Shown piece by piece: positions 1 through 64,000 of a DNA stretch of 64,000 nucleotides. The notes beneath the pieces were generated by a model. The model was given only the letters and a program-made list of their open reading frames with translations, did no database searches and had not been told where the DNA came from. This stretch comes from Paenibacillus senegalimassiliensis. Its GTDB lineage: Bacteria > Bacillota > Bacilli > Paenibacillales > Paenibacillaceae. Within the stretch, counting starts at the first letter, position 1. Every line of letters begins with the position of its first letter. Position numbers and translations under genes: made by a program. The DNA lies in assembly GCF_001486585.1 (NCBI RefSeq), contig NZ_LN909046.1:248001-312000 (forward strand). Direction: 5' to 3'.

Positions 1-1
1 G

Positions 2-1756
2 GAAGGCTCCTCCTCTGTTGCTTTGATCGGCCCGCTTGCGGGTGAAGTGTTCACCGACTGGTACAGTGGAACGCCGGTTTACCGAGTTACGCCACTGCAA
101 GGGGTACAGGAGAAGGTGAGCAGTGGGCAGGTCCACTTCGGGACCGGGCTGGAACGGATTCGTCTGCGCTGCGCAGCTACTGGCAAGTACATTGCCGTAG
201 CTTCCGGAGAAGGCGGGGAAGCTGTGCTAACAGCCAATGTGGAGGATGCATCTCAAGCGGCTGTCTTTGAGCGTAATGATTGGGGCTGGGGACAATTCAC
301 TTTGTATGATTTAGCCAGCAAGAAGTTTGTGACTTTGACCGATGACAGTGTGTTGACATCCACCTCAGTGGATGTGAGCGGGTGGTTCGTCAAGGAAGTA
401 TTCGGATTTGATGCAGAAGAGTCGGGCAAGGTAGCCATGAAATCATGGGATGGCAAACCAATCATACTGGACGGGCAAGCTCGTTTGACGGTTGCCCAAG
501 ATGAACAACGGCTGGAAGACGAAGCGGGACGACTGTTCGTCGAGATTGTGGAGAATGGTCTTGACCAGGCAGTGGCCGCGGCCAAGGCGGCAGAGACGGC
601 CGTTGTATTCGTGGGCAACAGCCCGTTCATCAACGCCAAGGAGACCATCGATCGCCAGGATATTGTGCTGCCTCCGGCGCAGCAGGCTTTGATTCAAGCC
701 GTGTATGCAGCCAATCCCCGAACGGTGGTTGTCATCGTTGGCAGCTATCCATTTGCAGTGAATTGGGAAGAGGAGCATGTACCAGCGATGCTGTTCATGT
801 CCCATGGCGGGCAAGAGCATGGCCGGGCGCTAGCTGATGTGCTGTTCGGAGATTACAATCCAGCGGGGCGCTTGAACATGACCTGGTACCAATCGGTGGA
901 CCAACTGCCGGACCTGATGGATTATGACATTATTAAAGGAAAACGGACGTATCAATATTTTGATGGATCGGTGCTGTATCCGTTCGGGCATGGACTTAGC
1001 TATACAACGTTCGAGTATAGTGGACTATCGCTGGATCAAGCTGAAGTGACAGCGGACGGTCAGATTGCAGTGAGTGTGCAAATTCGGAATACAGGCCATC
1101 GGGCCGGTGATGAAGTGGTGCAGTGGTACGCTCGAGCTGAACAATCCAGAGTTATTCGTCCTCTGAAGACACTGAAGGGCTTTACACGGGTGCATCTGCT
1201 CCCAGGAGAAACAAAGCTTGTGTCCTTCACTCTGAAGGCTGAAGACCTGGCATTTTGGGATGTTACTCGGGATCGTTATTGTGTTGAGACGGGGAACTAC
1301 ACCGTTATGGTTGGACCCTCTTCCGGGCTTATAGCGGAGTCAGCTACGTTCCAGGTTCAGGGCGAGACCGTTCCATCTCGTTCGCTCTGTGAGCAGGTAA
1401 GAGCAGCCAACTATGATGATTACAGCGGCGTCTTTCTGGATGAATGCCGCGAGGGTGGGGACAGCGTAAGACTTGCGCAGGAGAGTGGCTGGATTGCCTT
1501 TCATGATGTGGAGTTTGGTGAAGGGGCCTCTCGCTTTACTGCCCGGGTTACGGGAAATAAGGGCGGAGGCCAGATCGTGCTGACACTGGATAAGCCGGAG
1601 GGTGAGCAAGTGCTTGACTGCAAAGTGCTCCCAACGGGTGGCCGCCAAGGCTGGACGACAGTAGCAGGGCAGGCAGAATCCGGCTGGTCCGGTCGACGCA
1701 GTCTATACTTACATCTTCAAGGAGAGGTGCAAATCAGTTGGTTCCAGGTAGAGTAG
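2..1756 (+). CDS. GH3 family beta-glycosidase, C-terminal part (5' end outside window)
   Basis: The reading frame is open to the left edge, so only the C-terminal part of a glycoside hydrolase family 3 enzyme is seen. The visible part starts at the typical VALIGPLA strand that opens the second GH3 domain. An insertion of about 120 residues resembling a beta-trefoil (fascin or ricin-like, around LRCAATGKYIAVASG) follows. The GH3 C-domain then resumes (VVFVGNSPF, MLFMSHGGQEHG, FGDYNPAGRLNMTWY, YPFGHGLSYTTF), followed by a fibronectin-III-like domain and a C-terminal segment resembling CBM6 (GGRQGWTTV, final ISWFQVE). The catalytic Asp domain lies outside the window, so the sugar specificity (glucosidase or xylosidase) cannot be read. 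It lies next to an alpha-xylosidase, which fits hemicellulose breakdown. It ends 15 bp before the stop of a convergent AraC gene. Confidence 0.88.
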   Translation, partial: EGSSSVALIGPLAGEVFTDWYSGTPVYRVTPLQGVQEKVSSGQVHFGTGLERIRLRCAATGKYIAVASGEGGEAVLTANVEDASQAAVFERNDWGWGQFTLYDLASKKFVTLTDDSVLTSTSVDVSGWFVKEVFGFDAEESGKVAMKSWDGKPIILDGQARLTVAQDEQRLEDEAGRLFVEIVENGLDQAVAAAKAAETAVVFVGNSPFINAKETIDRQDIVLPPAQQALIQAVYAANPRTVVVIVGSYPFAVNWEEEHVPAMLFMSHGGQEHGRALADVLFGDYNPAGRLNMTWYQSVDQLPDLMDYDIIKGKRTYQYFDGSVLYPFGHGLSYTTFEYSGLSLDQAEVTADGQIAVSVQIRNTGHRAGDEVVQWYARAEQSRVIRPLKTLKGFTRVHLLPGETKLVSFTLKAEDLAFWDVTRDRYCVETGNYTVMVGPSSGLIAESATFQVQGETVPSRSLCEQVRAANYDDYSGVFLDECREGGDSVRLAQESGWIAFHDVEFGEGASRFTARVTGNKGGGQIVLTLDKPEGEQVLDCKVLPTGGRQGWTTVAGQAESGWSGRRSLYLHLQGEVQISWFQVE

Positions 1757-1771
1757 GATGGGGAACCTTAA

Positions 1772-2665
1772 TCATGAGTTCAGCTTCTTGCGGAATTCAG
1801 AGGGTGCGCAATTCATCGCCTTGCGGAACACACGGATAAAATAACTGATATTATCAAATCCGACCTCCAGCGCCACATCCGAAATTTTACGCTCCGGATT
1901 ACGCAGCATTTCGGCTGCTTGCCGGATACGGTAGGAATTGATGTAATCCACCGGCGTTTGCCGGGTCATTGATTTGAAGAAGCGGCAGAACTGGCCTTCG
2001 CTCATAGGGATTAAGGACGCCAGCTCGGCCAGACGAATTGGCTGGCTATAATGATCCTGTATGTGAAGAATAACGGTTTTGAGCCGATCAATTTTGGAGG
2101 ACTCGCTGCGGGTGGCCGTGGAAGCCCGGCTGACAGCCCGGCCTTCCGCGGCAATTTCCGCAAGCATTAAATAAAGATGTCCTTTGACTACGCCTTCATA
2201 GCCAGGTGTCTCATTACTGCAACTATGCATCATTGCCAGAAGATGCTCTAACAGCGAGATGTCTGCAGCCGATTCGCGGCGCATGTGACGAGGGAAGGTG
2301 GCTCTGCGTTCCTGTAAGGGCAACACCAGATTCTCCTGAACGGCATCATAATGAGCGCTGGCCAAAAGCTGCGTATCAAAGACAAGGGAGAAGAACGTAC
2401 AACCTTCGTTGCCGTGAGCGTGGGCTGCATGAATGTCGCCGCCATCAATGAAGACGGCTTCTCCGGCGCGTACCGGGAAGTAATCGGTATCTACCTGGAA
2501 CAGCGTTTCCCCTTCTAGACAATAGAAGAACTCAGGCTCATCATGCCAATGGCAATCAATGACATGTTCACCGGGGCCGTATCGGTACCAGTAAGTACCA
2601 AAAGGAAGCTGCTGACTGCCATGATCCTTGATTTCCTTCAATGAGCGGCGAAGCGCTTGATCCAT
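1772..2665 (-). CDS. AraC family transcriptional regulator with N-terminal cupin sensor
   Basis: The 297-residue protein has an N-terminal cupin-like sugar-binding fold (around HWHDEPEFFYCLEGE and the GEAVFIDGGDIHAAH stretch) and a C-terminal AraC double helix-turn-helix (IRLAELASLIPMSEGQFCRFF, then ISDVALEVGFDNISYFIRVFRK). Proteins of this type normally activate neighbouring sugar genes when ligand binds the cupin. It is transcribed divergently from the alpha-xylosidase gene, with about 150 bp between the starts, so control of that gene is the natural inference. The ATG has the binding site GAGGTGA about 5-8 bases upstream. The exact ligand is not visible from the sequence. Confidence 0.9.
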   Translation of the reverse strand: MDQALRRSLKEIKDHGSQQLPFGTYWYRYGPGEHVIDCHWHDEPEFFYCLEGETLFQVDTDYFPVRAGEAVFIDGGDIHAAHAHGNEGCTFFSLVFDTQLLASAHYDAVQENLVLPLQERRATFPRHMRRESAADISLLEHLLAMMHSCSNETPGYEGVVKGHLYLMLAEIAAEGRAVSRASTATRSESSKIDRLKTVILHIQDHYSQPIRLAELASLIPMSEGQFCRFFKSMTRQTPVDYINSYRIRQAAEMLRNPERKISDVALEVGFDNISYFIRVFRKAMNCAPSEFRKKLNS

Positions 2666-2814
2666 GTGAGTTCACCTCGTCAAGATAGTGTTATATTTTC
2701 GTTTGATTATGTTAGTTAATAAGCCGTTGTGTCAGTATAATGCAAGTATAGGACGTTTTCCACTAGAAGACAATGTCCATCTATCAATGTAAATCAGAAA
2801 GGCGGCTAAGTAAC

Positions 2815-5133
2815 ATGAAATTTACGGATGGCAACTGGATGACTCGCGAGGAATTTACGCTTGATACTGCGGTACAGGCTTATGATTTTATGATTCAGGA
2901 CAACACGTTGGTCGCTTCAGCGTCAACGACGCCAATCGCTGGCCGGGGCAACATGATTAATACGACTTTGCTGACTATGCAATTTCATTCTCCGCTTCCA
3001 GGTGTTATTGGAGTCAAGCTGATCCACTTTGCCGGGACAACTGACCATGGTCCTCATTTTGAGATAGCCAAGGGCGGGGCCCATGTGGAGATTGCCGAAC
3101 ATGAGGAATATGCTGAATTGAAGAGTGGCAATTTGAGCGTACGTATCAAGAAAGGTCCGCAATGGGCTGTTGACTTCTATCGTGGTGAAGAGCGTATTAC
3201 CGGTAGCCGGGCTAAATCGATGGCTCATATTACTGAGAACGATGGCAGCGTTTACATGCGTGAAGAACTGGATTTGCGTGTAGGCGAGTGGGTTTACGGC
3301 TTGGGTGAGCGCTTCACGTCCTTCGTCAAGAACGGTCAAGTCGTGGATATTTGGAATAAGGATGGGGGTACAAGCTCCGAGCAATCCTACAAGAATATTC
3401 CTTTCTATGTAACCAATAAAGGCTACGGCGTGCTGGTCAATGATCCGGGTGCGGTGTCCTTTGAAGTGGCTTCGGAAAAAGTGAAAAAGGTGCAATTCAG
3501 CGTTCCTGGTGAATCGCTTGAATATTTCGTGATTGACGGTCCTGAACCGAAGGAGGTCCTGAACAAATACACGGCTCTGACAGGTAAGCCTTCGCTGCCA
3601 CCGGCATGGAGCTTCGGATTGTGGCTGACCACTTCCTTCACGACCAACTACGATGAAGCTACAGTGAACTCCTTCGTGGATGGCATGGCTGAACGTGATC
3701 TTCCGCTGCATGTATTCCATTTCGACTGTTTCTGGATGCGTGAATTCCACTGGACAGATTTTAAATGGGACGAGCGTGTATTCCCGGACCCTGTAGGCAT
3801 GCTGAAACGCCTGAAGGAAAAGGGCTTGAAAATTTGCGTATGGATCAATCCTTACATTGGCCAACGCTCACGTTTGTTTGAAGAAGGCAAAGCGAACGGC
3901 TATTTGGTGAAAAAGGCGAATGGCGATGTATGGCAATGGAACATGTGGCAACCGGGGATGGCCTTGGTGGACTTCACCAATCCGGCTGCTTGCGAGTGGT
4001 TTGCGGGCTATCTGCGCGAGATGGTCGATATGGGCGTAGACAGCTTCAAAACCGACTTTGGTGAGCGGATTCCAACGGATGTGGTCTACCATGACGGCTC
4101 CGATCCTGTGAAAATGCATAACTACTACACTTACCTTTACAACAAGGTTGTGTTTGAAGCCCTGGAAGAGAAGGTCGGTAAGAATCAAGCCGCATTGTTT
4201 GCCCGTTCGGCTACGGTTGGCGGACAGAAATTCCCGGTTCACTGGGGCGGGGACTGTTACGCCGATTATGAATCCATGGCGGAAAGCCTTCGCGGAGGTT
4301 TGTCCCTGGGTCTTTCCGGCTTTGGCTTCTGGAGCCATGACATCGGCGGCTTCGAGAATACGGCGCCTGCACATGTATTCAAGCGCTGGCTGGCCTTCGG
4401 CCTGCTATCCAGCCACAGCCGGTTGCACGGCAGCAGCTCTTACCGGGTGCCTTGGGTTTACGATGATGAAGCAGTTGATGTTACACGGTTCTTCACCAAG
4501 CTGAAATGTAGCTTGATGCCTTATATGTTCGATACTGCCGTTCAAGCTACAGAGCAAGGCGTGCCAACGATGCGGGCGATGTTCCTGGAATTCCCCAACG
4601 ATCCGGGTAGTGAAACATTGGACCGTCAGTATATGTTAGGTGATTCTATCTTGGTAGCACCGGTATTCAGCGAGCATGGTGAGGTCACTTACTATCTGCC
4701 AGAAGGAACATGGACGCATCTTCTTACCGGGAAAGCGGTCCAAGGCGGCAAATGGTATAAGGAGAAATATGATTTCTTCGGGTTACCGCTGTTTGTACGG
4801 GAGAATTCGATTCTGGCGAAGGGTGCCAACGACAACCGTCCGGATTATGACTTTGCCGATGGCGTAGAACTCGGCCTCTATCAAATTCAGGATGGGGCTA
4901 CCGTGTCACGTACGGTCCGCAACATCGAGGGAGAAAGTGAGCTCCAGGTATCTGTCTCACGCAATGGAAATACAGTGAAGTTATCCGCAGAAGGAGCAGG
5001 CAAACCGTTCCAAGTTGCCCTTCACGGGCTAGGCGAGGCCTCCTCCGTACAAGGGGGCGTGCTTGCCAGTAACGGTGTCATTGAAGTAGGTAGCTTCAGT
5101 GGACAAACTGAAGTGGTCATTACCTTAAAATAA
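2815..5133 (+). CDS. yicI: GH31 alpha-xylosidase, YicI-like
   Basis: This cytoplasmic enzyme of about 772 residues removes alpha-linked xylose from the non-reducing end of xyloglucan oligosaccharides (isoprimeverose-type bonds). The order of domains is typical of YicI: N-terminal beta-sandwich, (beta/alpha)8 barrel, then proximal and distal beta-sandwiches. The nucleophile is Asp414 in KTDFGER and the acid/base is Asp480 in HWGGDCYADYES. The spacing of 66 residues equals that in E. coli YicI. The frame is open from an ATG at 2773, but the ATG at 2815 is preferred because AAAGGCGG sits just upstream and MKFTDGNW is the usual start of the family. There is no signal peptide, so the substrate must be imported. 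The gene stands between a divergent AraC regulator and a histidine kinase gene. Confidence 0.93.
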   Translation: MKFTDGNWMTREEFTLDTAVQAYDFMIQDNTLVASASTTPIAGRGNMINTTLLTMQFHSPLPGVIGVKLIHFAGTTDHGPHFEIAKGGAHVEIAEHEEYAELKSGNLSVRIKKGPQWAVDFYRGEERITGSRAKSMAHITENDGSVYMREELDLRVGEWVYGLGERFTSFVKNGQVVDIWNKDGGTSSEQSYKNIPFYVTNKGYGVLVNDPGAVSFEVASEKVKKVQFSVPGESLEYFVIDGPEPKEVLNKYTALTGKPSLPPAWSFGLWLTTSFTTNYDEATVNSFVDGMAERDLPLHVFHFDCFWMREFHWTDFKWDERVFPDPVGMLKRLKEKGLKICVWINPYIGQRSRLFEEGKANGYLVKKANGDVWQWNMWQPGMALVDFTNPAACEWFAGYLREMVDMGVDSFKTDFGERIPTDVVYHDGSDPVKMHNYYTYLYNKVVFEALEEKVGKNQAALFARSATVGGQKFPVHWGGDCYADYESMAESLRGGLSLGLSGFGFWSHDIGGFENTAPAHVFKRWLAFGLLSSHSRLHGSSSYRVPWVYDDEAVDVTRFFTKLKCSLMPYMFDTAVQATEQGVPTMRAMFLEFPNDPGSETLDRQYMLGDSILVAPVFSEHGEVTYYLPEGTWTHLLTGKAVQGGKWYKEKYDFFGLPLFVRENSILAKGANDNRPDYDFADGVELGLYQIQDGATVSRTVRNIEGESELQVSVSRNGNTVKLSAEGAGKPFQVALHGLGEASSVQGGVLASNGVIEVGSFSGQTEVVITLK

Positions 5134-5175
5134 GTAGCTCGGCTATGCTGAACGACATTATATTAGAAGTAACCG

Positions 5176-5211
5176 AAATATCCCCTTTCCCCTTGTGTTA
5201 GGGGATATTTT
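5176..5211 (+). terminator. Rho-independent terminator after the alpha-xylosidase gene
   Basis: A 10-bp perfect stem (AAATATCCCC with GGGGATATTT) encloses a 15-base loop and runs into a short T tract. It lies 40 bp after the xylosidase stop and before the histidine kinase gene, suggesting the two are separate transcripts. The T run is short, so read-through is possible. Confidence 0.6.
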
Positions 5212-5260
5212 CGTATCAAGAGATGACTTTTTCGAAATACCTCTTTGAGGGGGCGAGGCC

Positions 5261-7039
5261 ATGCTGAACAGAATTATCCGTTCTACCAACAACCTGAAGC
5301 TTAAGCATAAGCTTCTTATTTCTTATATTGTGGTGGTGATGATCCCCGTACTTATCGTTGGGGTTGGCGTTACCGCTTATTTTCGCCATCAGGCCATGGA
5401 GCGTGCGATTGCCCAAGCCACGAACAACGTGGAGAAGGTAAAGACGCGTACGGCTATGATGCTGCGGGTGCCCAGCGATATCTCCGATATGATTATGCTG
5501 GATCGGGAACTGGCGACAGCGGTCAAGACAGAATATCCTGACGTGCTTGAATTGACCAAATCCTATTTGAATTACGATAATTTCCGCGAATTTATCCTCC
5601 AATACCGGGAGATCTCAGGCATTCGTTTCTATTACGATAACCCGACTTTGATCAACAATCTGGAGTTTATCCCGATTAATGAGGGAATTGAACAGGCGAC
5701 TTGGTTTAAGCAAGCGATGGAGAGCAAGCGAATAGGATGGTTTTACATCGATGATGCTGAGGAGTTCCCAGTCAAGCGACTTAGCTTGGTTAGGCAGATA
5801 TCCTTTGAAGGTACGCGGAAAAGCGGCGTTCTAATGGTTATTATCAATCAGGAAGAGCTGAATCGCATGCTACAGCAGGAGCCTTTCGAGACACTAATCA
5901 CGGATGATATGGGAGTGGTCGTTGCGGCCAAGAACCCGTCTCTTGTCGGCAAAACGTTGGGCGAACTTGATTATGGAATTGATCTTAGCACTCAGCAAAA
6001 GGAAACACTCCAGGTGGAGAGCCAAGGCGAGCCTGCTTATCTTGTCATAGATACACTAACACCGGATTCAAGCATGAATGGTCTGAGGTTTATTTCAGTA
6101 TTTACCACCGAATCTATTGTTAAGGACGCGAATGCGGTTAGCTTGATGGGGTTGTTCATTATTCTGCTGGTCTTGTTGCTTGCCTTCATCTTCGTCTATA
6201 CCGTTTCTTTCCTGACGACAAACCGGTTGCTTCGATTGAGTCGGCATTTAAATCGACTGGCCTTGGGAGATTTGACGGTGGTCTCGCGAATTGATGGTCA
6301 GGATGAAATTGGTCAACTATCCCGGCAATTTAACTATATGGTAGAAAGCATACGTCGACTGATGGATCAGGTTGTAGAGAAGACGGAGCAAAATAATTCG
6401 CTTGAATTGGCTCAGCGGGAAATCAAGCTAAAGATGATGGCCAGTCAGATTAACCCTCATTTTCTATTCAATGCCCTAGAATCCATACGGATGAATGCGC
6501 ATCTCAAGGGTGACCAGGAAATTGCCAACGTGGTTCGCAGATTAGGTAAGATGATGCGCAAAAGCCTGGAGGTGGGCCGGGAAAACATCATGCTCAAGGA
6601 AGAGCTTGAAATGGTCAGCTCCTATCTGGAGATTCAAAAATTCCGCTACGAGAATCGCCTCAAGTATGAAATTGACGTGGACCCCTCAGTCATGAATTTT
6701 CGGATTCCTCCATTAATTATTCAGCCGCTTGTGGAGAATGCCGTTGTACATGGAGTTGAAAACAAGGAAGACGGGGTCAAGGTAGTGGTCAGCATCCGGC
6801 GGCTGGAAGAGATGCTTGAAGTCAGCGTTAAGGATAACGGAATGGGAATGACACCGGAACGTCTGGAAGAGGTCAGGGAGTCCATCATGGCTTCCGAAGA
6901 ATCAGAGAAAAACCGAATCGGTCTGCGCAATGTCTACCAGCGATTGGTCCTCACTTATGGAGAGAAGCATGGCTTGAACATGGATAGCAGGTATGGAGAA
7001 GGAACCCTGATTATTTTCACTTTACCCCTGAATCTCTAA
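5261..7039 (+). CDS. Two-component sensor histidine kinase, YesM type
   Basis: This 592-residue membrane sensor kinase has a first transmembrane helix near residues 17-37, an extracytoplasmic sensor domain of about 240 residues, a second helix near 293-316, a HAMP linker, a His_kinase domain and an HATPase domain. The phosphorylated His is His400 in INPHFLFN, and the N-box is around Asn493 (PLVENAVVHGV). The GMGM and GIGLRN-like glycine boxes are present. YesM-type kinases usually pair with a YesN-type AraC response regulator and sit beside Lpl/Yte sugar transporters, as here. No receiver-domain protein is encoded next to it or anywhere in the window, so its partner must be elsewhere. The start has a strong GAGGGGGCGAGG region upstream. 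Confidence 0.9.
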   Translation: MLNRIIRSTNNLKLKHKLLISYIVVVMIPVLIVGVGVTAYFRHQAMERAIAQATNNVEKVKTRTAMMLRVPSDISDMIMLDRELATAVKTEYPDVLELTKSYLNYDNFREFILQYREISGIRFYYDNPTLINNLEFIPINEGIEQATWFKQAMESKRIGWFYIDDAEEFPVKRLSLVRQISFEGTRKSGVLMVIINQEELNRMLQQEPFETLITDDMGVVVAAKNPSLVGKTLGELDYGIDLSTQQKETLQVESQGEPAYLVIDTLTPDSSMNGLRFISVFTTESIVKDANAVSLMGLFIILLVLLLAFIFVYTVSFLTTNRLLRLSRHLNRLALGDLTVVSRIDGQDEIGQLSRQFNYMVESIRRLMDQVVEKTEQNNSLELAQREIKLKMMASQINPHFLFNALESIRMNAHLKGDQEIANVVRRLGKMMRKSLEVGRENIMLKEELEMVSSYLEIQKFRYENRLKYEIDVDPSVMNFRIPPLIIQPLVENAVVHGVENKEDGVKVVVSIRRLEEMLEVSVKDNGMGMTPERLEEVRESIMASEESEKNRIGLRNVYQRLVLTYGEKHGLNMDSRYGEGTLIIFTLPLNL

Positions 7040-7073
7040 TTTTTATATGGTTTTTGCATCAATCTACCAGGTA

Positions 7074-7091
7074 TTTGAAAACGCTTTTTTT
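7074..7091 (+). promoter_or_regulatory. Probable cre site (CcpA catabolite-repression operator)
   Basis: TTTGAAAACGCTTTTTTT matches the Bacillus cre consensus WWTGAAARCGYTTTCWWN at every position except the C. It lies 41 bp upstream of the permease start, between the kinase gene and the sugar transporter genes. Repression of the importer by CcpA when glucose is present is inferred. Confidence 0.6.
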
Positions 7092-7131
7092 ATCTAAAAT
7101 TAAACTATAAATGAAGGGGGGGATTGGACAA

Positions 7132-8112
7132 ATGGAAACGCTGTCAGCTAAGAATAAATCTGATTTCTCAAGCGTAACCCCTTCTCCGCAAAAAAAGCGG
7201 AAGAAAGGTTTCTGGCAGATTCTCGTCCAACAAAAATATCTTTATCTCATGTCTTTACCATTTGTAATCTGGTGTTTTGTATTTAACTATTTACCGATTT
7301 GGGGCTGGACCATGGCTTTTCAGAACTACAAGCCTTCCAAGTCGTTCAGTGAACAAGAATGGGTCGGACTGAAGCAATTTGTCACCTTGTTTCAGGATGA
7401 ACGTTTTTATCTGGTGTTAAGAAACACCTTGGCCATGAGTATTATGGGTCTGATATTTGGCTTCGTCGTTCCTATCTTCTTTGCAGTATTCCTGAATGAG
7501 CTGAAGGGAACGATGTTCAAGCGTACAGTTCAGACCGTATCGTACCTGCCTCACTTTGTATCCTGGGTTGTCGTGGGCGGGATTATTACGAAGATGCTCT
7601 CCATCGACGGAGGGATTGTCAATGAACTTTTGCTGACAACTGGAATTATCAATGAACCGATTCAGTTTATGGCTCAAGGGAAATGGTTTTGGGGAATTGT
7701 AACCGCTTCAGATATATGGAAAGAAACCGGCTGGAACGCGATTATTTATCTGGCAGCGATTACCGGTATCGATAAAGAATTGTACGAAGCAGCCCGCGTG
7801 GATGGAGCAGGGCGTTTGCGTCAAATGTGGAACATCACGCTCCCCGGCATTCGAACAACGATCTCCGTATTGTTGATTATGTCGATTGGCCACTTGATTG
7901 GGATCGGCTTCGAGAAGCAATTTCAGCTTCAAAATTCGCTTGTTCTGGATTATTCCGAGGTGCTAGACCTTTATGCTTTGAATTATGGGATAAAGATTAG
8001 TCGATTCTCCTACGGTACGGCAATCAGTATGTTCACCTCCGTCGTAAGTGTTATGTTGCTACTCACGGCAAACGGCATTATGAAGAAAACTACGAAGGAA
8101 AGCATCATGTAA
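7132..8112 (+). CDS. Carbohydrate ABC transporter permease, LplB/YteP type
   Basis: This integral membrane protein of about 326 residues has six predicted helices and the EAA loop ELYEAARVDGAGRLRQMW that contacts the ATPase. It belongs to the LplB/YteP branch of CUT1 sugar transporters, which import oligosaccharides. The frame is open from 7111, but the AAGGGGGG binding site lies inside that extension, so the ATG at 7132 is the start. It is followed 13 bp later by the second permease gene and then by a lipoprotein binding protein. No ATPase is encoded here. Transporters of this branch usually share an MsmX-type ATPase encoded elsewhere. Confidence 0.9.
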   Translation: METLSAKNKSDFSSVTPSPQKKRKKGFWQILVQQKYLYLMSLPFVIWCFVFNYLPIWGWTMAFQNYKPSKSFSEQEWVGLKQFVTLFQDERFYLVLRNTLAMSIMGLIFGFVVPIFFAVFLNELKGTMFKRTVQTVSYLPHFVSWVVVGGIITKMLSIDGGIVNELLLTTGIINEPIQFMAQGKWFWGIVTASDIWKETGWNAIIYLAAITGIDKELYEAARVDGAGRLRQMWNITLPGIRTTISVLLIMSIGHLIGIGFEKQFQLQNSLVLDYSEVLDLYALNYGIKISRFSYGTAISMFTSVVSVMLLLTANGIMKKTTKESIM

Positions 8113-8125
8113 AGGAGGGAAAAAG

Positions 8126-9028
8126 ATGGCGGCTTCAAAAGCATTTAACGCTACAAAATCAGAAAAATTGTTTGATATCTTTAACATCATTTTAATGACT
8201 CTTATCCTTATCGTCACTTTATATCCGTTCCTTAACGTGCTTGCGATCTCTTTGAACGATTCGACGGATACCGTACGAGGTGGCATTTATCTCTGGCCTC
8301 GCGAATTTACACTGGAGAACTATAGGACAATTTTTAACTACACGGGCTTGATCCAAGGCTTCAAAATATCTGTGTTAAGAACAATCGTCGGTACCATATT
8401 CGGGTTAATCAGCTCTTCCATGTTGGCCTATACACTTAGCCGTCCCGATTTTCGTTCCAGAAGGTTTGTATCGACCTTTCTCGCTCTGACGATGTATTTC
8501 TCGGGTGGTCTGGTTCCGGGGTACATGTTGATGCGTCATCTGGACTTGATTGGTACGTTCTGGATCTATGTATTACCAGGTATCGTAAGTGCATTTAACG
8601 TATTCATTATTCGTTCCTTTATCGATGGATTACCTTACGCCTTGCAAGAATCGGCCAAACTGGACGGTGCTAATGATTTCACCATTTACTACAGAGTCAT
8701 CTTGCCGCTTTGTAAACCGGTATTGGCAACAATCGCATTGTTTCTGGCGGTAGGACAATGGAACTCTTGGTTTGATACTTATCTGTATAACGGAAATAAA
8801 CCTAACTTGACAACATTGCAGTATGAATTGATGAAGGTCCTCGCTAGCACCAATCAAGGCTCGGGGATGGTCAACGCCAATGATATGGCGAATCTGATGG
8901 CTCAGGTATCACCTGAATCAATCAAGATGGCGATTACAATTGTTGTAACGTTGCCGATCTTGCTAGTCTACCCGTTCCTTCAAAGATATTTTGTATCGGG
9001 TATGACGCTTGGAGCAGTTAAGGCCTAG
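8126..9028 (+). CDS. Carbohydrate ABC transporter permease, LplC/YtcP type
   Basis: The second permease subunit (300 residues) forms the channel together with the preceding gene product. It has the EAA loop ALQESAKLDGANDFTIYYRVILPL and a C-terminus ending in VSGMTLGAVKA, typical of the LplC/YtcP group. A perfect AAAGGAGGG site precedes the ATG. It is co-transcribed with the first permease. Between it and the downstream binding-protein gene is a 12-bp inverted repeat that may adjust the ratio of the subunits. Confidence 0.92.
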   Translation: MAASKAFNATKSEKLFDIFNIILMTLILIVTLYPFLNVLAISLNDSTDTVRGGIYLWPREFTLENYRTIFNYTGLIQGFKISVLRTIVGTIFGLISSSMLAYTLSRPDFRSRRFVSTFLALTMYFSGGLVPGYMLMRHLDLIGTFWIYVLPGIVSAFNVFIIRSFIDGLPYALQESAKLDGANDFTIYYRVILPLCKPVLATIALFLAVGQWNSWFDTYLYNGNKPNLTTLQYELMKVLASTNQGSGMVNANDMANLMAQVSPESIKMAITIVVTLPILLVYPFLQRYFVSGMTLGAVKA

Positions 9029-9038
9029 GTTATTTCTC

Positions 9039-9073
9039 CTCGATTTGCAGAGCCTCCAGCCCTGCAAATCGAG
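9039..9073 (+). repeat. Intercistronic hairpin between permease and binding-protein genes
   Basis: CTCGATTTGCAG at 9039-9050 and its exact reverse complement at 9062-9073 form a 12-bp stem with an 11-base loop. No T run follows, so it looks less like a terminator than like an mRNA processing or stabilising structure, though partial attenuation is possible. Confidence 0.6.
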
Positions 9074-9140
9074 AAGGAAGTTGATAAAAAAACATTTATT
9101 TTGTAAGCCCTTACTTTTGGGCGAGTTAGATTAAGTGACG

Positions 9141-9166
9141 GTATACCCAGGCTAAGCCTGATATAC
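9141..9166 (+). repeat. Imperfect inverted repeat in the leader of the binding-protein gene
   Basis: GTATACCCAGGC pairs imperfectly with GCCTGATATAC, 40 bp upstream of the lipoprotein start. It could be an operator or leader hairpin. No regulator can be assigned. Confidence 0.3.
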
Positions 9167-9205
9167 AATATGCATCACAAATTATGAATTGGGGGGCAAG
9201 CAGAT

Positions 9206-10936
9206 ATGAAGTGGAAAACTCCAAGAACTTTTGCCGCGCTTTTATTGGCAACAACACTGCTCATTGGTGGTTGTGGCAGTAATGGGGGAAGTGCTTCCGA
9301 GGGCAACAATGGGAACACAGGAACAGGGAACAATGGTCAAAACGCAAGTGCAGAAGACACTAGTCCGGTTACCTTCACCTTCTTCGGGGCCGATGCAAGT
9401 CCAAACTGGAACAATATGCAGGATGAAGTAGGTAAGGCGATTACGGAGAAAACAGGAGTTACAATCCAAGCTGAATATGATGTAGGCTCTGGCGGGGGCG
9501 AACAAAAGATTGCTTTGATGACTGCCAGCGGCGATGTTCCTGATTTCATTTTTGCAAAAGGCAGCTTGTCCAAGCTTGTGGATGCAGGTCTCATTATTGA
9601 TATGACTGATTTAATTGAAGAACATGCCCCTAATATTAAGAGGATTCTGGGCGATAACATCAATCGTATGAAGTACAGTAATGAAGATCCTTCCATTTAT
9701 CAAATTACTACGAATATGGGGGTTGACCAACAATCCTTTGATGCAGGTGGCGGTTTTGAAATCCAACAGCGCGTGCTGAAGGAATTTGGCTATCCGGAAA
9801 TTCGCACAGTGAAGGACTTTGAGGACATCCTTAGAAAATATAAGGAAAAATATCCTGAAACCGATGGCCAGCCAACCATCCCGCTTTCATTAAATGCAGA
9901 CGACTGGAAGATCATGATCACCGTAACAAACCCGGCCTTCTTGGCAACAGGCGCTCCGGATGATGGTGAATACTATGTAAACCCTGAAACCTATGAGACG
10001 CAATTGCACTACAAGCGTGCTGAGGAAAAAGAATACTTCCGTTGGTTGAACCATATGTTCAACGAAGGCCTGCTTGACAAAGATACATTTATCCAAAAGG
10101 ATGACCAGTACAAAGCGAAGATCGCTAGTGGACGCGTACTTGGCCTGATCAGCCAGGAGTGGGAATACCAAGACGGTGAAAATGCGCTGAAGGCAGCAGG
10201 CAAGGATGATTACACTTATGCGCATTTCCCTGTCACGCTGAATGAAGATTATGTGGACCATTCCTTCCAGCCAGCAGGTCTGGATGGATCGGGTATCGCC
10301 ATTACGACGGCTGCTAAAGATCCGGTTCGCCTGATTAAATTCCTGGATTGGCTTGCTTCTGATGAAGGGCAAGTGCTGATGAACTGGGGGATCGAAGGCA
10401 AGCACTACAATGTTGAGAACGGTGTGCGCGTAGTTCCGGAAGAAATCCAGAACAGAAAAGTTAACGACACAAACAACTTCAATAAAGAATCGGGTATCAG
10501 CTTGTATACCGCGATGACTGTTCACTATGGTGACGGTGTCAAGGACCCATCTGGTAACTATTACACCACGAACTTCCCTGACCAAATCGTTGCTGGCTAT
10601 ACCGAAGCGGAAAAAGAAACGTTAGCCGCTTATGGCGCAACCACATGGAAGGACCTGTTCCCTCAAGAAGGCGACTTTAAACCGAAGGAATGGGGCGCCC
10701 TGTACAATATGCCAGTACCAACAGATGGAGACTATCAAGTCATCTATCAAAAAACCCAGGATATTATCCGCAAACGGATTCCTGAGGCTGTATTGACTAC
10801 ACCGGATAAATTTGACACCGTGTTTGACAACTTCCTTGCCGAGCTGGATAAAGCCGGTGCTGAGAAAATGGAAGCTGAATACACAGAACTTGTTAAGAAG
10901 AGAGTATCCTTGTTCACAGGAAAAGATGTTCAATAA
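9206..10936 (+). CDS. Sugar-binding lipoprotein, LplA type
   Basis: The 576-residue extracellular solute-binding protein delivers oligosaccharide to the two permeases encoded upstream. The N-terminus is a lipoprotein signal with lipobox LLIGGC, so Cys of LIGGC would be lipidated. A low-complexity Gly/Asn/Ser linker follows, then a bilobed binding fold (FTFFGADASPNWNN, GDVPDFIFAKG). The length suits the LplA/YtcQ branch, which is longer than ordinary maltose-type binding proteins. The start is preceded by GGGGGG at 9191-9196. Gene order is permease, permease, binding protein, with a stem-loop between, a layout that often gives extra binding protein. The neighbours suggest a xyloglucan-derived ligand, but this is inference. 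Confidence 0.9.
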   Translation: MKWKTPRTFAALLLATTLLIGGCGSNGGSASEGNNGNTGTGNNGQNASAEDTSPVTFTFFGADASPNWNNMQDEVGKAITEKTGVTIQAEYDVGSGGGEQKIALMTASGDVPDFIFAKGSLSKLVDAGLIIDMTDLIEEHAPNIKRILGDNINRMKYSNEDPSIYQITTNMGVDQQSFDAGGGFEIQQRVLKEFGYPEIRTVKDFEDILRKYKEKYPETDGQPTIPLSLNADDWKIMITVTNPAFLATGAPDDGEYYVNPETYETQLHYKRAEEKEYFRWLNHMFNEGLLDKDTFIQKDDQYKAKIASGRVLGLISQEWEYQDGENALKAAGKDDYTYAHFPVTLNEDYVDHSFQPAGLDGSGIAITTAAKDPVRLIKFLDWLASDEGQVLMNWGIEGKHYNVENGVRVVPEEIQNRKVNDTNNFNKESGISLYTAMTVHYGDGVKDPSGNYYTTNFPDQIVAGYTEAEKETLAAYGATTWKDLFPQEGDFKPKEWGALYNMPVPTDGDYQVIYQKTQDIIRKRIPEAVLTTPDKFDTVFDNFLAELDKAGAEKMEAEYTELVKKRVSLFTGKDVQ

Positions 10937-10976
10937 TTCTTGACTTGGTAGCAAAAACCGCATATTTTGATTAGAG

Positions 10977-11004
10977 AAAAGGCCCGTTTGTTTCGGGCTT
11001 TTTT
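10977..11004 (+). terminator. Rho-independent terminator after the sugar transporter operon
   Basis: AAAAGGCCCG pairs with CGGGCTTTTT across a 7-base loop, with one G-U pair, followed by a run of T. It lies 40 bp after the binding-protein stop and just before the GH95 gene. Confidence 0.85.
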
Positions 11005-11037
11005 CTCTTAATTATTGAACATATGGAGGCATGTAGC

Positions 11038-13407
11038 ATGACGGGATTAGATCAGCGCGAAAGGCAATGGAAGCTTTGGTACAAGCAGCCTGCTTCCCGT
11101 TGGGAGGAGGCCCTTCCCGTCGGAAACGGGCGAATCGGCGGAATGGTATACGGAGGCGCCCGCCAGGAACTGATTGCTTTAAATGAAGATACACTATGGT
11201 CCGGGTTCCCAAGGGACCCTCAGAATTATGATGCATTACGACATTTGGGTCCGGCAAGGGAATTAATATTTACCGGGAAATATAAAGAGGCAGAGCAATT
11301 AATTGATGCGGGCATGCTTGGTCGCGGTACAGAGTCCTACCAGCCTCTTGGCAATTTGCGTGTCGAGCATTTGGCAGCAGGTGAGGAGACAGAATACCAG
11401 CGGGAGTTGGACTTGACGACAGGCATTGCTACTAGCACCTACCGGGTTGGACAAGCGGTGTATATCCGTGAGGTACTGGTGAGCGCTGTGGATCAGGTGC
11501 TGGCTGTACACCTAAAGGCTACAGGGGATCAGCCAATCGATATCTCGGCATCGCTTGATTCACTGCTACCCTATCGCATAGGTAGCGTGCCACAGGCAGC
11601 TTATCTCAAAATGCAAGGGCAAGCGCCTAGTCACGTTGCCGACAACTACCGTGAGGATCATCCGCAATCGGTGTTATATGAGGATGGCTTGGGTATATCT
11701 TTTGAAGTGCAGTTGCAGGTGCTTTCTACCGGCGGGATAGTATCATTTGACGATGAAGCGGGGCGGCTGATTGTACAGGGAGCGAAGGAGCTAACCCTGC
11801 TGCTGGCAGCAGCAACGGATTTTGCTGGTTACGATGTGATGCCAGGCAGTGGAGATGTAGACCCTGCGGAGAAGTGCCGCGCGGTGCTTGCGGCTGCTGC
11901 AAAGCTAAGCTATGCAGAACTTCGGCAACGCCATATCCAGGACCATCAGCGTTTGTTCAATCGCGTGGAGCTCAAGATAGGGGAGTTATCTCACGCAGAC
12001 AACCCTCTGCCAACGGATGAGCGTCTGGACGCTTACCGCGAGGGGGGCGGGGATGTAGGGCTAGAAGCGCTTTATTTCCATTATGGGCGTTACTTGCTGA
12101 TGACCAGTTCCAGACCCGGAACGGAAGCTGCTCACTTGCAAGGAATATGGAATCCTCGGGTTCAGCCTCCATGGAACTGCGGGTACACCAGCAATATCAA
12201 TGTTCAGATGAATTATTGGCCTGCGGAAATAGCCAATTTGAGCGAATGTCATGAGCCGTTGTTTGAATTGATTCGCGATCTCAGTGTCACCGGGGCAAGA
12301 ACGGCAAAAATCCATTATGGCAGCCGAGGTTGGGTAGCACATCATAATGTAGACGTATGGCGTCAATCCATCCCATCCGATGGCGAAGCAAGCTGGGCTT
12401 TTTGGCCCATGGGTGGCGTGTGGCTATGCCGGCATTTGTGGGAGCATTATGCCTTTGAGCCGAACGAGGAATTTCTGCGGGAGACAGCGTACCCCTTGAT
12501 GAAGGGGGCGGCCGAGTTCTGTCAGGATTGGCTGATTGAAGGCCCTGATGGAAGACTGACTACGGCTCCATCTACCTCGCCGGAGAACAAATTCCTGACG
12601 GCTGAGGGGGAGCCATGCAGTGTGTCGGCAGGAAGCAGTATGGATTTGTTCCTGATTCGCGAGTTATTGGAGCACACGATTCGTGCTGCCGGGTTGCTTG
12701 ATCTGGATGAGGAATGGCGCGAGGAACTGTCAGGTGTGCTGGAGCGTATGGTCAAGCCGAAGATTGGGCTGGACGGGAGAATTCAGGAATGGAGTGAACC
12801 ATTTGCTGAGGCTGAGCCAGGGCATCGGCATGTGTCCCATCTGTACGGATTTTACCCGGGGGATGTAATCACCGTAAGGGATACGCCGGAATGGGCCGAA
12901 GCGGTCAGAAAGACGCTTGACGCACGGATCAAGAGTGGCGGTGGACATACAGGATGGAGTTGTGCTTGGCTAATCAATCTATATGCTCGCCTGGGAGACG
13001 GAGAAACGGCCCATCAGTTTATCAATACACTGCTGTCCCGTTCTACCTATCCGAACCTGTTCGACGATCATCCTCCGTTCCAGATTGACGGCAACTTTGG
13101 CGGTGCGGCGGGGATCGTCGAAATGCTGGTGCAGAGCCATATGGATGGAATCGATTTGCTGCCAGCCCTGCCAAAGACTTGGGATTGCGGACTCGTTAGC
13201 GGCCTGAGGGCTCGGGGTGGATTTACAGTCGACTTGGCTTGGGAGAATAATGGACTGACGTCAGCGACTCTCTTATCCGTCGTGGGAGGCTGGTGCACAG
13301 TACGGGGGCTAAATGGATTAAAACTTTGGAAGCCCGATGGTACCGTCGTTGGCGAAGGCGAACGGTTCGAGACGGAAGCAGGAGCAACTTACTCTATTCA
13401 TGCATAA
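11038..13407 (+). CDS. GH95 alpha-L-fucosidase (or alpha-L-galactosidase)
   Basis: The 789-residue cytoplasmic enzyme opens with the family hallmark [15 protein letters not shown] and [12 protein letters not shown], and is built as an N-terminal beta domain, helical linker, (alpha/alpha)6 barrel and C-terminal beta domain. Candidate catalytic residues by position are Asn386 and Asn388 in [12 protein letters not shown], which would activate water, the acid Glu516 in TSPENKF, and Asp684 in [13 protein letters not shown]95 enzymes cut alpha-1,2-L-fucose from galactose, as in xyloglucan side chains, and some cut alpha-L-galactose. The GGAGG at 11025-11029 decides for the ATG at 11038 rather than the in-frame ATG at 11023. 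No signal peptide is seen, so it acts on imported oligosaccharides. Confidence 0.92.
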
Positions 13408-13421
13408 TAAGTGGATATCCA

Positions 13422-13462
13422 CAAACAGCGCGTACCGATACTCGATCGATGCGCGCTGTTTG
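13422..13462. terminator. Hairpin between convergent genes, probable terminator
   Basis: CAAACAGCGCG and CGCGCTGTTTG form an 11-bp perfect stem with a 19-base loop between the GH95 gene and the convergent VOC gene. Only weak T runs flank it on either strand. Confidence 0.5.
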
Positions 13463-13505
13463 AGTTTGAATTGAATGCATTAGTATTTTCTATTTCGTCA
13501 TTTCG

Positions 13506-13910
13506 TTAATGTCTGTCTTTAAATCGATTAATCGCATCCTCTGTTACTGGCTGGAAGAGATTGATGAGGTTACCATCAGGATCGCGGAACAGCATGGAGC
13601 GATTACCCCATGGCATCGTGGTCGGTTCCTTTACCCAATGTTCGACAAATGGCTTCAGGCGTACATATTCGGCCTCAACATCGTCGATGCGGAACTCCAT
13701 AATGACAGTGGGATTATTGGCCGCCACTACGGAATCCGCACCGAATAGCTGCGCCGTTTGAGAGTGACCAATTGCAAGGGTGAACGATGGCGTAACGAAT
13801 TCGGCAAAGACGGGCGCAGGGCGCTCCGCCGAAACCTCCATAACTTTCTCATAGAACTTGACGAGACGATCTACATCGTCAGTAATGATGCGTACAGAAG
13901 CAAAATTCAT
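13506..13910 (-). CDS. VOC superfamily (glyoxalase-like) protein
   Basis: This small single-domain protein of about 134 residues has the beta-alpha-beta-beta-beta pattern of the vicinal oxygen chelate fold: start FASVRIITDDVDRLVKFYEKV, centre VIMEFRIDDVEAEYVRL, end SMLFRDPDGNLINLFQPV. VOC members include glyoxalases, dioxygenases, and bleomycin or fosfomycin resistance proteins. The substrate cannot be told here. The frame extends to 13994, but GGAAGG at 13921-13926 decides for the ATG at 13910. The WYL regulator gene upstream ends in its own terminator, so this gene probably has a separate promoter, although the pairing of regulator and VOC gene may be functional. Confidence 0.85.
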   Translation of the reverse strand: MNFASVRIITDDVDRLVKFYEKVMEVSAERPAPVFAEFVTPSFTLAIGHSQTAQLFGADSVVAANNPTVIMEFRIDDVEAEYVRLKPFVEHWVKEPTTMPWGNRSMLFRDPDGNLINLFQPVTEDAINRFKDRH

Positions 13911-13997
13911 AACATAACATCCTTCCCAATATTGGCTTGACTGTTGCAAAACATAGCTTTGTCTATCAGTCTGCTTTACATCTACATTGTCCATTAT

Positions 13998-14036
13998 AAA
14001 AAAACGCTACTGACAGCATTATGTCAGTAGCGTTTT
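13998..14036 (-). terminator. Strong Rho-independent terminator of the WYL regulator gene
   Basis: A 15-bp perfect stem (14001-14015 with 14022-14036) with a 6-base loop is followed on the minus strand by seven T. It overlaps the last codons and the TGA of the WYL regulator gene and separates it from the VOC gene. Confidence 0.92.
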
Positions 14037-14971
14037 AGAATGTTTTGGGCTTCCTCGCAAATCCGATTTCGGAAGGCCTCCGGTTCAAGCACAATTACGT
14101 TCGCTCCCCAGCCAAGCACCCACTGCAGCGAATCATCCACCTGACGAATACGTAAGACCACATCCAATCCATCTTGATGCTCTTTCATATCATCTATGTA
14201 ATGATAGTTCGATTCCTTGACCTTATCTGCTATTTCACGATTAAATCGAAGGAAGACTTGCAAGTGGCGATCATCTGGAGGGGCATACTCCCTTAAGTCA
14301 AAGCCCATTGGAAGTTCAAATCTCTCGTCCAGTTCGAGAAGTTCAGCCATTCGGGACAATCGGAAGTGGCGGATGCCTTGACGTAGATCACACCAGGCTA
14401 CAAGCATCCAGGACCCTTCAATAAATACAAGACCATAAGGAGCAACGGTACGTTTGCTATGGCGATTCCCCGTGGAATCAGGAATGCTTTTCCAATAATG
14501 AAAACTAATCTTTCGTCCATCTAATAGAGCTTGGCGTATCTTATTGAGATTCTCTCTTTCGTTGGACGGAGCTATCTCTTTGCGAGGAGCGAGCAATCGT
14601 AGGGATTTACGTATATGCGCGGTCTCACTGCGGACAGTGTCTGATAAAGTGATCTCGATTTTCCTTCTAGCCACATTAGCCCTATCCCGATATTGATCAT
14701 CAAATTGTTGCTCGATAAATTCTGTTCCTATAAGCAAGGTTACGGCTTCCTCGATGGTAAAACTGATCGGAGGAAGAAAATATCCTTCCATTAAGGAATA
14801 GCCTGTGCCAGTAGTGCCTCTAATCGGCACGCCAGCTTCGCTGAGCGCTTGAATATCTCGATAGATGGTCCTCACACTGGTCTCAAATAATGCCGCCAAA
14901 TCTTCGGCACGTACTGTTTGCCTGCTCTGCAACTCCAGCACGATGGCTAACAAACGATCTGTCTTGTTCAT
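14024..14971 (-). CDS. YafY-type HTH and WYL domain transcriptional regulator
   Basis: The 315-residue protein has an N-terminal winged helix of the HTH_11 type (VRAEDLAALFETSVRTIYRDIQAL) and a WYL domain near residues 140-220 (PYGLVFIEGSWMLVAWCDLR, FRLSRM), with a C-terminal WCX extension (VLRIRQVDDSLQWVLGWG). WYL proteins sense ligands, often nucleic-acid-derived, and mostly act as repressors. Its targets are unknown. The next gene downstream on the same strand codes for a VOC protein. AAGGGGGCAG precedes the ATG. The 3' end overlaps a strong terminator. Confidence 0.88.
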   Translation of the reverse strand: MNKTDRLLAIVLELQSRQTVRAEDLAALFETSVRTIYRDIQALSEAGVPIRGTTGTGYSLMEGYFLPPISFTIEEAVTLLIGTEFIEQQFDDQYRDRANVARRKIEITLSDTVRSETAHIRKSLRLLAPRKEIAPSNERENLNKIRQALLDGRKISFHYWKSIPDSTGNRHSKRTVAPYGLVFIEGSWMLVAWCDLRQGIRHFRLSRMAELLELDERFELPMGFDLREYAPPDDRHLQVFLRFNREIADKVKESNYHYIDDMKEHQDGLDVVLRIRQVDDSLQWVLGWGANVIVLEPEAFRNRICEEAQNILKRY

Positions 14972-15020
14972 GGACTGCCCCCTTGAAACCTAATGCCTGC
15001 TGTACAACGGAAAATTTGTG

Positions 15021-15854
15021 CTAATGCAGTCTGCGGAACTGTTGCGGTGTCATGCCTGTGTGCTTGCGGAAGGTGGCTACAAAGTGGCTTGCATCGCGGA
15101 AGCCGGTCTTCCCGGCGATGCTGGACACGGTCACTCCGGGCTCGCTCGCCAGATGCTCCTTCGCCTTATGTATACGCATCTGAGTGAGATAGCTGTAAGG
15201 CGCGATACCAAACGTCTGCTGGAACAGCTTGCTCAGATGCCGTCCAGACATGCCGATGATATCAGCCATGGAATCCAGCCCGATATCGGGATTCCCGTAT
15301 TCTTGCTCCATCCAGGCGAGTAGAGGGCCAAGCTTCTCCATATTGCGGGGAACGGCACTGTTGCTGACATGGCCGAACTTGCTTAATACGCCCAGAAATC
15401 GATATACCTCCGTGGAGGTCTCCAGGCCAAACAAATCCTGCGTGTTCTCCAACTTGTTCAGCAATTCGGCTAGCAGTGGGGTCAGGGGGGCCTCTGGCTC
15501 CCAGCGGAACAGGGCAGCTTCCTGAATGCCAAATGCGCTTAGAATCGCTGCAGCCGCCCCTCCTCCGAAGGTTACGTAATAGGTCTTCCAGCTTGTGCCC
15601 CGCTTGGCCTCGTAAGCATGGCTCATGCCGGGAGGCAACAGGATGCCGCTGCCAGGGGGCAGGGGTATGGTGCCGCTGCCCAATGTAATGCGACCCTCGC
15701 CTTCGGCGGTTTGTAGCCAATGATAGTAAGGATAGCCATCCGGGCGAGTGATCTTCTCTTGATGTGGATTATAGCCCACGCTCTCCATCAGCAGCGGGAG
15801 ATCCGGAGTGGCGGCGGGCGAAAATGCGAAACGGGTAAAGGCCCGTGGATTCAT
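15021..15854 (-). CDS. AraC family transcriptional regulator
   Basis: The 277-residue regulator has an N-terminal cupin-type ligand domain (GSGTIPLPPGSGILLPPGMSHAYEA) and a C-terminal AraC DNA-binding domain (DSMADIIGMSGRHLSKLFQQTFG and VSSIAGKTGFRDASHFVATFRKHTG). It is divergent from the GH42 beta-galactosidase gene with 125 bp between starts, so it most likely activates that gene in response to a galactoside. GGAGG precedes the ATG at a spacing of about 10. It is the second AraC regulator of this glycan region. Confidence 0.9.
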   Translation of the reverse strand: MNPRAFTRFAFSPAATPDLPLLMESVGYNPHQEKITRPDGYPYYHWLQTAEGEGRITLGSGTIPLPPGSGILLPPGMSHAYEAKRGTSWKTYYVTFGGGAAAAILSAFGIQEAALFRWEPEAPLTPLLAELLNKLENTQDLFGLETSTEVYRFLGVLSKFGHVSNSAVPRNMEKLGPLLAWMEQEYGNPDIGLDSMADIIGMSGRHLSKLFQQTFGIAPYSYLTQMRIHKAKEHLASEPGVTVSSIAGKTGFRDASHFVATFRKHTGMTPQQFRRLH

Positions 15855-15979
15855 CTTATGTATTCCTCCTTGCTTCGTCCATATTATTATATAACAAAAC
15901 GAGAATATTATATATAAAGCGGAGATGATACGGCTTACAATGAGGTTATAATTATATTATATAAAGGATGTGCACTTAA

Positions 15980-18007
15980 ATGATAAATGATAAATTACCG
16001 AAAATCTGGTACGGCGGTGACTATAACCCGGAGCAGTGGGGGCCTGATGCTTGGCAAGAGGATGAACGTATGTTCAAGCTGGCGGGGATCGACGTTGCCA
16101 CGGTCAACGTATTTGCCTGGGCCTTGAATCAGCCAAGCGAGGATACTTATGATTTCGCCCAATTGGATGCAACGATTGACCGCTTGTACAAGAGTGGAGT
16201 TCACGTATGTCTGGCGACCAGCACAGGGGCTCATCCTGCCTGGATGGCGCATCGTCATCCCGATGTATTGCGAGTTGATGCTCAAGGGAGAAAACGTAAG
16301 TTCGGGGGTCGCCATAATTCCTGTCCATCCTCCCCGACGTACCGTAAGTATTCAGCCAAGCTGGCTGGCAAGCTAGCCGAACATTATAAGGACCATCCTG
16401 CACTGCTGATTTGGCATGTATCCAATGAATATGGCGGCTACTGTTACTGCGATAATTGTGCAGCCGGCTTCCGGGTCTGGCTGAAGGAACGCTACAAGAC
16501 GCTGGATGAGCTTAATCGGGTGTGGAATACCCGCTTCTGGGGCCATACCTTTTATGACTGGGAGGAAATTGTGGTGCCCAGCGAGTTGAGTGAGGAATGG
16601 AACGGCAATCGCACGAATTTCCAGGGGATTTCGCTGGATTACCGTCGTTTTCAATCCCAGGCCTTACTGGATTGCTACAAGCTGGAATATGAAGAAATCA
16701 AAAAGCATACGCCGAATATTCCGATCACAACAAACCTGATGGGCTTGTACCCCGAACTGGATTATTTTGAGTGGGCGAAGCATCTGGATATTGTCTCTTG
16801 GGATAACTATCCTTCTCTCGATACCCCGGTAAGTCTAACGGCAATGACCCATGACTTGATGCGGGGACTCAAGGGCGGCGACCCATTTATGCTCATGGAG
16901 CAAACACCAAGTCAGCAAAATTGGCAGCCATATAACTCGCTCAAGCGTCCGGGTGTCATGCGTTTGTGGAGTTACCAGGCGGTAGCCCGTGGAGCCGATA
17001 CGGTACTGTTCTTCCAGCTTCGCCGTTCGATCGGGGCTTGCGAGAAATATCATGGAGCGGTCATCGAGCATGTAGGTCACGAGCATACCCGGGTCTTCCG
17101 CGAGGTCGCCGAACTTGGGCAGGAGCTTCAGCAGCTTGGCGACAAATTGCTGGATGCACGGACGGAAGCGAAGATCGGGATCGTGTACGATTGGGAGAAC
17201 CGGTGGGCCATTGAATTGTCCAGCGGTCCAAGCGTAGCTCTTAATTACGCGAATGAAGTGCATAAATATTATGATGCTTTGTTCCAGATGAACGTGGAAA
17301 GTGACATGATTTCCGTTGAAGAAAATTTTGATAAATACGAAGTCGTGATTGCACCTGTCATGTATATGGTGAAGCCAGGCTTCGCGAAGAAAGTGGAGAA
17401 GTTTGTGGAAAGTGGTGGCACCTTCTTGACCACGTTCTTTAGCGGCATTGTCAATGAAAATGATTTGGTAACCACCGGTGGTTATCCGGGTGAATTACGT
17501 AAGGTTCTTGGCATCTGGGCGGAGGAAATCGATGCGCTGTTGCCAGGACGCAGCAATCAATTGGTGATGAAGCAGGCTTGGGGTGAGCTCTCCGGTCAAT
17601 ATCAATGTGAACTCCTGTGCGACTTAATCCATGCGGAGGGGGCTGAAGTTTTGGCTGAGTATGGCTCTGACTTCTACAAGGGCATGCCAGGCGTAACCGT
17701 TAATTCCTTCGGGAAAGGGCGTGCCTATTATCTGGCCAGCAGTCCGGAAGCTACTTTCCTGCAAGGCTTCCTGAAGAACCTGTGTGAAGAGAAAGGCATT
17801 CAGCCGTTGCTTGAGACTCCGGCTGGCGTAGAAGTAGCTCGCCGTGTGAAGAACGATCAAGCCTTCTTATTCCTGCTAAATCATAATGAAGCAGCAGCGG
17901 AAGTAGAGGTAGGCTCCGGGAAGAAGGACGCACTGACAAATCTTGAGGTGTCTGGCACGGTAACCGTACCGGGACGTGGTGTTGTCATTCTGCAAGGCAG
18001 CAAATAG
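15980..18007 (+). CDS. GH42 beta-galactosidase
   Basis: The 675-residue cytoplasmic enzyme opens with the family signature IWYGGDYNPEQWGPDAWQED. The acid/base is Glu150 in HVSNEYGG and the nucleophile is Glu307 in MLMEQTPS, both in the N-terminal TIM barrel. A cysteine cluster (YCYCDNC) nearby fits the structural zinc site of many GH42 enzymes. The trimerisation domain and a small C-terminal beta domain follow. It hydrolyses terminal beta-galactose from imported oligosaccharides. In this neighbourhood a xyloglucan side-chain galactose is a reasonable substrate, but pectic galactan is also possible. The AT-rich leader holds a TATAAT at 15947-15952 without a clear -35 box, as expected for an activator-dependent promoter. 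A strong terminator follows. Confidence 0.94.
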   Translation: MINDKLPKIWYGGDYNPEQWGPDAWQEDERMFKLAGIDVATVNVFAWALNQPSEDTYDFAQLDATIDRLYKSGVHVCLATSTGAHPAWMAHRHPDVLRVDAQGRKRKFGGRHNSCPSSPTYRKYSAKLAGKLAEHYKDHPALLIWHVSNEYGGYCYCDNCAAGFRVWLKERYKTLDELNRVWNTRFWGHTFYDWEEIVVPSELSEEWNGNRTNFQGISLDYRRFQSQALLDCYKLEYEEIKKHTPNIPITTNLMGLYPELDYFEWAKHLDIVSWDNYPSLDTPVSLTAMTHDLMRGLKGGDPFMLMEQTPSQQNWQPYNSLKRPGVMRLWSYQAVARGADTVLFFQLRRSIGACEKYHGAVIEHVGHEHTRVFREVAELGQELQQLGDKLLDARTEAKIGIVYDWENRWAIELSSGPSVALNYANEVHKYYDALFQMNVESDMISVEENFDKYEVVIAPVMYMVKPGFAKKVEKFVESGGTFLTTFFSGIVNENDLVTTGGYPGELRKVLGIWAEEIDALLPGRSNQLVMKQAWGELSGQYQCELLCDLIHAEGAEVLAEYGSDFYKGMPGVTVNSFGKGRAYYLASSPEATFLQGFLKNLCEEKGIQPLLETPAGVEVARRVKNDQAFLFLLNHNEAAAEVEVGSGKKDALTNLEVSGTVTVPGRGVVILQGSK

Positions 18008-18022
18008 TAGAGAGTATGAAAC

Positions 18023-18065
18023 AGGCAGTGCCGGGGGAAATAAATCCTCTGGCACTGCCTTTTTT
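18023..18065 (+). terminator. Rho-independent terminator after the beta-galactosidase gene
   Basis: AGGCAGTGCC pairs perfectly with GGCACTGCCT, with further pairing inside, and is followed by five T. It sits 15 bp after the stop and just before the end of the convergent peptidase gene. Confidence 0.92.
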
Positions 18066-18076
18066 AGCTTCAATAA

Positions 18077-19150
18077 TCAGCTATTCTCCAAAATCGTGTT
18101 CAATGTCGTACGGTCCAGACCGCGTACGAGGCGGATGAGCAACTCCTTGGCGGCTTCATAATCATCCGTATGAATGATTGACGTAGAAGTGTGGATATAG
18201 CGGGAGCATATCCCGATTACACTGGAAGGGACGCCGATGCCGCTAAGATGTACTTGTCCTGCATCCGTTCCTCCGGGTGACACGAAGTATTGGTATTTAA
18301 TCTTATGTGTATCGGCAGTGTCCTGAATATACTCTACCAGGCCGCGATGGGTAATCATGGTCGGGTCCAAAATGCGCAGCAGGGCGCCTTCACCAAGCTT
18401 CCCGAAGGAACGTTTATCTCCGGTCATGTCGTTGGCTGCACTGGCATCCAGGGCAAAGAAGATGTCTGGCTGGATCAGGTTGGCGGCGGTACGAGCCCCG
18501 CGCAGACCCACCTCTTCCTGAACATTGGCGCCGATGTAAAGCGTATTCGGCAGCTTGTCCTGATGCACAGCCTCTAGCAGTTCCAGACCCAATCCAACCC
18601 CGTAACGGTTATCCCACGCTTTGGCCATGATTTTCTTCGGATTCACCAGAGGTGTGAATTCACAAATGGGCACGATCTGTTGACCTAGGCGTACACCAGC
18701 AGCTTCGGCCTGTTCCCGGCTATCTGCGCCGATATCCAGATACATACTCTTCAGGTCGACAGGCTTGCTACGTTGCGATTCGTCTAGCAAATGTGTTGGA
18801 ATGGAGCCTACCACACCTACAATAGGGCCATTTGGGGTAATAATTTGCAGACGCTGGGCCAGTACGGCCTGGCTCCACCAACCGCCGAGGGGTTGGAAGG
18901 CAATCATCCCGTTGTCGCTAATTCCAATGGTCATGAATCCTACCTCATCAAAATGACCCGCGACCATGACTTTCGGGCCCTGATCATCTCCGCGCAGAAC
19001 GCCGAACAGTCCCCCTAGCCGATCCTGGACAAATTCCTGAGTATAGGCGGACATTTTCTCTTTGACGAGGGCACGTAGCTCTCGCTCAAATCCCGGGGCT
19101 GAGGGAAATTCGGTAAGTTGTTTGAACAACTCCCGTGTTTGATTATTCAT
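18077..19150 (-). CDS. M42 family metallo-aminopeptidase
   Basis: The 357-residue protein is a dinuclear metallopeptidase of family M42 (glutamyl or deblocking aminopeptidase, sometimes annotated as an endoglucanase). Metal-ligand and catalytic signatures are visible: AGHFDEVG near residue 66, [23 protein letters not shown] with the catalytic Glu pair, and the C-terminal [12 protein letters not shown]. It trims N-terminal residues from peptides in the cytoplasm and normally forms tetrahedral dodecamers. AAAGGAG precedes the ATG. A dispersed repeat lies directly upstream of its promoter region. There is no link with the glycan genes beyond location. Confidence 0.9.
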
Positions 19151-19167
19151 GCTCTAATTCTCCTTTT

Positions 19168-19383
19168 AGAGGATGTTCAAAAAGTCGTCTTCCCAGGACG
19201 AAGTTGTTCGAGGAGTGCATTCGACATCGAATCTTGAATTCAGCCGGGCCTAGCATATGCTTCCGTAGTATGTTTCCTTCAGAAACATTTCAGTTGCTCA
19301 CGTAGATCTGTCTACGCTCCGCTACTGACGTCCCTGGCTTCATCCAACCTTCTCGGTCCTGTAAACCCGACTTTTTGAACTCG
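19168..19383. repeat. Dispersed intergenic repeat, copy A, with terminal inverted repeats
   Basis: This 216-bp element is bounded by an exact 13-bp inverted repeat (GTTCAAAAAGTCG at 19175-19187, complement at 19368-19380). It is related along its length to the sequence at 53179-53354. A 28-bp block (19221-19248) is identical to 53230-53257, and the right end (from about 19337) is nearly identical. Inside are small hairpins: TGTTTC/GAAACA at 19271-19287 and CGTAGA/TCTACG at 19301-19316. No protein is encoded in a convincing way. It resembles a MITE or a structured intergenic repeat. The rest of the gap up to 19543 shows nothing clear. Confidence 0.8.
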
Positions 19384-19543
19384 TATTTTTACCTTAACAA
19401 TGTGAACAATAATATTAAGTATGAACTACCTCGTTTCGATTGTCCATGTCTCGGCTCATGTGAAGGTAGGCACCCTGTATATATGGACGCATATACTGTA
19501 TCAAGCAGCACTTCGCTGGGCGAGTTAAGGGAGGCAAACGATA

Positions 19544-19621
19544 ATGGAGCGATATTCCAAGGATTGGCTCGTGATCTGTCTTCTGTTCATCCTGCTGGTC
19601 ATTATCCTTCAATATTTGTAA
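19544..19621 (+). CDS. Small 25-residue single-pass membrane peptide
   Basis: A short frame from ATG 19544 to TAA 19621 encodes 25 residues: a charged head (MERYSKDW) and a hydrophobic helix made almost only of Leu, Ile and Val (LLFILLVIILQYL). A strong AAGGGAGG site lies 9 bases before the ATG and a terminator follows 32 bp after the stop, so it forms its own transcription unit. Its position just before spoVAC suggests a spore-related peptide, like other tiny hydrophobic sporulation proteins of Bacillales, but the sequence does not match a family I can name. A CATATACT motif at about 19490-19497 may be a sporulation -10 element. Confidence 0.6.
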   Translation: MERYSKDWLVICLLFILLVIILQYL

Positions 19622-19653
19622 AGGAAAGCTTATGGCATGCCATGTTCATGTAT

Positions 19654-19683
19654 CCGTCCGGACATCTTCCGGCGGTTTTTTTT
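19654..19683 (+). terminator. Terminator after the 25-residue peptide gene
   Basis: CCGTCCGG pairs with CCGGCGG, with one bulged base, around an 8-base loop and is followed by eight T. It isolates the small peptide gene from the spoVA operon. Confidence 0.85.
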
Positions 19684-19797
19684 GTTTTCATTTTTGCTTT
19701 TCAAATGTTCTTATCATTTTCCAAACATAACAAATCCACAAATGACAAATAATGATGAGTATACCGTTTTTAATCGGAAAATAAGGAGGGGTATCGT

Positions 19798-20304
19798 TTG
19801 CCAGCAAAGAGCAAAAATTCATCAGGTGCCCGTATCAAGCTTAATCGCTTGTCGTTAACGGAGCAAGAATACAAGCAGGTGTCAGATCGGCACCAGCCTA
19901 AGAAGAAAATCTGGGGTAACTGTTTGCGGGCTTTCCTGGTCGGGGGCTTCATTTGCCTGATCGGTCAATGCATTCAACAGTTGTTCATGACCTTCGCGGA
20001 CATGACATCACGTGAGGCTGCAAGTCCGACCGTGGCCGTCTTGATCCTGATCTCCGTCGTTATGACCTGTCTCGGTGTCTACGATAAGATTGCTCAATGG
20101 GCGGGAGCGGGTTCGGCTGTACCGGTCACCGGTTTTGCTAACTCGATGTGCTCGGCTGCCATTGAAGCACGCTCCGAAGGACTGGTGCTGGGGGTAGGGG
20201 CAAATATGTTCAGACTGGCGGGATCGGTCATTGTTTTTGGCGTGGTGGCTGCTTTTATCATCGGTGTCATTCACGTTATTTTTGGCTTGGGAGGAGTGCA
20301 TTAA
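19798..20304 (+). CDS. spoVAC: Stage V sporulation protein AC (SpoVAC)
   Basis: The 168-residue inner spore membrane protein has a charged N-terminal tail and about four membrane helices (FLVGGFICLIGQCIQQL, AVLILISVVMTCLGV, VIVFGVVAAFIIGVIHVIF) with the conserved loop GSAVPVTGFANSMCSAA. SpoVAC acts as a mechanosensitive channel and is part of the dipicolinic acid channel that loads the spore core and empties it on germination. It starts with TTG, supported by AAGGAGGGG about 7 bases upstream. The SpoVAD start follows its stop directly. Transcription in the forespore by sigma G is known for the family. I could not pick out a convincing sigma G promoter. Confidence 0.95.
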   Translation: MPAKSKNSSGARIKLNRLSLTEQEYKQVSDRHQPKKKIWGNCLRAFLVGGFICLIGQCIQQLFMTFADMTSREAASPTVAVLILISVVMTCLGVYDKIAQWAGAGSAVPVTGFANSMCSAAIEARSEGLVLGVGANMFRLAGSVIVFGVVAAFIIGVIHVIFGLGGVH

Positions 20305-21330
20305 GTGATGCTAATGGGCAAACAAACCTGGGAGTTCAAGACCAAGCCGGCGATTATTGGGACCGCTACGGTAGTTGGGCCGGAAGAAGGAGCCGGACCG
20401 CTGTCGAATACCTTTGACTTTGTATACGATAATCTGGAAATTGACGAGAAGACCTGGGAGAAGGCAGAACGCAAGCTGTTGGAACACGCCTCATCCCTGG
20501 CACTGGTTCATGCCGGTATCAATAAGGAGGACCTGTCGTTCTTTATTGGTGGCGACCTGATGAACCAGATCATTACGGCCACCTTTGCGGCACGGGAGAT
20601 CCAGGCACCTTACCTGGGCGTGTTTGGGGCCTGCTCGACTTCAATGGAGAGCTTGGCACTGGCTGCCTTTCTGGCCGATGCCGGTGGGGCAAATTATGTC
20701 ATGGCCGGAACGGCCAGCCACAACTGCACCGTGGAGAAGCAATTCCGCTACCCGACCGAATACGGCTCTCAAAAGCCACCGACCGCCCAGTATACCATTA
20801 CCGGTGCGGGTTGTGCTGTAGTGGCCCGCCAAGGCTCGGGTCCGCGTATTACCCATGCAACGATCGGGCGAATTCAGGATTTGGGAGTGAAGGACCCGTT
20901 CAATATGGGGGCAGCGATGGCTCCGGCGGCGGCCGATACGCTGGTATCCCATTTTCGGGATACGGGGCGGAAGCCTGAGGATTACGATTTGATCGTAACG
21001 GGGGATTTGGCATCCGTCGGTCATCCGATTGTGAAGGAAATTTTGGGACGAGACGGTGTGTCTATGGAATCAACACACTTTGATGATTGCGGTCTGATGA
21101 TCTATGACCGGGACAAGCAGCCCTTTGTCATCGCTGGCGGGAGTGGCTGTGGCTGTTCGGCAGTGGTCACCTACGGACATATCTTGCAGAAGATGAAGAA
21201 CAAGGAGCTTAATCGTGTGTTGGTAGTAGCTACAGGAGCGCTTCTGTCTCCGCTGTCTTATCAGCAAGGCGAGAGCATTCCTTGCATTGCACATGCCGTA
21301 GCACTTGAACAGGAGGGAATCAATTCATGA
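20305..21330 (+). CDS. spoVAD: Stage V sporulation protein AD (SpoVAD)
   Basis: The 341-residue thiolase-fold protein binds dipicolinic acid and serves uptake into the forespore. Typical segments are GKQTWEF at the start, FGACSTSMESLALAA, QFRYPTEYG, GSAMAPAAADT-like AAMAPAAADTLVSHF, HFDDCGLMIYD and GGSGCGCSAVVTYGHI. The start is taken as GTG at 20305, immediately after the spoVAC stop and 8 bases after GGAGGAG. This gives the same N-terminal length as the B. subtilis protein. The next gene overlaps its stop by four bases. Confidence 0.96.
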   Translation: MMLMGKQTWEFKTKPAIIGTATVVGPEEGAGPLSNTFDFVYDNLEIDEKTWEKAERKLLEHASSLALVHAGINKEDLSFFIGGDLMNQIITATFAAREIQAPYLGVFGACSTSMESLALAAFLADAGGANYVMAGTASHNCTVEKQFRYPTEYGSQKPPTAQYTITGAGCAVVARQGSGPRITHATIGRIQDLGVKDPFNMGAAMAPAAADTLVSHFRDTGRKPEDYDLIVTGDLASVGHPIVKEILGRDGVSMESTHFDDCGLMIYDRDKQPFVIAGGSGCGCSAVVTYGHILQKMKNKELNRVLVVATGALLSPLSYQQGESIPCIAHAVALEQEGINS

Positions 21331-21677
21331 TTTACGTATGGGCTTTTATCGTTGGTGGGCTTATCTGTGTGATCGGCCAGTTGATGTTTGACGTGTTAAA
21401 GTTAACGCCTGCACATACCATGAGCTCGCTGGTCGTTGCTGGCGCGGTCTTGGATGCTCTCGGTTTGTACGATCCGCTGGTGAAATTTGCCGGGGCCGGA
21501 GCGACGGTTCCGATTACGAGCTTTGGTAACTCGTTGGTGCACGGGGCATTAACCGAATTGCAGCGCGACGGGTGGATTGGGGTTATCACCGGGATCTTCG
21601 ATGTGACCAGCGCAGGGATTTCTGCGGCGATCATCTTTTCCTTTCTGGCGGCACTGGTGGTCAGGCCGAAGGGCTAA
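21327..21677 (+). CDS. spoVAE: Stage V sporulation protein AE (SpoVAEb)
   Basis: The 116-residue membrane protein has about four helices and the conserved loop GAGATVPITSFGNSLVHGAL, which parallels the loop in SpoVAC. It is the SpoVAEb type and completes a minimal AC-AD-AE dipicolinic acid channel set. It overlaps spoVAD by four bases (ATGA) and has AGGAGGGA upstream. Genes for SpoVAA, SpoVAB, SpoVAEa and SpoVAF, which are part of the longer operon in Bacillus, are not present here. Confidence 0.94.
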   Translation: MIYVWAFIVGGLICVIGQLMFDVLKLTPAHTMSSLVVAGAVLDALGLYDPLVKFAGAGATVPITSFGNSLVHGALTELQRDGWIGVITGIFDVTSAGISAAIIFSFLAALVVRPKG

Positions 21678-21755
21678 TTACCAGAAATAAATTGGGCCAT
21701 TTAACAGGGCATGAGTGTACTCCCTATCTATCTTCATGTAAAATAGGTAGATATA

Positions 21756-21801
21756 GTCAGACTGTTTAGAGAGAGCATTGTGATTTGCTCAACAGTCTGA
21801 C
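21756..21801 (+). repeat. Long inverted repeat in the leader of the MoxR operon
   Basis: GTCAGACTGTT (21756-21766) is exactly complementary to AACAGTCTGAC (21791-21801), and GAGCA/TGCTC forms a second stem inside. The stem ends 17 bp before the MoxR ribosome binding site. No T run follows, so it may be a regulatory leader hairpin or operator rather than a terminator for the spoVA operon. Confidence 0.55.
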
Positions 21802-21833
21802 ATAGACAGGTTTATTTGGGAGGGAAAAGACAC

Positions 21834-22790
21834 GTGCCCGTAAATGAGCAATCGACACGCATATTGACCGCCGTAAGAAATAATCTGGAATCTTGCATTT
21901 TGGGAAAGTCTTTTGAAATCAATCTCTTGCTATCCGCGCTGCTAGCCGGAGGGCATGTCTTAATTGAAGATGTTCCGGGTACAGGGAAAACTCAACTGAT
22001 CCGGGCTTTGGCCAAATCCATGCGCGGTGATTACCGGCGGATTCAGTGTAATCCGGATATCCTGCCTAGTGACATTACAGGCGTATCGGTGTTTCACCCC
22101 CATGAGGAGCGGTTTGTGTTCAGACCCGGACCGGTTATGACCCATATTTTGCTGGCCGATGAGATTAACCGAGCCACGACCAAGACACAGTCTGCTTTGC
22201 TGGAGGTCATGGAGGAGCGCAGTGTGACCGCTGATGGCGTAACCTATGCTCTTCCTCATCCTTTCATGCTGTGTGCAACGCAAAATCCCATTGATTTCGA
22301 GGGTACGTATTTGCTGCCGGAAGCACAGCTTGACCGCTTCATGATGAAGATTGGTATCGGTTATCCCGATGCGGATACGGAGAAGGCGATGTTGCTCTCT
22401 CATAGCCAGGGACAGCCGGTTGAACAATTAGAGTCGGTGACCACAATGGAAGAGATCGCGGCGATACAACGTGAGGTGCAGCAGGTGCATCTTAGCGATG
22501 CCTTGTCTGACTACTTGCTGGACATTGTCCGCCAGACCAGAGAGCATGCGGATGTATTGCTGGGAGCCTCACCACGGGCCACGCTGGCTTTTATGATGGC
22601 GGTGAAAGCTTATGCGTTCCTGGCAGAGCGGGATTACGTATTGCCTGATGATATCAAAACCTTGGCGCCTTACGTGCTGGGGCACCGAATTTTACTCAGA
22701 CCTGAGTCTCGGCTGGGTCATCGAAACGCAAGCGAGGTCCTGCAACAAATTCTGCGGCAGATCCATGTGCCGGTGAGCGTAGGCCGATAA
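21834..22790 (+). CDS. MoxR family AAA+ ATPase
   Basis: The 318-residue AAA+ ATPase has Walker A in EDVPGTGKTQL, Walker B in LLADEINRATTKTQSALLEVMEE, sensor 1 in CATQNPIDFEGTY and an arginine-finger region in PEAQLDRFMMK. MoxR ATPases act as chaperones for assembly or activation of partner complexes and are usually encoded with DUF58 and transglutaminase proteins, as here. The frame is open from a TTG at 21816, but that codon overlaps the GGAGGG site. The GTG at 21834, 9 bases downstream, is the better start. It is the first gene of a three-gene operon. Confidence 0.92.
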   Translation: MPVNEQSTRILTAVRNNLESCILGKSFEINLLLSALLAGGHVLIEDVPGTGKTQLIRALAKSMRGDYRRIQCNPDILPSDITGVSVFHPHEERFVFRPGPVMTHILLADEINRATTKTQSALLEVMEERSVTADGVTYALPHPFMLCATQNPIDFEGTYLLPEAQLDRFMMKIGIGYPDADTEKAMLLSHSQGQPVEQLESVTTMEEIAAIQREVQQVHLSDALSDYLLDIVRQTREHADVLLGASPRATLAFMMAVKAYAFLAERDYVLPDDIKTLAPYVLGHRILLRPESRLGHRNASEVLQQILRQIHVPVSVGR

Positions 22791-22792
22791 CG

Positions 22793-24025
22793 ATGCGCGC
22801 TTTGGCAGAAGGCATCAAGGCAGGCTTGGCCTCTCGCAAATTTTGGGCCCTGACCATAGTGTGGCTGATTTGCTTATTCTACGTACTATTTCAGGGCGGG
22901 AAAACCTCGCTCATGCTATTTATGATGGTCTCGTTGCTGGCCGCTTATTGGCTGCTCGGCAGCCTGGGTGGAGTGAAGCGAATTAGAGGGACGCGTAGCT
23001 TGTCGCTCGATGGGGAACATGGGAGCCTGCTGCAAGCTGGAGATCAAGTGCTGGTCCGGCTCAATCTTCAGCTCCCGGCTTTCGCTGCGATTCCTTACTT
23101 TATCGTCAAAGAATCGCTTCAGCGGCACAATGGAGACACCTGGGCGTTTGAAGACAGTGTGGTTCCCCAATTTCGCGTTCGTTCAGAACTGGTTTATAAG
23201 ACACCTCCGCTGGAGCGGGGCAAATATATCTTTAATGGCACCTTGTGTAGTGCCGAGGACATCTTCGGGCTTATGGAGCATACCGGCGTATTTCATGCCG
23301 AAGGAGAGTTTCGTATTCTGCCCCGGACGGTATTTATTCCCCATTGGGGCCTCTATAGTCGTAACTCGCGTATGGCGGGCCCGGAGACGGCCATTACACT
23401 GTCGCGTCGGGAAACCACGCAAATTAACGGAGTGCGGGATTACGTCTATGGTGACCGCATTTCCCGGATTCATTGGAATGCCACAGCCAAGACGGGCACT
23501 TGGAAATCCAAAGAGTTCGAGCACGAATCATTGCCGAAGACGATGCTGGTATTGGATGCTCATGCGTCTGGCTATGTACAGCCCGAGCAGTTCGAACTTG
23601 CTGTCTCTACAGTAGCTTCATTACTCGAATATGGGGCCAGAGAGCGTATCAGCATGGGGATGTATACCATGGGCAAGGTGCTTCGCTCTTTTCCGCCAGT
23701 GGAAGGTTATCTGGAGCGACAGCAAATGCTCCATCATCTGGTAGATATCAATGCTGACGGGCGGGGCCGCCATAAAGAGCAATTGGAAGCGCACCAGGAG
23801 CTCTTCCAGCCCAGTGCCTTCTTCATCTTGATTACCCCGCTAGCGGATGACCAGGCCCTGGCCATGCTGCGGTGGGCCAAGTCCCGGCAAATGATTCCCT
23901 ATCATATTCAAATCGGGGAACCCCATTCGGGCTGGCAAGGCGTGTTGCAGGAACGGGGACTTCGCGGAGTAAGCGTATCTTCCCTTAGCGAACTTCCGGT
24001 GGCGATCGGGGGTGCCAAGCTATGA
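22793..24025 (+). CDS. DUF58 domain-containing membrane protein
   Basis: The 410-residue protein has two N-terminal membrane helices (FWALTIVWLICLFYVLF and LMLFMMVSLLAAYWLL), a beta-rich region and the DUF58 core with the hallmark RDYVYGDRISRIHWNATAKTG. A von Willebrand-like fold (TMLVLDAHASG) follows. It is the standard partner of MoxR ATPases. The biochemical role is not settled. It begins two bases after the MoxR stop and overlaps the next gene by four bases, so translation is coupled. Confidence 0.9.
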   Translation: MRALAEGIKAGLASRKFWALTIVWLICLFYVLFQGGKTSLMLFMMVSLLAAYWLLGSLGGVKRIRGTRSLSLDGEHGSLLQAGDQVLVRLNLQLPAFAAIPYFIVKESLQRHNGDTWAFEDSVVPQFRVRSELVYKTPPLERGKYIFNGTLCSAEDIFGLMEHTGVFHAEGEFRILPRTVFIPHWGLYSRNSRMAGPETAITLSRRETTQINGVRDYVYGDRISRIHWNATAKTGTWKSKEFEHESLPKTMLVLDAHASGYVQPEQFELAVSTVASLLEYGARERISMGMYTMGKVLRSFPPVEGYLERQQMLHHLVDINADGRGRHKEQLEAHQELFQPSAFFILITPLADDQALAMLRWAKSRQMIPYHIQIGEPHSGWQGVLQERGLRGVSVSSLSELPVAIGGAKL

Positions 24026-26301
24026 AGCAAGCTGTGAAGGGCACGCAATCTTTCTCCTACCGATTATTATCCTTGCTCTGGGTTGTAATTATTGCGTTCC
24101 AATGGGTTGACTTTACCGAGCCAATCTGGCTGACCGCAACGACCAACTTGGTCGGCGTTACCGTGGTGGTAATGGCCTTGGCTGAGCTTGTCCTCCCCTT
24201 CAGAACGGTCTGGAAATGGGCAGTCAAGGTTCCGTTGCTCCTCCTGATTTGGCGAGTCATGATGATGGAATCCCAAATTTATCAGCCGCAGGGGCCTTTC
24301 TTCCCGGACCAGCTCCGGGATATGGCGGCTACGTTCACACCCTATATCTGGTTCTCGCTCACGGCTTGGATATTAATGGAAGCTATTTTGTACTCCATGA
24401 CGAGCCGTCGCCGGATTTTATTCCTTCTAGGGGCGCATTTGCTGGCGTTCACCATTTTGGATTCATTTACTTCCTATCATCTATGGTCAAATGTAGCCTG
24501 GCTGGTATTTGCCGGATTAGGTTGGCTGGTCAGTATTCATTTCTATGAATATCGGCTCCAGTATCCGCAGGGGTGGCAAAAGCTACGTAGACGGCCACTG
24601 AAGATTGCCGTTAATGTCATGCTGGTATTTGCCTGCGTGCTGCTGATTGGTATCAGCATGCCCAAGATATCTCCTACCTTAACGGACCCTTATACGGCGT
24701 GGATTAAGCGCAGCGGCGGAACAGGAGGCGGCACTACCCTTCTGTCCGGATCGGGGAGCGGTAGTTCATCATCCTCCGCTCCAAATGAGGTTGTCTCCGG
24801 TTATAGCCGCGACGATACGAGCCTTGGTGACGGCTTTGAGTTCAGCTACAACCCGGTTATGTCGATTGAGACGCCAGTGAGATCGTATTGGCGGGGGGAG
24901 ACTCGGCGGATCTATTCCGGTAAAGGTTGGGCCGACCTGGACGATGAAAGTCGGGATACCGAACGTTATCAGGGGGCCCCCGATGCCGAGTTGCTGGTAA
25001 ATGGTCAGCCGGGTAAGGTGGAGACGATGCAGGTTGAACAAATCGTAACCATGAATACTGAGAAGGATTATCCGGTGTTATTCGGTGGATACGCTATGGA
25101 GAGCATAGAACTGCTGGATGAACGGGAAGCGGGTAATATGCGATGGGCCAGCCAGGAGGCGGAGATGTTCTGGAACGGCTATCGTAGTCCTGGAGAATTG
25201 CCGAATTACCCACAGAAATACAAGGTGGTAGCCAATATCCCGCTCATTCCGCTGGAAGAGTTGAAGGCAGCCAGTCTGGAAAGTCTGTTTCCGGAGGGCA
25301 CGAATGACGTGGAGGAATATTTGCAGATTCCCGGTAGCTTACCAGAACGGGTGAGGAATCTCGCCGAAGAAATCACGGCTGAAGGAACGACGCCTTATGA
25401 GAAAATGGATTTGTTGCAGGTTTATTTGCGCCAGAACTTTGAATACACCAACAAACCGGATTTGACGAGAAAGCAAAGCGATGATTTCGTTGATAGTTTC
25501 TTGTTTGAAATTCAACAAGGCTATTGCGATTATTACTCTACTTCTATGGTAATGATGGCTCGCTCGCTGGGAATACCGGCACGATGGGTCAAAGGCTATG
25601 CTCCGGGTAGCCAGCCAAGCGATGAAATGATGATTCGATCGCCGGAGTTGGGACGTTCCTATCAGGTTAGCAATGCGGACGCCCATTCCTGGGCCGAGCT
25701 GTATTTTGGTGAATATGGCTGGATTACGTTTGAGGCAACCCCGGGCTTTGATGCACCGATTATGCTGGCTCCCGAGGAAAGCGAGGAAACGCTGGCTCCG
25801 GAAGTGGAGGAGGAGGAACAGGCGGTATCCAGGGAAGAGAGCTTCCTTTCCGGGCTGGACTGGGGAATTGTACGACGAGTGCTCCTCTCCATCATCAGCG
25901 TGCTCGTGGCATGGAACTTGTATCAGTGGCGCTCTGAGCTATACTTCCTATGGTTGCGTTTGCGGCTAGGTCGACCACTAACACCGGGAGAGAAGACGAT
26001 TTACGAGACGTTGCGTCTGGTCAAGCGACTTGGCTACCGAGGTTTGTCTCGAACGAGGGAAGAAACACTTCGCGAGGCTTTCGGGCGTTGGAAGGTGGAA
26101 CGTCCGCAATTGGCCGAGACACTTGATCCGTTGCTACAGCAATTTGAACGGGCTAATTACAGCTCTGGCACAGTGACAGCAGGCGACTGGCTCGCTACGC
26201 GCTCATTGGTCAAGCAGGCAGTGAAGGTTGCCGGAGACGTAGGTTGGCAGCGGTTTGCTTCTTTACCTGGCTTAAGCAGGCGTAATGAAACAAAGCGATG
26301 A
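24022..26301 (+). CDS. Membrane transglutaminase-like protein, TgpA type
   Basis: The 759-residue protein has about six to seven N-terminal membrane helices (DUF3488-like), an extracytoplasmic transglutaminase core, a further helix near residue 620 and a C-terminal cytoplasmic DUF4129-like tail. The catalytic Cys502 (GYCDYYSTSMVMMARS) and His555 (ADAHSWAELY) are present, and Glu571 (FEATPG) stands where the third residue lies. A Gly/Ser-rich linker (GGTGGGTTLLSGSGSGSSSS) precedes the ectodomain. TgpA-like proteins are found with MoxR and DUF58 genes and are thought to modify or process cell-envelope proteins. A terminator follows immediately. Confidence 0.9.
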   Translation: MKQAVKGTQSFSYRLLSLLWVVIIAFQWVDFTEPIWLTATTNLVGVTVVVMALAELVLPFRTVWKWAVKVPLLLLIWRVMMMESQIYQPQGPFFPDQLRDMAATFTPYIWFSLTAWILMEAILYSMTSRRRILFLLGAHLLAFTILDSFTSYHLWSNVAWLVFAGLGWLVSIHFYEYRLQYPQGWQKLRRRPLKIAVNVMLVFACVLLIGISMPKISPTLTDPYTAWIKRSGGTGGGTTLLSGSGSGSSSSSAPNEVVSGYSRDDTSLGDGFEFSYNPVMSIETPVRSYWRGETRRIYSGKGWADLDDESRDTERYQGAPDAELLVNGQPGKVETMQVEQIVTMNTEKDYPVLFGGYAMESIELLDEREAGNMRWASQEAEMFWNGYRSPGELPNYPQKYKVVANIPLIPLEELKAASLESLFPEGTNDVEEYLQIPGSLPERVRNLAEEITAEGTTPYEKMDLLQVYLRQNFEYTNKPDLTRKQSDDFVDSFLFEIQQGYCDYYSTSMVMMARSLGIPARWVKGYAPGSQPSDEMMIRSPELGRSYQVSNADAHSWAELYFGEYGWITFEATPGFDAPIMLAPEESEETLAPEVEEEEQAVSREESFLSGLDWGIVRRVLLSIISVLVAWNLYQWRSELYFLWLRLRLGRPLTPGEKTIYETLRLVKRLGYRGLSRTREETLREAFGRWKVERPQLAETLDPLLQQFERANYSSGTVTAGDWLATRSLVKQAVKVAGDVGWQRFASLPGLSRRNETKR

Positions 26302-26306
26302 ACAAT

Positions 26307-26343
26307 CGCCTCCTGCGCTTGCGCGGGAGGCGTTTTCTTTTTT
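26307..26343 (+). terminator. Rho-independent terminator after the MoxR operon
   Basis: CGCCTCC and GGAGGCG close a long GC-rich stem with an inner GCGC/GCGC pairing, followed by a T-rich tract. It begins five bases after the transglutaminase stop. Confidence 0.92.
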
Positions 26344-26408
26344 AAAATATAAGGAAGTCAGGACAAGATTATGGTATAGTTTGTCGTATGAAACTGAGGT
26401 GAATATAC

Positions 26409-26936
26409 TTGTTCGAGAAATTTTTACCGGATATGCGTGTGGACAGCGTATTCGACATCGATCTGGAAGAGCTATATGCCCAAGGCTACCGAGGAATTAT
26501 TACCGACCTCGATAATACGCTGGTCGGAGCCAAGGCGCCGCTCGCAACTCCGGAATTGATTGAATGGTTCGCGAAAGTGAAGGAAAACGGGTTTAAACTC
26601 GTCATTGTATCAAACAATAATTTGAACAGGGTGTCGGTCTTTGCCGGCCCTTTAAATATTGAATTTGTGCATGCAGCCAAGAAGCCTTCAGGTGCGGCCT
26701 TTCGCCGGGCGGTAGGTATGATGGGGTTGAAGCCGGAAGAAACGATTGTTGTTGGCGACCAGTTGATGACTGACGTGTTCGGAGGCAACCGTCAAGGGCT
26801 GTATACGGTACTGGTGTTGCCAATTTCCGTACAGGATGAGGGTATGGGTACAAGAATTAACCGTCGCTTGGAACGAGTGGTCAAACGGCGGCTTAGCAAA
26901 ATAGGATTATGGTTGGAGGAGGAAAGCAAGCAATGA
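26409..26936 (+). CDS. yqeG: YqeG family HAD IIIA-type phosphatase
   Basis: The 175-residue HAD phosphatase has motif I TDLDNTLVGA, motif II VIVSNNN and the C-terminal motif VGDQLMTDVFGGN. YqeG is related to mitochondrial phosphatidylglycerophosphate phosphatases, and its exact substrate in Bacillales is uncertain. The start is TTG at 26409, with GAGGTGA upstream. It is the first gene of the conserved block yqeG-yqeH-aroE-yhbY-nadD-yqeK-rsfS and overlaps yqeH by four bases. Confidence 0.94.
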   Translation: MFEKFLPDMRVDSVFDIDLEELYAQGYRGIITDLDNTLVGAKAPLATPELIEWFAKVKENGFKLVIVSNNNLNRVSVFAGPLNIEFVHAAKKPSGAAFRRAVGMMGLKPEETIVVGDQLMTDVFGGNRQGLYTVLVLPISVQDEGMGTRINRRLERVVKRRLSKIGLWLEEESKQ

Positions 26937-28060
26937 CGGAGGTAGAGAGCGCGGATCGCGCGCTTCGTTGCAGCGGTTGTGGTATTTTGCTGCAAAGTGA
27001 GAACCCCGGGAAGCCGGGATTTGCCCCGGAGCAGGCGTTATCGAAGGAACCGGTGATTTGCCAGCGTTGTTTCCGGATTAAGAACTACAATGAGTCCTCA
27101 TCAGTCACAGTAGAACAGGATGAATTCCTGCGTCTGCTCGCACAGATTGGACAGAAGGAAGCACTGGTCATTCATATCGTCGATTTGTTTGACTTTCAAG
27201 GTAGCTTGATTTCCGGTTTGCAGCGGTTTGTGGGCAGTAATCCAGTATTACTGGCCGTCAACAAAACGGACTTGTTGCCCAAGGTAACGAACTGGAACAA
27301 AGTGCGCAATTGGGTGCAGAAGGAAGCCAAGGATATGGGCCTGAAGGTAGAGGACGTTATCCTGTGCAGCGCGAAGCAGAACAGCGGGTTTGACCGCTTG
27401 CTGGATGCTATAGCCGAACGACGTGGAGATCGCGACGTGTATGTTGTGGGAGCAACCAATGTGGGTAAATCTACGTTAATCAATCGGCTTATTCGCGACT
27501 ATAGCGATTTGGAGCAGGAGCTTACCGTCTCCCGTTATCCGGGAACGACACTCGATATGGTTCATATTCCGCTCGATGATGGTCGGGCTATTATTGATAC
27601 GCCGGGAATCGTGTATCCTTCACGCTATAGTGAACTGGTGGCCCCGGTCGATCTGGCCGTGCTTATGCCAGAGAAGACGCTCAAGCCGGCCGTCTATCAA
27701 TTGAACGAGGGGCAAACGCTCTTCTTCGGCGGGTTTGGCCGTTTTGACTTTATTCAAGGGGAACGTCAGTCCTTTACCTGCTTCATCAGCGGGCGTTTGC
27801 CGATTCATCGCACGAAGCTGGAACGGGCTGATGAACTGTTCGTAAATCATGCCGGGGAGATGTTGTCTCCGCCAAACCGGGAGAATTTTGAGAGCTTGCC
27901 GGAGTGGACGCGTCATGAGTTCCGTATTCCTAAGGGAAGCCGCAGCGATCTGTTCATTTCGGGGCTAGGCTGGATCAAGATCAATAATGATTTGGGCGCC
28001 GTTATTGCCGCGCATGTGCCTAAGGGCGTGAAGGTGCTGGTACGTCCTTCGCTTATTTAA
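26933..28060 (+). CDS. yqeH: Ribosome biogenesis GTPase YqeH
   Basis: This 375-residue circularly permuted GTPase is needed for 30S subunit assembly. An N-terminal zinc finger (CSGCG, then CQRCF) is followed by GTPase motifs in permuted order: NKTDLL (G4), SAK (G5), GATNVGKSTLINRL (G1), then DTPGI (G3). A C-terminal RNA-binding domain follows. The in-frame codon at 26909 is less likely as a start, because the GGAGGAGG site lies just upstream of the ATG at 26933. This ATG overlaps the yqeG stop. Confidence 0.96.
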   Translation: MTEVESADRALRCSGCGILLQSENPGKPGFAPEQALSKEPVICQRCFRIKNYNESSSVTVEQDEFLRLLAQIGQKEALVIHIVDLFDFQGSLISGLQRFVGSNPVLLAVNKTDLLPKVTNWNKVRNWVQKEAKDMGLKVEDVILCSAKQNSGFDRLLDAIAERRGDRDVYVVGATNVGKSTLINRLIRDYSDLEQELTVSRYPGTTLDMVHIPLDDGRAIIDTPGIVYPSRYSELVAPVDLAVLMPEKTLKPAVYQLNEGQTLFFGGFGRFDFIQGERQSFTCFISGRLPIHRTKLERADELFVNHAGEMLSPPNRENFESLPEWTRHEFRIPKGSRSDLFISGLGWIKINNDLGAVIAAHVPKGVKVLVRPSLI

Positions 28061-28110
28061 CGCAAGACGTGGCAGAGCCGTTTAATTTAAGTCGATTTGG
28101 GGGAGACAAC

Positions 28111-29010
28111 ATGGAGAAGCAAGCAACTCATACCGAACTCAAGCTGCATGAAGGGCAGGAAGTAGGCAAAGATAATCTGCCGCTGCTCCTTGGAGTCCTC
28201 GGTGATCCCATCGTTCACTCCAAATCACCGATTATGCATAGAGCTGCGTTGCAATCCTGTGGTCTGACCGGTGCGTATCTGCCGTTTCACGTCAAGCCGG
28301 AGCGGCTAGGTGAAGCTATTGGGGGGATTCGGGCACTAGGGTTCCGCGGGATCAATGTGACCGTGCCACATAAGCTGGAGGTTATGAATTACCTGGATCA
28401 TATCGACGAAGGAGCCAAGCTGATCGGTGCCGTCAATACCATTGTGAATGACGGCGGTATTCTGACGGGCTACAATACGGACGGAATTGGATATGTGCGT
28501 TCTTTGAAAGAAGAAGCCGTACCCGACCTTCGAGGCAAGCGAATTCTGGTCTTGGGCTCGGGCGGGGCGGCTCGCGGTATCATTCATGCGCTGCTCCAAG
28601 AGCAGCCTGAACAGGTGGTTGTGGCTAATCGGACGGCGGCTAAAGCGCTCGAACTCGCTGCGGAATGGGCGCATCTCGGTCATTTGATCGGTTGTGCGAT
28701 GGAAGAAGCGAACAATTTCTTGGAACAATGCGACATCGTCATTAATACAACGACCCTGGGTATGTATCCTCATGTGGATGAATGTCCACTGGATGTGGAT
28801 GCAATTCCATCTGGGATTGTCGTTAGTGATTTGATTTATAATCCGCTCAAGACCAAGCTGCTTGTGCAGGCCGAAGCTAGAAGCTGTACGGTCCATGGGG
28901 GTCTGGGGATGTTTGTATACCAGGGTGCTTATGCGTTCGAACACTGGACGGGTCTGCCTGCTCCTGTAGAAGCGATGCGAGCCGTGGTTATGGAGAGCAT
29001 GTCTCAGTAG
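28111..29010 (+). CDS. aroE: Shikimate dehydrogenase
   Basis: The enzyme reduces 3-dehydroshikimate to shikimate with NADPH in aromatic amino acid synthesis. Motifs: SKSPIMHRAAL (shikimate binding), NVTVPHK with the catalytic Lys, GYNTDGIGY with the catalytic Asp, the nucleotide-binding GSGGAARGI, and NTTTLGM. The GGGGGAG before the ATG at 28111 decides for this start (299 residues). It still has an N-terminal tail of about 25 residues before the core begins at LLGVLGDP, longer than most AroE proteins. It lies 50 bp after yqeH. Confidence 0.95.
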   Translation: MEKQATHTELKLHEGQEVGKDNLPLLLGVLGDPIVHSKSPIMHRAALQSCGLTGAYLPFHVKPERLGEAIGGIRALGFRGINVTVPHKLEVMNYLDHIDEGAKLIGAVNTIVNDGGILTGYNTDGIGYVRSLKEEAVPDLRGKRILVLGSGGAARGIIHALLQEQPEQVVVANRTAAKALELAAEWAHLGHLIGCAMEEANNFLEQCDIVINTTTLGMYPHVDECPLDVDAIPSGIVVSDLIYNPLKTKLLVQAEARSCTVHGGLGMFVYQGAYAFEHWTGLPAPVEAMRAVVMESMSQ

Positions 29011-29053
29011 CCATAATAAATGACCTATATGAAGGTAAGGAGTTTTGCATAAC

Positions 29054-29350
29054 ATGTTAACAGGAAAACAAAAACGATATTTGCGCGGTTTGGCGCATGA
29101 ATTACAGCCTATTTTTCAAGTGGGCAAGGGCGGTACCAACGAGCACATGATCAAACAGATCGCGGAGGCACTGGAACGTCGGGAGTTGATCAAGGTGTCC
29201 ATACTGAACAACAACCTGGAAGTTCCCCAGGAGATTGCTGAAGAGTTGGCCTCTGGCGCAGGGGCAGAACTGGTGCAATTGATCGGCCGTACGGTGATTC
29301 TGTACAAGGAATCACGTGAATACAAGCAAATCGTATTGCCCTCGAACTGA
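29054..29350 (+). CDS. yhbY: YhbY/YqeI family RNA-binding protein (CRM domain)
   Basis: The 98-residue protein is a single CRM domain with the typical LTGKQKRYLRGLAHEL start, the VGKGG loop and ALERRELIKVSILNN. Such proteins bind RNA and associate with pre-50S ribosomal particles. TAAGGAG at 29036-29042 favours the ATG at 29054 over a TTG at 29045, which would be too near. The length fits B. subtilis YqeI. It sits in the conserved ribosome and NAD block. Confidence 0.94.
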   Translation: MLTGKQKRYLRGLAHELQPIFQVGKGGTNEHMIKQIAEALERRELIKVSILNNNLEVPQEIAEELASGAGAELVQLIGRTVILYKESREYKQIVLPSN

Positions 29351-29365
29351 TAGGAGGGGCTGTAC

Positions 29366-29959
29366 ATGAAAAAGGTCGGAATTATGGGTGGGGCATTTGA
29401 TCCCATTCATCTGGGGCATCTGCTCGCGGCTGAAGCCGCAAGGGAGCAGTATCAATTGGAAGAGGTCTGGTTCATGCCCTCGCATATTCCTCCCCACAAG
29501 CATCAGGCTGGTGTCAGCGGGCAACAGCGTCTGGAGATGGTCGAGGCAGCGGTACGAAGTCATCCGGGATTCAAGCCGATTGACATTGAACTGCGCCGGG
29601 GTGGCGTATCTTATACCGTGGAGACCATTCGGGAGATCCGCTCACTGCACCCCGAGTTGGAGCTGTATTTTATCATCGGAGCCGACATGGTCAATTACCT
29701 TCCCAAATGGGAGGGGATTGAGGATTTGGTCAAGATGCTGTCTTTCATCGGGTTACAGCGTCCCGGAAGCTTCCTCGAACTGGACGTGTTGCCACCGTTC
29801 ATTCAGCAGGCAGTTCAATTGGCTGAGATGCCACTGGTCGATATTTCTTCCAGTCTGATCCGCAGCCGATTACTGGCAGGACGCTCGGTCCGTTATATGG
29901 TGCCTGACTCCGTGTATGAGTATATGACAAGGAGCGGATTGTATGGATTACAACCGTGA
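29366..29959 (+). CDS. nadD: Nicotinate-nucleotide adenylyltransferase
   Basis: The 197-residue enzyme makes nicotinate adenine dinucleotide from nicotinate mononucleotide and ATP, the adenylation step of NAD synthesis. The nucleotidyltransferase signature GGAFDPIHLGHLL at residues 8-20 and the C-terminal ISSSLIRSRL motif are present, with MPSHIPPHK in between. It overlaps yqeK by 17 bases. AGGAGGGG precedes the ATG. Confidence 0.96.
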   Translation: MKKVGIMGGAFDPIHLGHLLAAEAAREQYQLEEVWFMPSHIPPHKHQAGVSGQQRLEMVEAAVRSHPGFKPIDIELRRGGVSYTVETIREIRSLHPELELYFIIGADMVNYLPKWEGIEDLVKMLSFIGLQRPGSFLELDVLPPFIQQAVQLAEMPLVDISSSLIRSRLLAGRSVRYMVPDSVYEYMTRSGLYGLQP

Positions 29960-30530
29960 TGCATTGATAGCTGCCGTATCGGCGGGCATGCCCGCCAAAC
30001 GGTGGAAGCATGTGGAAGGCGTGATGGAGAGCGCTGTTCTCCTGGCGAAGCGGTATGGAGCTGATCCCGTAAAGGCGGATTTGGCTGCGCTGTTGCATGA
30101 CTTGGCCAAGTTTTGGGCGATTGACAAGCAAGAGGAGATTGTTCGGAATCATGGGCTGAATGCGGAACTGTTAGAGCATGATAAGCAATTGCTTCATGCC
30201 GAGGTAGGTGCCTATATCGCTCGTGTGGAGTATGGGGTACAGGACGTAGAGGTTCTGGATGCGGTACGTTATCATACTTCCGGGAGAATCGGGATGACCT
30301 TGCTAGACAAGATCGTTTGTCTGGCTGATTATATTGAACCGGGAAGAGAGTTCCCCGGTGTGGACCATATTCGTGAGCTGGCGGAGAAAAGTCTGGAGGA
30401 CGCGCTGATTGCCGGGTTCGATTCGACGATTTCTTTTTTACTGGAGAAGGGCAAACCGATTTTCCCCCTTACTGTGCTTGCACGTAATGATTTGATTAAG
30501 CAAAGAACAAAATCTAAGGAGGCTGAGTGA
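29943..30530 (+). CDS. yqeK: YqeK, HD domain symmetrical Ap4A hydrolase
   Basis: The 195-residue HD-domain hydrolase has metal-binding residues in HVEGVMESAVLLAKRYG, LAALLHDLAK, HAEVGA and VRYHTSG. YqeK proteins cleave diadenosine tetraphosphate symmetrically to ADP, using a di-iron centre. The gene overlaps nadD and touches rsfS, with AAGGAG just upstream of the ATG at 29943. Confidence 0.94.
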   Translation: MDYNRDALIAAVSAGMPAKRWKHVEGVMESAVLLAKRYGADPVKADLAALLHDLAKFWAIDKQEEIVRNHGLNAELLEHDKQLLHAEVGAYIARVEYGVQDVEVLDAVRYHTSGRIGMTLLDKIVCLADYIEPGREFPGVDHIRELAEKSLEDALIAGFDSTISFLLEKGKPIFPLTVLARNDLIKQRTKSKEAE

Positions 30531-30878
30531 ATGGCTGTAAATTCACATGAATTATTGAATTTGGCGGTTCAGGCTGCGGATGATAAGAAAGCGATGAACA
30601 TCGTAGCTTTGGATTTGAAAGGGATTTCCCTGATTGCTGATTACTTCGTGATCTGTCACGGTAATTCGGATACCCAGGTTCAAGCAATTGCAACTGAGGT
30701 TCGTAAAAGAGCACAGGAGGCGGGAGTAAACATCCGTGGCATAGAAGGTATGGATGCAGCTCGTTGGGTACTGATGGATTTGGGTGATGTCGTGGTTCAC
30801 ATCTTCCACCGTGATGAACGCGAGTTTTATAATATTGAGCGCTTGTGGTCAGACGCTAAAGTTGTGGAGACGGTATGA
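30531..30878 (+). CDS. rsfS: Ribosome silencing factor RsfS
   Basis: The 115-residue protein binds ribosomal protein uL14 and prevents joining of the 30S and 50S subunits when nutrients are scarce. Conserved segments: ADYFVICHGNSDTQVQAIA and WVLMDLGDVVVHIFHRDEREFYNIERLW. The ATG follows the yqeK stop directly, with AAGGAGG upstream. It overlaps the next gene by four bases. Confidence 0.96.
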   Translation: MAVNSHELLNLAVQAADDKKAMNIVALDLKGISLIADYFVICHGNSDTQVQAIATEVRKRAQEAGVNIRGIEGMDAARWVLMDLGDVVVHIFHRDEREFYNIERLWSDAKVVETV

Positions 30879-31780
30879 GCTTAATCGCAGGTACTGTTGT
30901 TCAATTGCCGATTGATCGCGAGGTTTCTCCCTACGGATATTTTCTGAGTGCAGGTGATCAGGATGTATTGTTGCATTATTCAGAATTGACCCGTCAGGTG
31001 AAACCAGGCGAAACGGTGGAAGTATTTATGTTCTATGATACGGAGGACCGGATTGCGGCCACGATGAAGCGCCCTTATCTAACGCTGGGTGAACTGGCGT
31101 TGCTTGAGGTAGCCGATGTACATCCACGGCTCGGCTGTTTCCTGGAGATGGGGCTGGGCCGTCAATTGCTGCTTCCCATCCGCGAGCTCCCTGAACTGAA
31201 GGAATTGCATCCTCAGGTTGGCGACCATGTCTATGTGATTATGGAGCATGACAAGCAGGGGCGGCTTAAGGCCAAGCTGGCGGGTGAGCAGGAGCTTGCT
31301 CCTCATGCGTTCCATGCCCCAGAATCCTGGAGGAACGAATGGATGGATGCCATCGTGTACAAGCCGCTGCAAATGGGTACCTTTGTCGTTGTGCAGGGCG
31401 GGGTGCTTGGATTTGGAGCTATCGGCATGATTCATTCGTCAGAGCGTAATCGCTTGCTGCGGCTAGGTGAACGGGTGCAGGCACGCATTGCCCATATCCG
31501 TGAGGATGGGCGGGTGAACCTGGCCATGGCGCCGCGTAAGGAGATTGGTATGGATCAGGATGCGGAGCGGATCATGGCCTACCTGACAAGCCGTCCTGGC
31601 GGCAGCATGCCGTATTCTGACAGCACTCCACCGGACTTGATCAAACAGCGCTTCTCGATTAGCAAAGCCGCATTTAAGCGGGCGCTGGGGAAGCTGATGA
31701 AGGAAGGCAAGGTTGTGCAGCGGGAGAACTGGACGCATCTGGTACAGGAGCCGCAGGAAAGCAACCAGACCGAGCAGTAA
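30875..31780 (+). CDS. cvfB: CvfB/YitL family S1-like RNA-binding protein
   Basis: The 301-residue protein has three S1-like beta barrels and a C-terminal winged helix (SISKAAFKRALGKLMKEGKVV). Diagnostic strings are GYFLSAG, DVLLHYSEL, GFGAIGMIHSSERNRLLRLGERV and GSMPYSDSTPPDLI. CvfB proteins bind RNA and influence virulence-factor expression in Staphylococcus. In Bacillus subtilis the gene (yitL) is elsewhere. Here it is coupled by ATGA overlap to rsfS and sits between rsfS and the methyltransferase gene. Confidence 0.92.
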   Translation: MSLIAGTVVQLPIDREVSPYGYFLSAGDQDVLLHYSELTRQVKPGETVEVFMFYDTEDRIAATMKRPYLTLGELALLEVADVHPRLGCFLEMGLGRQLLLPIRELPELKELHPQVGDHVYVIMEHDKQGRLKAKLAGEQELAPHAFHAPESWRNEWMDAIVYKPLQMGTFVVVQGGVLGFGAIGMIHSSERNRLLRLGERVQARIAHIREDGRVNLAMAPRKEIGMDQDAERIMAYLTSRPGGSMPYSDSTPPDLIKQRFSISKAAFKRALGKLMKEGKVVQRENWTHLVQEPQESNQTEQ

Positions 31781-31816
31781 TATTTGCATCTATAGAAAGC
31801 GGTGACAAGTACAACG

Positions 31817-32590
31817 ATGGCTTCCTATCGGAAATTTGCTTACGTGTATGATGAGTTAATGGAGGATATGCCGTACCCGGATTGGATTCGGTTCGCAAGG
31901 ACAGCTTGGGAACGCCACGGGATGCCCCGAACCGTTGTTGATTTGGGCTGCGGAACAGGGAGCATTACCATTCCGCTCGTGAATGCAGGATTTGAGGTAA
32001 CCGGCATTGATTTGTCCTCGGACATGCTGTCAGTGGCCCGGCGCAAGATGGATGCAACTCCCCAGGGAACCAGATTGCTGCGTGAGGGAAGCGTTCGCTG
32101 GGTTCAGCAGGATATGACAGATTGGGCCGTACCGGAGCCGGTAGATGCCGTAATTTCTTTTTGTGATTGCTTGAATTACTTGTTGAAAGAGGACGAGATC
32201 GTGCGAACCTTTCGCCGCACCTATGAGAACCTGAAGCCGGGTGGTACGTTCTTGTTCGATGTGCACCATCCGAATACCCTGGCCCGTTATGAGGAAGAGC
32301 AGCCGTTCATATGGGATGAATCCGGCGTAGCTTATATCTGGACTTGCGAGCGAGATGCCCGTCTTAACGAGATAGAACATCACTTGACGATCTTCGCACG
32401 CGAGGAAGAACAGGGACCGGGATTATACCGCCGCTTTGAGGAGACGCATACTCAGCGGGCCTACGATCCGCTCTGGATGAAGGAAGAGCTTAGACGCTGT
32501 GGCTTCAGCCAAATTACCTGCTATGCGGATTTTGAGTGGGTTGAAGCCGTAGATGAAGCGGCCCGGATATTTTTTGTGGCGGTAAAATAA
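31817..32590 (+). CDS. yqeM: Class I SAM-dependent methyltransferase, YqeM-like
   Basis: The protein of about 257 residues has a Rossmann methyltransferase fold with motif I VVDLGCGTGSITIPL, an acidic loop GIDLSSDMLSVARRKM, and DAVISFCDCLNYLL with KPGGTFLFDVHHP. It matches YqeM of B. subtilis in sequence type and position at the end of the yqe block. The substrate is not known. The ATG at 31817 is preferred over the in-frame GTG at 31802 because the N-terminus then reads MASYRKFAYVYDELM, as in relatives. Confidence 0.88.
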   Translation: MASYRKFAYVYDELMEDMPYPDWIRFARTAWERHGMPRTVVDLGCGTGSITIPLVNAGFEVTGIDLSSDMLSVARRKMDATPQGTRLLREGSVRWVQQDMTDWAVPEPVDAVISFCDCLNYLLKEDEIVRTFRRTYENLKPGGTFLFDVHHPNTLARYEEEQPFIWDESGVAYIWTCERDARLNEIEHHLTIFAREEEQGPGLYRRFEETHTQRAYDPLWMKEELRRCGFSQITCYADFEWVEAVDEAARIFFVAVK

Positions 32591-32621
32591 AAGAATTCAT
32601 GGGGAAAGCGAGTGCGGTGAG

Positions 32622-33272
32622 ATGAATAAGTCGATGACGTTGTTATTTCAAGGGGATTCTATTACGGACGGTAACCGGGATCGCGGTAACGATCTGAATC
32701 ATATTTTGGGACACAGCTATGCTTATATTATTGCTGCCAAGTTGGGACATGAATACGCTCATTTGCGCCCTAGCTTTATTAATCGCGGGGTAAGCGGTGA
32801 CCGTGCCTCGGATTTGTATGCTCGTTGGAATGAGGATGCCATCAGTCTCAAGCCGGATGTAATCAGTCTTCTTATCGGCGTGAACGATGCCTGGCGGCAG
32901 ATGAATGGCGAGCCTAGTGGGGCAACAGATCGTTTTGAACGCGCCTATCTGCATTTGCTTGAGGAGACGCGGGAAGTTCTGCCTGAGACGAAGTTGATCT
33001 TATGTGAACCCTTTATATTAAACACAGGTGCTCCTGCGGAAAAATGGGAGGAGTGGAAGGGGCTCGTATCCCGCTATCAAGCGATTGTATTGCGTTTGGC
33101 GGAGCAGTTTGGTGCGGTGCATGTCCCATTACAGAATGCTTTTGATCAAGCGGCACAGGTTGCGGGTCCTGCTTACTGGCTATGGGATGGGGTTCATCCG
33201 ACGGCAGCGGGTCATGATCTGGTTGCCAAGCGCTGGCTTGAGGTCGTAGGTAGCAGCGGGATTTTTCAGTAA
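32622..33272 (+). CDS. SGNH/GDSL family hydrolase
   Basis: The 216-residue protein is an SGNH-type esterase. Block I FQGDSITDGNRD carries the catalytic Ser13, block II Gly is in RGVSGDRAS, block III has LIGVNDAW, and block V DGVHPTAAGH carries the Asp and His. Relatives act as acyl or acetyl esterases on carbohydrates or lipids. No signal peptide is seen, so it is cytoplasmic. It lies between the yqeM-like gene and RNase J, probably co-transcribed. Confidence 0.9.
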   Translation: MNKSMTLLFQGDSITDGNRDRGNDLNHILGHSYAYIIAAKLGHEYAHLRPSFINRGVSGDRASDLYARWNEDAISLKPDVISLLIGVNDAWRQMNGEPSGATDRFERAYLHLLEETREVLPETKLILCEPFILNTGAPAEKWEEWKGLVSRYQAIVLRLAEQFGAVHVPLQNAFDQAAQVAGPAYWLWDGVHPTAAGHDLVAKRWLEVVGSSGIFQ

Positions 33273-33296
33273 TTGTCAGAGAGGATTAACAACCTA

Positions 33297-35015
33297 ATGA
33301 ATGAAGCAGCTAGTAAACCAGTTAAACCAGTCAAAAGTCATCGTCGGCTTAAATCTTCTCCACCCCCCGTGCGAATTTATTCGCTGGGCGGCATTGGGGA
33401 GATTGGCAAGAACATGTATGGTATTGAGTATAGGGATGAAATTATTCTCATTGATGCCGGGTTGAAATTTCCGGATTCTCGTCTGACGGGGATCGATTGC
33501 ATTGTGCCTGATATCAGTTATCTGATTGAAAACAAGCACAAAATGAAGGGATTGTTCCTGACCCATGGACATGAGGACCATATCGGTGCTATTCCTTATG
33601 TGCTGCGTCAGTTACAACTGCCTATCTATGGCGGACCGCTCACGATTGGATTGGTGAAAGCCAAGCTGGAGGAGCATCGTTTGCTTGGACAGGCTGAACT
33701 GCATGTTTACCAAGAGGAAGATCGCTATGCGTTCAAGCATCTGGCGGTTCACTTCTTCCGCACGACGCACAGCATTCCCGATGCCTTCGGTATCGTGGTG
33801 GATACGCCTTACGGCTCGGTAGTGCATACCGGGGACTTCAAGTTTGACTTTACGCCTGAGGATCGTCCAGCCAATCTGTTCAAGATGGCTAGTGTTGGCG
33901 GGGAAGGTGTGCTGGCATTGCTGGCGGACAGTACAAACAGCGAGAAGGAGGGGTTTACCCCTTCGGAACGGCGGGTTGGCGATGCCATCCTGAAGCAGTT
34001 CCAGGATTGCGATGGCCGGATATTGTTCGCGACCTTTGCTTCGAATGTACACCGTTTGCAGCAGGTTGTGGAAGCGGCAGCCTTATGCAAACGGAAAATC
34101 GCCGTCATTGGACGCAGTATGGAGAAGGTATTCAACATCGGTCAGGAATTGGGCTATATCCGTTTGCCAGAAGGAATGCTCATTGATGTGAAGCATATTG
34201 ATCGTTATCCAGACCATCAAGTGCTGATTGTCTGTACCGGTAGCCAAGGTGAGCCAAATGCAGCTCTCAGCCGGATCGCCTCAGGGGCACATCGTAATGT
34301 ACAGGTGTATCCTGGGGATACGGTGATTTATTCCTCGTCGCCAATTCCAGGCAACGGGCAAAATATCAATCGCAGCATCGATTTGCTGCTACGGGCTGGA
34401 GCCAATGTCATTTATGGCTCGGTATTCGACATTCATACTTCCGGCCATGGCTGCCGTGAGGATTTGAAGCTGATGCTCAGCTTTATCCGTCCGAAGTATT
34501 TCATTCCGATTCACGGTGAGTATCGCATGTTGTTGAGCCACCGCAACCTGGCCTTGCAGACCGGCATTTCTGATGATCGCATCTTCGTTATGAATATCGG
34601 AGATAGCTTATCGGTGTATCGTAACCGGGCCAAGCGGGGTAAAACAATTCCGTCCGGAGAAGTATTAATCAGCAATGGGGAAATGCGCTCCAATGAAGAT
34701 GCGCTGGTCCTCGAACGGATGGAGCTGGCACAGGAAGGGATCGTCATCGTGGTAATGACCGTTGATCGCAAGACGCGGCAAATTATGGCGGGACCGGATA
34801 TCGTCACACGTGGCTTCGTATACATGCAGGATGCCAGACCGTTATTACGGCGGGCTGAATCGATGCTGAAGCGAAATCTCAACCGCTTGGGCACCCAGAA
34901 GGAGTCCTATGATCGGACCGTCTGGCTACGGGCCACGCGGCAGGTACTGCGGCGTTATTTCATCAAAGAAGTCGGCCGTACCCCTCACATCATGCCTTCT
35001 ATTCTTGAAATATAA
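33297..35015 (+). CDS. rnj: Ribonuclease J
   Basis: The 572-residue protein is a beta-CASP metallo-beta-lactamase ribonuclease with 5'-exo and endonuclease activity in mRNA decay and RNA maturation. Visible motifs: LGGIGEIGKNMYG, motif 2 LTHGHEDHIGAIPYVL, LLADSTNSEKEGFT, FATFASNVHRLQQ, and motif C IPIHGEYRML. A short basic N-terminal extension precedes the core. The in-frame TTG at 33273 is less likely, since GAGAGGA lies between it and the ATG at 33297. The protein could be the J1 or J2 type. A strong terminator follows. Confidence 0.95.
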   Translation: MNEAASKPVKPVKSHRRLKSSPPPVRIYSLGGIGEIGKNMYGIEYRDEIILIDAGLKFPDSRLTGIDCIVPDISYLIENKHKMKGLFLTHGHEDHIGAIPYVLRQLQLPIYGGPLTIGLVKAKLEEHRLLGQAELHVYQEEDRYAFKHLAVHFFRTTHSIPDAFGIVVDTPYGSVVHTGDFKFDFTPEDRPANLFKMASVGGEGVLALLADSTNSEKEGFTPSERRVGDAILKQFQDCDGRILFATFASNVHRLQQVVEAAALCKRKIAVIGRSMEKVFNIGQELGYIRLPEGMLIDVKHIDRYPDHQVLIVCTGSQGEPNAALSRIASGAHRNVQVYPGDTVIYSSSPIPGNGQNINRSIDLLLRAGANVIYGSVFDIHTSGHGCREDLKLMLSFIRPKYFIPIHGEYRMLLSHRNLALQTGISDDRIFVMNIGDSLSVYRNRAKRGKTIPSGEVLISNGEMRSNEDALVLERMELAQEGIVIVVMTVDRKTRQIMAGPDIVTRGFVYMQDARPLLRRAESMLKRNLNRLGTQKESYDRTVWLRATRQVLRRYFIKEVGRTPHIMPSILEI

Positions 35016-35050
35016 TTTATGCGGAGTAGTTACTCTGGTTGAAGTCAAGC

Positions 35051-35086
35051 AAACAGCGATAGGTTGCGTCCTATCGCTGTTTTTTG
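35051..35086 (+). terminator. Rho-independent terminator after RNase J
   Basis: AAACAGCGATAGG pairs perfectly with CCTATCGCTGTTT, with a 6-base loop and a T run. It separates the housekeeping block from the toxin-antitoxin pair. Confidence 0.95.
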
Positions 35087-35140
35087 TTAGGAAGACGGAG
35101 CTGTTCAGCGGAACTGAGATGCCAGAGGCAGGGCTTAGCA

Positions 35141-35149
35141 TGGTATAAT
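35141..35149 (+). promoter_or_regulatory. Extended -10 promoter of the Fic toxin-antitoxin genes
   Basis: TGGTATAAT is a perfect TATAAT with the upstream TGN extension, 24 bp before the antitoxin start. No good -35 box is seen, as often with extended -10 promoters. Confidence 0.55.
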
Positions 35150-35172
35150 AGGTATAAAAAGGTGGTGCTTAT

Positions 35173-35352
35173 TTGAAAAACCTAGAGAAGTTGATTGAGC
35201 AGGTTAACGGTTCTATGTCGATAGAAGGAATGCCACTTACGGAAAGTGATAAAGAGAGAATCAGGCATTATGCTGGGGATGATGCGAAGGTTGAGGAAGC
35301 GGTAGCCGAACTCGTCAAGAAGCATACTTCTTCTAAGGAAGCATCCTCATGA
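35173..35352 (+). CDS. VbhA-type antitoxin of a class I Fic toxin
   Basis: A 59-residue protein starts at TTG 35173, with AGGTGG about 8 bases upstream, and overlaps the Fic gene by four bases. It carries the Fic-inhibitory helix motif [S/T]xxxE[G/N] as S14-M-S-I-E18-G19. A helical VbhA-like part follows (PLTESDKERIRHYAGDD, then VEEAVAELVKKH). In known systems the Glu of this motif enters the Fic active site and blocks ATP from binding productively. Its position, coupling to the toxin and motif together make the assignment good, though the sequence is short. Confidence 0.85.
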   Translation: MKNLEKLIEQVNGSMSIEGMPLTESDKERIRHYAGDDAKVEEAVAELVKKHTSSKEASS

Positions 35353-35945
35353 GCAGCGAGTGGGATCAGAGTTATTGCTATCCTCAGTCGAATGTTCTTA
35401 TTAACAAATTGGGCATTACTGATGCGCAGAAGCTTCACATTGCCGAGCGGGAAATCACGTCTTTGAGAATGGCCCAAGCGAAATTGAGGGTCATCCCCGG
35501 CCAGTTCGACCTGAATCATTTGAGAGCGATTCACAAGTGCATTTTTGGAGATGTTTATGAGTGGGCTGGTGAGATCAGACGGGTTAATATCGCTAAAGGG
35601 AATATGTTTTGCAATTACTCATATATTTCTTCCAATGCAGATTCATTGTTCATACAGCTAAAAAAAGAGAATGATCTGAGAGGGACCTCTATAGATGAGG
35701 CAGCTCTCAGGCTGGCCTATTATCTTAGCGAAATCAACGCCCTCCATCCCTTCCGGGAAGGAAATGGGAGAGTACAAAGGCTGTTCATTGATTACCTGGC
35801 GGAACAGGCGGGCTACAGTCTGGATATATCTCAGGTGACAAGCAAGCAAATGATTGAAGCAAGCGCGGCGTCCTTTTTATGTGATTATGCAAAAATGGAA
35901 GCGATGTTCAGGGCTATCATTGGTCCATATGCTGCCGATGATTAA
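35349..35945 (+). CDS. Fic family toxin (AMP transferase)
   Basis: The 198-residue protein has the complete Fic motif HPFREGNGR from His133 to Arg141, and the conserved IFGDVYEWAGEIRRVNIAKG segment with the flap that holds the target. Class I Fic toxins transfer AMP to targets such as DNA gyrase and topoisomerase IV and stop growth, and are held in check by the small protein encoded upstream. There is no sign of an internal inhibitory helix at either end, which agrees with class I. The pair sits alone between RNase J and KDG kinase genes, as expected for an inserted module. Confidence 0.93.
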   Translation: MSSEWDQSYCYPQSNVLINKLGITDAQKLHIAEREITSLRMAQAKLRVIPGQFDLNHLRAIHKCIFGDVYEWAGEIRRVNIAKGNMFCNYSYISSNADSLFIQLKKENDLRGTSIDEAALRLAYYLSEINALHPFREGNGRVQRLFIDYLAEQAGYSLDISQVTSKQMIEASAASFLCDYAKMEAMFRAIIGPYAADD

Positions 35946-36090
35946 TACGGAAATTATATGCTGGTGCTAGATCCTTTTTATTTAAACTCGAAAAAAGGAA
36001 AATGTAAGCGGTTCAGAGAAATACATATATACACGATTAGTATATGAATTGCTCATGTACCGAAGATTAGAGGAAGGTGAATTTGAAACG

Positions 36091-37065
36091 ATGAGTGGGA
36101 GTAAACAGCAGGACAAGGGAATGCTTGATGTTGTGACCTTTGGGGAAAGCATGGCGTTGCTGATTGCAGAAGGGGGCAAAGGGCTGGAATATGCCAGCAA
36201 TCTATCCCCTTCCTTTGGCGGAGCGGAATCCAATGTAGCCATTGGGCTGGCCCGTCTGGGGCAAGCTTCGGGGTGGTGTGGTCGCTTGGGGAATGATGCC
36301 TTCGGTCGCCGTATAATTAAGGCAATTCGCGGTGAGGGAGTTGACGTATCTCGGGCAGAATTAACAGATGAAGCACCTACGGGCTTGATGGTTCGCGAGA
36401 ATGTAGCAGGCAAAAGCTCGGTTTACTATTACCGCAAGCTGTCTGCGGCCAGCTTCATGCGGCCGGAGCATCTGGATGAAGCGTATATCGCTAGTAGCAA
36501 GGTGCTGCATCTGACGGGCATTACGCCGGCGCTAAGCGCTTCTTGTATTGAAGCGGCCCATGCGGCGGTTCAGATGGCCAAGCAGAATGGAGTTAAGGTG
36601 AGCTTCGATCCCAATCTGCGCCTCAAGCTGTGGAGCTTGGAGGAGGCACGGAAGGTACTCCTGCCGCTTGCAGAGCAAGCTGATTATTTCCTGCCGGGAT
36701 TGGATGAACTGAAGCTGTTGTATCAGACCGATTCCATGGAGACCATTACGGACAAATTGAAGAAGCTTCCAGGGATCAGCATTATCAAGGGTGGCGAGGA
36801 TTGCACCTATGTTCTGGAGAAGGATAAATTGACCTCAGTACCTTATTTCAAGGTTGACCAGGTCATTGATACGGTGGGGGCAGGAGACGGCTTTTGCGCC
36901 GGATTTCTGACGGGCGTAGTCCGTGGATACAGTATGGAGGAAGCCGTTCGTCTTGGTAATCTCATCGGCTCCCAAGTGATTCAAGCGGTGGGAGACTGGG
37001 AAGGCCTGCCGAGCGCGGTGGAGATTGAGCAACTGTTGTCCGGGAAAGGGCATGTGGAACGGTAA
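36091..37065 (+). CDS. kdgK: 2-dehydro-3-deoxygluconate kinase (PfkB family)
   Basis: The 324-residue sugar kinase phosphorylates 2-keto-3-deoxygluconate to KDPG. PfkB features: N-terminal VVTFGESMALL, the glycine-rich FGGAESNVAIGLARLG, and the C-terminal signature DTVGAGDGFCAGFLTG with the catalytic Asp. AGGAAGGTGA favours the ATG at 36091 over 36049. The other enzymes of this route (kduI, kduD, eda) are encoded about 17-20 kb further on. KDG kinase is preferred among PfkB members on overall pattern and on this context. Fructokinase is the main alternative. Confidence 0.85.
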   Translation: MSGSKQQDKGMLDVVTFGESMALLIAEGGKGLEYASNLSPSFGGAESNVAIGLARLGQASGWCGRLGNDAFGRRIIKAIRGEGVDVSRAELTDEAPTGLMVRENVAGKSSVYYYRKLSAASFMRPEHLDEAYIASSKVLHLTGITPALSASCIEAAHAAVQMAKQNGVKVSFDPNLRLKLWSLEEARKVLLPLAEQADYFLPGLDELKLLYQTDSMETITDKLKKLPGISIIKGGEDCTYVLEKDKLTSVPYFKVDQVIDTVGAGDGFCAGFLTGVVRGYSMEEAVRLGNLIGSQVIQAVGDWEGLPSAVEIEQLLSGKGHVER

Positions 37066-37073
37066 TGACCTGA

Positions 37074-37129
37074 GGTATCATCGGCTGGCTATTAGCTGGG
37101 AGAAGTTCAGCCGCCGATGATGCCTTATT
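37074..37129 (+). terminator. Terminator after kdgK
   Basis: GGTATCATCGGCTGGCT (37074-37090) pairs with AGCCGCCGATGATGCC (37109-37124), with a G-U pair and a bulged base, followed by a short TTATTT tract. Confidence 0.7.
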
Positions 37130-37177
37130 TATGTTGAGGATCACCGGACCAGGATTGTCAAAAGGCTGTCATTATTT

Positions 37178-37195
37178 TTTGAAAACGGTTTATTG
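37178..37195 (+). promoter_or_regulatory. cre-like site overlapping the -35 box of the PTS promoter
   Basis: TTTGAAAACGGTTTATTG resembles the cre consensus with two deviations (G for Y after CG, and A for C). It touches the -35 hexamer at 37193, where CcpA binding would block RNA polymerase. Confidence 0.5.
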
Positions 37196-37221
37196 ACAAG
37201 TCGAATTTTGTCACTTATACT
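37193..37221 (+). promoter_or_regulatory. Sigma A promoter of the beta-glucoside PTS operon
   Basis: A consensus TTGACA at 37193-37198 and TATACT at 37216-37221 are separated by exactly 17 bp. Transcription would start near 37228, leaving a leader of about 130 bases that contains both LacI-type operators. Confidence 0.85.
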
Positions 37222-37258
37222 AGGCACATACCTGCAGGGATTTATTTTTTTGAGCATT

Positions 37259-37274
37259 ACTGAAACGTTTCAGT
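37259..37274 (+). promoter_or_regulatory. LacI-family operator 1
   Basis: ACTGAAACGTTTCAGT is a perfect 16-bp palindrome with the central CG typical of LacI-family operators. It lies about 30 bp downstream of the predicted start of transcription. The LacI-type regulator encoded in the same locus is the likely ligand. Confidence 0.85.
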
Positions 37275-37301
37275 TTGTTCAAAATATTTTTTTGAACTTT
37301 T

Positions 37302-37317
37302 ACTGTAACGTTTCAGT
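37302..37317 (+). promoter_or_regulatory. LacI-family operator 2
   Basis: ACTGTAACGTTTCAGT differs from operator 1 at one base. The centres are 43 bp apart, close to four turns of the helix, so two repressor dimers would face the same side. It ends 43 bp before the PTS start codon. Confidence 0.85.
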
Positions 37318-37359
37318 AAACGGATTTTAGTACATGATAAAGTTACTGGGGTGACGTAA

Positions 37360-38754
37360 ATGAGTAACAAAGAAACGGCAACAAGTATCATCCAATTGGT
37401 GGGAGGAAGCCAAAACATTTCGAGCCTGGTTCATTGTGCGACAAGACTGCGCTTTGAATTACATGACAGCTCCAAGGCGGACCGCGAGGCACTCAAAGCT
37501 CTGCCTAAGGTGCTGGGAGTGATGGATGCCCAAGGGCAAACCATGGTCATTATCGGGCCAATGGTCAATGAGATGCACGCTGAAATCATGCAGCAATTGG
37601 AGGGTGGCACGGTGGTAGAGGGAGCCTCGGTTAACTCGGACAGCTCTGCTGCCGATACCAAGGGCAGTAAGAAGTCCTGGTTCGATAAGCTGCTGGCGAC
37701 GATTTCGGCTATCTTTACGCCATACATTCCTATCCTGGCGACATCGGGAATTATCAAAGGGCTTATTGATATTCTGGCACAGTCAGGTATTCTTCCGGCT
37801 ACTAGTAATACCTATTTAATTTTGGCGGGTGCGGGTAATGCCCTTATCTATTTCTTCCCGATTTTGCTTGCCTTCACAGCGGCTCAGAAATTCGGGGCTA
37901 ACCCTTACATCGGGGCAGCGATTGGTGCAGCATTGATGGAGCCGAACATTACGGGCATTACGACAACGGGGAATGTTATCGATTTCCTGGGTATTCCCTT
38001 TACGGCGATGAATTTTTCCAGTACCGTAATTCCGATTATTTTGGCGATCTGGGCGTACTCCCATTTGGATAAGCTGCTGAGAAGAGTTTTGCCCAAGATG
38101 CTGCAATTCATCTTTGTGCCGCTCTTGTCCATGCTGATTATGGTTCCCTTGACCCTGATGGTATTTGGTCCTGTCGGCGGGTTGCTGGCCAATCTGGTGG
38201 CCGACGGGTATGAGTTCTTCCTGAACTCCAACGTCATTGTTTTTAACGCCATATTCGGTGCTCTGTTCGTTTACGTCATCATGCTGGGCATTCACTGGGT
38301 GGTGCTGCCTCTGCAATTGTCCTATCTGGCCGAGCATGGTATGGAATACAGTCTCGGTTCGGGCGGAATGGGGAATTACGCGTTGCTTGGAGTATGTCTC
38401 GCTGTTATGGTCATCTCCAAAAGCAAGGAGGAGAAGACGATTGCCAGCTCCTCCGCCTTCGTCAACTTCTTGTCCGGGGTGACTGAACCGGGATTGTACG
38501 GGGTTGTCATGAAGAACAAGAAATACTTCATCTCGCTCACACTAGGCGGTCTGGTTGGTGGTATTATCTGCGGCGTGACCAAGTCCTACATCACGAACTT
38601 TGCGTTCACGGGGCTGTTCGGCCTTCCGGCCTTCCTGTCTTCGCCAACGGCAACGACTTATTTCATCGCGGTAGGCGCAACACTGGCGGTGTCGTTCTTT
38701 ACTACAATTCTATTAAGCAAGCAAAACATTCAGTTCAAGAAGCAGAAGTCTTAG
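37360..38754 (+). CDS. PTS beta-glucoside transporter subunit IIBC
   Basis: The 464-residue membrane protein joins a IIB domain (phosphorylated Cys26 in HCATRLRF) to a IIC domain with about ten helices. It takes up and phosphorylates a sugar, most likely an aryl- or alkyl-beta-glucoside. A IIA domain, present at the C-terminus of classical BglF and BglP proteins, is lacking. A separate IIA gene ends this locus at 43280-43771. GGGGTGA precedes the ATG. The promoter carries a catabolite site and two LacI operators. The C-terminus (KKQKS) is intact, so the lack of IIA is not a truncation within this window. Confidence 0.93.
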   Translation: MSNKETATSIIQLVGGSQNISSLVHCATRLRFELHDSSKADREALKALPKVLGVMDAQGQTMVIIGPMVNEMHAEIMQQLEGGTVVEGASVNSDSSAADTKGSKKSWFDKLLATISAIFTPYIPILATSGIIKGLIDILAQSGILPATSNTYLILAGAGNALIYFFPILLAFTAAQKFGANPYIGAAIGAALMEPNITGITTTGNVIDFLGIPFTAMNFSSTVIPIILAIWAYSHLDKLLRRVLPKMLQFIFVPLLSMLIMVPLTLMVFGPVGGLLANLVADGYEFFLNSNVIVFNAIFGALFVYVIMLGIHWVVLPLQLSYLAEHGMEYSLGSGGMGNYALLGVCLAVMVISKSKEEKTIASSSAFVNFLSGVTEPGLYGVVMKNKKYFISLTLGGLVGGIICGVTKSYITNFAFTGLFGLPAFLSSPTATTYFIAVGATLAVSFFTTILLSKQNIQFKKQKS

Positions 38755-38869
38755 TAGGATTAGCTTCCAGCTCGGGTAGAAGCCATAGAGCAACCGAAAC
38801 TGCAAATCCCTTGGGCGTACTCTATAATATAAAGAAAAACGGAACAATAGGCGCGAGGTGTGAGACAAC

Positions 38870-41369
<2,500 letters not shown>

Positions 41370-41374
41370 TAGGG

Positions 41375-43255
41375 ATGAAATTTCCGAATCTATTCAAGCC
41401 GATCCGCATTAAAAATACAGTGTTTAATAACCGGATTATCGCGACGCCTGCAGGGCCTTATCATGATAAAGCTATTGGCGGGGCGGGGGTTATCATCACG
41501 GGTAGCGTTAACGTCAGCCGCAAGCGAGCAAGCTATTCCCGGCCGGACGAGCCCTACGCCTTCGATAAATATCAGATTGAAGCAACGAGAAATCGCGTAA
41601 TTGTCGCCCATCAGGCGGGAGCAAAGGCTTCACTGGAACTGATTCATTCGGGTCAATATGCTCGTGTGGACGACTATGCCATCGGTCCTGTAGACCTTGT
41701 TCGGGCGGACGGCACTATCGTCAAAGCAATGGATGAGCAGATGATGGAAGAGGTTGCGAACGACTGGGCTGAGACGGCCAAGCGGGCCAAGGAAACCGGA
41801 TTTGATCTGGTTATGCTACACTTCGCCCATGGCTGGCTCCCTGCTGAATTCCTGTCACCGCTATTTAACAAGCGGACTGACGAATATGGAGGTTCCTTCG
41901 AGAACCGGATTAAATTTCCGAAAATGATCATTGATCGTGTGCGGGAAGCGGTGGGTCATGATTTTATTGTGGACATGAGGATCAGCGCTTCCGAAATTGT
42001 GGACGGCTCTATCGAGTTCGAAGACGTGCTGGAGTTTATCAAGATCGTTGAGGACAAGCTGGATATGGTGCATATCTCGGCGGGGCTGGATATCAACTAT
42101 GAGGGCAACGTGCATATGGCTCCAACGATTTTTAAGGAGCATATGCCAAACGTTGAATGGGCTGCGGAAGTCAAGCGTAACGTCAAGATTCCTGTATCCG
42201 TGGTAGGGGCCATTATGAGCCCGGCGGAAGCTGAATCAATTATTGCCGAAGGCAAGGCTGATTTTGTAGCTATGGGACGCCCGCTAATCGCAGATCCGTT
42301 CTGGCCGCAGAAGGCCAAGGAAGGTCGGGACGAAGATATCGTTCCTTGCCTGCGCTGCCAATACTGCTACCATATTTCCACGGAACGCAAAAATGTCGGC
42401 TGTTCGGTCAACCCGCGTTATACGCGCTATGATATGGTTCCTCTGGAATTGCCGAAGGCGAAGCAAAGCAAGAAGGTTGTAATTGTCGGAGGTGGCCCGG
42501 CAGGGATGAAGGCTGCCTTGGTTGCCGATGAGCGGGGCCATGAAGTTACTTTGCTGGAGAAGCACGAATCACTAGGTGGGGCCTTGCGTTACTCAGCCTA
42601 TGAAGAGTTGAAGATTGATTTGTACAACTATATGAACTACTTGATTACCCAGATTGGCAAATCAGGAGTTACGGTGAAGCTGGGTGTGGAGGCAACACCG
42701 GAACAGATTCAGCAGTTGTCTCCAGATGCCATTATTGTGGCTACTGGGGCCGTGCCCTTCACCCCTCCGATCAAAGGCGTGGAGCAAAGCCATGTGATGG
42801 GGGCGCTGGATGTCTACACGCGGATGGATGAAGTGGGGAATGAGGTCGTGCTGGTTGGCGGCGGCTCCACGGGCTGTGAGCTTGGTATCGAGCTGGCACG
42901 GCACGGCAAGCAGGTTACGATCATGGAGGCGGGAGATCTGTTGGCCAAGAACGGGAACATCCTGTATCGCGTTGGTTTGCGGCAGGCCATGGATAAGCAA
43001 GAGACGCTGCATACCAGATTGAACGTGAAGATTGTAGAAATTACTGCCGATGGGGTCATTTATGAAGAGGCCGGGGAGCGGAAGCACATTTCTGCAAACA
43101 CTGTAATTCTCTCCACAGGTATGAGAACTACACCGGCACTTATCGATTCCTTCTATGGCATCGTACCGGACACCTTTGTCATTGGGGACGCTAATAAACC
43201 AAGAAATGTGATGGATGCCACCCGAGAAGGTTACTTCATCGCCAAAAATCTGTAG
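41375..43255 (+). CDS. NADH:flavin oxidoreductase, OYE family with Fe-S cluster and FAD domain
   Basis: The 626-residue enzyme has three parts: an FMN-binding TIM barrel of the old yellow enzyme type (FKPIRIKNTVFNNRII, SLELIHSGQYAR), a four-cysteine cluster Cys325-x2-Cys328-x2-Cys331-x11-Cys343, and FAD and NAD(H) Rossmann domains (VVIVGGGPAGMKAALVADE; VVLVGGGSTGCELGIELA). This is the architecture of 2,4-dienoyl-CoA reductase, trimethylamine dehydrogenase, and the enoate and daidzein reductases of gut bacteria. The CxxC spacing is like trimethylamine dehydrogenase. The start at 41375 is set by GAGGAG. The previous gene ends 6 bases earlier. Placement between the phospho-glucosidase and IIA genes suggests reduction of an unsaturated aglycone. 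That role is inferred. Confidence 0.9.
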   Translation: MKFPNLFKPIRIKNTVFNNRIIATPAGPYHDKAIGGAGVIITGSVNVSRKRASYSRPDEPYAFDKYQIEATRNRVIVAHQAGAKASLELIHSGQYARVDDYAIGPVDLVRADGTIVKAMDEQMMEEVANDWAETAKRAKETGFDLVMLHFAHGWLPAEFLSPLFNKRTDEYGGSFENRIKFPKMIIDRVREAVGHDFIVDMRISASEIVDGSIEFEDVLEFIKIVEDKLDMVHISAGLDINYEGNVHMAPTIFKEHMPNVEWAAEVKRNVKIPVSVVGAIMSPAEAESIIAEGKADFVAMGRPLIADPFWPQKAKEGRDEDIVPCLRCQYCYHISTERKNVGCSVNPRYTRYDMVPLELPKAKQSKKVVIVGGGPAGMKAALVADERGHEVTLLEKHESLGGALRYSAYEELKIDLYNYMNYLITQIGKSGVTVKLGVEATPEQIQQLSPDAIIVATGAVPFTPPIKGVEQSHVMGALDVYTRMDEVGNEVVLVGGGSTGCELGIELARHGKQVTIMEAGDLLAKNGNILYRVGLRQAMDKQETLHTRLNVKIVEITADGVIYEEAGERKHISANTVILSTGMRTTPALIDSFYGIVPDTFVIGDANKPRNVMDATREGYFIAKNL

Positions 43256-43279
43256 AAATCAACGTAGGGGGAAACAACT

Positions 43280-43771
43280 GTGTTTGGTTGGAAGAAGAAA
43301 CAAGCTGTTCCGGTAGTAGTCGAGATTCCATCTCCAGTACCCGGAACGCTGGTAGCCTTGGAGCAGGTGCCAGATGAAGCTTTTGCCGCTAAAATGATGG
43401 GGGAAGGCATCGCCATTCAGCCCACGGAGGGGAAAGTCATTGCGCCGTTTGATGACAAGGTTGTTCACTTGATGGAGAAGAGCAAGCATGCGATTATGCT
43501 GGAGCACGCATCTGGGGCGCAAATTCTGATTCATGTCGGAATGAATACCGTATCTCTGAAGGGGGAGGGCTTTATAGCACATGTCAAAACCGGGGATGTT
43601 ATTACCCGGGGACAACTGCTGTTGGAGTTCGATATGGCCTTAATCGAGCAAGCGGGTTATCCCGTGATTACGCCTGTCATTGTACCGAATGGCCAGGAGT
43701 GTGTGAAGCAGGTGGAGGTAGCTGCAAGTCAAGCTGATCCGGCCCAGGCTGTTATAACCATCCAATGTTGA
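43280..43771 (+). CDS. PTS glucose-type subunit IIA
   Basis: The 163-residue protein is a free-standing IIA-Glc-type domain (SPVPGTLVALEQVPDEAFAAKMMGEG start). The phosphorylated His85 is in LIHVGMNTVSLKGEGF. It passes phosphate from HPr to the IIB domain of the IIBC protein encoded at the start of the locus, which lacks its own IIA. It starts with GTG, preceded by AGGGGGAAA. It is the last gene of the operon, before a shared terminator. Confidence 0.93.
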   Translation: MFGWKKKQAVPVVVEIPSPVPGTLVALEQVPDEAFAAKMMGEGIAIQPTEGKVIAPFDDKVVHLMEKSKHAIMLEHASGAQILIHVGMNTVSLKGEGFIAHVKTGDVITRGQLLLEFDMALIEQAGYPVITPVIVPNGQECVKQVEVAASQADPAQAVITIQC

Positions 43772-43803
43772 AAAATTGATTATATACTATATCTAATAAA
43801 CAT

Positions 43804-43844
43804 AAACGGCTGCTTTCCGAAGTTACTTCGGGGAGCAGCCGTTT
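43804..43844. terminator. Bidirectional terminator between the PTS operon and ogt
   Basis: AAACGGCTGCT and AGCAGCCGTTT, with inner CCGAAG/CTTCGG pairing, form a long stem between the convergent genes. It overlaps the last codons of ogt. T-rich flanks occur on both strands. Confidence 0.85.
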
Positions 43845-44365
43845 TGTTCGAGTTCAAGCAATCGCTTCTTCATCTCCAGCCCGTCGCGGTAGCCCGTAAG
43901 CGTACCGTCCTTGCCAATCACGCGATGGCAGGGGATGGCGATAAGAACGGGATTAGCGCCAATGGCGGTCCCGACGGCACGAACTGCGGCTGGCTTGCCA
44001 ATGCTTGCTGCAATATCCGCATAGGATCGAGTCTGTCCATAGGGAATCGCGCGAAGGGCTTGCCAGACGGCAAGCTGGAACGGGGTTCCCTTCACATCAC
44101 AGGGGGGAGTGAATGAATTCTGCCCGCCCTGCAAATAGGCTGCTAAATCGATGATATAAGGTGCTAGGACATCCTCGTTGCGCTCAAGCGGGGAGCCGGG
44201 GAAGCAGCGGGAAGCCCAGGCTTCCAGATCAGCTAGCGGCTGATGAGGCGAGCCTACGTAAGCAAGGCCCTTCGCCGTGGCTGCGATAGGCAGAGCGCCA
44301 CCTTCATCGGCGAGAAGCGACCAGTATAGAGGTTCAGGTGCGTCCTTGATTCTCGGTTGAGTCAT
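43823..44365 (-). CDS. ogt: Methylated-DNA-protein cysteine methyltransferase
   Basis: The 180-residue DNA repair protein removes methyl groups from O6-methylguanine by transfer to its own Cys in the motif IPCHRVIGKDGTLTGYRDGL. The helix-turn-helix region (YADIAASIGKPAAVRAVG) that reads the DNA precedes it. The N-terminal domain is short, as in Ogt. AAGGGGGC precedes the ATG. It stands alone on the minus strand between two plus-strand operons. Confidence 0.94.
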   Translation of the reverse strand: MTQPRIKDAPEPLYWSLLADEGGALPIAATAKGLAYVGSPHQPLADLEAWASRCFPGSPLERNEDVLAPYIIDLAAYLQGGQNSFTPPCDVKGTPFQLAVWQALRAIPYGQTRSYADIAASIGKPAAVRAVGTAIGANPVLIAIPCHRVIGKDGTLTGYRDGLEMKKRLLELEQNGCSPK

Positions 44366-44575
44366 GTTATAAGCCCCCTTCTAATCACAGTATAACTGCC
44401 AACTCTATCAATTAGCTACTTTAGTAAATTTTGCCGATGGGGACATTTACGAAAGTCATCATTTGAATTGATTTCGGGCAAATACTTTCATTCTAAGATG
44501 GAGTCATGGATGAAGGAAAACAAACATTTGTGTAGTGGATGAAGGAAAGGCTACATGAGAAAAACGGAGGCATCT

Positions 44576-45325
44576 ATGATTCGATATGTATGGTTTGATC
44601 TTGGATACACCTTGGTGAAGACGAACCGTGAAGAGGTCTACCAGCAAACACTGCAGGGCCTTGGTGTGGTGAGAACGTTGAACGAAATTACGATTGCCTA
44701 TCATCTGGCAGACAAGCTGTTTATGCGAGAATTTCGGGGGGTATTGGGCAGGGATAGTAGATCGTATATGCCTTGGTATATCGGGGTGTTGAATTACTAT
44801 TTGCAACTGAGTTTGCCGATTGAAGAGGTGCTGCAAGTGCACCGCACGATGCTTAAGGAACAGGCTACCGGTTGGAGCGCCTTCTCATACAGTAAGCCAA
44901 CGCTCCGGTATTTGAAAGAGCTTGGTTACGGTGTGGGTCTGATCTCCAATTGGGATAAGACTGCCCGTGAAGTCCTGCGGCAAAATCAACTCGACGAGGA
45001 GTTGGACATCATTGTCATTTCCTCAGAGTTGGAAATTGAGAAGCCTGATCCGGCTATATTCATTCATGCTTTGCAGAAGGCGGGTATTACGGCAGAGCAA
45101 TCTCTTTATGTCGGTGACAACTACTATGACGATTATATTGGCTCCAGCCAGGTCGGGATGAGCTGTCTGCTCATTAATCCTTATGGCAAGCAGGGCATTG
45201 AGGAATTGAGCTATGGACAGGTCATCTCAGGGGTCCACGAGCTTCCTGCTTATCTGGGACATCCCGCAACGCCGGGGGAGCTATCGGAATCTGGAGTCGG
45301 GAGACAGGGTCATGTCGAGAATTGA
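44576..45325 (+). CDS. HAD superfamily hydrolase with DxG variant of motif I
   Basis: The protein of about 249 residues has a HAD fold with motif I WFDLGYTLV, motif II GLISNWD, the conserved Lys in EKPDPAIF and motif IV YVGDNYYDDYIGS. The second Asp of the usual DxDxT motif is Gly here, as in a known branch of HAD phosphatases that includes YihX, so catalysis is not excluded. The ATG at 44576 follows GGAGG by 5 bases and begins the fold directly. An ATG at 44555 is also possible. It overlaps the RpiR gene by 14 bases and heads a nine-gene run. The substrate is unknown. Confidence 0.87.
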   Translation: MIRYVWFDLGYTLVKTNREEVYQQTLQGLGVVRTLNEITIAYHLADKLFMREFRGVLGRDSRSYMPWYIGVLNYYLQLSLPIEEVLQVHRTMLKEQATGWSAFSYSKPTLRYLKELGYGVGLISNWDKTAREVLRQNQLDEELDIIVISSELEIEKPDPAIFIHALQKAGITAEQSLYVGDNYYDDYIGSSQVGMSCLLINPYGKQGIEELSYGQVISGVHELPAYLGHPATPGELSESGVGRQGHVEN

Positions 45326-46169
45326 GGAGCGCATTCGTGAGCAGTTTGAAAGTTTGAGCTTAAGCCAGAAGAAGGTAGCTCACTACATTCAGAGTAATCT
45401 GCGAGAAGCGGCGCTGCAATCCGCACAGCGAATTGCCGAGAAGTCGGGCGTTAGTGAAGCTACGGTTCACCGTTTGGCCCAGGCGTTGGCGTATGCCAGC
45501 TTTTCAGAGATGCATCAGGATTTAAGACAACTTGTTATACACGATCGGCGGGCTGTCCATAACTTCATTCAGTCCACAACGCGGCAAGAGGAGTCTTGGT
45601 TGGAGAAACACTTTGCCCAGGAAGCGGAAAATATTCGCCAAACCATGCTGCAGTTGGAACAGTCACATATTCATGAAGCGGCCCGCTTGCTCTTGCAGGC
45701 CGATCGCATCTGGGTAGTGGGCTGGCGAATGGGCCTGTCCGTTACCGCCTTCTTCAGCTTTGTAATGAAATACATGCTAGGCAATTGCGAGTTAATTCCT
45801 CAAGGGGGTGTTGCGGAATACGCACCGTACATTAAGCCGGGAGATGTGGTATTTGCTTGCGGATTCCCAAGATATTGTTCCAGAACCCTGAAGCTGTCCA
45901 GATTAGCCAAGGAGCAGCAGGCCCAATTGATTGTGCTTACCGATTCAGGTCTGTCTCCCTTTGCCAAGCTTGCTGACCTGGTATTGCTGGCGGAGTGCAA
46001 GTCCACAGGCTTTCTTGACTCTTATACGGCTTCTCTATCGGTCGTTAATGCCATCATTAATGAGGTTTCCTACTTGGATAGGGATCGGGTACAGGGCAAT
46101 CTGGAACGAATGGAATTCATGTTCAAGGAGTTCCAGGACAGCTTCGAATGGATGCACAAATCGAAGTAG
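45312..46169 (+). CDS. MurR/RpiR family transcriptional regulator
   Basis: The 286-residue regulator has an N-terminal RpiR-type helix-turn-helix (SQRIAEKSGVSEATVHRLAQAL) and a C-terminal SIS domain (ADRIWVVGWRMGLSVTAFF, YIKPGDVVFACGFPRY, LIVLTDSGLSPFAKLADL). SIS domains bind phosphosugars, and MurR in E. coli responds to MurNAc 6-phosphate. Here the neighbours are a peptide importer and phosphoester-type hydrolases, so a cell-wall fragment as effector is possible but not shown. The start at 45312 overlaps the preceding HAD gene, and GGGAG lies upstream. It probably regulates its own operon. Confidence 0.9.
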   Translation: MSRIEERIREQFESLSLSQKKVAHYIQSNLREAALQSAQRIAEKSGVSEATVHRLAQALAYASFSEMHQDLRQLVIHDRRAVHNFIQSTTRQEESWLEKHFAQEAENIRQTMLQLEQSHIHEAARLLLQADRIWVVGWRMGLSVTAFFSFVMKYMLGNCELIPQGGVAEYAPYIKPGDVVFACGFPRYCSRTLKLSRLAKEQQAQLIVLTDSGLSPFAKLADLVLLAECKSTGFLDSYTASLSVVNAIINEVSYLDRDRVQGNLERMEFMFKEFQDSFEWMHKSK

Positions 46170-46201
46170 AACTTAACGACAACAGTAAGGGATGGAACGG
46201 A

Positions 46202-46942
46202 ATGGAGCTTACGGTAATCGGGTATTGGGGAGCATTTCCCGCCAAAAATGAAGCCACTTCAGGTTACTTGCTTAGGCATAAGGAGTGCGCCGTGCTGCTG
46301 GATTGTGGCAGTGGTGTGCTGTCGCGGCTGCAAAATGAAATCGAGTTGGAGCAACTGGATGCGGTGTTCATCACGCATACGCATGCTGATCATTTTGCGG
46401 ATGCTTATGCACTGGAATTTGCCGCCTTGGTCTTGACGCAGATTGGTAAGCGGACGCAGCCGCTGGACGTGTATGTGTATGACACTGCTCCGGAAAGCCT
46501 GCATTTTGCTTATCCGGACTATGTCAGGGTACACGCCATTGATACGGGACAGACCGTAACGGTTGGAGAAGTGATGTTTACGTTCCAGGAGACCATTCAT
46601 GAGGTTCCCTGCTGCGCGATCAAGGCGACGTCCCCGGAGGGGCAGTCAATTGTCTATTCTGGCGATACGGGATTCTGTCCGGGCTTCGTCGAATTTGCCT
46701 CAAATGCTGATTTGCTTGTGCTGGAGAGTAGCTTCTATGAAGTGCAGAAGGGGATGATGTCAGGACATCTCACGGCGGGGGAAGCAGGTAAGGTAGCCCG
46801 CTTGGCTGGTGTTGGTCATTTAATTCTGACGCATCTTCCACATTACGGAGAGCATCAGCAACTTAAGTTAGAAGCCGGTCACAACTATAAGGGTCCCATT
46901 GAACTGGCACATTCCGGCTTGAAGTGGAGTTTGCAACTATAA
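46202..46942 (+). CDS. MBL fold metallo-hydrolase, YhfI-like
   Basis: The protein of about 246 residues has the metallo-beta-lactamase fold with the zinc motif ITHTHADHFAD and later ligands in VYSGDTGFCPGF and LILTHLPHYGEH. The opening TVIGYWGAFPAKNEATSGYLL is typical of the YhfI group, related to RNase Z-like phosphodiesterases. The substrate is unknown. The frame is open from 46148, but the ATG at 46202 starts the fold and has AAGGGATGG upstream. It lies between the RpiR regulator and the peptide-binding protein genes. Confidence 0.87.
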   Translation: MELTVIGYWGAFPAKNEATSGYLLRHKECAVLLDCGSGVLSRLQNEIELEQLDAVFITHTHADHFADAYALEFAALVLTQIGKRTQPLDVYVYDTAPESLHFAYPDYVRVHAIDTGQTVTVGEVMFTFQETIHEVPCCAIKATSPEGQSIVYSGDTGFCPGFVEFASNADLLVLESSFYEVQKGMMSGHLTAGEAGKVARLAGVGHLILTHLPHYGEHQQLKLEAGHNYKGPIELAHSGLKWSLQL

Positions 46943-46990
46943 AAATTATAAGTTCAAAAACATATTGGATCATGGAGAGGAGCAATCATC

Positions 46991-48571
46991 ATGAAATGGA
47001 ACAAGAAATGGGTTGCAGGATTGTCGACGGTCACCTTGCTAGCGATCATTATTACAGGGTGTGGAGGGAACGCTACGCAGCCCGCTCCAACGGGCAATCA
47101 ACCCGCAAATACGGGAGCAGCGACAGAGACGGAGCAGACGAAGATCAAGGAGGGCGGGACGGTCAGAGTATCTATTGCTACAGAGCCGGACAATCTTGAC
47201 CCTTATCTATCTGCGGCTACCGATACGAACTCTATGATGGATAACGTGTTTGACGGCTTGTTTGAAGCCGGAGAGAATGGAGAACTGGTTCCGGCAATCA
47301 CAGAATCCTACGAGGTGTCGGAGGATGGTCTGACTTATACCTTCAAATTAAAGCAAGGCGTTGTATTCCATGATGGTTCGGCCTTGACCTCGGAAGATGT
47401 CTATTATTCCTACGCCAAGCTGGCTGGGCTGGATGGACAAGAGCCGCTTTCGTCCAAGTTCTCTGGTGTGGACAGCGTGGAGACGCCGGACGAGCATACC
47501 GTGATCATTAAGCTCAAAGGTCAGGATGCGGCCTTCCTGGCGGCGAACATTGCAGCCATCGTCCCGAAAGATTATGACAAGCAAAGTGAGCAGCCCATAG
47601 GGGCGGGACCGTTCAAATTCGTAGAGTATCAGCCGGGGCAGCAGTTGGTGCTGGAGAAGAATGCTGATTTCTACGATAAGGAACGCATGCCAAAGCTGGA
47701 TCGCGTTGAATTCAAAATCATGCCGGATGCCAACTCCTCGGTGCTGGCACTGCAAGCCGGAGATATTGATATGGTCCCTGGAGTGAGTGCACAAGGCGCT
47801 CTGCAATTGGGAGAAGGTTATACCATTGTGTCGGGTCCGCAAAATATGGTGCAGTTGATGGCCTTGAACAATTCCGTGAAGCCGCTGGATGACGTTAAGG
47901 TTCGCCAAGCTATTAATCTGGCCGTAGACAAGGATGTTATTATTCAAACCGTATCGGACGGGAATGGCACGCCACTCGGCTCCAACATGAGCCCGGCGAT
48001 GAAGATGTATTATCAGGAAGGACTGGAGAATCGCTATGCGCCAAATGTGGAGCAGGCCAAAGCATTGTTGAAGGAAGCCGGTTATGAGGACGGATTTGAC
48101 TTGACGATTACGGTACCTTCCAACTATCAATTCCATGTGGATACAGCTCAGGTGATTAGTGAGCAGCTTAAGCAGGTAGGTATTCGTGCCACGCTCAAGC
48201 AGATTGAGTGGAGCAGTTGGCTGGAGGATGTATATAACAATGCCAAATATGAAGCTACCATTATTGGCTTGACCGGGAAGCTGGACCCGCATGAGGTGCT
48301 AGGGCGCTATGAATCCAGTTATGCGAAGAACTTCTACAAGTTCAGTAATAGTGAATTCGATGGTCTGATTGAAAAAGCGCGTACGGAACTGGATGAGACG
48401 GCGCGAGCTGACCTCTACAAGCAGGCGCAGGAATTACTGACGGAGCAAGCCGTTGCCGTGTTCATTATGGACCCTAGCCGGAATGTAGCCATGAAGCAAA
48501 ATCTGCAAGGCTTTAAAATGTATCCAGTACAAAAGTATGACTTCGCTGCCATGTATTTTACGGAAGAATAA
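46991..48571 (+). CDS. Oligopeptide/dipeptide ABC transporter binding lipoprotein
   Basis: The 526-residue family 5 solute-binding protein has a lipoprotein signal with lipobox IIITGC, a Thr/Ala/Asn-rich linker, and the fold of DppA/OppA (VSIATEPDNLDPYLSA; SYEVSEDGLTYTFKLKQGVVFHDG; LTSEDVYYSYAKL). It captures peptides, or sometimes nickel, heme or glycosides, for the downstream permeases and ATPases. GGAGAGGAG precedes the ATG. It begins the dpp-like part of the operon. The ligand cannot be told from sequence. Confidence 0.92.
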   Translation: MKWNKKWVAGLSTVTLLAIIITGCGGNATQPAPTGNQPANTGAATETEQTKIKEGGTVRVSIATEPDNLDPYLSAATDTNSMMDNVFDGLFEAGENGELVPAITESYEVSEDGLTYTFKLKQGVVFHDGSALTSEDVYYSYAKLAGLDGQEPLSSKFSGVDSVETPDEHTVIIKLKGQDAAFLAANIAAIVPKDYDKQSEQPIGAGPFKFVEYQPGQQLVLEKNADFYDKERMPKLDRVEFKIMPDANSSVLALQAGDIDMVPGVSAQGALQLGEGYTIVSGPQNMVQLMALNNSVKPLDDVKVRQAINLAVDKDVIIQTVSDGNGTPLGSNMSPAMKMYYQEGLENRYAPNVEQAKALLKEAGYEDGFDLTITVPSNYQFHVDTAQVISEQLKQVGIRATLKQIEWSSWLEDVYNNAKYEATIIGLTGKLDPHEVLGRYESSYAKNFYKFSNSEFDGLIEKARTELDETARADLYKQAQELLTEQAVAVFIMDPSRNVAMKQNLQGFKMYPVQKYDFAAMYFTEE

Positions 48572-48588
48572 TATAGGGGACATGCACC

Positions 48589-49533
48589 TTGAGATTTTAT
48601 ATCCGGAAGCTGATCATGCTAGCCACTACGGTACTGCTCGTATCAGTTATTACCTTTCTCGTATTTCAGGTTCTTCCCGGTGATCCCGCCCAGATTATTC
48701 TGGGCGTGGACGCCGATCCCCATCAGTTGGCTGCTTTGCGGCAAACGATGGGGCTTGATCGTCCGGTGGCAGAGCGTTATATGACCTGGATTAAGAATGC
48801 CGTCGTAGGCGACTTGGGTCAATCCTTACGCTACCAACGACCGGTTGCAGATATTTTGGCTGAGAGGGTGCCAGTTACAGTATCGCTGGCCTTGTTATCT
48901 CTGACGCTAACCTTGGCGATAGGTGTTCCCCTGGGAACATTGGTCGCTAGAAATGACGGAAAATGGCCGGCGGTATGGTTGTCGGCGCTGACACAGTTGG
49001 GGGTAGCGATGCCGTCCTTTTGGCTTGCTTTTATTCTAATTCTGGTGTTCTCGGTTACCTTCCGCTTGTTCCCCACGTATGGCTACATTCCATGGGGAGA
49101 GGACCCTCTGGGGGCGTTGCGTTCTCTGTTCCTGCCGTCCCTGGCGCTAGCCATTCCCGGAATTGCTGTTGTGACGAGGTACTTGCGCAATACGCTACTG
49201 GATCAAAGCCGGATGGACTACGTGCGAACTGCCAGAAGTAAGGGGCTCAGGGAGAAGGGCATTATGTACCGTCACATCTTGCGTAATGCACTGATTCCCG
49301 TAGTGACCATCATCGGTCTCATCATTACCGATACGCTCGGAGGCAGTATTGTGGTGGAAAATGTGTTCGCACTGCCGGGGCTGGGCAATCTGCTGATTAC
49401 CTCTATTGGGACACGTGATTTGCCCTTGGTGCAGACGCTGGTGTTGTATATTGCTATTTTGGTAGTCGGGATCAACTTCGTGGTTGATTTGTTATATAAG
49501 GTGATTGATCCCCGCATTCGATTGAAAAGGTGA
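48589..49533 (+). CDS. Dipeptide-type ABC transporter permease, DppB-like
   Basis: The 314-residue permease has six helices and the EAA-type loop DYVRTARSKGLREKGIMYRHILRNALIP, with the N-terminal string VITFLVFQVLPGDPAQIILG typical of DppB/OppB. The start is TTG at 48589, 8 bases after AGGGGA. The ATG a few bases upstream is out of frame. It is followed 9 bases later by the DppC-like gene. Confidence 0.93.
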   Translation: MRFYIRKLIMLATTVLLVSVITFLVFQVLPGDPAQIILGVDADPHQLAALRQTMGLDRPVAERYMTWIKNAVVGDLGQSLRYQRPVADILAERVPVTVSLALLSLTLTLAIGVPLGTLVARNDGKWPAVWLSALTQLGVAMPSFWLAFILILVFSVTFRLFPTYGYIPWGEDPLGALRSLFLPSLALAIPGIAVVTRYLRNTLLDQSRMDYVRTARSKGLREKGIMYRHILRNALIPVVTIIGLIITDTLGGSIVVENVFALPGLGNLLITSIGTRDLPLVQTLVLYIAILVVGINFVVDLLYKVIDPRIRLKR

Positions 49534-49542
49534 GAACCCATC

Positions 49543-50361
49543 ATGAACGTTAACTACTGGCTTCGCAGCAAACCGCTGGTCATCGGCGGTCTGCTGGTTA
49601 TCTTGCTACTGCTCTTTATGTTGACGGGGCTGTTCTATACCCCATACGAACCTAATGAAATGAATACCGCGATGCGGCTAGCTCCTCCGCAAGCCAGTCA
49701 TCTGTGGGGGACGGACAATTTTGGACGTGATATTTTCAGCAGGATTATGGAAGGCGCGCAGACGGCGTTTCTTATCGGCGTATCCTCCGTGTCCATCGGT
49801 TTGACTTGTGGACTCGTTATCGGCGCTGTGGCCGGTTATTTTGGCGGCTGGCTGGACGAGGTGATTATGCGATTTATCGACGCAATGCAGGCCTTCCCAG
49901 GCATTCTACTGGCGATTATGCTGGTCTCCGTGTTTGGTCCCGGGCTGAATAATACGATACTGGCGCTTGGATTGATGAGTATTCCGTCCTTCTCACGGAT
50001 TGCTCGCAGTGGGTTTATCCAATACAAGGAATTTGATTTTGTGAAGGCTTCGATTGCCAAAGGGGCGGGAGCTTGGCGCATTATCATCCGCCATATCCTT
50101 CCGAACATGGTCTCTCCCTTAATAGTTGCTGCCTCATTAGGGTTCTCCGGCTCCGTGCTGGCAGAGGCCGGACTTAGCTATCTGGGGTTGGGTGTTCAAC
50201 CCCCGGACCCGAGTTGGGGCCGGATGCTAAGCGAAGCGCAGCCGTTCATTATTAATGCCCCATGGTATGTCATTTTGACCGGTGTGGTGCTGACGGCTAT
50301 GGTTCTGGGCTTTAATTTGCTGGGCGATGGTATTCGGGATATATACAACAAGAAGGGCTAG
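49543..50361 (+). CDS. Dipeptide-type ABC transporter permease, DppC-like
   Basis: The 272-residue permease is the partner of DppB. It has the conserved HLWGTDNFGRDIFSRIMEGA near the N-terminus, the EAA loop EFDFVKASIAKGAGAWRIIIRHILPN, and the end VVLTAMVLGFNLLGDGIRD. AAAGGTGAG precedes the ATG. It is part of a complete five-subunit peptide importer. Confidence 0.94.
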   Translation: MNVNYWLRSKPLVIGGLLVILLLLFMLTGLFYTPYEPNEMNTAMRLAPPQASHLWGTDNFGRDIFSRIMEGAQTAFLIGVSSVSIGLTCGLVIGAVAGYFGGWLDEVIMRFIDAMQAFPGILLAIMLVSVFGPGLNNTILALGLMSIPSFSRIARSGFIQYKEFDFVKASIAKGAGAWRIIIRHILPNMVSPLIVAASLGFSGSVLAEAGLSYLGLGVQPPDPSWGRMLSEAQPFIINAPWYVILTGVVLTAMVLGFNLLGDGIRDIYNKKG

Positions 50362-50372
50362 GAGGAGAAACG

Positions 50373-51374
50373 ATGGGAACGGCACTATTGGAGGTAAAGG
50401 AGCTTGAAGTGGCCTTCTCCGGCGGGAAAACCTCATATCCGGCATTGCAAAGCATTTCCTTCGCCTTGCGTGAAGGAGAGGTGCTGGGAATTGTGGGAGA
50501 ATCCGGCTGTGGCAAGAGCCTGACCTCATTGTCGGTTATGGGGCTGTTGCCCGGAGGGGCAGAAGTTACCAAAGGGGAAATTTGGCTGGAAGGGACAAAC
50601 CTATATGGCCTAAGCGCGGAGGAATGGTGCAACGTGCGGGGCAAGCAGGCGGCCATGATCTTTCAGGACCCTATGACGGCATTAAATCCACTAGTCCCCA
50701 TTGGAAGACAAATTGCCGAGACGGCACTGATTCATATGCGGATTTCACGCCAGGAAGCACGTGAGCTTGCTCTGGATATGATGAAGCGGGTTGGCTTGCC
50801 GCGCGTGGAACAGCTGTTTCGCGAATACCCCCACCAATTGTCGGGCGGAATGCGCCAGAGGGTCATGATCGCGATGGCGCTGATTTGCCGTCCGCAATTG
50901 CTGATTGCGGACGAGCCTACAACGGCGCTGGATGTGACCATTCAGGCGCAGATTCTTAGCTTGCTGCGGGACATGAAGGAAGAGACCGGAGCGGCTATGC
51001 TGTTCATTTCCCATGACTTGGGCGTTATTCGCGAGATTAGCGACCGGGTGATGGTTATGTACGCTGGCTATGTAGTGGAGGAAGCTCCCGTGGAAGAACT
51101 GCTAAACGATCCGAAGCATCCTTACACCGTTGGCTTATTAAAGTCTATTCCTGATACTGGACATAAAAATCAACCACTCCATACCATCCCGGGCCGTGTG
51201 CCCGCTCTCGCTGAACGCGGGGGCGGCTGCCCGTTCGTGGGACGATGTCCACATGCGGAGCCTATTTGCGCAGATAAGGTTCCTTCCCTGACAGAGTCAA
51301 CGGTCAACCATTGGGTTCGCTGTCATTTATACGAAGGGGCGGCTAAACCTATGGAGACGGAGGTGAGCTTATGA
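50373..51374 (+). CDS. Dipeptide-type ABC transporter ATPase, DppD-like
   Basis: The 333-residue ATPase has Walker A GESGCGKS, the ABC signature LSGGMRQRV, Walker B LLIADEPTTALDVT, and the C-terminal oligopeptide-transporter extension with the cysteines of CPFVGRCPHAEPIC, which in relatives bind an Fe-S cluster. AGGAGGAG precedes the ATG. It overlaps the next ATPase gene by four bases. Confidence 0.95.
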   Translation: MGTALLEVKELEVAFSGGKTSYPALQSISFALREGEVLGIVGESGCGKSLTSLSVMGLLPGGAEVTKGEIWLEGTNLYGLSAEEWCNVRGKQAAMIFQDPMTALNPLVPIGRQIAETALIHMRISRQEARELALDMMKRVGLPRVEQLFREYPHQLSGGMRQRVMIAMALICRPQLLIADEPTTALDVTIQAQILSLLRDMKEETGAAMLFISHDLGVIREISDRVMVMYAGYVVEEAPVEELLNDPKHPYTVGLLKSIPDTGHKNQPLHTIPGRVPALAERGGGCPFVGRCPHAEPICADKVPSLTESTVNHWVRCHLYEGAAKPMETEVSL

Positions 51375-52342
51375 GTACCGCATTGGTAGAGGTGGAAGAG
51401 CTGGTTAAATATTATCCGGTTCCCCGGCAAGGACTATGGGAGAGCCAGCAATATGTCAAAGCGGTGGATCATGTCTCGTTCACGATTCATTCGGGTGAGA
51501 CCTTTGGCTTAGTCGGAGAAAGCGGCTGCGGCAAATCTACAACGGGGCAGATGCTGGTCCGGCTCCTGGAGCGGACAGAGGGCAGTATACGTTACCAAGG
51601 AACAGATATTGGAGGATTGGACCGCCGGGGGATGAGGGCGCTTCGCCGAGACCTGCAAATTGTGTTTCAGGACCCGTATGCTTCCTTGAATCCCAAGAAG
51701 CAGATTGGCTGGATTTTAGAAGAGCCCCTCGTCATTCACCGGCTTGGTAACAGGGAGGAAAGGCAGAGCATCGTGGCGTCCACCTTGGAGCAGGTAGGGC
51801 TGGATCAGAGCTATTTGAAGCGTTATCCCCATGAGCTAAGCGGAGGGCAGCGGCAACGCGTCGGCATAGCCGCAGCCCTTGTCCTGAATCCGAAATTTAT
51901 CGTTATTGATGAGGCTGTGTCTGCCCTGGACGTTTCCATTCAGTCGCAGATTCTCAACTTGCTGAAGGAGTTGCAGCAGAGCCTGGGGCTGACGTATCTA
52001 TTTATCTCCCATGACTTGAACGTTGTGCAGTATATGAGTGACCGCATCGGGGTGATGTATCTGGGGAAGATGGTGGAGATTATGGATGTAGCGCAAGGAA
52101 GCCACGAACCCCTGCATCCTTACACCCGGGCCTTGTTCTCCTCTATTCCCCGGGTTAAGCCGATAGCGGGCGAGCGTATTTTACTCCAGGGAGACTTGCC
52201 AAGTCCGGTTGACCCGCCCTCGGGCTGCGCCTTTCATCCACGTTGCCCCTTTGCTATGGAGAGATGTAAGCAGGATCAGCCGCAGCTAACGCCTCACTCG
52301 ACGGGGAATATGGTGAGCTGCCATCTATATGAAGGAACTTAA
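51371..52342 (+). CDS. Dipeptide-type ABC transporter ATPase, DppF-like
   Basis: The 323-residue second ATPase has Walker A GESGCGKST, signature LSGGQRQRV, Walker B FIVIDEAVSALDVS, and the C-terminal CAFHPRCPFAMERC. It forms the heterodimeric motor with the DppD-like protein. In the Walker B region Ala replaces the usual Pro (DEAVSALD), which is common in DppF. GAGGTGAG precedes the ATG, which overlaps the upstream stop. Confidence 0.95.
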   Translation: MSTALVEVEELVKYYPVPRQGLWESQQYVKAVDHVSFTIHSGETFGLVGESGCGKSTTGQMLVRLLERTEGSIRYQGTDIGGLDRRGMRALRRDLQIVFQDPYASLNPKKQIGWILEEPLVIHRLGNREERQSIVASTLEQVGLDQSYLKRYPHELSGGQRQRVGIAAALVLNPKFIVIDEAVSALDVSIQSQILNLLKELQQSLGLTYLFISHDLNVVQYMSDRIGVMYLGKMVEIMDVAQGSHEPLHPYTRALFSSIPRVKPIAGERILLQGDLPSPVDPPSGCAFHPRCPFAMERCKQDQPQLTPHSTGNMVSCHLYEGT

Positions 52343-52365
52343 TCAGACAGAAGGAGAGAGACAGG

Positions 52366-53178
52366 ATGAACATCGGAATTATATCGGATCTTCATGTTGA
52401 TTTAAATGAACAGCAAGGAGATATTGCCATCGAGGAAGCGTTGTTGCAAGTTGTCCGGGAACGGGAATTGAATCAATTAATTATCGCCGGAGATATTTCC
52501 AATGACCTGCACATCAGCTTGAAGGTTCTTGAGGGGTTACGTGAGGCCAGCGGCATTCCGGTGTTGTTCGTTCCTGGCAACCATGATTATTGGAGCAAGG
52601 AGAATGGAATTACGGATACGTGGGAAATTTATCGAGCTTATCAAACCTTCTCTGGCTGCTTAAGTGAACGCTCCTATTCATTGAATGAACAATGGGCCGT
52701 CATTGGTAATACCGGCTGGTATGACTACACCATGGGAGAGCCTAAATACGGAACGGTTGATTTTGAGGAAATGAAGCTGGGCGAGCGTACGTGGCAGGAC
52801 AGTATTTATGTAAAATGGGGAAGAAGTAATGCGGATATGCATCGCTATTTCTATGAAGCGTTAGAGCAGGAGTTAATCAAGCATCAAGGCAAGCAGATTA
52901 TTTTGGTTACCCATATGCTGGGGCATCCCTTCTTCAAGGTGCCGATGCCGCATCCCCGCTGGGAATATTTCAACGCCTTCCTTGGAAGTACAGAATATAC
53001 CGATTTATATGAGAAGTATGACGTACGTTACGCCGTGATGGGGCATGTGCATTATCGGAAGCGGCAGATTCATCAGAACACGGAAATGATTTGTGCTTGC
53101 CTGGGATATCGTAGGGAATGGAGACAGGCAGTCGCCGTCGAGGAGATACGGAGCTGCCTGCAAATAATCTCTGTTTAA
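52366..53178 (+). CDS. Calcineurin-like metallophosphoesterase
   Basis: The 270-residue protein has all blocks of the dinuclear metallophosphoesterase fold: ISDLHVD, AGDIS, GNHDYW, VTHML and MGHVHY. The substrate could be a phosphodiester or phosphomonoester. It is the last gene of the HAD-RpiR-MBL-Dpp run, 23 bases after the DppF-like gene with AAGGAGAGAG before the ATG. The dispersed repeat (copy B) begins directly after its stop codon. Confidence 0.9.
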   Translation: MNIGIISDLHVDLNEQQGDIAIEEALLQVVRERELNQLIIAGDISNDLHISLKVLEGLREASGIPVLFVPGNHDYWSKENGITDTWEIYRAYQTFSGCLSERSYSLNEQWAVIGNTGWYDYTMGEPKYGTVDFEEMKLGERTWQDSIYVKWGRSNADMHRYFYEALEQELIKHQGKQIILVTHMLGHPFFKVPMPHPRWEYFNAFLGSTEYTDLYEKYDVRYAVMGHVHYRKRQIHQNTEMICACLGYRREWRQAVAVEEIRSCLQIISV

Positions 53179-53354
53179 GAGGTTGTCAAAAAGTCATCTT
53201 TTGATCACGAAGCGGCTCCGGAAGTAAACTCGACATCGAATCTTGAATTCAGCCGGGACTTCCGATGCTCACGTACCCACTACGTACGCTCCGCTTCTCA
53301 GTCCCTAGCTTCATCCAACCTTCTTGGTGCTGAAAACCTGACTTTTTGAACTCG
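53179..53354. repeat. Dispersed intergenic repeat, copy B, with terminal inverted repeats
   Basis: This 176-bp element is related to copy A at 19168-19383, in the same orientation. The ends are inverted repeats (TCAAAAAGTCA at 53186-53196, complement at 53339-53349). It shares the identical 28-bp block at 53230-53257 and the right end, but lacks about 40 bp present in copy A. At the position of the CGTAGA hairpin of copy A it has a different stem, ACGTA/TACGT at 53271-53285. It fills the gap between the convergent metallophosphoesterase and kduD genes and may act as their terminator. Confidence 0.8.
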
Positions 53355-53386
53355 CATTAAATTTCAGTCATAAATATTTATAAGAA

Positions 53387-54139
53387 CTAGCGTGCCATCC
53401 AGCCGCCGTCCACGCAGAGGATATGGCCATTCAGGTAATCGGCCGCCGGGGAAGCCAGGAATACCGCCGGGCCCTTAAGGTCGTCAGGGGTTCCCCAACG
53501 CTCTGCGGGGATGCGATCGGTGATGGAATTCTTCCGGTTCTCATCCGCGCGAATTTGTGCGGTGTTGTCCGTGGCCATGTAGCCTGGCGCGATGCCGTTG
53601 ATTTGAAGGCCTTGGCCAGCCCATTCATTGGCGAAGGCTTTGGTCAGACCAGCGACGCCGTGCTTGCTGGCGGTATAGCCTGGAACATTGATGCCGCCTT
53701 GGTATGAGAGCATCGAGCAGATATTGATGATCTTGCCGCTGCCACGTTCAATCATATGGCGTCCAGCGATCTGCGATAGTAGAAATACCGTATTCAAGTT
53801 CAGGTTGATAACATCGAACCAATCTTTCTCCGGGTGGTCCTTCGCCGGAGCCCGGCGAATGATTCCCGCATTATTGACCAGAATGTCAATCTGTCCAGTC
53901 AATTGAAGAGCTTCATCAACGATGGATTGAAGCTGATCATGATTGCTCAAATCGGCAATAACCTCGCTAGATTTACGTCCCAAGCCTTCTACTTTACTTA
54001 CTGTCTCCGCGCTACTGCCAAGCGAAACATTCACAACATGGGCACCGGCTTCAGCAAGCCCGATAGCAATGCCTTGTCCGAGTCCGCTTGCCGCTCCCGT
54101 AACAAGAGCCGTCTTTCCCGACAGGTCAAACAGTTTCAT
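53387..54139 (-). CDS. kduD: 2-dehydro-3-deoxy-D-gluconate 5-dehydrogenase (KduD)
   Basis: The 250-residue short-chain dehydrogenase reduces 3-deoxy-D-glycero-2,5-hexodiulosonate to 2-keto-3-deoxygluconate with NAD(P)H. Motifs: TGAASGLGQGIA cofactor loop, NNAGI, catalytic Ser in NICSMLSYQGG and the YTASK active site. The C-terminus NGHILCVDGGWMAR is as in KduD. It is the third gene of kduI-deoR-kduD on the minus strand. GGAGAG precedes the ATG. Confidence 0.92.
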   Translation of the reverse strand: MKLFDLSGKTALVTGAASGLGQGIAIGLAEAGAHVVNVSLGSSAETVSKVEGLGRKSSEVIADLSNHDQLQSIVDEALQLTGQIDILVNNAGIIRRAPAKDHPEKDWFDVINLNLNTVFLLSQIAGRHMIERGSGKIINICSMLSYQGGINVPGYTASKHGVAGLTKAFANEWAGQGLQINGIAPGYMATDNTAQIRADENRKNSITDRIPAERWGTPDDLKGPAVFLASPAADYLNGHILCVDGGWMAR

Positions 54140-54191
54140 TGGCGTACACTCTCCATTTCAAATAATAAATTAGTGCCTTCCACATGTATTT

Positions 54192-54941
54192 CTATTCGAT
54201 GGCAACGTTGGAGTTTGCGTATAACCGGGCTGTTTCGGCAGTTAACCCTTGATCCGCAATAATGCGAGTCACTTCGTCTAGCCGCGCGAAGGTACGTAGG
54301 GCCGTCTGGCCGAATTTCTGGTGGTTCATAACGGCGATGACCTCGCGGGAGGTTTCGATCAAGGCACGCTTGAAGGCGATGAGATCCCCGGTATAGATGG
54401 ACAAGCCATGTTCCGGGTGGATGCCCGTTGCTGAGACGAATGCCTTCTGAATGTTAAGCTGCCGGATGTAGGCAGCAGACTCAGGCCCGGCGAGCATATT
54501 ACGTACGCGATATCCGCCTGGGACGACTAGCCGAATCTGGTCCTTGGCGGCCAGCTCGCTGATAATGTAGACGTCATTAGTAACTACGGTCAGCGGCCGA
54601 TTGTCCAGGCGCCGGGCGATTTCCAGCGTAGTGCTTCCTCCATCGAGGGCAATGATATCCCCATCTTCAATATGAATCAGCGCTTTGCGGGCAATTTCCT
54701 GCTTCTCTTCCCCATGCTTGGCTAGCGGCTCCCTGGAGGGCAAAATGCCGTACTGATCACTCTGGGCAAGTATCGCGCCGCCATGCACCCGCATCAGCAA
54801 GCCTTGCTCCTCCAATTTGGCCAGATCTTCGCGAATGGTCTTGCCGGTAACGCCTAGCTGTTCGCTTAATTCTGCCACTGTTACTTCTTTGTGCGTCAGC
54901 AGAACCTCCATAATTTTCTCGTGCCGTCGAATTTGGCTCAT
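54192..54941 (-). CDS. DeoR/GlpR family transcriptional regulator
   Basis: The 249-residue regulator has an N-terminal DeoR helix-turn-helix (VTVAELSEQLGVTGKTIREDLAKLEEQG) and a C-terminal DeoRC sensor domain (IALDGGSTTLEIARRL, VVTNDVYIISELA). Such regulators bind phosphorylated sugars. Lying between kduI and kduD, it most likely represses this operon and perhaps the divergent eda gene. The AT-rich repeats upstream of kduI are candidate operators. Confidence 0.9.
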   Translation of the reverse strand: MSQIRRHEKIMEVLLTHKEVTVAELSEQLGVTGKTIREDLAKLEEQGLLMRVHGGAILAQSDQYGILPSREPLAKHGEEKQEIARKALIHIEDGDIIALDGGSTTLEIARRLDNRPLTVVTNDVYIISELAAKDQIRLVVPGGYRVRNMLAGPESAAYIRQLNIQKAFVSATGIHPEHGLSIYTGDLIAFKRALIETSREVIAVMNHQKFGQTALRTFARLDEVTRIIADQGLTAETARLYANSNVAIE

Positions 54942-54972
54942 ATCTACTTCACTCTTCCATCAGGTAATGCCC

Positions 54973-55806
54973 TTATTTTAAATCCTTCATCGCAACGCTG
55001 TCCATGTCCGCATATGCCTTGTTATCGCCGGCCATTCCCCAGATAAAGGTATAATTGCTGGTGCCTACTCCGCTATGAATCGACCAACTTGGAGAAATCA
55101 CGGCCTGTTCATTGTGCATCACGATGTGGCGGGTCTCATCAGGCTCGCCCATGAGATGGAATACAACGGCATCCTCGGGCAGATCAAAGTACATATAAGC
55201 TTCCATACGGCGGGGATGGACATGGGCAGGCATCGTGTTCCACATGTTGCCGGTCTTGAGTTGAGTCATGCCCATAACCAGTTGTGCACTTTGAATGCCC
55301 GTCTCATGAATGAAACGGTGTATCGTCCGCTCGTTAGAGTTCTGGATAGAGCCCAGGGCACCGGATTCTGCGTCATTCAGCGTGGTGATGGCAGTTGGGA
55401 ACGCTTGGTGTGCCGGAGCCGAATTCAAGTAGAATCTGGCTGGATTAGCGGTATCCTTACTTTTGAAGATTACTTCCTTCGAGCCTTGACCGACATACAA
55501 ACAATCCTTATTGTTCAGCTCATACTCTTTGCCGTCGACAGCAACCAGCCCGGGTCCCCCTACATTGATAGCGCCAAGTTCACGCCGTTCCAGAAAGAAA
55601 GATACACCTAGTTCCTTCAAGTCTGTCTCCAGCTTGACCTCTTGATCCACCGGTGCGGCTCCGCCGATAATGAAACGATCTTCATGAGTCAGTACCAGTT
55701 CCAGATGGTTCGGAGTGAACAGCTTAGGAACATGGAACTCCTCACGCAATCGCTTGGTATCAAATGCCTTAACCTCATTCGGATGGGAAGCATAACGCCG
55801 TTCCAT
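54973..55806 (-). CDS. kduI: 5-dehydro-4-deoxy-D-glucuronate isomerase (KduI)
   Basis: The 277-residue bicupin metalloenzyme converts 5-keto-4-deoxyuronate, released from unsaturated pectic or glycosaminoglycan oligosaccharides, to 3-deoxy-D-glycero-2,5-hexodiulosonate. Recognisable parts: MERRYASHPNEVKAFDTKRLR, the metal site MPAHVHPRRMEAYMYFDL with His and Glu ligands, and SWSIHSGVGTSNYTFIWGM. AGGAGG precedes the ATG. It is the first gene of the minus-strand operon, transcribed from a clear promoter at 55860-55888. Confidence 0.95.
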   Translation of the reverse strand: MERRYASHPNEVKAFDTKRLREEFHVPKLFTPNHLELVLTHEDRFIIGGAAPVDQEVKLETDLKELGVSFFLERRELGAINVGGPGLVAVDGKEYELNNKDCLYVGQGSKEVIFKSKDTANPARFYLNSAPAHQAFPTAITTLNDAESGALGSIQNSNERTIHRFIHETGIQSAQLVMGMTQLKTGNMWNTMPAHVHPRRMEAYMYFDLPEDAVVFHLMGEPDETRHIVMHNEQAVISPSWSIHSGVGTSNYTFIWGMAGDNKAYADMDSVAMKDLK

Positions 55807-55822
55807 ACGAAAAACCTCCTCT

Positions 55823-55859
55823 TTATGTTCGTTTATGTTTATTTTGTTTATATATGTTC
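55823..55859 (-). promoter_or_regulatory. Candidate DeoR operator, AT-rich tandem AAACA repeats
   Basis: On the minus strand the sequence between the -10 box and the kduI binding site repeats short units (GAACAT, TAAACAAAA, TAAACAT, AACGAACAT). DeoR-family proteins often bind such repeated TTTATGTT/AACATAAA units. Placement right after the start of transcription fits repression. Confidence 0.5.
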
Positions 55860-55888
55860 ATATTAATCTCTTTTGGTTTATTTGACAA
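55860..55888 (-). promoter_or_regulatory. Sigma A promoter of kduI-deoR-kduD
   Basis: On the minus strand TTGTCA (55883-55888) and TAATAT (55860-55865) are separated by 17 bp, giving a start of transcription near 55853, about 50 bp before the kduI ATG. Confidence 0.7.
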
Positions 55889-56035
55889 GTGCTTTACACA
55901 CTGACAGGGAAATAATAAATATTTACAATAGAAGATAATCAGGCACTGAAAAAGGTAGTTCAGGCGTGTGATTCCAGAAGGAGAATAGCCGTTTGCAGCG
56001 AATGATATATTGGGCAAGACAACGGAAATGGCGTG

Positions 56036-56056
56036 CTATTCATTCATCATGAATAG
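56036..56056 (+). promoter_or_regulatory. Palindrome upstream of eda, possible operator
   Basis: CTATTCAT and ATGAATAG form an inverted repeat with a 5-base spacer, 37 bp before the eda start. It could be an operator for a GntR- or LacI-type regulator. None is encoded next to it. Confidence 0.35.
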
Positions 56057-56093
56057 GGTTACATATATTTCATAGGGAAAAGAGGAATGTCAG

Positions 56094-56756
56094 ATGAAGA
56101 AGCTGCAACTTGTTCAGAAAATTGTGGAGGAAGGCGTTGTCGCCGTATTGCGTGGCAACTCTCCCGAAGAAATTGTGTTGATGGCCGAGCAAGCGATTGC
56201 CGGCGGGATCAAGGTTATTGAGATAACGATGACGACTCCATTTGCTTTGCAGGCCATTGAGAAATTGTCCCGCAAATATGCCTGGGATGCTGAGGAGGAG
56301 TCGGCTTATGCCATCATCGGCGTAGGAACAGTGCTTGATCCCGAGACGGCTCGGGCAGCTATATTGAGCGGGGCGACATTCGTGGTAGGCCCATCTTTGA
56401 ATCCGGCGACGGTTGCTTTGTGCAATCGGTATCGTGTGCCGGTCATGCCAGGGTGCATGACAATTAAGGAGATTCAAGAAGCGCTTGAGCTGGGCGCAGA
56501 TATTGTGAAGCTCTTCCCGGGCAATCTGTATGATCCATCCATGATTAAGGCCATCAAGGGTCCATTGCCGCAAGCAAACATTATGCCTACCGGCGGCGTG
56601 TCGCTCGATAATCTTGGCGAGTGGGTTGCTGCGGGTGCGGTTGCCGTCGGGATCGGGTCGGATCTGACCAGCGAAGCGATCAAACAGCAGAACTTCTCGC
56701 TGATTGCCCGCAAGGCTGCGGATTACAAAGCCGCATACGTGAAAGCTAGGGGTTAA
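56094..56756 (+). CDS. eda: KDPG/KHG aldolase
   Basis: The 220-residue class I aldolase splits 2-keto-3-deoxy-6-phosphogluconate into pyruvate and glyceraldehyde 3-phosphate. Catalytic Glu43 (VIEITMTTP) and the Schiff-base Lys139 (DIVKLFPGN) are present, with VGPSLNP and PGCMTIKEI around the phosphate site and MPTGGVS near the end. It is divergent from the kdu operon and finishes the same pathway, with kdgK encoded 20 kb away. It is followed 39 bp later by an SDR gene, probably in the same transcript. The leader contains AAGAGGAATG before the ATG. Confidence 0.94.
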   Translation: MKKLQLVQKIVEEGVVAVLRGNSPEEIVLMAEQAIAGGIKVIEITMTTPFALQAIEKLSRKYAWDAEEESAYAIIGVGTVLDPETARAAILSGATFVVGPSLNPATVALCNRYRVPVMPGCMTIKEIQEALELGADIVKLFPGNLYDPSMIKAIKGPLPQANIMPTGGVSLDNLGEWVAAGAVAVGIGSDLTSEAIKQQNFSLIARKAADYKAAYVKARG

Positions 56757-56795
56757 AGCAAATTTGAGAGCTAGAGGTCTAAGGAGGAATGGAGC

Positions 56796-57578
56796 ATGGA
56801 TTTAGGCTTACGTGGCAAGCGGGCCATCATTACCGGCGGCAGTCAGGGAATTGGCCGGGCCACAGCATTGCTGCTGGCCGAGGAGGGAGCCTTGGTTGCT
56901 ATCGTGGCCCGGAACGAAGGGCCGTTGCAAGAGGCGGCTGATCTCATCAGGGAGCGAACGGGAATAGCGCCACTACTCATCACGGCAGATGTCTCCCAGG
57001 AAGCGGAGGCAATTCGCGCTGTCGAACGGGTAGCCAGAGAACTCGGTGGTATCGACATTCTGGTGAACAACGCGGGCACTTCCGCTGCCCAGCCCTTTGA
57101 TCAGGTTGATACAGCAGCCTGGACTGCGGATTTGGATCTTAAGCTGTTCGGAGGAATTCATTTTGCCCGGGCCGCAATCCCGCATATGCGGAAGGCTGGC
57201 GGGGGCTCCATTCTGAACGTGACCGCTATTGGCGGCAAAACGCCGGGAGCTTCCTCGCTGCCTACCTCTGTCAGCCGCTCAGCGGGCCTGGCCTTGACCA
57301 AAGCAATGAGCAAGGACCTGGCGGGCGATAACATTCGCGTAAATGCCGTCTGCATCGGCTTGATACGCAGTGCTCAAATTGAACGCAGATGGCAGCAGGT
57401 CGCTCCCCAACTCACTTGGGAGCAGTTCGCCGCCGATCCGCGTCACGGTATACCGCTCCGCCGTATTGGCCAGACGGAGGAAGCCGCGCGAGTGATTACT
57501 TTTCTTGTATCGCCAGCCGCCTCTTACGTTACGGGGACAGCGGTCAATATTGACGGAGGAACATCCGCCGTCTTGTAG
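56796..57578 (+). CDS. SDR-fold protein lacking the canonical catalytic residues
   Basis: The 260-residue protein has the short-chain dehydrogenase fold: the cofactor loop TGGSQGIGRATAL, NNAGTSAAQPF and the C-terminal TGTAVNIDGGTSAVL. The active site is changed. The YxxxK motif reads T157-S-V-S-R161, and the catalytic Ser position is Ala144 in NVTAIGG. Ser, Tyr and Lys are thus all replaced, while cofactor-binding parts remain. It may use another mechanism, bind ligand without reducing it, or belong to a diverged SDR branch. It is encoded after eda and a sugar-acid substrate would be expected from context. AAGGAGG precedes the ATG. Confidence 0.85.
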   Translation: MDLGLRGKRAIITGGSQGIGRATALLLAEEGALVAIVARNEGPLQEAADLIRERTGIAPLLITADVSQEAEAIRAVERVARELGGIDILVNNAGTSAAQPFDQVDTAAWTADLDLKLFGGIHFARAAIPHMRKAGGGSILNVTAIGGKTPGASSLPTSVSRSAGLALTKAMSKDLAGDNIRVNAVCIGLIRSAQIERRWQQVAPQLTWEQFAADPRHGIPLRRIGQTEEAARVITFLVSPAASYVTGTAVNIDGGTSAVL

Positions 57579-57603
57579 CTTTCTGATAGAATGATGTGAC
57601 AAG

Positions 57604-57637
57604 ATAGTCCCGTCCGGGAGAGGGCGGGACTATTTGT
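57604..57637 (+). terminator. Rho-independent terminator after the eda-SDR genes
   Basis: ATAGTCCCG and CGGGACTAT pair around a GC-rich loop, followed by a short TTTG tract. It lies before the ger operon. Confidence 0.7.
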
Positions 57638-57710
57638 GTTGCCTGGTTCATTTATGCATACGAAGCTCGTAACGGGTGATAATAGGAAGAAAAGAAAGGC
57701 AGGAAACGAT

Positions 57711-59174
57711 ATGCCGAAGGGGCCAAAGCACACAGCACAGAAAGAGGAAGAGATTGCGGCCGATATTAACCATTTTACCGAAGATGTGCAGCGGATGTTG
57801 GGTAAGAGTCCGGACATTATTTACCGGGAAATGATGCTGTGGGGAATTCAAGCGGTCATTGTGTACGTGGACGGTATGGCGGAGCCAAGATATCTACTGG
57901 AAGCTATATTGGATCACGAGAGTAGGCTTGCGCCTCAGGAGCATTCTCCAGCAGGATATCTTGAGGTATTGCGAACGGAGATGATTCCGCTGGGCCGGGT
58001 AGCTGGCGTCAATTCTTATTCGCAGGTAACTGCCGAGCTTCTATCCGGCGATACTATCGTTTACATAGATGGGGCTTCATGTGCGATTAGTGTGGGCACC
58101 CGTGATTTGAAGCAGCGCGGCGTAGAGGAGGCTACCTCGCAATCTGTGGTTCGTGGCCCGCGGGAAGGATTTACCGAATCGCTGCGTGAGAACACGGCAC
58201 TGGTTCGTCGAAGAATTCAGAACCCCGGGTTGAGAATTGAAGAACGTAGGCTGGGTGAAATGACTCAAACGGATGTAGCCGTAATGTATCTGGAGGGAGT
58301 AGCGGATCAGGGTGTTCTGGAGGAATTAAGAAGAAGGCTGGACGCGATTGAATTGGAGAGCATTCTTGAAAGTAACTATATTGAAGAAATGATTCAGGAT
58401 CGGCGATATAGCCCATTTCCGACAGTATATAATTCAGAGCGTCCAGATGTCATCGCCTCAACGATTCTGGAGGGGCGCATCGCCATATTTGTGGAGGGTT
58501 CTCCTTTTGTACTTGCCGTTCCGGCTCTGTTCCCGCAATTCTTCCAGTCCAGTGAAGACTACTATCAGCGTGGCGATTTTGCCAGTATGGTCCGGCTTCT
58601 CCGTTACCTCTGCTTCGGTATCGCCTTGTTGACACCATCAGTGTACATCGCCATTACTACCTTCCATCAGGAAATGATCCCTACTAATCTGCTGGTGAGC
58701 CTGATCGGTCAACGGGAGGGGGTTCCTTTTCCCGCTTTCATTGAGGCTTTGATCATGGAGGTTACGTTCGAAATCCTGCGGGAAGCCGGTATCCGTCTGC
58801 CCAAATCCATTGGTCAATCTGTATCGATCGTAGGTACGCTCGTTATAGGTCAAGCGGCCGTTGAGGCGGGATTAGTCTCGGCAGCCATGGTTATTGTCGT
58901 CTCGATTACCGCGATTGCCAACTTTGCGCTTCCGGCCTTTAACGTTGGCATATCGGCCCGGATGCTGCGGTTCATACTAATGGTGATATCCGCTTCATTT
59001 GGGATGTACGGTATTATTATTGCCTTGATTGTATTGGGAATGCATCTGTGTAGCCTAGAGTCACTGGGGGTGCCCTATATGACTTCAATGGCTCCGTTTC
59101 GTTGGAGGGCTCAGAAGGATACCTTGCTGCGCGTATCTCGCCGGGAGGCGAAGAAATACTTCGGCAAAGCTTAA
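57711..59174 (+). CDS. Spore germinant receptor A subunit, GerA family
   Basis: The 487-residue inner spore membrane protein has a large hydrophilic N-terminal domain and a C-terminal membrane part of about five to six helices. Typical segments are REMMLWGIQAVIVYVDGM, RGPREGFTESLRENTALVRRRI, the helix-loop VYIAITTFHQEMIPTNLL, and EALIMEVTFEILREAGIRLPKSIG. With the B and C subunits it senses nutrients and triggers germination. The frame opens at 57636. The ATG at 57711, with AAAGGCAGGA upstream, is preferred because family members begin close to the hydrophilic domain. Gene order in the operon is A-C-D-B. Confidence 0.92.
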   Translation: MPKGPKHTAQKEEEIAADINHFTEDVQRMLGKSPDIIYREMMLWGIQAVIVYVDGMAEPRYLLEAILDHESRLAPQEHSPAGYLEVLRTEMIPLGRVAGVNSYSQVTAELLSGDTIVYIDGASCAISVGTRDLKQRGVEEATSQSVVRGPREGFTESLRENTALVRRRIQNPGLRIEERRLGEMTQTDVAVMYLEGVADQGVLEELRRRLDAIELESILESNYIEEMIQDRRYSPFPTVYNSERPDVIASTILEGRIAIFVEGSPFVLAVPALFPQFFQSSEDYYQRGDFASMVRLLRYLCFGIALLTPSVYIAITTFHQEMIPTNLLVSLIGQREGVPFPAFIEALIMEVTFEILREAGIRLPKSIGQSVSIVGTLVIGQAAVEAGLVSAAMVIVVSITAIANFALPAFNVGISARMLRFILMVISASFGMYGIIIALIVLGMHLCSLESLGVPYMTSMAPFRWRAQKDTLLRVSRREAKKYFGKA

Positions 59175-59210
59175 TATAAGGAACAACCTCGATAAGCGGG
59201 TGATGGATAA

Positions 59211-60428
59211 ATGAGGATGAAGGGATACGCCTGGTTAATGGTGATACTTTGTGCCAGTCTTGCTATTTTGCCGGGGTGTTGGAGCAAGAAGGAGCTTAAT
59301 GAATTGGCTGTGGTGATGGCGTTGGGGGTCGATTTACAGGAAGGCGGTGGCTATGTGGTGTCTGCGCAAGTGATGAATCCGAGCGAAGTTGGATCGCAAC
59401 AGTCGGGTTTATCAGGTAATTCGCCAGCCGTTACGTACAGCGCGGTGGGCAAGACCATTCCGGATGCCCTTCAGCGCATGCTTAATGTTACGCCGCGGAT
59501 GTTGTATTTGTCGCATATGCGTGTACTGGTGTTTGGTGAGGAGATGGCACGTCAAGGCATCAGTGATGTGTTGGACTTTATTTCGCGCAATCATGAGTTG
59601 CGTACAGACTTCTATTTGATGGTGGCCAAAGGGATGGATGCGGCGGAGATTCTTCAGGTCGTCACGCCCTTTGAGCATATTCCATCGAGTTCGCTATATT
59701 CCTCCATATTGATCTCCAATAAGGAATGGGCAGCAATGGGCAAAATTACACTTCAACAATTTATCACGGAATTGGACCAAAGTGGATCAAACCCGATTAT
59801 GTCAGGTGTCGAGCTTCATGGGGACCCGAAAACCGGCAACAATCTGGAGAACGTGAAGAAGATCAAACCCGACACGATGCTGGAAAATGCCGGCTTGGCG
59901 GTATTTGTGAAGGATCGTCTGGTTGGCTGGGTGGGAGAGGCGGGGAGCAAGGCTACGAATTATGTCTTAAATGAAGTAGAAATGACTTCGGGGTATGTTC
60001 CGTGTCCGGGAGGAGGCATCATCGGTGTTGAAATCACCAGTGCAAGGAGCAAACTGGAGGTTCACCTGGACAAGGAAGAGCGACCACAGTTCATCGTACG
60101 ATTGAAGACCGAAGCTAACCTGGATGCAGCTCAATGCTCCGTGGATTTGAGCAAGGTGGAGTCCATCGATCAAATCAGCAGAAACTTGGAGCATAAGCTG
60201 ACTTCTCTGCTGGAGGAAGGCATCCATGAGGTTCAGCGGAAATACGGGGCTGATATTTTCGGCTTCGGAGAAGCGTTACACCGAAAGTATCCTAAGGTCT
60301 GGGAGAAATATAGAGAACGTTGGGAGGATAGCTTCCGCAGTATGGAGGTTCGGGTATATGCCGACGCGGAGATTCGGCGTATTGGCTCAATCGTACAGCC
60401 TGCCAGAAGGGAGATGGAGCGTAGGTGA
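59211..60428 (+). CDS. Spore germinant receptor C subunit, lipoprotein
   Basis: The 405-residue GerC-family lipoprotein has lipobox ILPGC followed by WSKKELNELAVVMALGVD, the standard opening of the family. Conserved parts include MRVLVFGEEMARQGISDVLDFISRNHELR and the C-terminal FGFGEALHRKYPKVWEKY. It sits on the outer face of the inner spore membrane as part of the receptor. It overlaps the small downstream gene by four bases. Confidence 0.94.
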   Translation: MRMKGYAWLMVILCASLAILPGCWSKKELNELAVVMALGVDLQEGGGYVVSAQVMNPSEVGSQQSGLSGNSPAVTYSAVGKTIPDALQRMLNVTPRMLYLSHMRVLVFGEEMARQGISDVLDFISRNHELRTDFYLMVAKGMDAAEILQVVTPFEHIPSSSLYSSILISNKEWAAMGKITLQQFITELDQSGSNPIMSGVELHGDPKTGNNLENVKKIKPDTMLENAGLAVFVKDRLVGWVGEAGSKATNYVLNEVEMTSGYVPCPGGGIIGVEITSARSKLEVHLDKEERPQFIVRLKTEANLDAAQCSVDLSKVESIDQISRNLEHKLTSLLEEGIHEVQRKYGADIFGFGEALHRKYPKVWEKYRERWEDSFRSMEVRVYADAEIRRIGSIVQPARREMERR

Positions 60429-60649
60429 TTTGGAGACTAGTGTTGTTATTGCTGGTGGTAGTCGCCGGAGCTGTGCAAATCCCTTTTTTGCTTAAAGCCC
60501 GCTCCATGCGTGATCTTGTTATGTTTTGTATCTTTCTAGGCATAACCCTAGCGTGGCTGTTCAATGATCTTGTGGAGGGTCCAAATCTCAGACCGCTGGA
60601 TTGGATTCGTTTCGCCATGGAGCCTCTCAAGATGCTCAACCCCAAATAA
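60425..60649 (+). CDS. Small two-helix germinant receptor D-type subunit
   Basis: The 74-residue protein starts at GTG 60425, overlapping the C-subunit stop. It has two hydrophobic helices (LVLLLLVVVAGAVQIPFLL and DLVMFCIFLGITLAWLF) and a short tail with WIRFAMEPLKMLNP. Small two-helix D subunits encoded beside ger A, B and C genes are known in Bacillus and change germination rates. Placement between C and B and the matching gene in the second ger operon support this call. Direct sequence similarity is weak. Confidence 0.75.
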   Translation: MIWRLVLLLLVVVAGAVQIPFLLKARSMRDLVMFCIFLGITLAWLFNDLVEGPNLRPLDWIRFAMEPLKMLNPK

Positions 60650-60666
60650 AGTCAGGAGATAACTAA

Positions 60667-61779
60667 ATGAAACCTAAGCAAATCTCCCCCGGACAGATGC
60701 TCATTCTTACGTTCGGGCTTACAGTGGGAACATCGATATTGGTCACGCCGTCAGGGCTGGCGCATGTTGCCAGAGAGGATGCCTGGATTGCGTCCTTGTT
60801 CAGCTTATTTATCAATTTGCTGCTGGTGGTCCTGTACATTATCTTATCGCGCATGTATCCAGGTAAGAATTTGTTCGAAATCAACGAAGCCGTTATGGGC
60901 AAATGGTTAGGGAAGCTGCTCTCTCTGCTATATCTCTTTTATTTCCTAATTCTTACGGGCACATTGCTAGGTAATCTGGGCTTTTTCTTGACCAGCGAAA
61001 TGATGCCGGAGACACCCATCGAGGCTGTGCAAATTATCTTTCTTCTGGCCGCAATTATGTGTGCTCGGCTGGGTACAGTTATTCTGGCGCGGGTTAGTCA
61101 GTTAATGTTCCCCTGGATCGTGGTTTTGTTCTTGATTTTGGTGCTAGCCTTGCTACCCCAAATCGAGTGGAATCATATCAAGCCTGTTCTTGAAGCGGGC
61201 CCGCTTCCCCCTCTCCAGGCAGGATATCATTCTGCCATGTTCCAGGAGCTTATCGTATTGCTGGTGTTCTTACCAATGAGCAGCGGGGGAAAGAAAGCGG
61301 AAGCAGGATTTTTGGGAGGGACGTTGCTGGGAGCTATGTTTCTGGCTATCGTTGTAGTGCTGAGCATTCTGGTTCTGGGTATCGAGCAAGCGGAGAACGC
61401 CACATTCCCCACGTATGCCTTGGCCAAAACAATCAATGTTGGCAACTTTCTGCAACGGCTGGAGGGGATTTTAATTACGATTTGGATTTGCACATTCTTC
61501 ATCAAGATTTCCTTGCTCTATCTCGCATTGCTGAAAGGCTTAGAGAAAGTATTTGGACTTACCGACACACGCTCCTTAATTACGCCGATGGCCGTCCTTT
61601 TTCTACTGGTTGCCTGGCATACTTATATTAACACCGTTTATGTCGCCGACATCATTCAGCGTGTGTGGGCGGGTTACGCCCAGTTACATCTGTTGCTTAT
61701 TCCGCTCGCACTAGCTGTGGTTGGATTGGTCCGTACCTGGGTTGCGAAGCGCCGCAAAGGGCAGAAGGCATTGCCTTAA
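60667..61779 (+). CDS. Spore germinant receptor B subunit, amino acid permease fold
   Basis: The 370-residue membrane protein with about ten helices belongs to the GerAB/GerKB family of the APC superfamily. It opens with the typical ISPGQMLILTFGLTVGTSILVTP. It carries the binding site for the nutrient germinant. AGGAGA precedes the ATG. It is the last gene of the plus-strand ger operon and meets the second B-subunit gene tail to tail. Confidence 0.94.
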   Translation: MKPKQISPGQMLILTFGLTVGTSILVTPSGLAHVAREDAWIASLFSLFINLLLVVLYIILSRMYPGKNLFEINEAVMGKWLGKLLSLLYLFYFLILTGTLLGNLGFFLTSEMMPETPIEAVQIIFLLAAIMCARLGTVILARVSQLMFPWIVVLFLILVLALLPQIEWNHIKPVLEAGPLPPLQAGYHSAMFQELIVLLVFLPMSSGGKKAEAGFLGGTLLGAMFLAIVVVLSILVLGIEQAENATFPTYALAKTINVGNFLQRLEGILITIWICTFFIKISLLYLALLKGLEKVFGLTDTRSLITPMAVLFLLVAWHTYINTVYVADIIQRVWAGYAQLHLLLIPLALAVVGLVRTWVAKRRKGQKALP

Positions 61780-61815
61780 AAAAATGAGGCATCCAAGTTG
61801 TTGCCTGCGTTTTTA
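61778..61815. terminator. Hairpin between the two convergent ger operons
   Basis: AAAAATGAGGCA and TGCCTGCGTTTTT pair imperfectly in the 46-bp gap between the two B-subunit stops. With A and T runs on the two sides it could stop transcription in both directions. Confidence 0.55.
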
Positions 61816-61825
61816 GGTGTGAAAG

Positions 61826-62911
61826 TTACGAACGCTTGCGGATGAGCAGCATTGATAATATCAACAGAGGAATGGCGATTTGGAACAGCACATCGACCTT
61901 CAGGCTAGGCCCCAGTCCTATGGCAAAGTGTTGCGCATAACCTTGCTCTATGAAGGAAGAGGCGTAAATGAGCAAGCCGAGTGGGATTACCCAGAATCTG
62001 CCCGAACGTTGAGTCAACTGAGCAATGCCACGAACAGCACAGAAGAAGAAGAGAGTCATCTTCATGAGTAGTCCATAAAACAGCAAAATAGTAACCACTA
62101 AATCTAGCCGTTCAATGAACAAAAAGTGGGATAGCGTGCGGGCCGACTTCAAAAAGGGAAGTTGGCTTGTTGTTGCAACGGCTGGACCAAGGATTGCCAT
62201 ATTGAGAACGTTCATGAAGATTAAGAACAGGCTGACGGTGAAATAGCCGAGCAATGTGCTTTTGACAGGGACTCCATTTTGATTCCACAAGGGCCATATC
62301 ATCAGGAAGACCAGCATTTGACCGAAGGGAAATGAAACGATGTCGGGCAGGGCAGCTTGGACGACAGGGAGGATGCCTTGCTCCAGTATCGGCTGTAATT
62401 TGGTAAAATCAACGGTTCCTAACGTCAGTAACAAGGTGATCAACACAGCATACGACAACATCATCAGTGGGAGCAGCAATTCAGGTAGATTAAACACGAT
62501 TTCCGCTCCCTTAGAAATGGCATAACCGCCGATACTTACAAATATCAACATGGTGAGAAACATGGGGGTTTCCGGCAACATCACCAATTTGGCGAGCTCT
62601 CCCAAATCACGCACATTACGCATGGACTCATAGGCAAAATAAAGGCAGTAAAGTATCCCGATTGTGGTACCGGCAATACGCCCGAACCCGCGCTGCAAAA
62701 TGTTCATCCAACTTGAACGTGGAGAACGCTTCTGAATCCAGAGGAACACGAGCAGCAGCAGAAAGCCAGCCAGCGATCCAATCGACATGGCGATCCAGGA
62801 ATCCTGCTTCGCTTTGCCGCCCAACAGGAACAGGGGCGTGCTGCCAATTTCAAATAAAATAACCATAAAGAAGATTTGAACAGAACTGATCCTCTCCTGA
62901 TGTTCTTTCAC
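61826..62911 (-). CDS. Second germinant receptor B subunit
   Basis: The 361-residue GerAB/GerKB-family permease-like protein has about ten helices (ISSVQIFFMVILFEIGSTPLFLLGG at the N-terminus). It starts with GTG at 62911, 9 bases after AGGAGGA. That site overlaps the stop of the small D-type gene. It is clearly diverged from the B subunit of the plus-strand operon, so the two receptors probably detect different germinants. Confidence 0.92.
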   Translation of the reverse strand: MKEHQERISSVQIFFMVILFEIGSTPLFLLGGKAKQDSWIAMSIGSLAGFLLLLVFLWIQKRSPRSSWMNILQRGFGRIAGTTIGILYCLYFAYESMRNVRDLGELAKLVMLPETPMFLTMLIFVSIGGYAISKGAEIVFNLPELLLPLMMLSYAVLITLLLTLGTVDFTKLQPILEQGILPVVQAALPDIVSFPFGQMLVFLMIWPLWNQNGVPVKSTLLGYFTVSLFLIFMNVLNMAILGPAVATTSQLPFLKSARTLSHFLFIERLDLVVTILLFYGLLMKMTLFFFCAVRGIAQLTQRSGRFWVIPLGLLIYASSFIEQGYAQHFAIGLGPSLKVDVLFQIAIPLLILSMLLIRKRS

Positions 62912-62917
62912 AAGATT

Positions 62918-63148
62918 CTATCCTCCTAACCAACGGATGATCGCTCGTCCAAGGGGTTGGAACACATTCAAGTATGGGGTGGACAAGCTGATATGTGGCA
63001 CTCCGATGATGTTGCATACATGCAGGTAAGTGCTCCAGCCAATCAAGATGGTGTATAGCAACCATTTTAACAACCGCCGCTTACCTTTAATTTTCCGAAA
63101 TCCCCATATCAGCAGGGCAGCATCAATGACGATAATCCAAATCAGCAT
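62918..63148 (-). CDS. Small two-helix germinant receptor D-type subunit, second operon
   Basis: The 76-residue protein has a first hydrophobic helix (MLIWIIVIDAALLIWGF), a basic loop (RKIKGKRR), a second helix (LLYTILIGWSTYLHV) and a tail PLGRAIIRWLGG. It occupies the same place between C and B genes as the small gene at 60425. The ATG at 63148 is preferred over TTG 63154 because GAGG lies 7 bases before it. Confidence 0.72.
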   Translation of the reverse strand: MLIWIIVIDAALLIWGFRKIKGKRRLLKWLLYTILIGWSTYLHVCNIIGVPHISLSTPYLNVFQPLGRAIIRWLGG

Positions 63149-63157
63149 GGTCAATCC

Positions 63158-64000
63158 TCAATTCTGTTCCACCGATTTATAAGACTTGCTGCTAAGGCCA
63201 AAACGATTGATGTCTATGGAAACGGAAGGACGAATTTCGATCTCCTTAAATACCTGATCCCAACTGTTATCCTCCTCAATTTGCTTCCAGCGTTTTGGAT
63301 ATTTGGAATGAATCAGTGTAGCAAATTCCGTAACATCGGCATTAAGCCCCTGCACGGCACGCCACCCAGCATTGACGTATTCCAGAACTTCTTCTTCAAT
63401 GATCTTCTCCAACCGGGCTAACTCGCTGGCTTTACTCAAATCAGCCTTGCCTCCGGTCTCTATCAACATGCCTTCTCCCCTGATGCCAACCTGCATAACA
63501 AAATGATCATTGTCCCAAACGGGCTTGACCACGGTTTTAGATTTCAGCAGGGAGAAGGTCGAATCGTTCTGTTCTTTCTTGGGGTCCGCAGAGAACGGAA
63601 TGCTGGCAGCATTGATCTGGTTGCGCAGAAAGGTTAAGCCGAATGCCTGCTTCGTATTCAGCCATCCCACAAAACGGTCTTCCTTCAACACACCAAGGCG
63701 CCCCAAGGAAATACGGCTAGGTAAATCCGTAACTTGAGTGTCCTCGACCTTGTCCATGACTGCAGGCTTCGTCAGCTTGATCTCTGGTATTGTTGCACAA
63801 TGCGAGTCGGAAGACAGTGCCATGGTCAATTCAAACATTCGCGTTCCGGGATAGTAGGAGGTCAGCCTGCTTTCCTGCTGAATCATTAATTGAATGCCCA
63901 TCCCCTGGTTCTTCGTTACCTGCATTAATTGTTCAAGCACATCGCTGGCTTCCCGCTCGCTCAAGAAGACAAACAAGGTTTCACTTTCATCAGGCTTGCG
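63158..64000 (-). CDS. Second germinant receptor C subunit, C-terminal part (5' end outside window)
   Basis: The frame is open to the right edge, so the lipoprotein signal and N-terminal domain are missing. What remains (about 280 residues) matches the GerC family: FVFLSEREASDVLEQLM, the middle LGVLKEDRFVGWLNTKQAFGLTFLRN and the C-terminal ADVTEFATLIHSKYPKRWKQI, which parallels the C subunit of the plus-strand operon. The A-subunit gene of this operon is expected beyond the edge. It ends 9 bases before the small D-type gene. Confidence 0.9.
   Translation of the reverse strand, partial: RKPDESETLFVFLSEREASDVLEQLMQVTKNQGMGIQLMIQQESRLTSYYPGTRMFELTMALSSDSHCATIPEIKLTKPAVMDKVEDTQVTDLPSRISLGRLGVLKEDRFVGWLNTKQAFGLTFLRNQINAASIPFSADPKKEQNDSTFSLLKSKTVVKPVWDNDHFVMQVGIRGEGMLIETGGKADLSKASELARLEKIIEEEVLEYVNAGWRAVQGLNADVTEFATLIHSKYPKRWKQIEEDNSWDQVFKEIEIRPSVSIDINRFGLSSKSYKSVEQN

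Follow-up and report, generated by a model that had tools for sequence, protein, structure and literature searches.

A MITE-like family of dispersed repeats with optional hairpin modules in Paenibacillus senegalimassiliensis and its relatives

INTRODUCTION

The window analyzed here is a stretch of 64,000 nucleotides from Paenibacillus senegalimassiliensis (contig NZ_LN909046.1, positions 248,001 to 312,000). An initial annotation of this DNA pointed out two noncoding elements, 34 kb apart, and took them for members of a dispersed family, possibly MITE-like elements or structured regulatory repeats; should no further copies exist, they would be a chance local duplication. The question raised by this locus is therefore whether the two elements belong to a mobile family, to a family of folded sequences, or to both.

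RESULTS

Two copies of the repeat in the window

The two elements, called copy A and copy B, contain the same 28-nt core, as had been claimed, and their right ends are nearly identical as well (90% over the final 58 nt). The limits of both had to be corrected, from 19168-19383 to 19168-19387 for copy A and from 53179-53354 to 53178-53358 for copy B. The proposed inverted-repeat ends are intact in copy A, with the arms GTTCAAAAAGTC/GACTTTTTGAAC, and imperfect in copy B, whose left arm is one T shorter (GTCAAAAAGTC). A perfect target duplication is no longer present at the flanks of copy B. The two copies differ in length because copy A has a module of about 38 nt (module 1) and copy B is without it. 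Judging from the sequence, no transposase is encoded within the element, which is noncoding as claimed. The features are as follows.

19165-19167: target duplication of copy A, left (TTT)
19168-19387, plus strand: copy A, complete element of 220 nt carrying module 1, orientation set by the core
19168-19186, plus strand: left terminal inverted repeat of copy A, AGAGGATGTTCAAAAAGTC
19221-19248, plus strand: 28-nt core of copy A, TCGACATCGAATCTTGAATTCAGCCGGG
19251-19293, plus strand: optional module 1 of copy A, limits approximate
19296-19322, plus strand: apical hairpin of copy A
19369-19387, minus strand: right terminal inverted repeat of copy A
19388-19390: target duplication of copy A, right (TTT)
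53178-53358, plus strand: copy B, complete element of 181 nt without module
53230-53257, plus strand: 28-nt core of copy B, TCGACATCGAATCTTGAATTCAGCCGGG
53267-53294, plus strand: apical hairpin of copy B
End sequence of the repeat family: AGnGnnTGTTCAAAAAGTC

The start of an M42-peptidase frame (18077-19150) is 17 bp downstream of copy A (window 19150-19168), and copy A adjoins the likely ribosome-binding site of this frame. Copy B is placed between a metallophosphoesterase gene and a short-chain dehydrogenase gene. Rfam gave no match in the window at the gathering score, and the copies in six copy-bearing loci were unmatched at E<=5.

Copy number and anatomy of the family

The genome of P. 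senegalimassiliensis comprises 5,059,704 bases in 15 contigs. The core was found in it at 76 places with up to three mismatches, compared with 0 for the reversed-pattern control, and exact GTTCAAAAAGTC was found 161 times, compared with 3 for its control. These numbers ruled out a chance local duplication. A covariance model, R1, was made from 34 short copies and gave at least 123 matches at E<=1, at least 90 of them at E 1.2e-11 or better; these counts are lower bounds because 150 of 1,933 candidates were scored. Among the weaker matches, three represent strong ones read on the opposite strand. The repeat is dispersed at about 100 copies in this genome, which bears out the supposed spread. 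Some copies are in tandem, e.g., at C15:380385/380569/380752 and C3:62529/62713.

The ends of the family are 19-bp inverted repeats of the form AG.G..TGTTCAAAAAGTC (AGAGGTTGTTCAAAAAGTC / AGTGCGTGTTCAAAAAGTC). The commonest form, seen in the 57 copies extracted first, measures 168 nt from the G of GTTCAAAAAGTC to the C of GACTTTTTGAAC, or 182 nt when the 7 further nt at each end are counted. The length between the arms ranges from 168 to 270 nt, and in the longer forms (205-206, 230-241, and 266-270 nt) modules occupy up to three fixed positions. The interior consists of a conserved 168-nt rod and up to three optional hairpin modules. All three modules have a version of ATGCTTCCG.AGT beside a short hairpin, the third as the reverse complement (by eye), and they therefore appear to be related. 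Both ends are retained in shortened forms, which measure 37 to about 110 nt; several of them have a common CGAC junction, and they may be deletions in place. The idea that the 60-nt forms prove the ends to be sufficient for movement was withdrawn for this reason.

Insertion signature

The left and right flanks of 90 copies were compared position by position. One direct-repeat diagonal was found, with three strongly matching positions (z of 4.8, 6.9, and 6.9). As for the target-site duplications that the initial annotation had proposed to check, a perfect duplication of 3 bp was present at 36 of the 90 copies (shuffled mean, 6; maximum, 14; 2,000 shuffles) and at 28 of 44 in a set from other genera and families (shuffles, 5.6; maximum, 13). 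The flanks prefer CT on the left and AG on the right, and the element itself starts with AG and finishes with CT. The results showed that the insertion target is CT/NNN/AG-like and that about 3 bp of it are duplicated. A first reading by eye of the CACTTATAG-like flanks as duplications of 8-9 bp was abandoned since the position-wise test gave three strong positions, the CT and AG being target or end bases. TNNNA, a longer duplication, fits two copies from relatives (L352 and L367) and may be an alternative. Three copies of the own genome (L033, L037, and L053) are flanked by direct repeats of 10-16 bp, which stand where the terminal 7 nt of the element would be.

Empty and occupied sites in related genomes

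A sister genome (G223) was searched with the flanks of 11 own copies, the repeat itself being left out. The site of copy A is empty there: the own sequence reads ...CTCCTTTT/AGAGG...TATT/TTTACC... (slashes mark the limits of the element) and the sister sequence reads ...CTCCTTTTACC... The M42-peptidase gene leader therefore differs between the species. The site of L049 is also empty, that of L040 is empty except for about 10 extra bases, and those of L033 and L038 are likewise without a full copy. Decayed pieces were found at the sites of L008 and L046. The site of L037 holds one copy in the own genome and a tandem pair in the opposite orientation in the sister genome (L336). For L013, L029, and L045, no region could be compared across both flanks. 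Copy B has counterparts in the same position in G223 (region identity, 84%) and G281 (72%) and is thus common to three species; the counterparts in these two genomes carry module 1, which copy B lacks.

The empty sites together with the same-place copies indicate that copies come and go and that some persist for long, and the counterparts of copy B indicate that modules differ between copies at one locus. Because of the inverted ends, the duplications, and the empty sites, we regard the family as mobile and MITE-like. Dispersal, tandem copies, and the lack of a protein agree with this reading, which is well supported.

Gene context

Approximate gene calling allowed 84 of the 90 copies to be placed, the other 6 being unplaceable, and none was within a gene. 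Among the placed copies, 31 and 27 (two orientations) are between codirected genes, 21 are between divergent genes, and 5 are between convergent genes. This distribution bears on a reading in which the repeat is a dedicated cis-regulatory RNA or bidirectional terminator that spread mainly through its use by host genes. Such a role would fit the base of the rod, which has an A-tract and a U-tract (AAAAAGTC...GACTTTTT), and the presence of copy B at one place in three species. Against it, the neighboring genes are in all arrangements, with only 5/84 convergent and without strand preference, the copies come and go between sister species, and a terminator scan gave one weak site in copy A (shuffles, 0.4) and none in copy B. 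We consider this reading very improbable, and a terminator as the sole role was rejected because the gene arrangements and the weak scans speak against it.

Distribution

At E<=1e-5, with up to nine candidates scored per genome, R1 had matches in 130 of the 295 Paenibacillaceae genomes, belonging to 12 of 19 genera. An exact 23-nt pattern of the core matched at least 110 stretches; among the 80 titles listed for it, the hosts were Paenibacillus, Cohnella, Fontibacillus, and one bin labeled Sphingobacterium, which comes from a sample series (Fux382) that is also the source of a Paenibacillus bin. Three plasmid records, all from Paenibacillus, had the repeat, and the phage records searched had none.

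At E<=1e-4, R1 matched 36 of 299 genomes of the class: 20 of the own family, 6 of one other family (best E values from 1.1e-29 to 3.5e-27), and 10 with weaker matches. Nine of these ten were reexamined and gave, e.g., 72 matches in G526 and 22 in G469. Diverged relatives of the repeat are present in other families of Bacilli. In the copies inspected from G526, G469, G442, G544, G452, and G316, the interiors differ, the apical hairpin is kept, and the ends are mostly the same (AGAGG.TGTTCAAAAAG...CTTTTTGAACA.GC.CT); the outer stem in G469 is GTCCGGAAAG...CTTTCCGGAC. The sequences from G365 and G368 have the hairpin in common and not the ends. Two 104-nt matches in G365 (L355 and L362), which lie close to the end of a contig with about 300 bases between them, have the hairpin without the usual ends and may be another type of repeat.

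Fold and covariation

In an alignment of 34 copies, 32 of them distinct (A2), 95.3% of the cells were paired, compared with 92.7% in shuffles, and 34 cells were altered on both sides, compared with 11.3 in shuffles (0/500 shuffles reached this value). No excess was found for the pairs with a both-sided change (6 versus 4.5; 63/500 shuffles) or for further pair types (17 versus 20.5 in shuffles), and both results count against a selected fold. A second set consisted of 136 short copies from many genera, taken from 193 full-length elements with the 57 of other lengths left out; alignment A4 was left out since it mixed sense and antisense matches. The four top covarying column pairs of the 136 copies were all stem pairs (89-120, 20-163, 100-108, and 30-153), pair 89-120 being GC in 68, TA in 59, AT in 6, and CG in 1. 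At 33 stem pairs, chosen partly from the covariation result, 14 of 45 rare alleles were Watson-Crick with their own partner, compared with about 0.5 expected if the partner were unchanged, and 22 of the 45 were mismatches. Paired columns were not depleted of rare alleles (0.68 per column, compared with 0.47 in unpaired columns). Given these mismatches and the richer paired columns, the stems are not simply frozen. Because related copies have changes in common and are not independent, no figure in this paragraph amounts to a clean probability.

These results bear on a purely selfish MITE with an unselected fold, in which the palindrome and the covariation would be by-products of a few master copies and shared ancestry. 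Such an element would account for the absence of copies within called genes, the unbiased orientation (31 versus 27), the many shortened copies, and the rare alleles in paired columns. It fits poorly with compensatory changes deep inside the element, where up to four Watson-Crick types occur per position (89-120), and with an apical hairpin retained between families with otherwise different interiors. We regard a purely selfish element as unlikely. Judged from the aligned copies, the folded shape appears to be maintained by compensatory changes, and the fold is likely under selection. Both terms of the initial alternative, MITE-like or structured, were thus right in part, the second by virtue of stem covariation across copies and genera.

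In silico, the minus strand folded more stably than the plus strand in 12/12 representatives, with that of G316 scarcely above shuffles. Single-sided changes gave A.C on the plus strand (G.U on the minus strand) in 16 pairs, compared with 3 pairs with G.U on the plus strand. Two GGA/GA internal loops flank the apical hairpin of copy B when the minus strand is folded. Two helices of R1 (33-37/132-136 and 41-46/65-70) favor G.U on the plus strand, against a minus-strand reading. The R1 helices at 33-37/134-138 and 42-47/66-71 are retained in the model and no longer believed.

Which transposase?

The own genome has three matches to PF01609, namely, a 452-amino-acid transposase in two copies and one IS1182-family transposase. 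The element of the latter (NCBIfam NF033551) ends in AGGGGCTGTCCGAAAAGTC, which is like the left end of the repeat at 15/19 positions. Among 30 loci of IS1182 relatives from 148 genomes, both ends were readable in 19; a direct 3-bp repeat was found in 0/19 and an inverted one in 6/19. The insertion site is of another kind, which speaks against an IS1182-derived MITE. Neither the PF01609 proteins of the own genome nor the IS1182 relatives of the 148 genomes were accepted as the autonomous partner, since none has the ends of the repeat. Apart from the IS1182-like elements with their own ends, no transposase flanked by repeat-like ends was present in the fetched loci (end pairs 500-3500 bp apart). 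The initial annotation had raised the possibility of a transposase sharing these ends, and none came to light in these searches, which covered part of the genomes.

The likeness to IS1182 invites a reading by structure-dependent DNA transposition, in which an IS1182-like transposase would read stem-loops or cruciforms and move the element, and the covariation of the stems would stem from folded DNA, not RNA, being the substrate. IS1272, called an IS1182 relative, is reported in the available text to replace inverted-repeat targets without duplications (PMC5678879), and the outer stem of the G469 copies covaries as a whole. The absence of direct repeats in the IS1182-like copies, in contrast, is unlike the repeat, and the strand asymmetry is not expected for a symmetric cruciform. 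This reading seems distinctly unlikely to us.

The apical hairpin beyond the family

The motif GCTCACGTA-N3..14-TACGCTCCG was found in 23 viral contigs (L394-L416), e.g., at L409:2084-2107, in a viral collection so large that such a pattern could give chance hits. TCCGGT immediately precedes the motif in 18 of the 23, and in 14 the motif is behind what is seemingly a common capsid-gene end; a major head protein was confirmed in all three tested of these 14 (L407, L409, and L412). In these contigs, the hairpin is part of a long rod and resembles a structured spacer conserved among prophages. It reads on the plus strand relative to the capsid-like gene, which counts against the minus-strand reading.

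The L409 stretch matched 34 plasmid records from ten named genera, e.g., Sphingobium, Shinella, and Agrobacterium, and one not shown. Alphaproteobacteria are shown for two of the 34, and we take the other genera to be Alphaproteobacteria as well. No match to this stretch was found in phage records or, for a 46-nt piece, in Escherichia coli genomes. Two loci on Allorhizobium and Ensifer plasmids (L459 and L460) have palindromic repeats that are intergenic and contain this apical hairpin; these repeats may be the known RIME. The recurrence of the hairpin could reflect common descent or a shared binding site. We tentatively entertain, while thinking it doubtful, that the minus-strand hairpin GCGGAGCGUAC-loop-GUACGUGAGC with its GGA/GA loops could be a nucleic-acid module for a factor conserved in several phyla, used from Bacilli to Alphaproteobacteria by mobile repeats whose spread would need the fold (as RNA or single-stranded DNA) and parked behind prophage capsid genes.

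DISCUSSION

In its observed and its proposed parts taken together, the explanation that we favor is probably right: the family is a nonautonomous MITE-like mobile element. A DDE-type transposase would recognize the ends of the repeat in trans. The junction between element and target may resemble the target itself, which would explain the tandem copies. Selection would act on a folded single strand, most likely an RNA reading opposite to the core orientation, for one of two reasons: binding or processing of the RNA could render insertions in untranslated regions (UTRs) tolerable or useful, or the folded strand could be the form used by the transposition machinery. Resident copies would acquire and lose modules, with gene conversion between copies, or deletion, as the probable mechanism.

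Literature searches, with most subscription papers outside their scope, did not find the Paenibacillaceae repeat described. As a high-copy and apparently undescribed family of a widespread soil genus, it has consequences for annotation and assembly and for how 5' and 3' regions are interpreted. Features that are usually apart are combined here, namely, transposon-like insertion, a compensatory internal fold, and interchangeable modules at fixed sites. The family makes it testable whether the folds of bacterial MITEs are selected and at which step, and the shared apical hairpin is a concrete bait for a factor that reads it.

Several known systems share part of this pattern. REP elements of RAYT (Y1) transposases are palindromes of 20-40 bp without target duplication; the present repeat, at 168 nt or more and with direct duplications, is not a REP element. 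The IS1182 family has similar 19-bp ends (15/19 positions); unlike the repeat, it encodes a transposase, and none of its 19 readable copies has the direct 3-bp repeat. RIME and rhizobial palindromic repeats are intergenic and, as far as the available text goes, come from the same bacterial group as the plasmid matches to the apical hairpin (PMC2573895).

Closest in kind, on the accessible parts of the sources, are bcr1-3, NEMIS, ERIC, and RUP. Correia/NEMIS, ERIC, and RUP are shorter than 200 bp and have inverted-repeat ends, duplications, and stem-loop transcripts (PMC2229807). NEMIS occurs with and without an internal segment according to the same excerpt (PMC2229807), like the optional modules here. 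These and similar elements are described there as having mostly TA ends and other hosts, and the present ends and core differ from theirs by inspection. The bcr1-bcr3 repeats of the Bacillus cereus group are, in the text available, intergenic and MITE-similar and often located in UTRs, bcr1 measuring about 147-167 bp (PMC3446304, PMC2267715). They resemble the present family as intergenic repeats of Bacilli; going by those partial descriptions, the present family is set apart by its 3-bp duplications, its interchangeable hairpin modules, and its relatives in several families.
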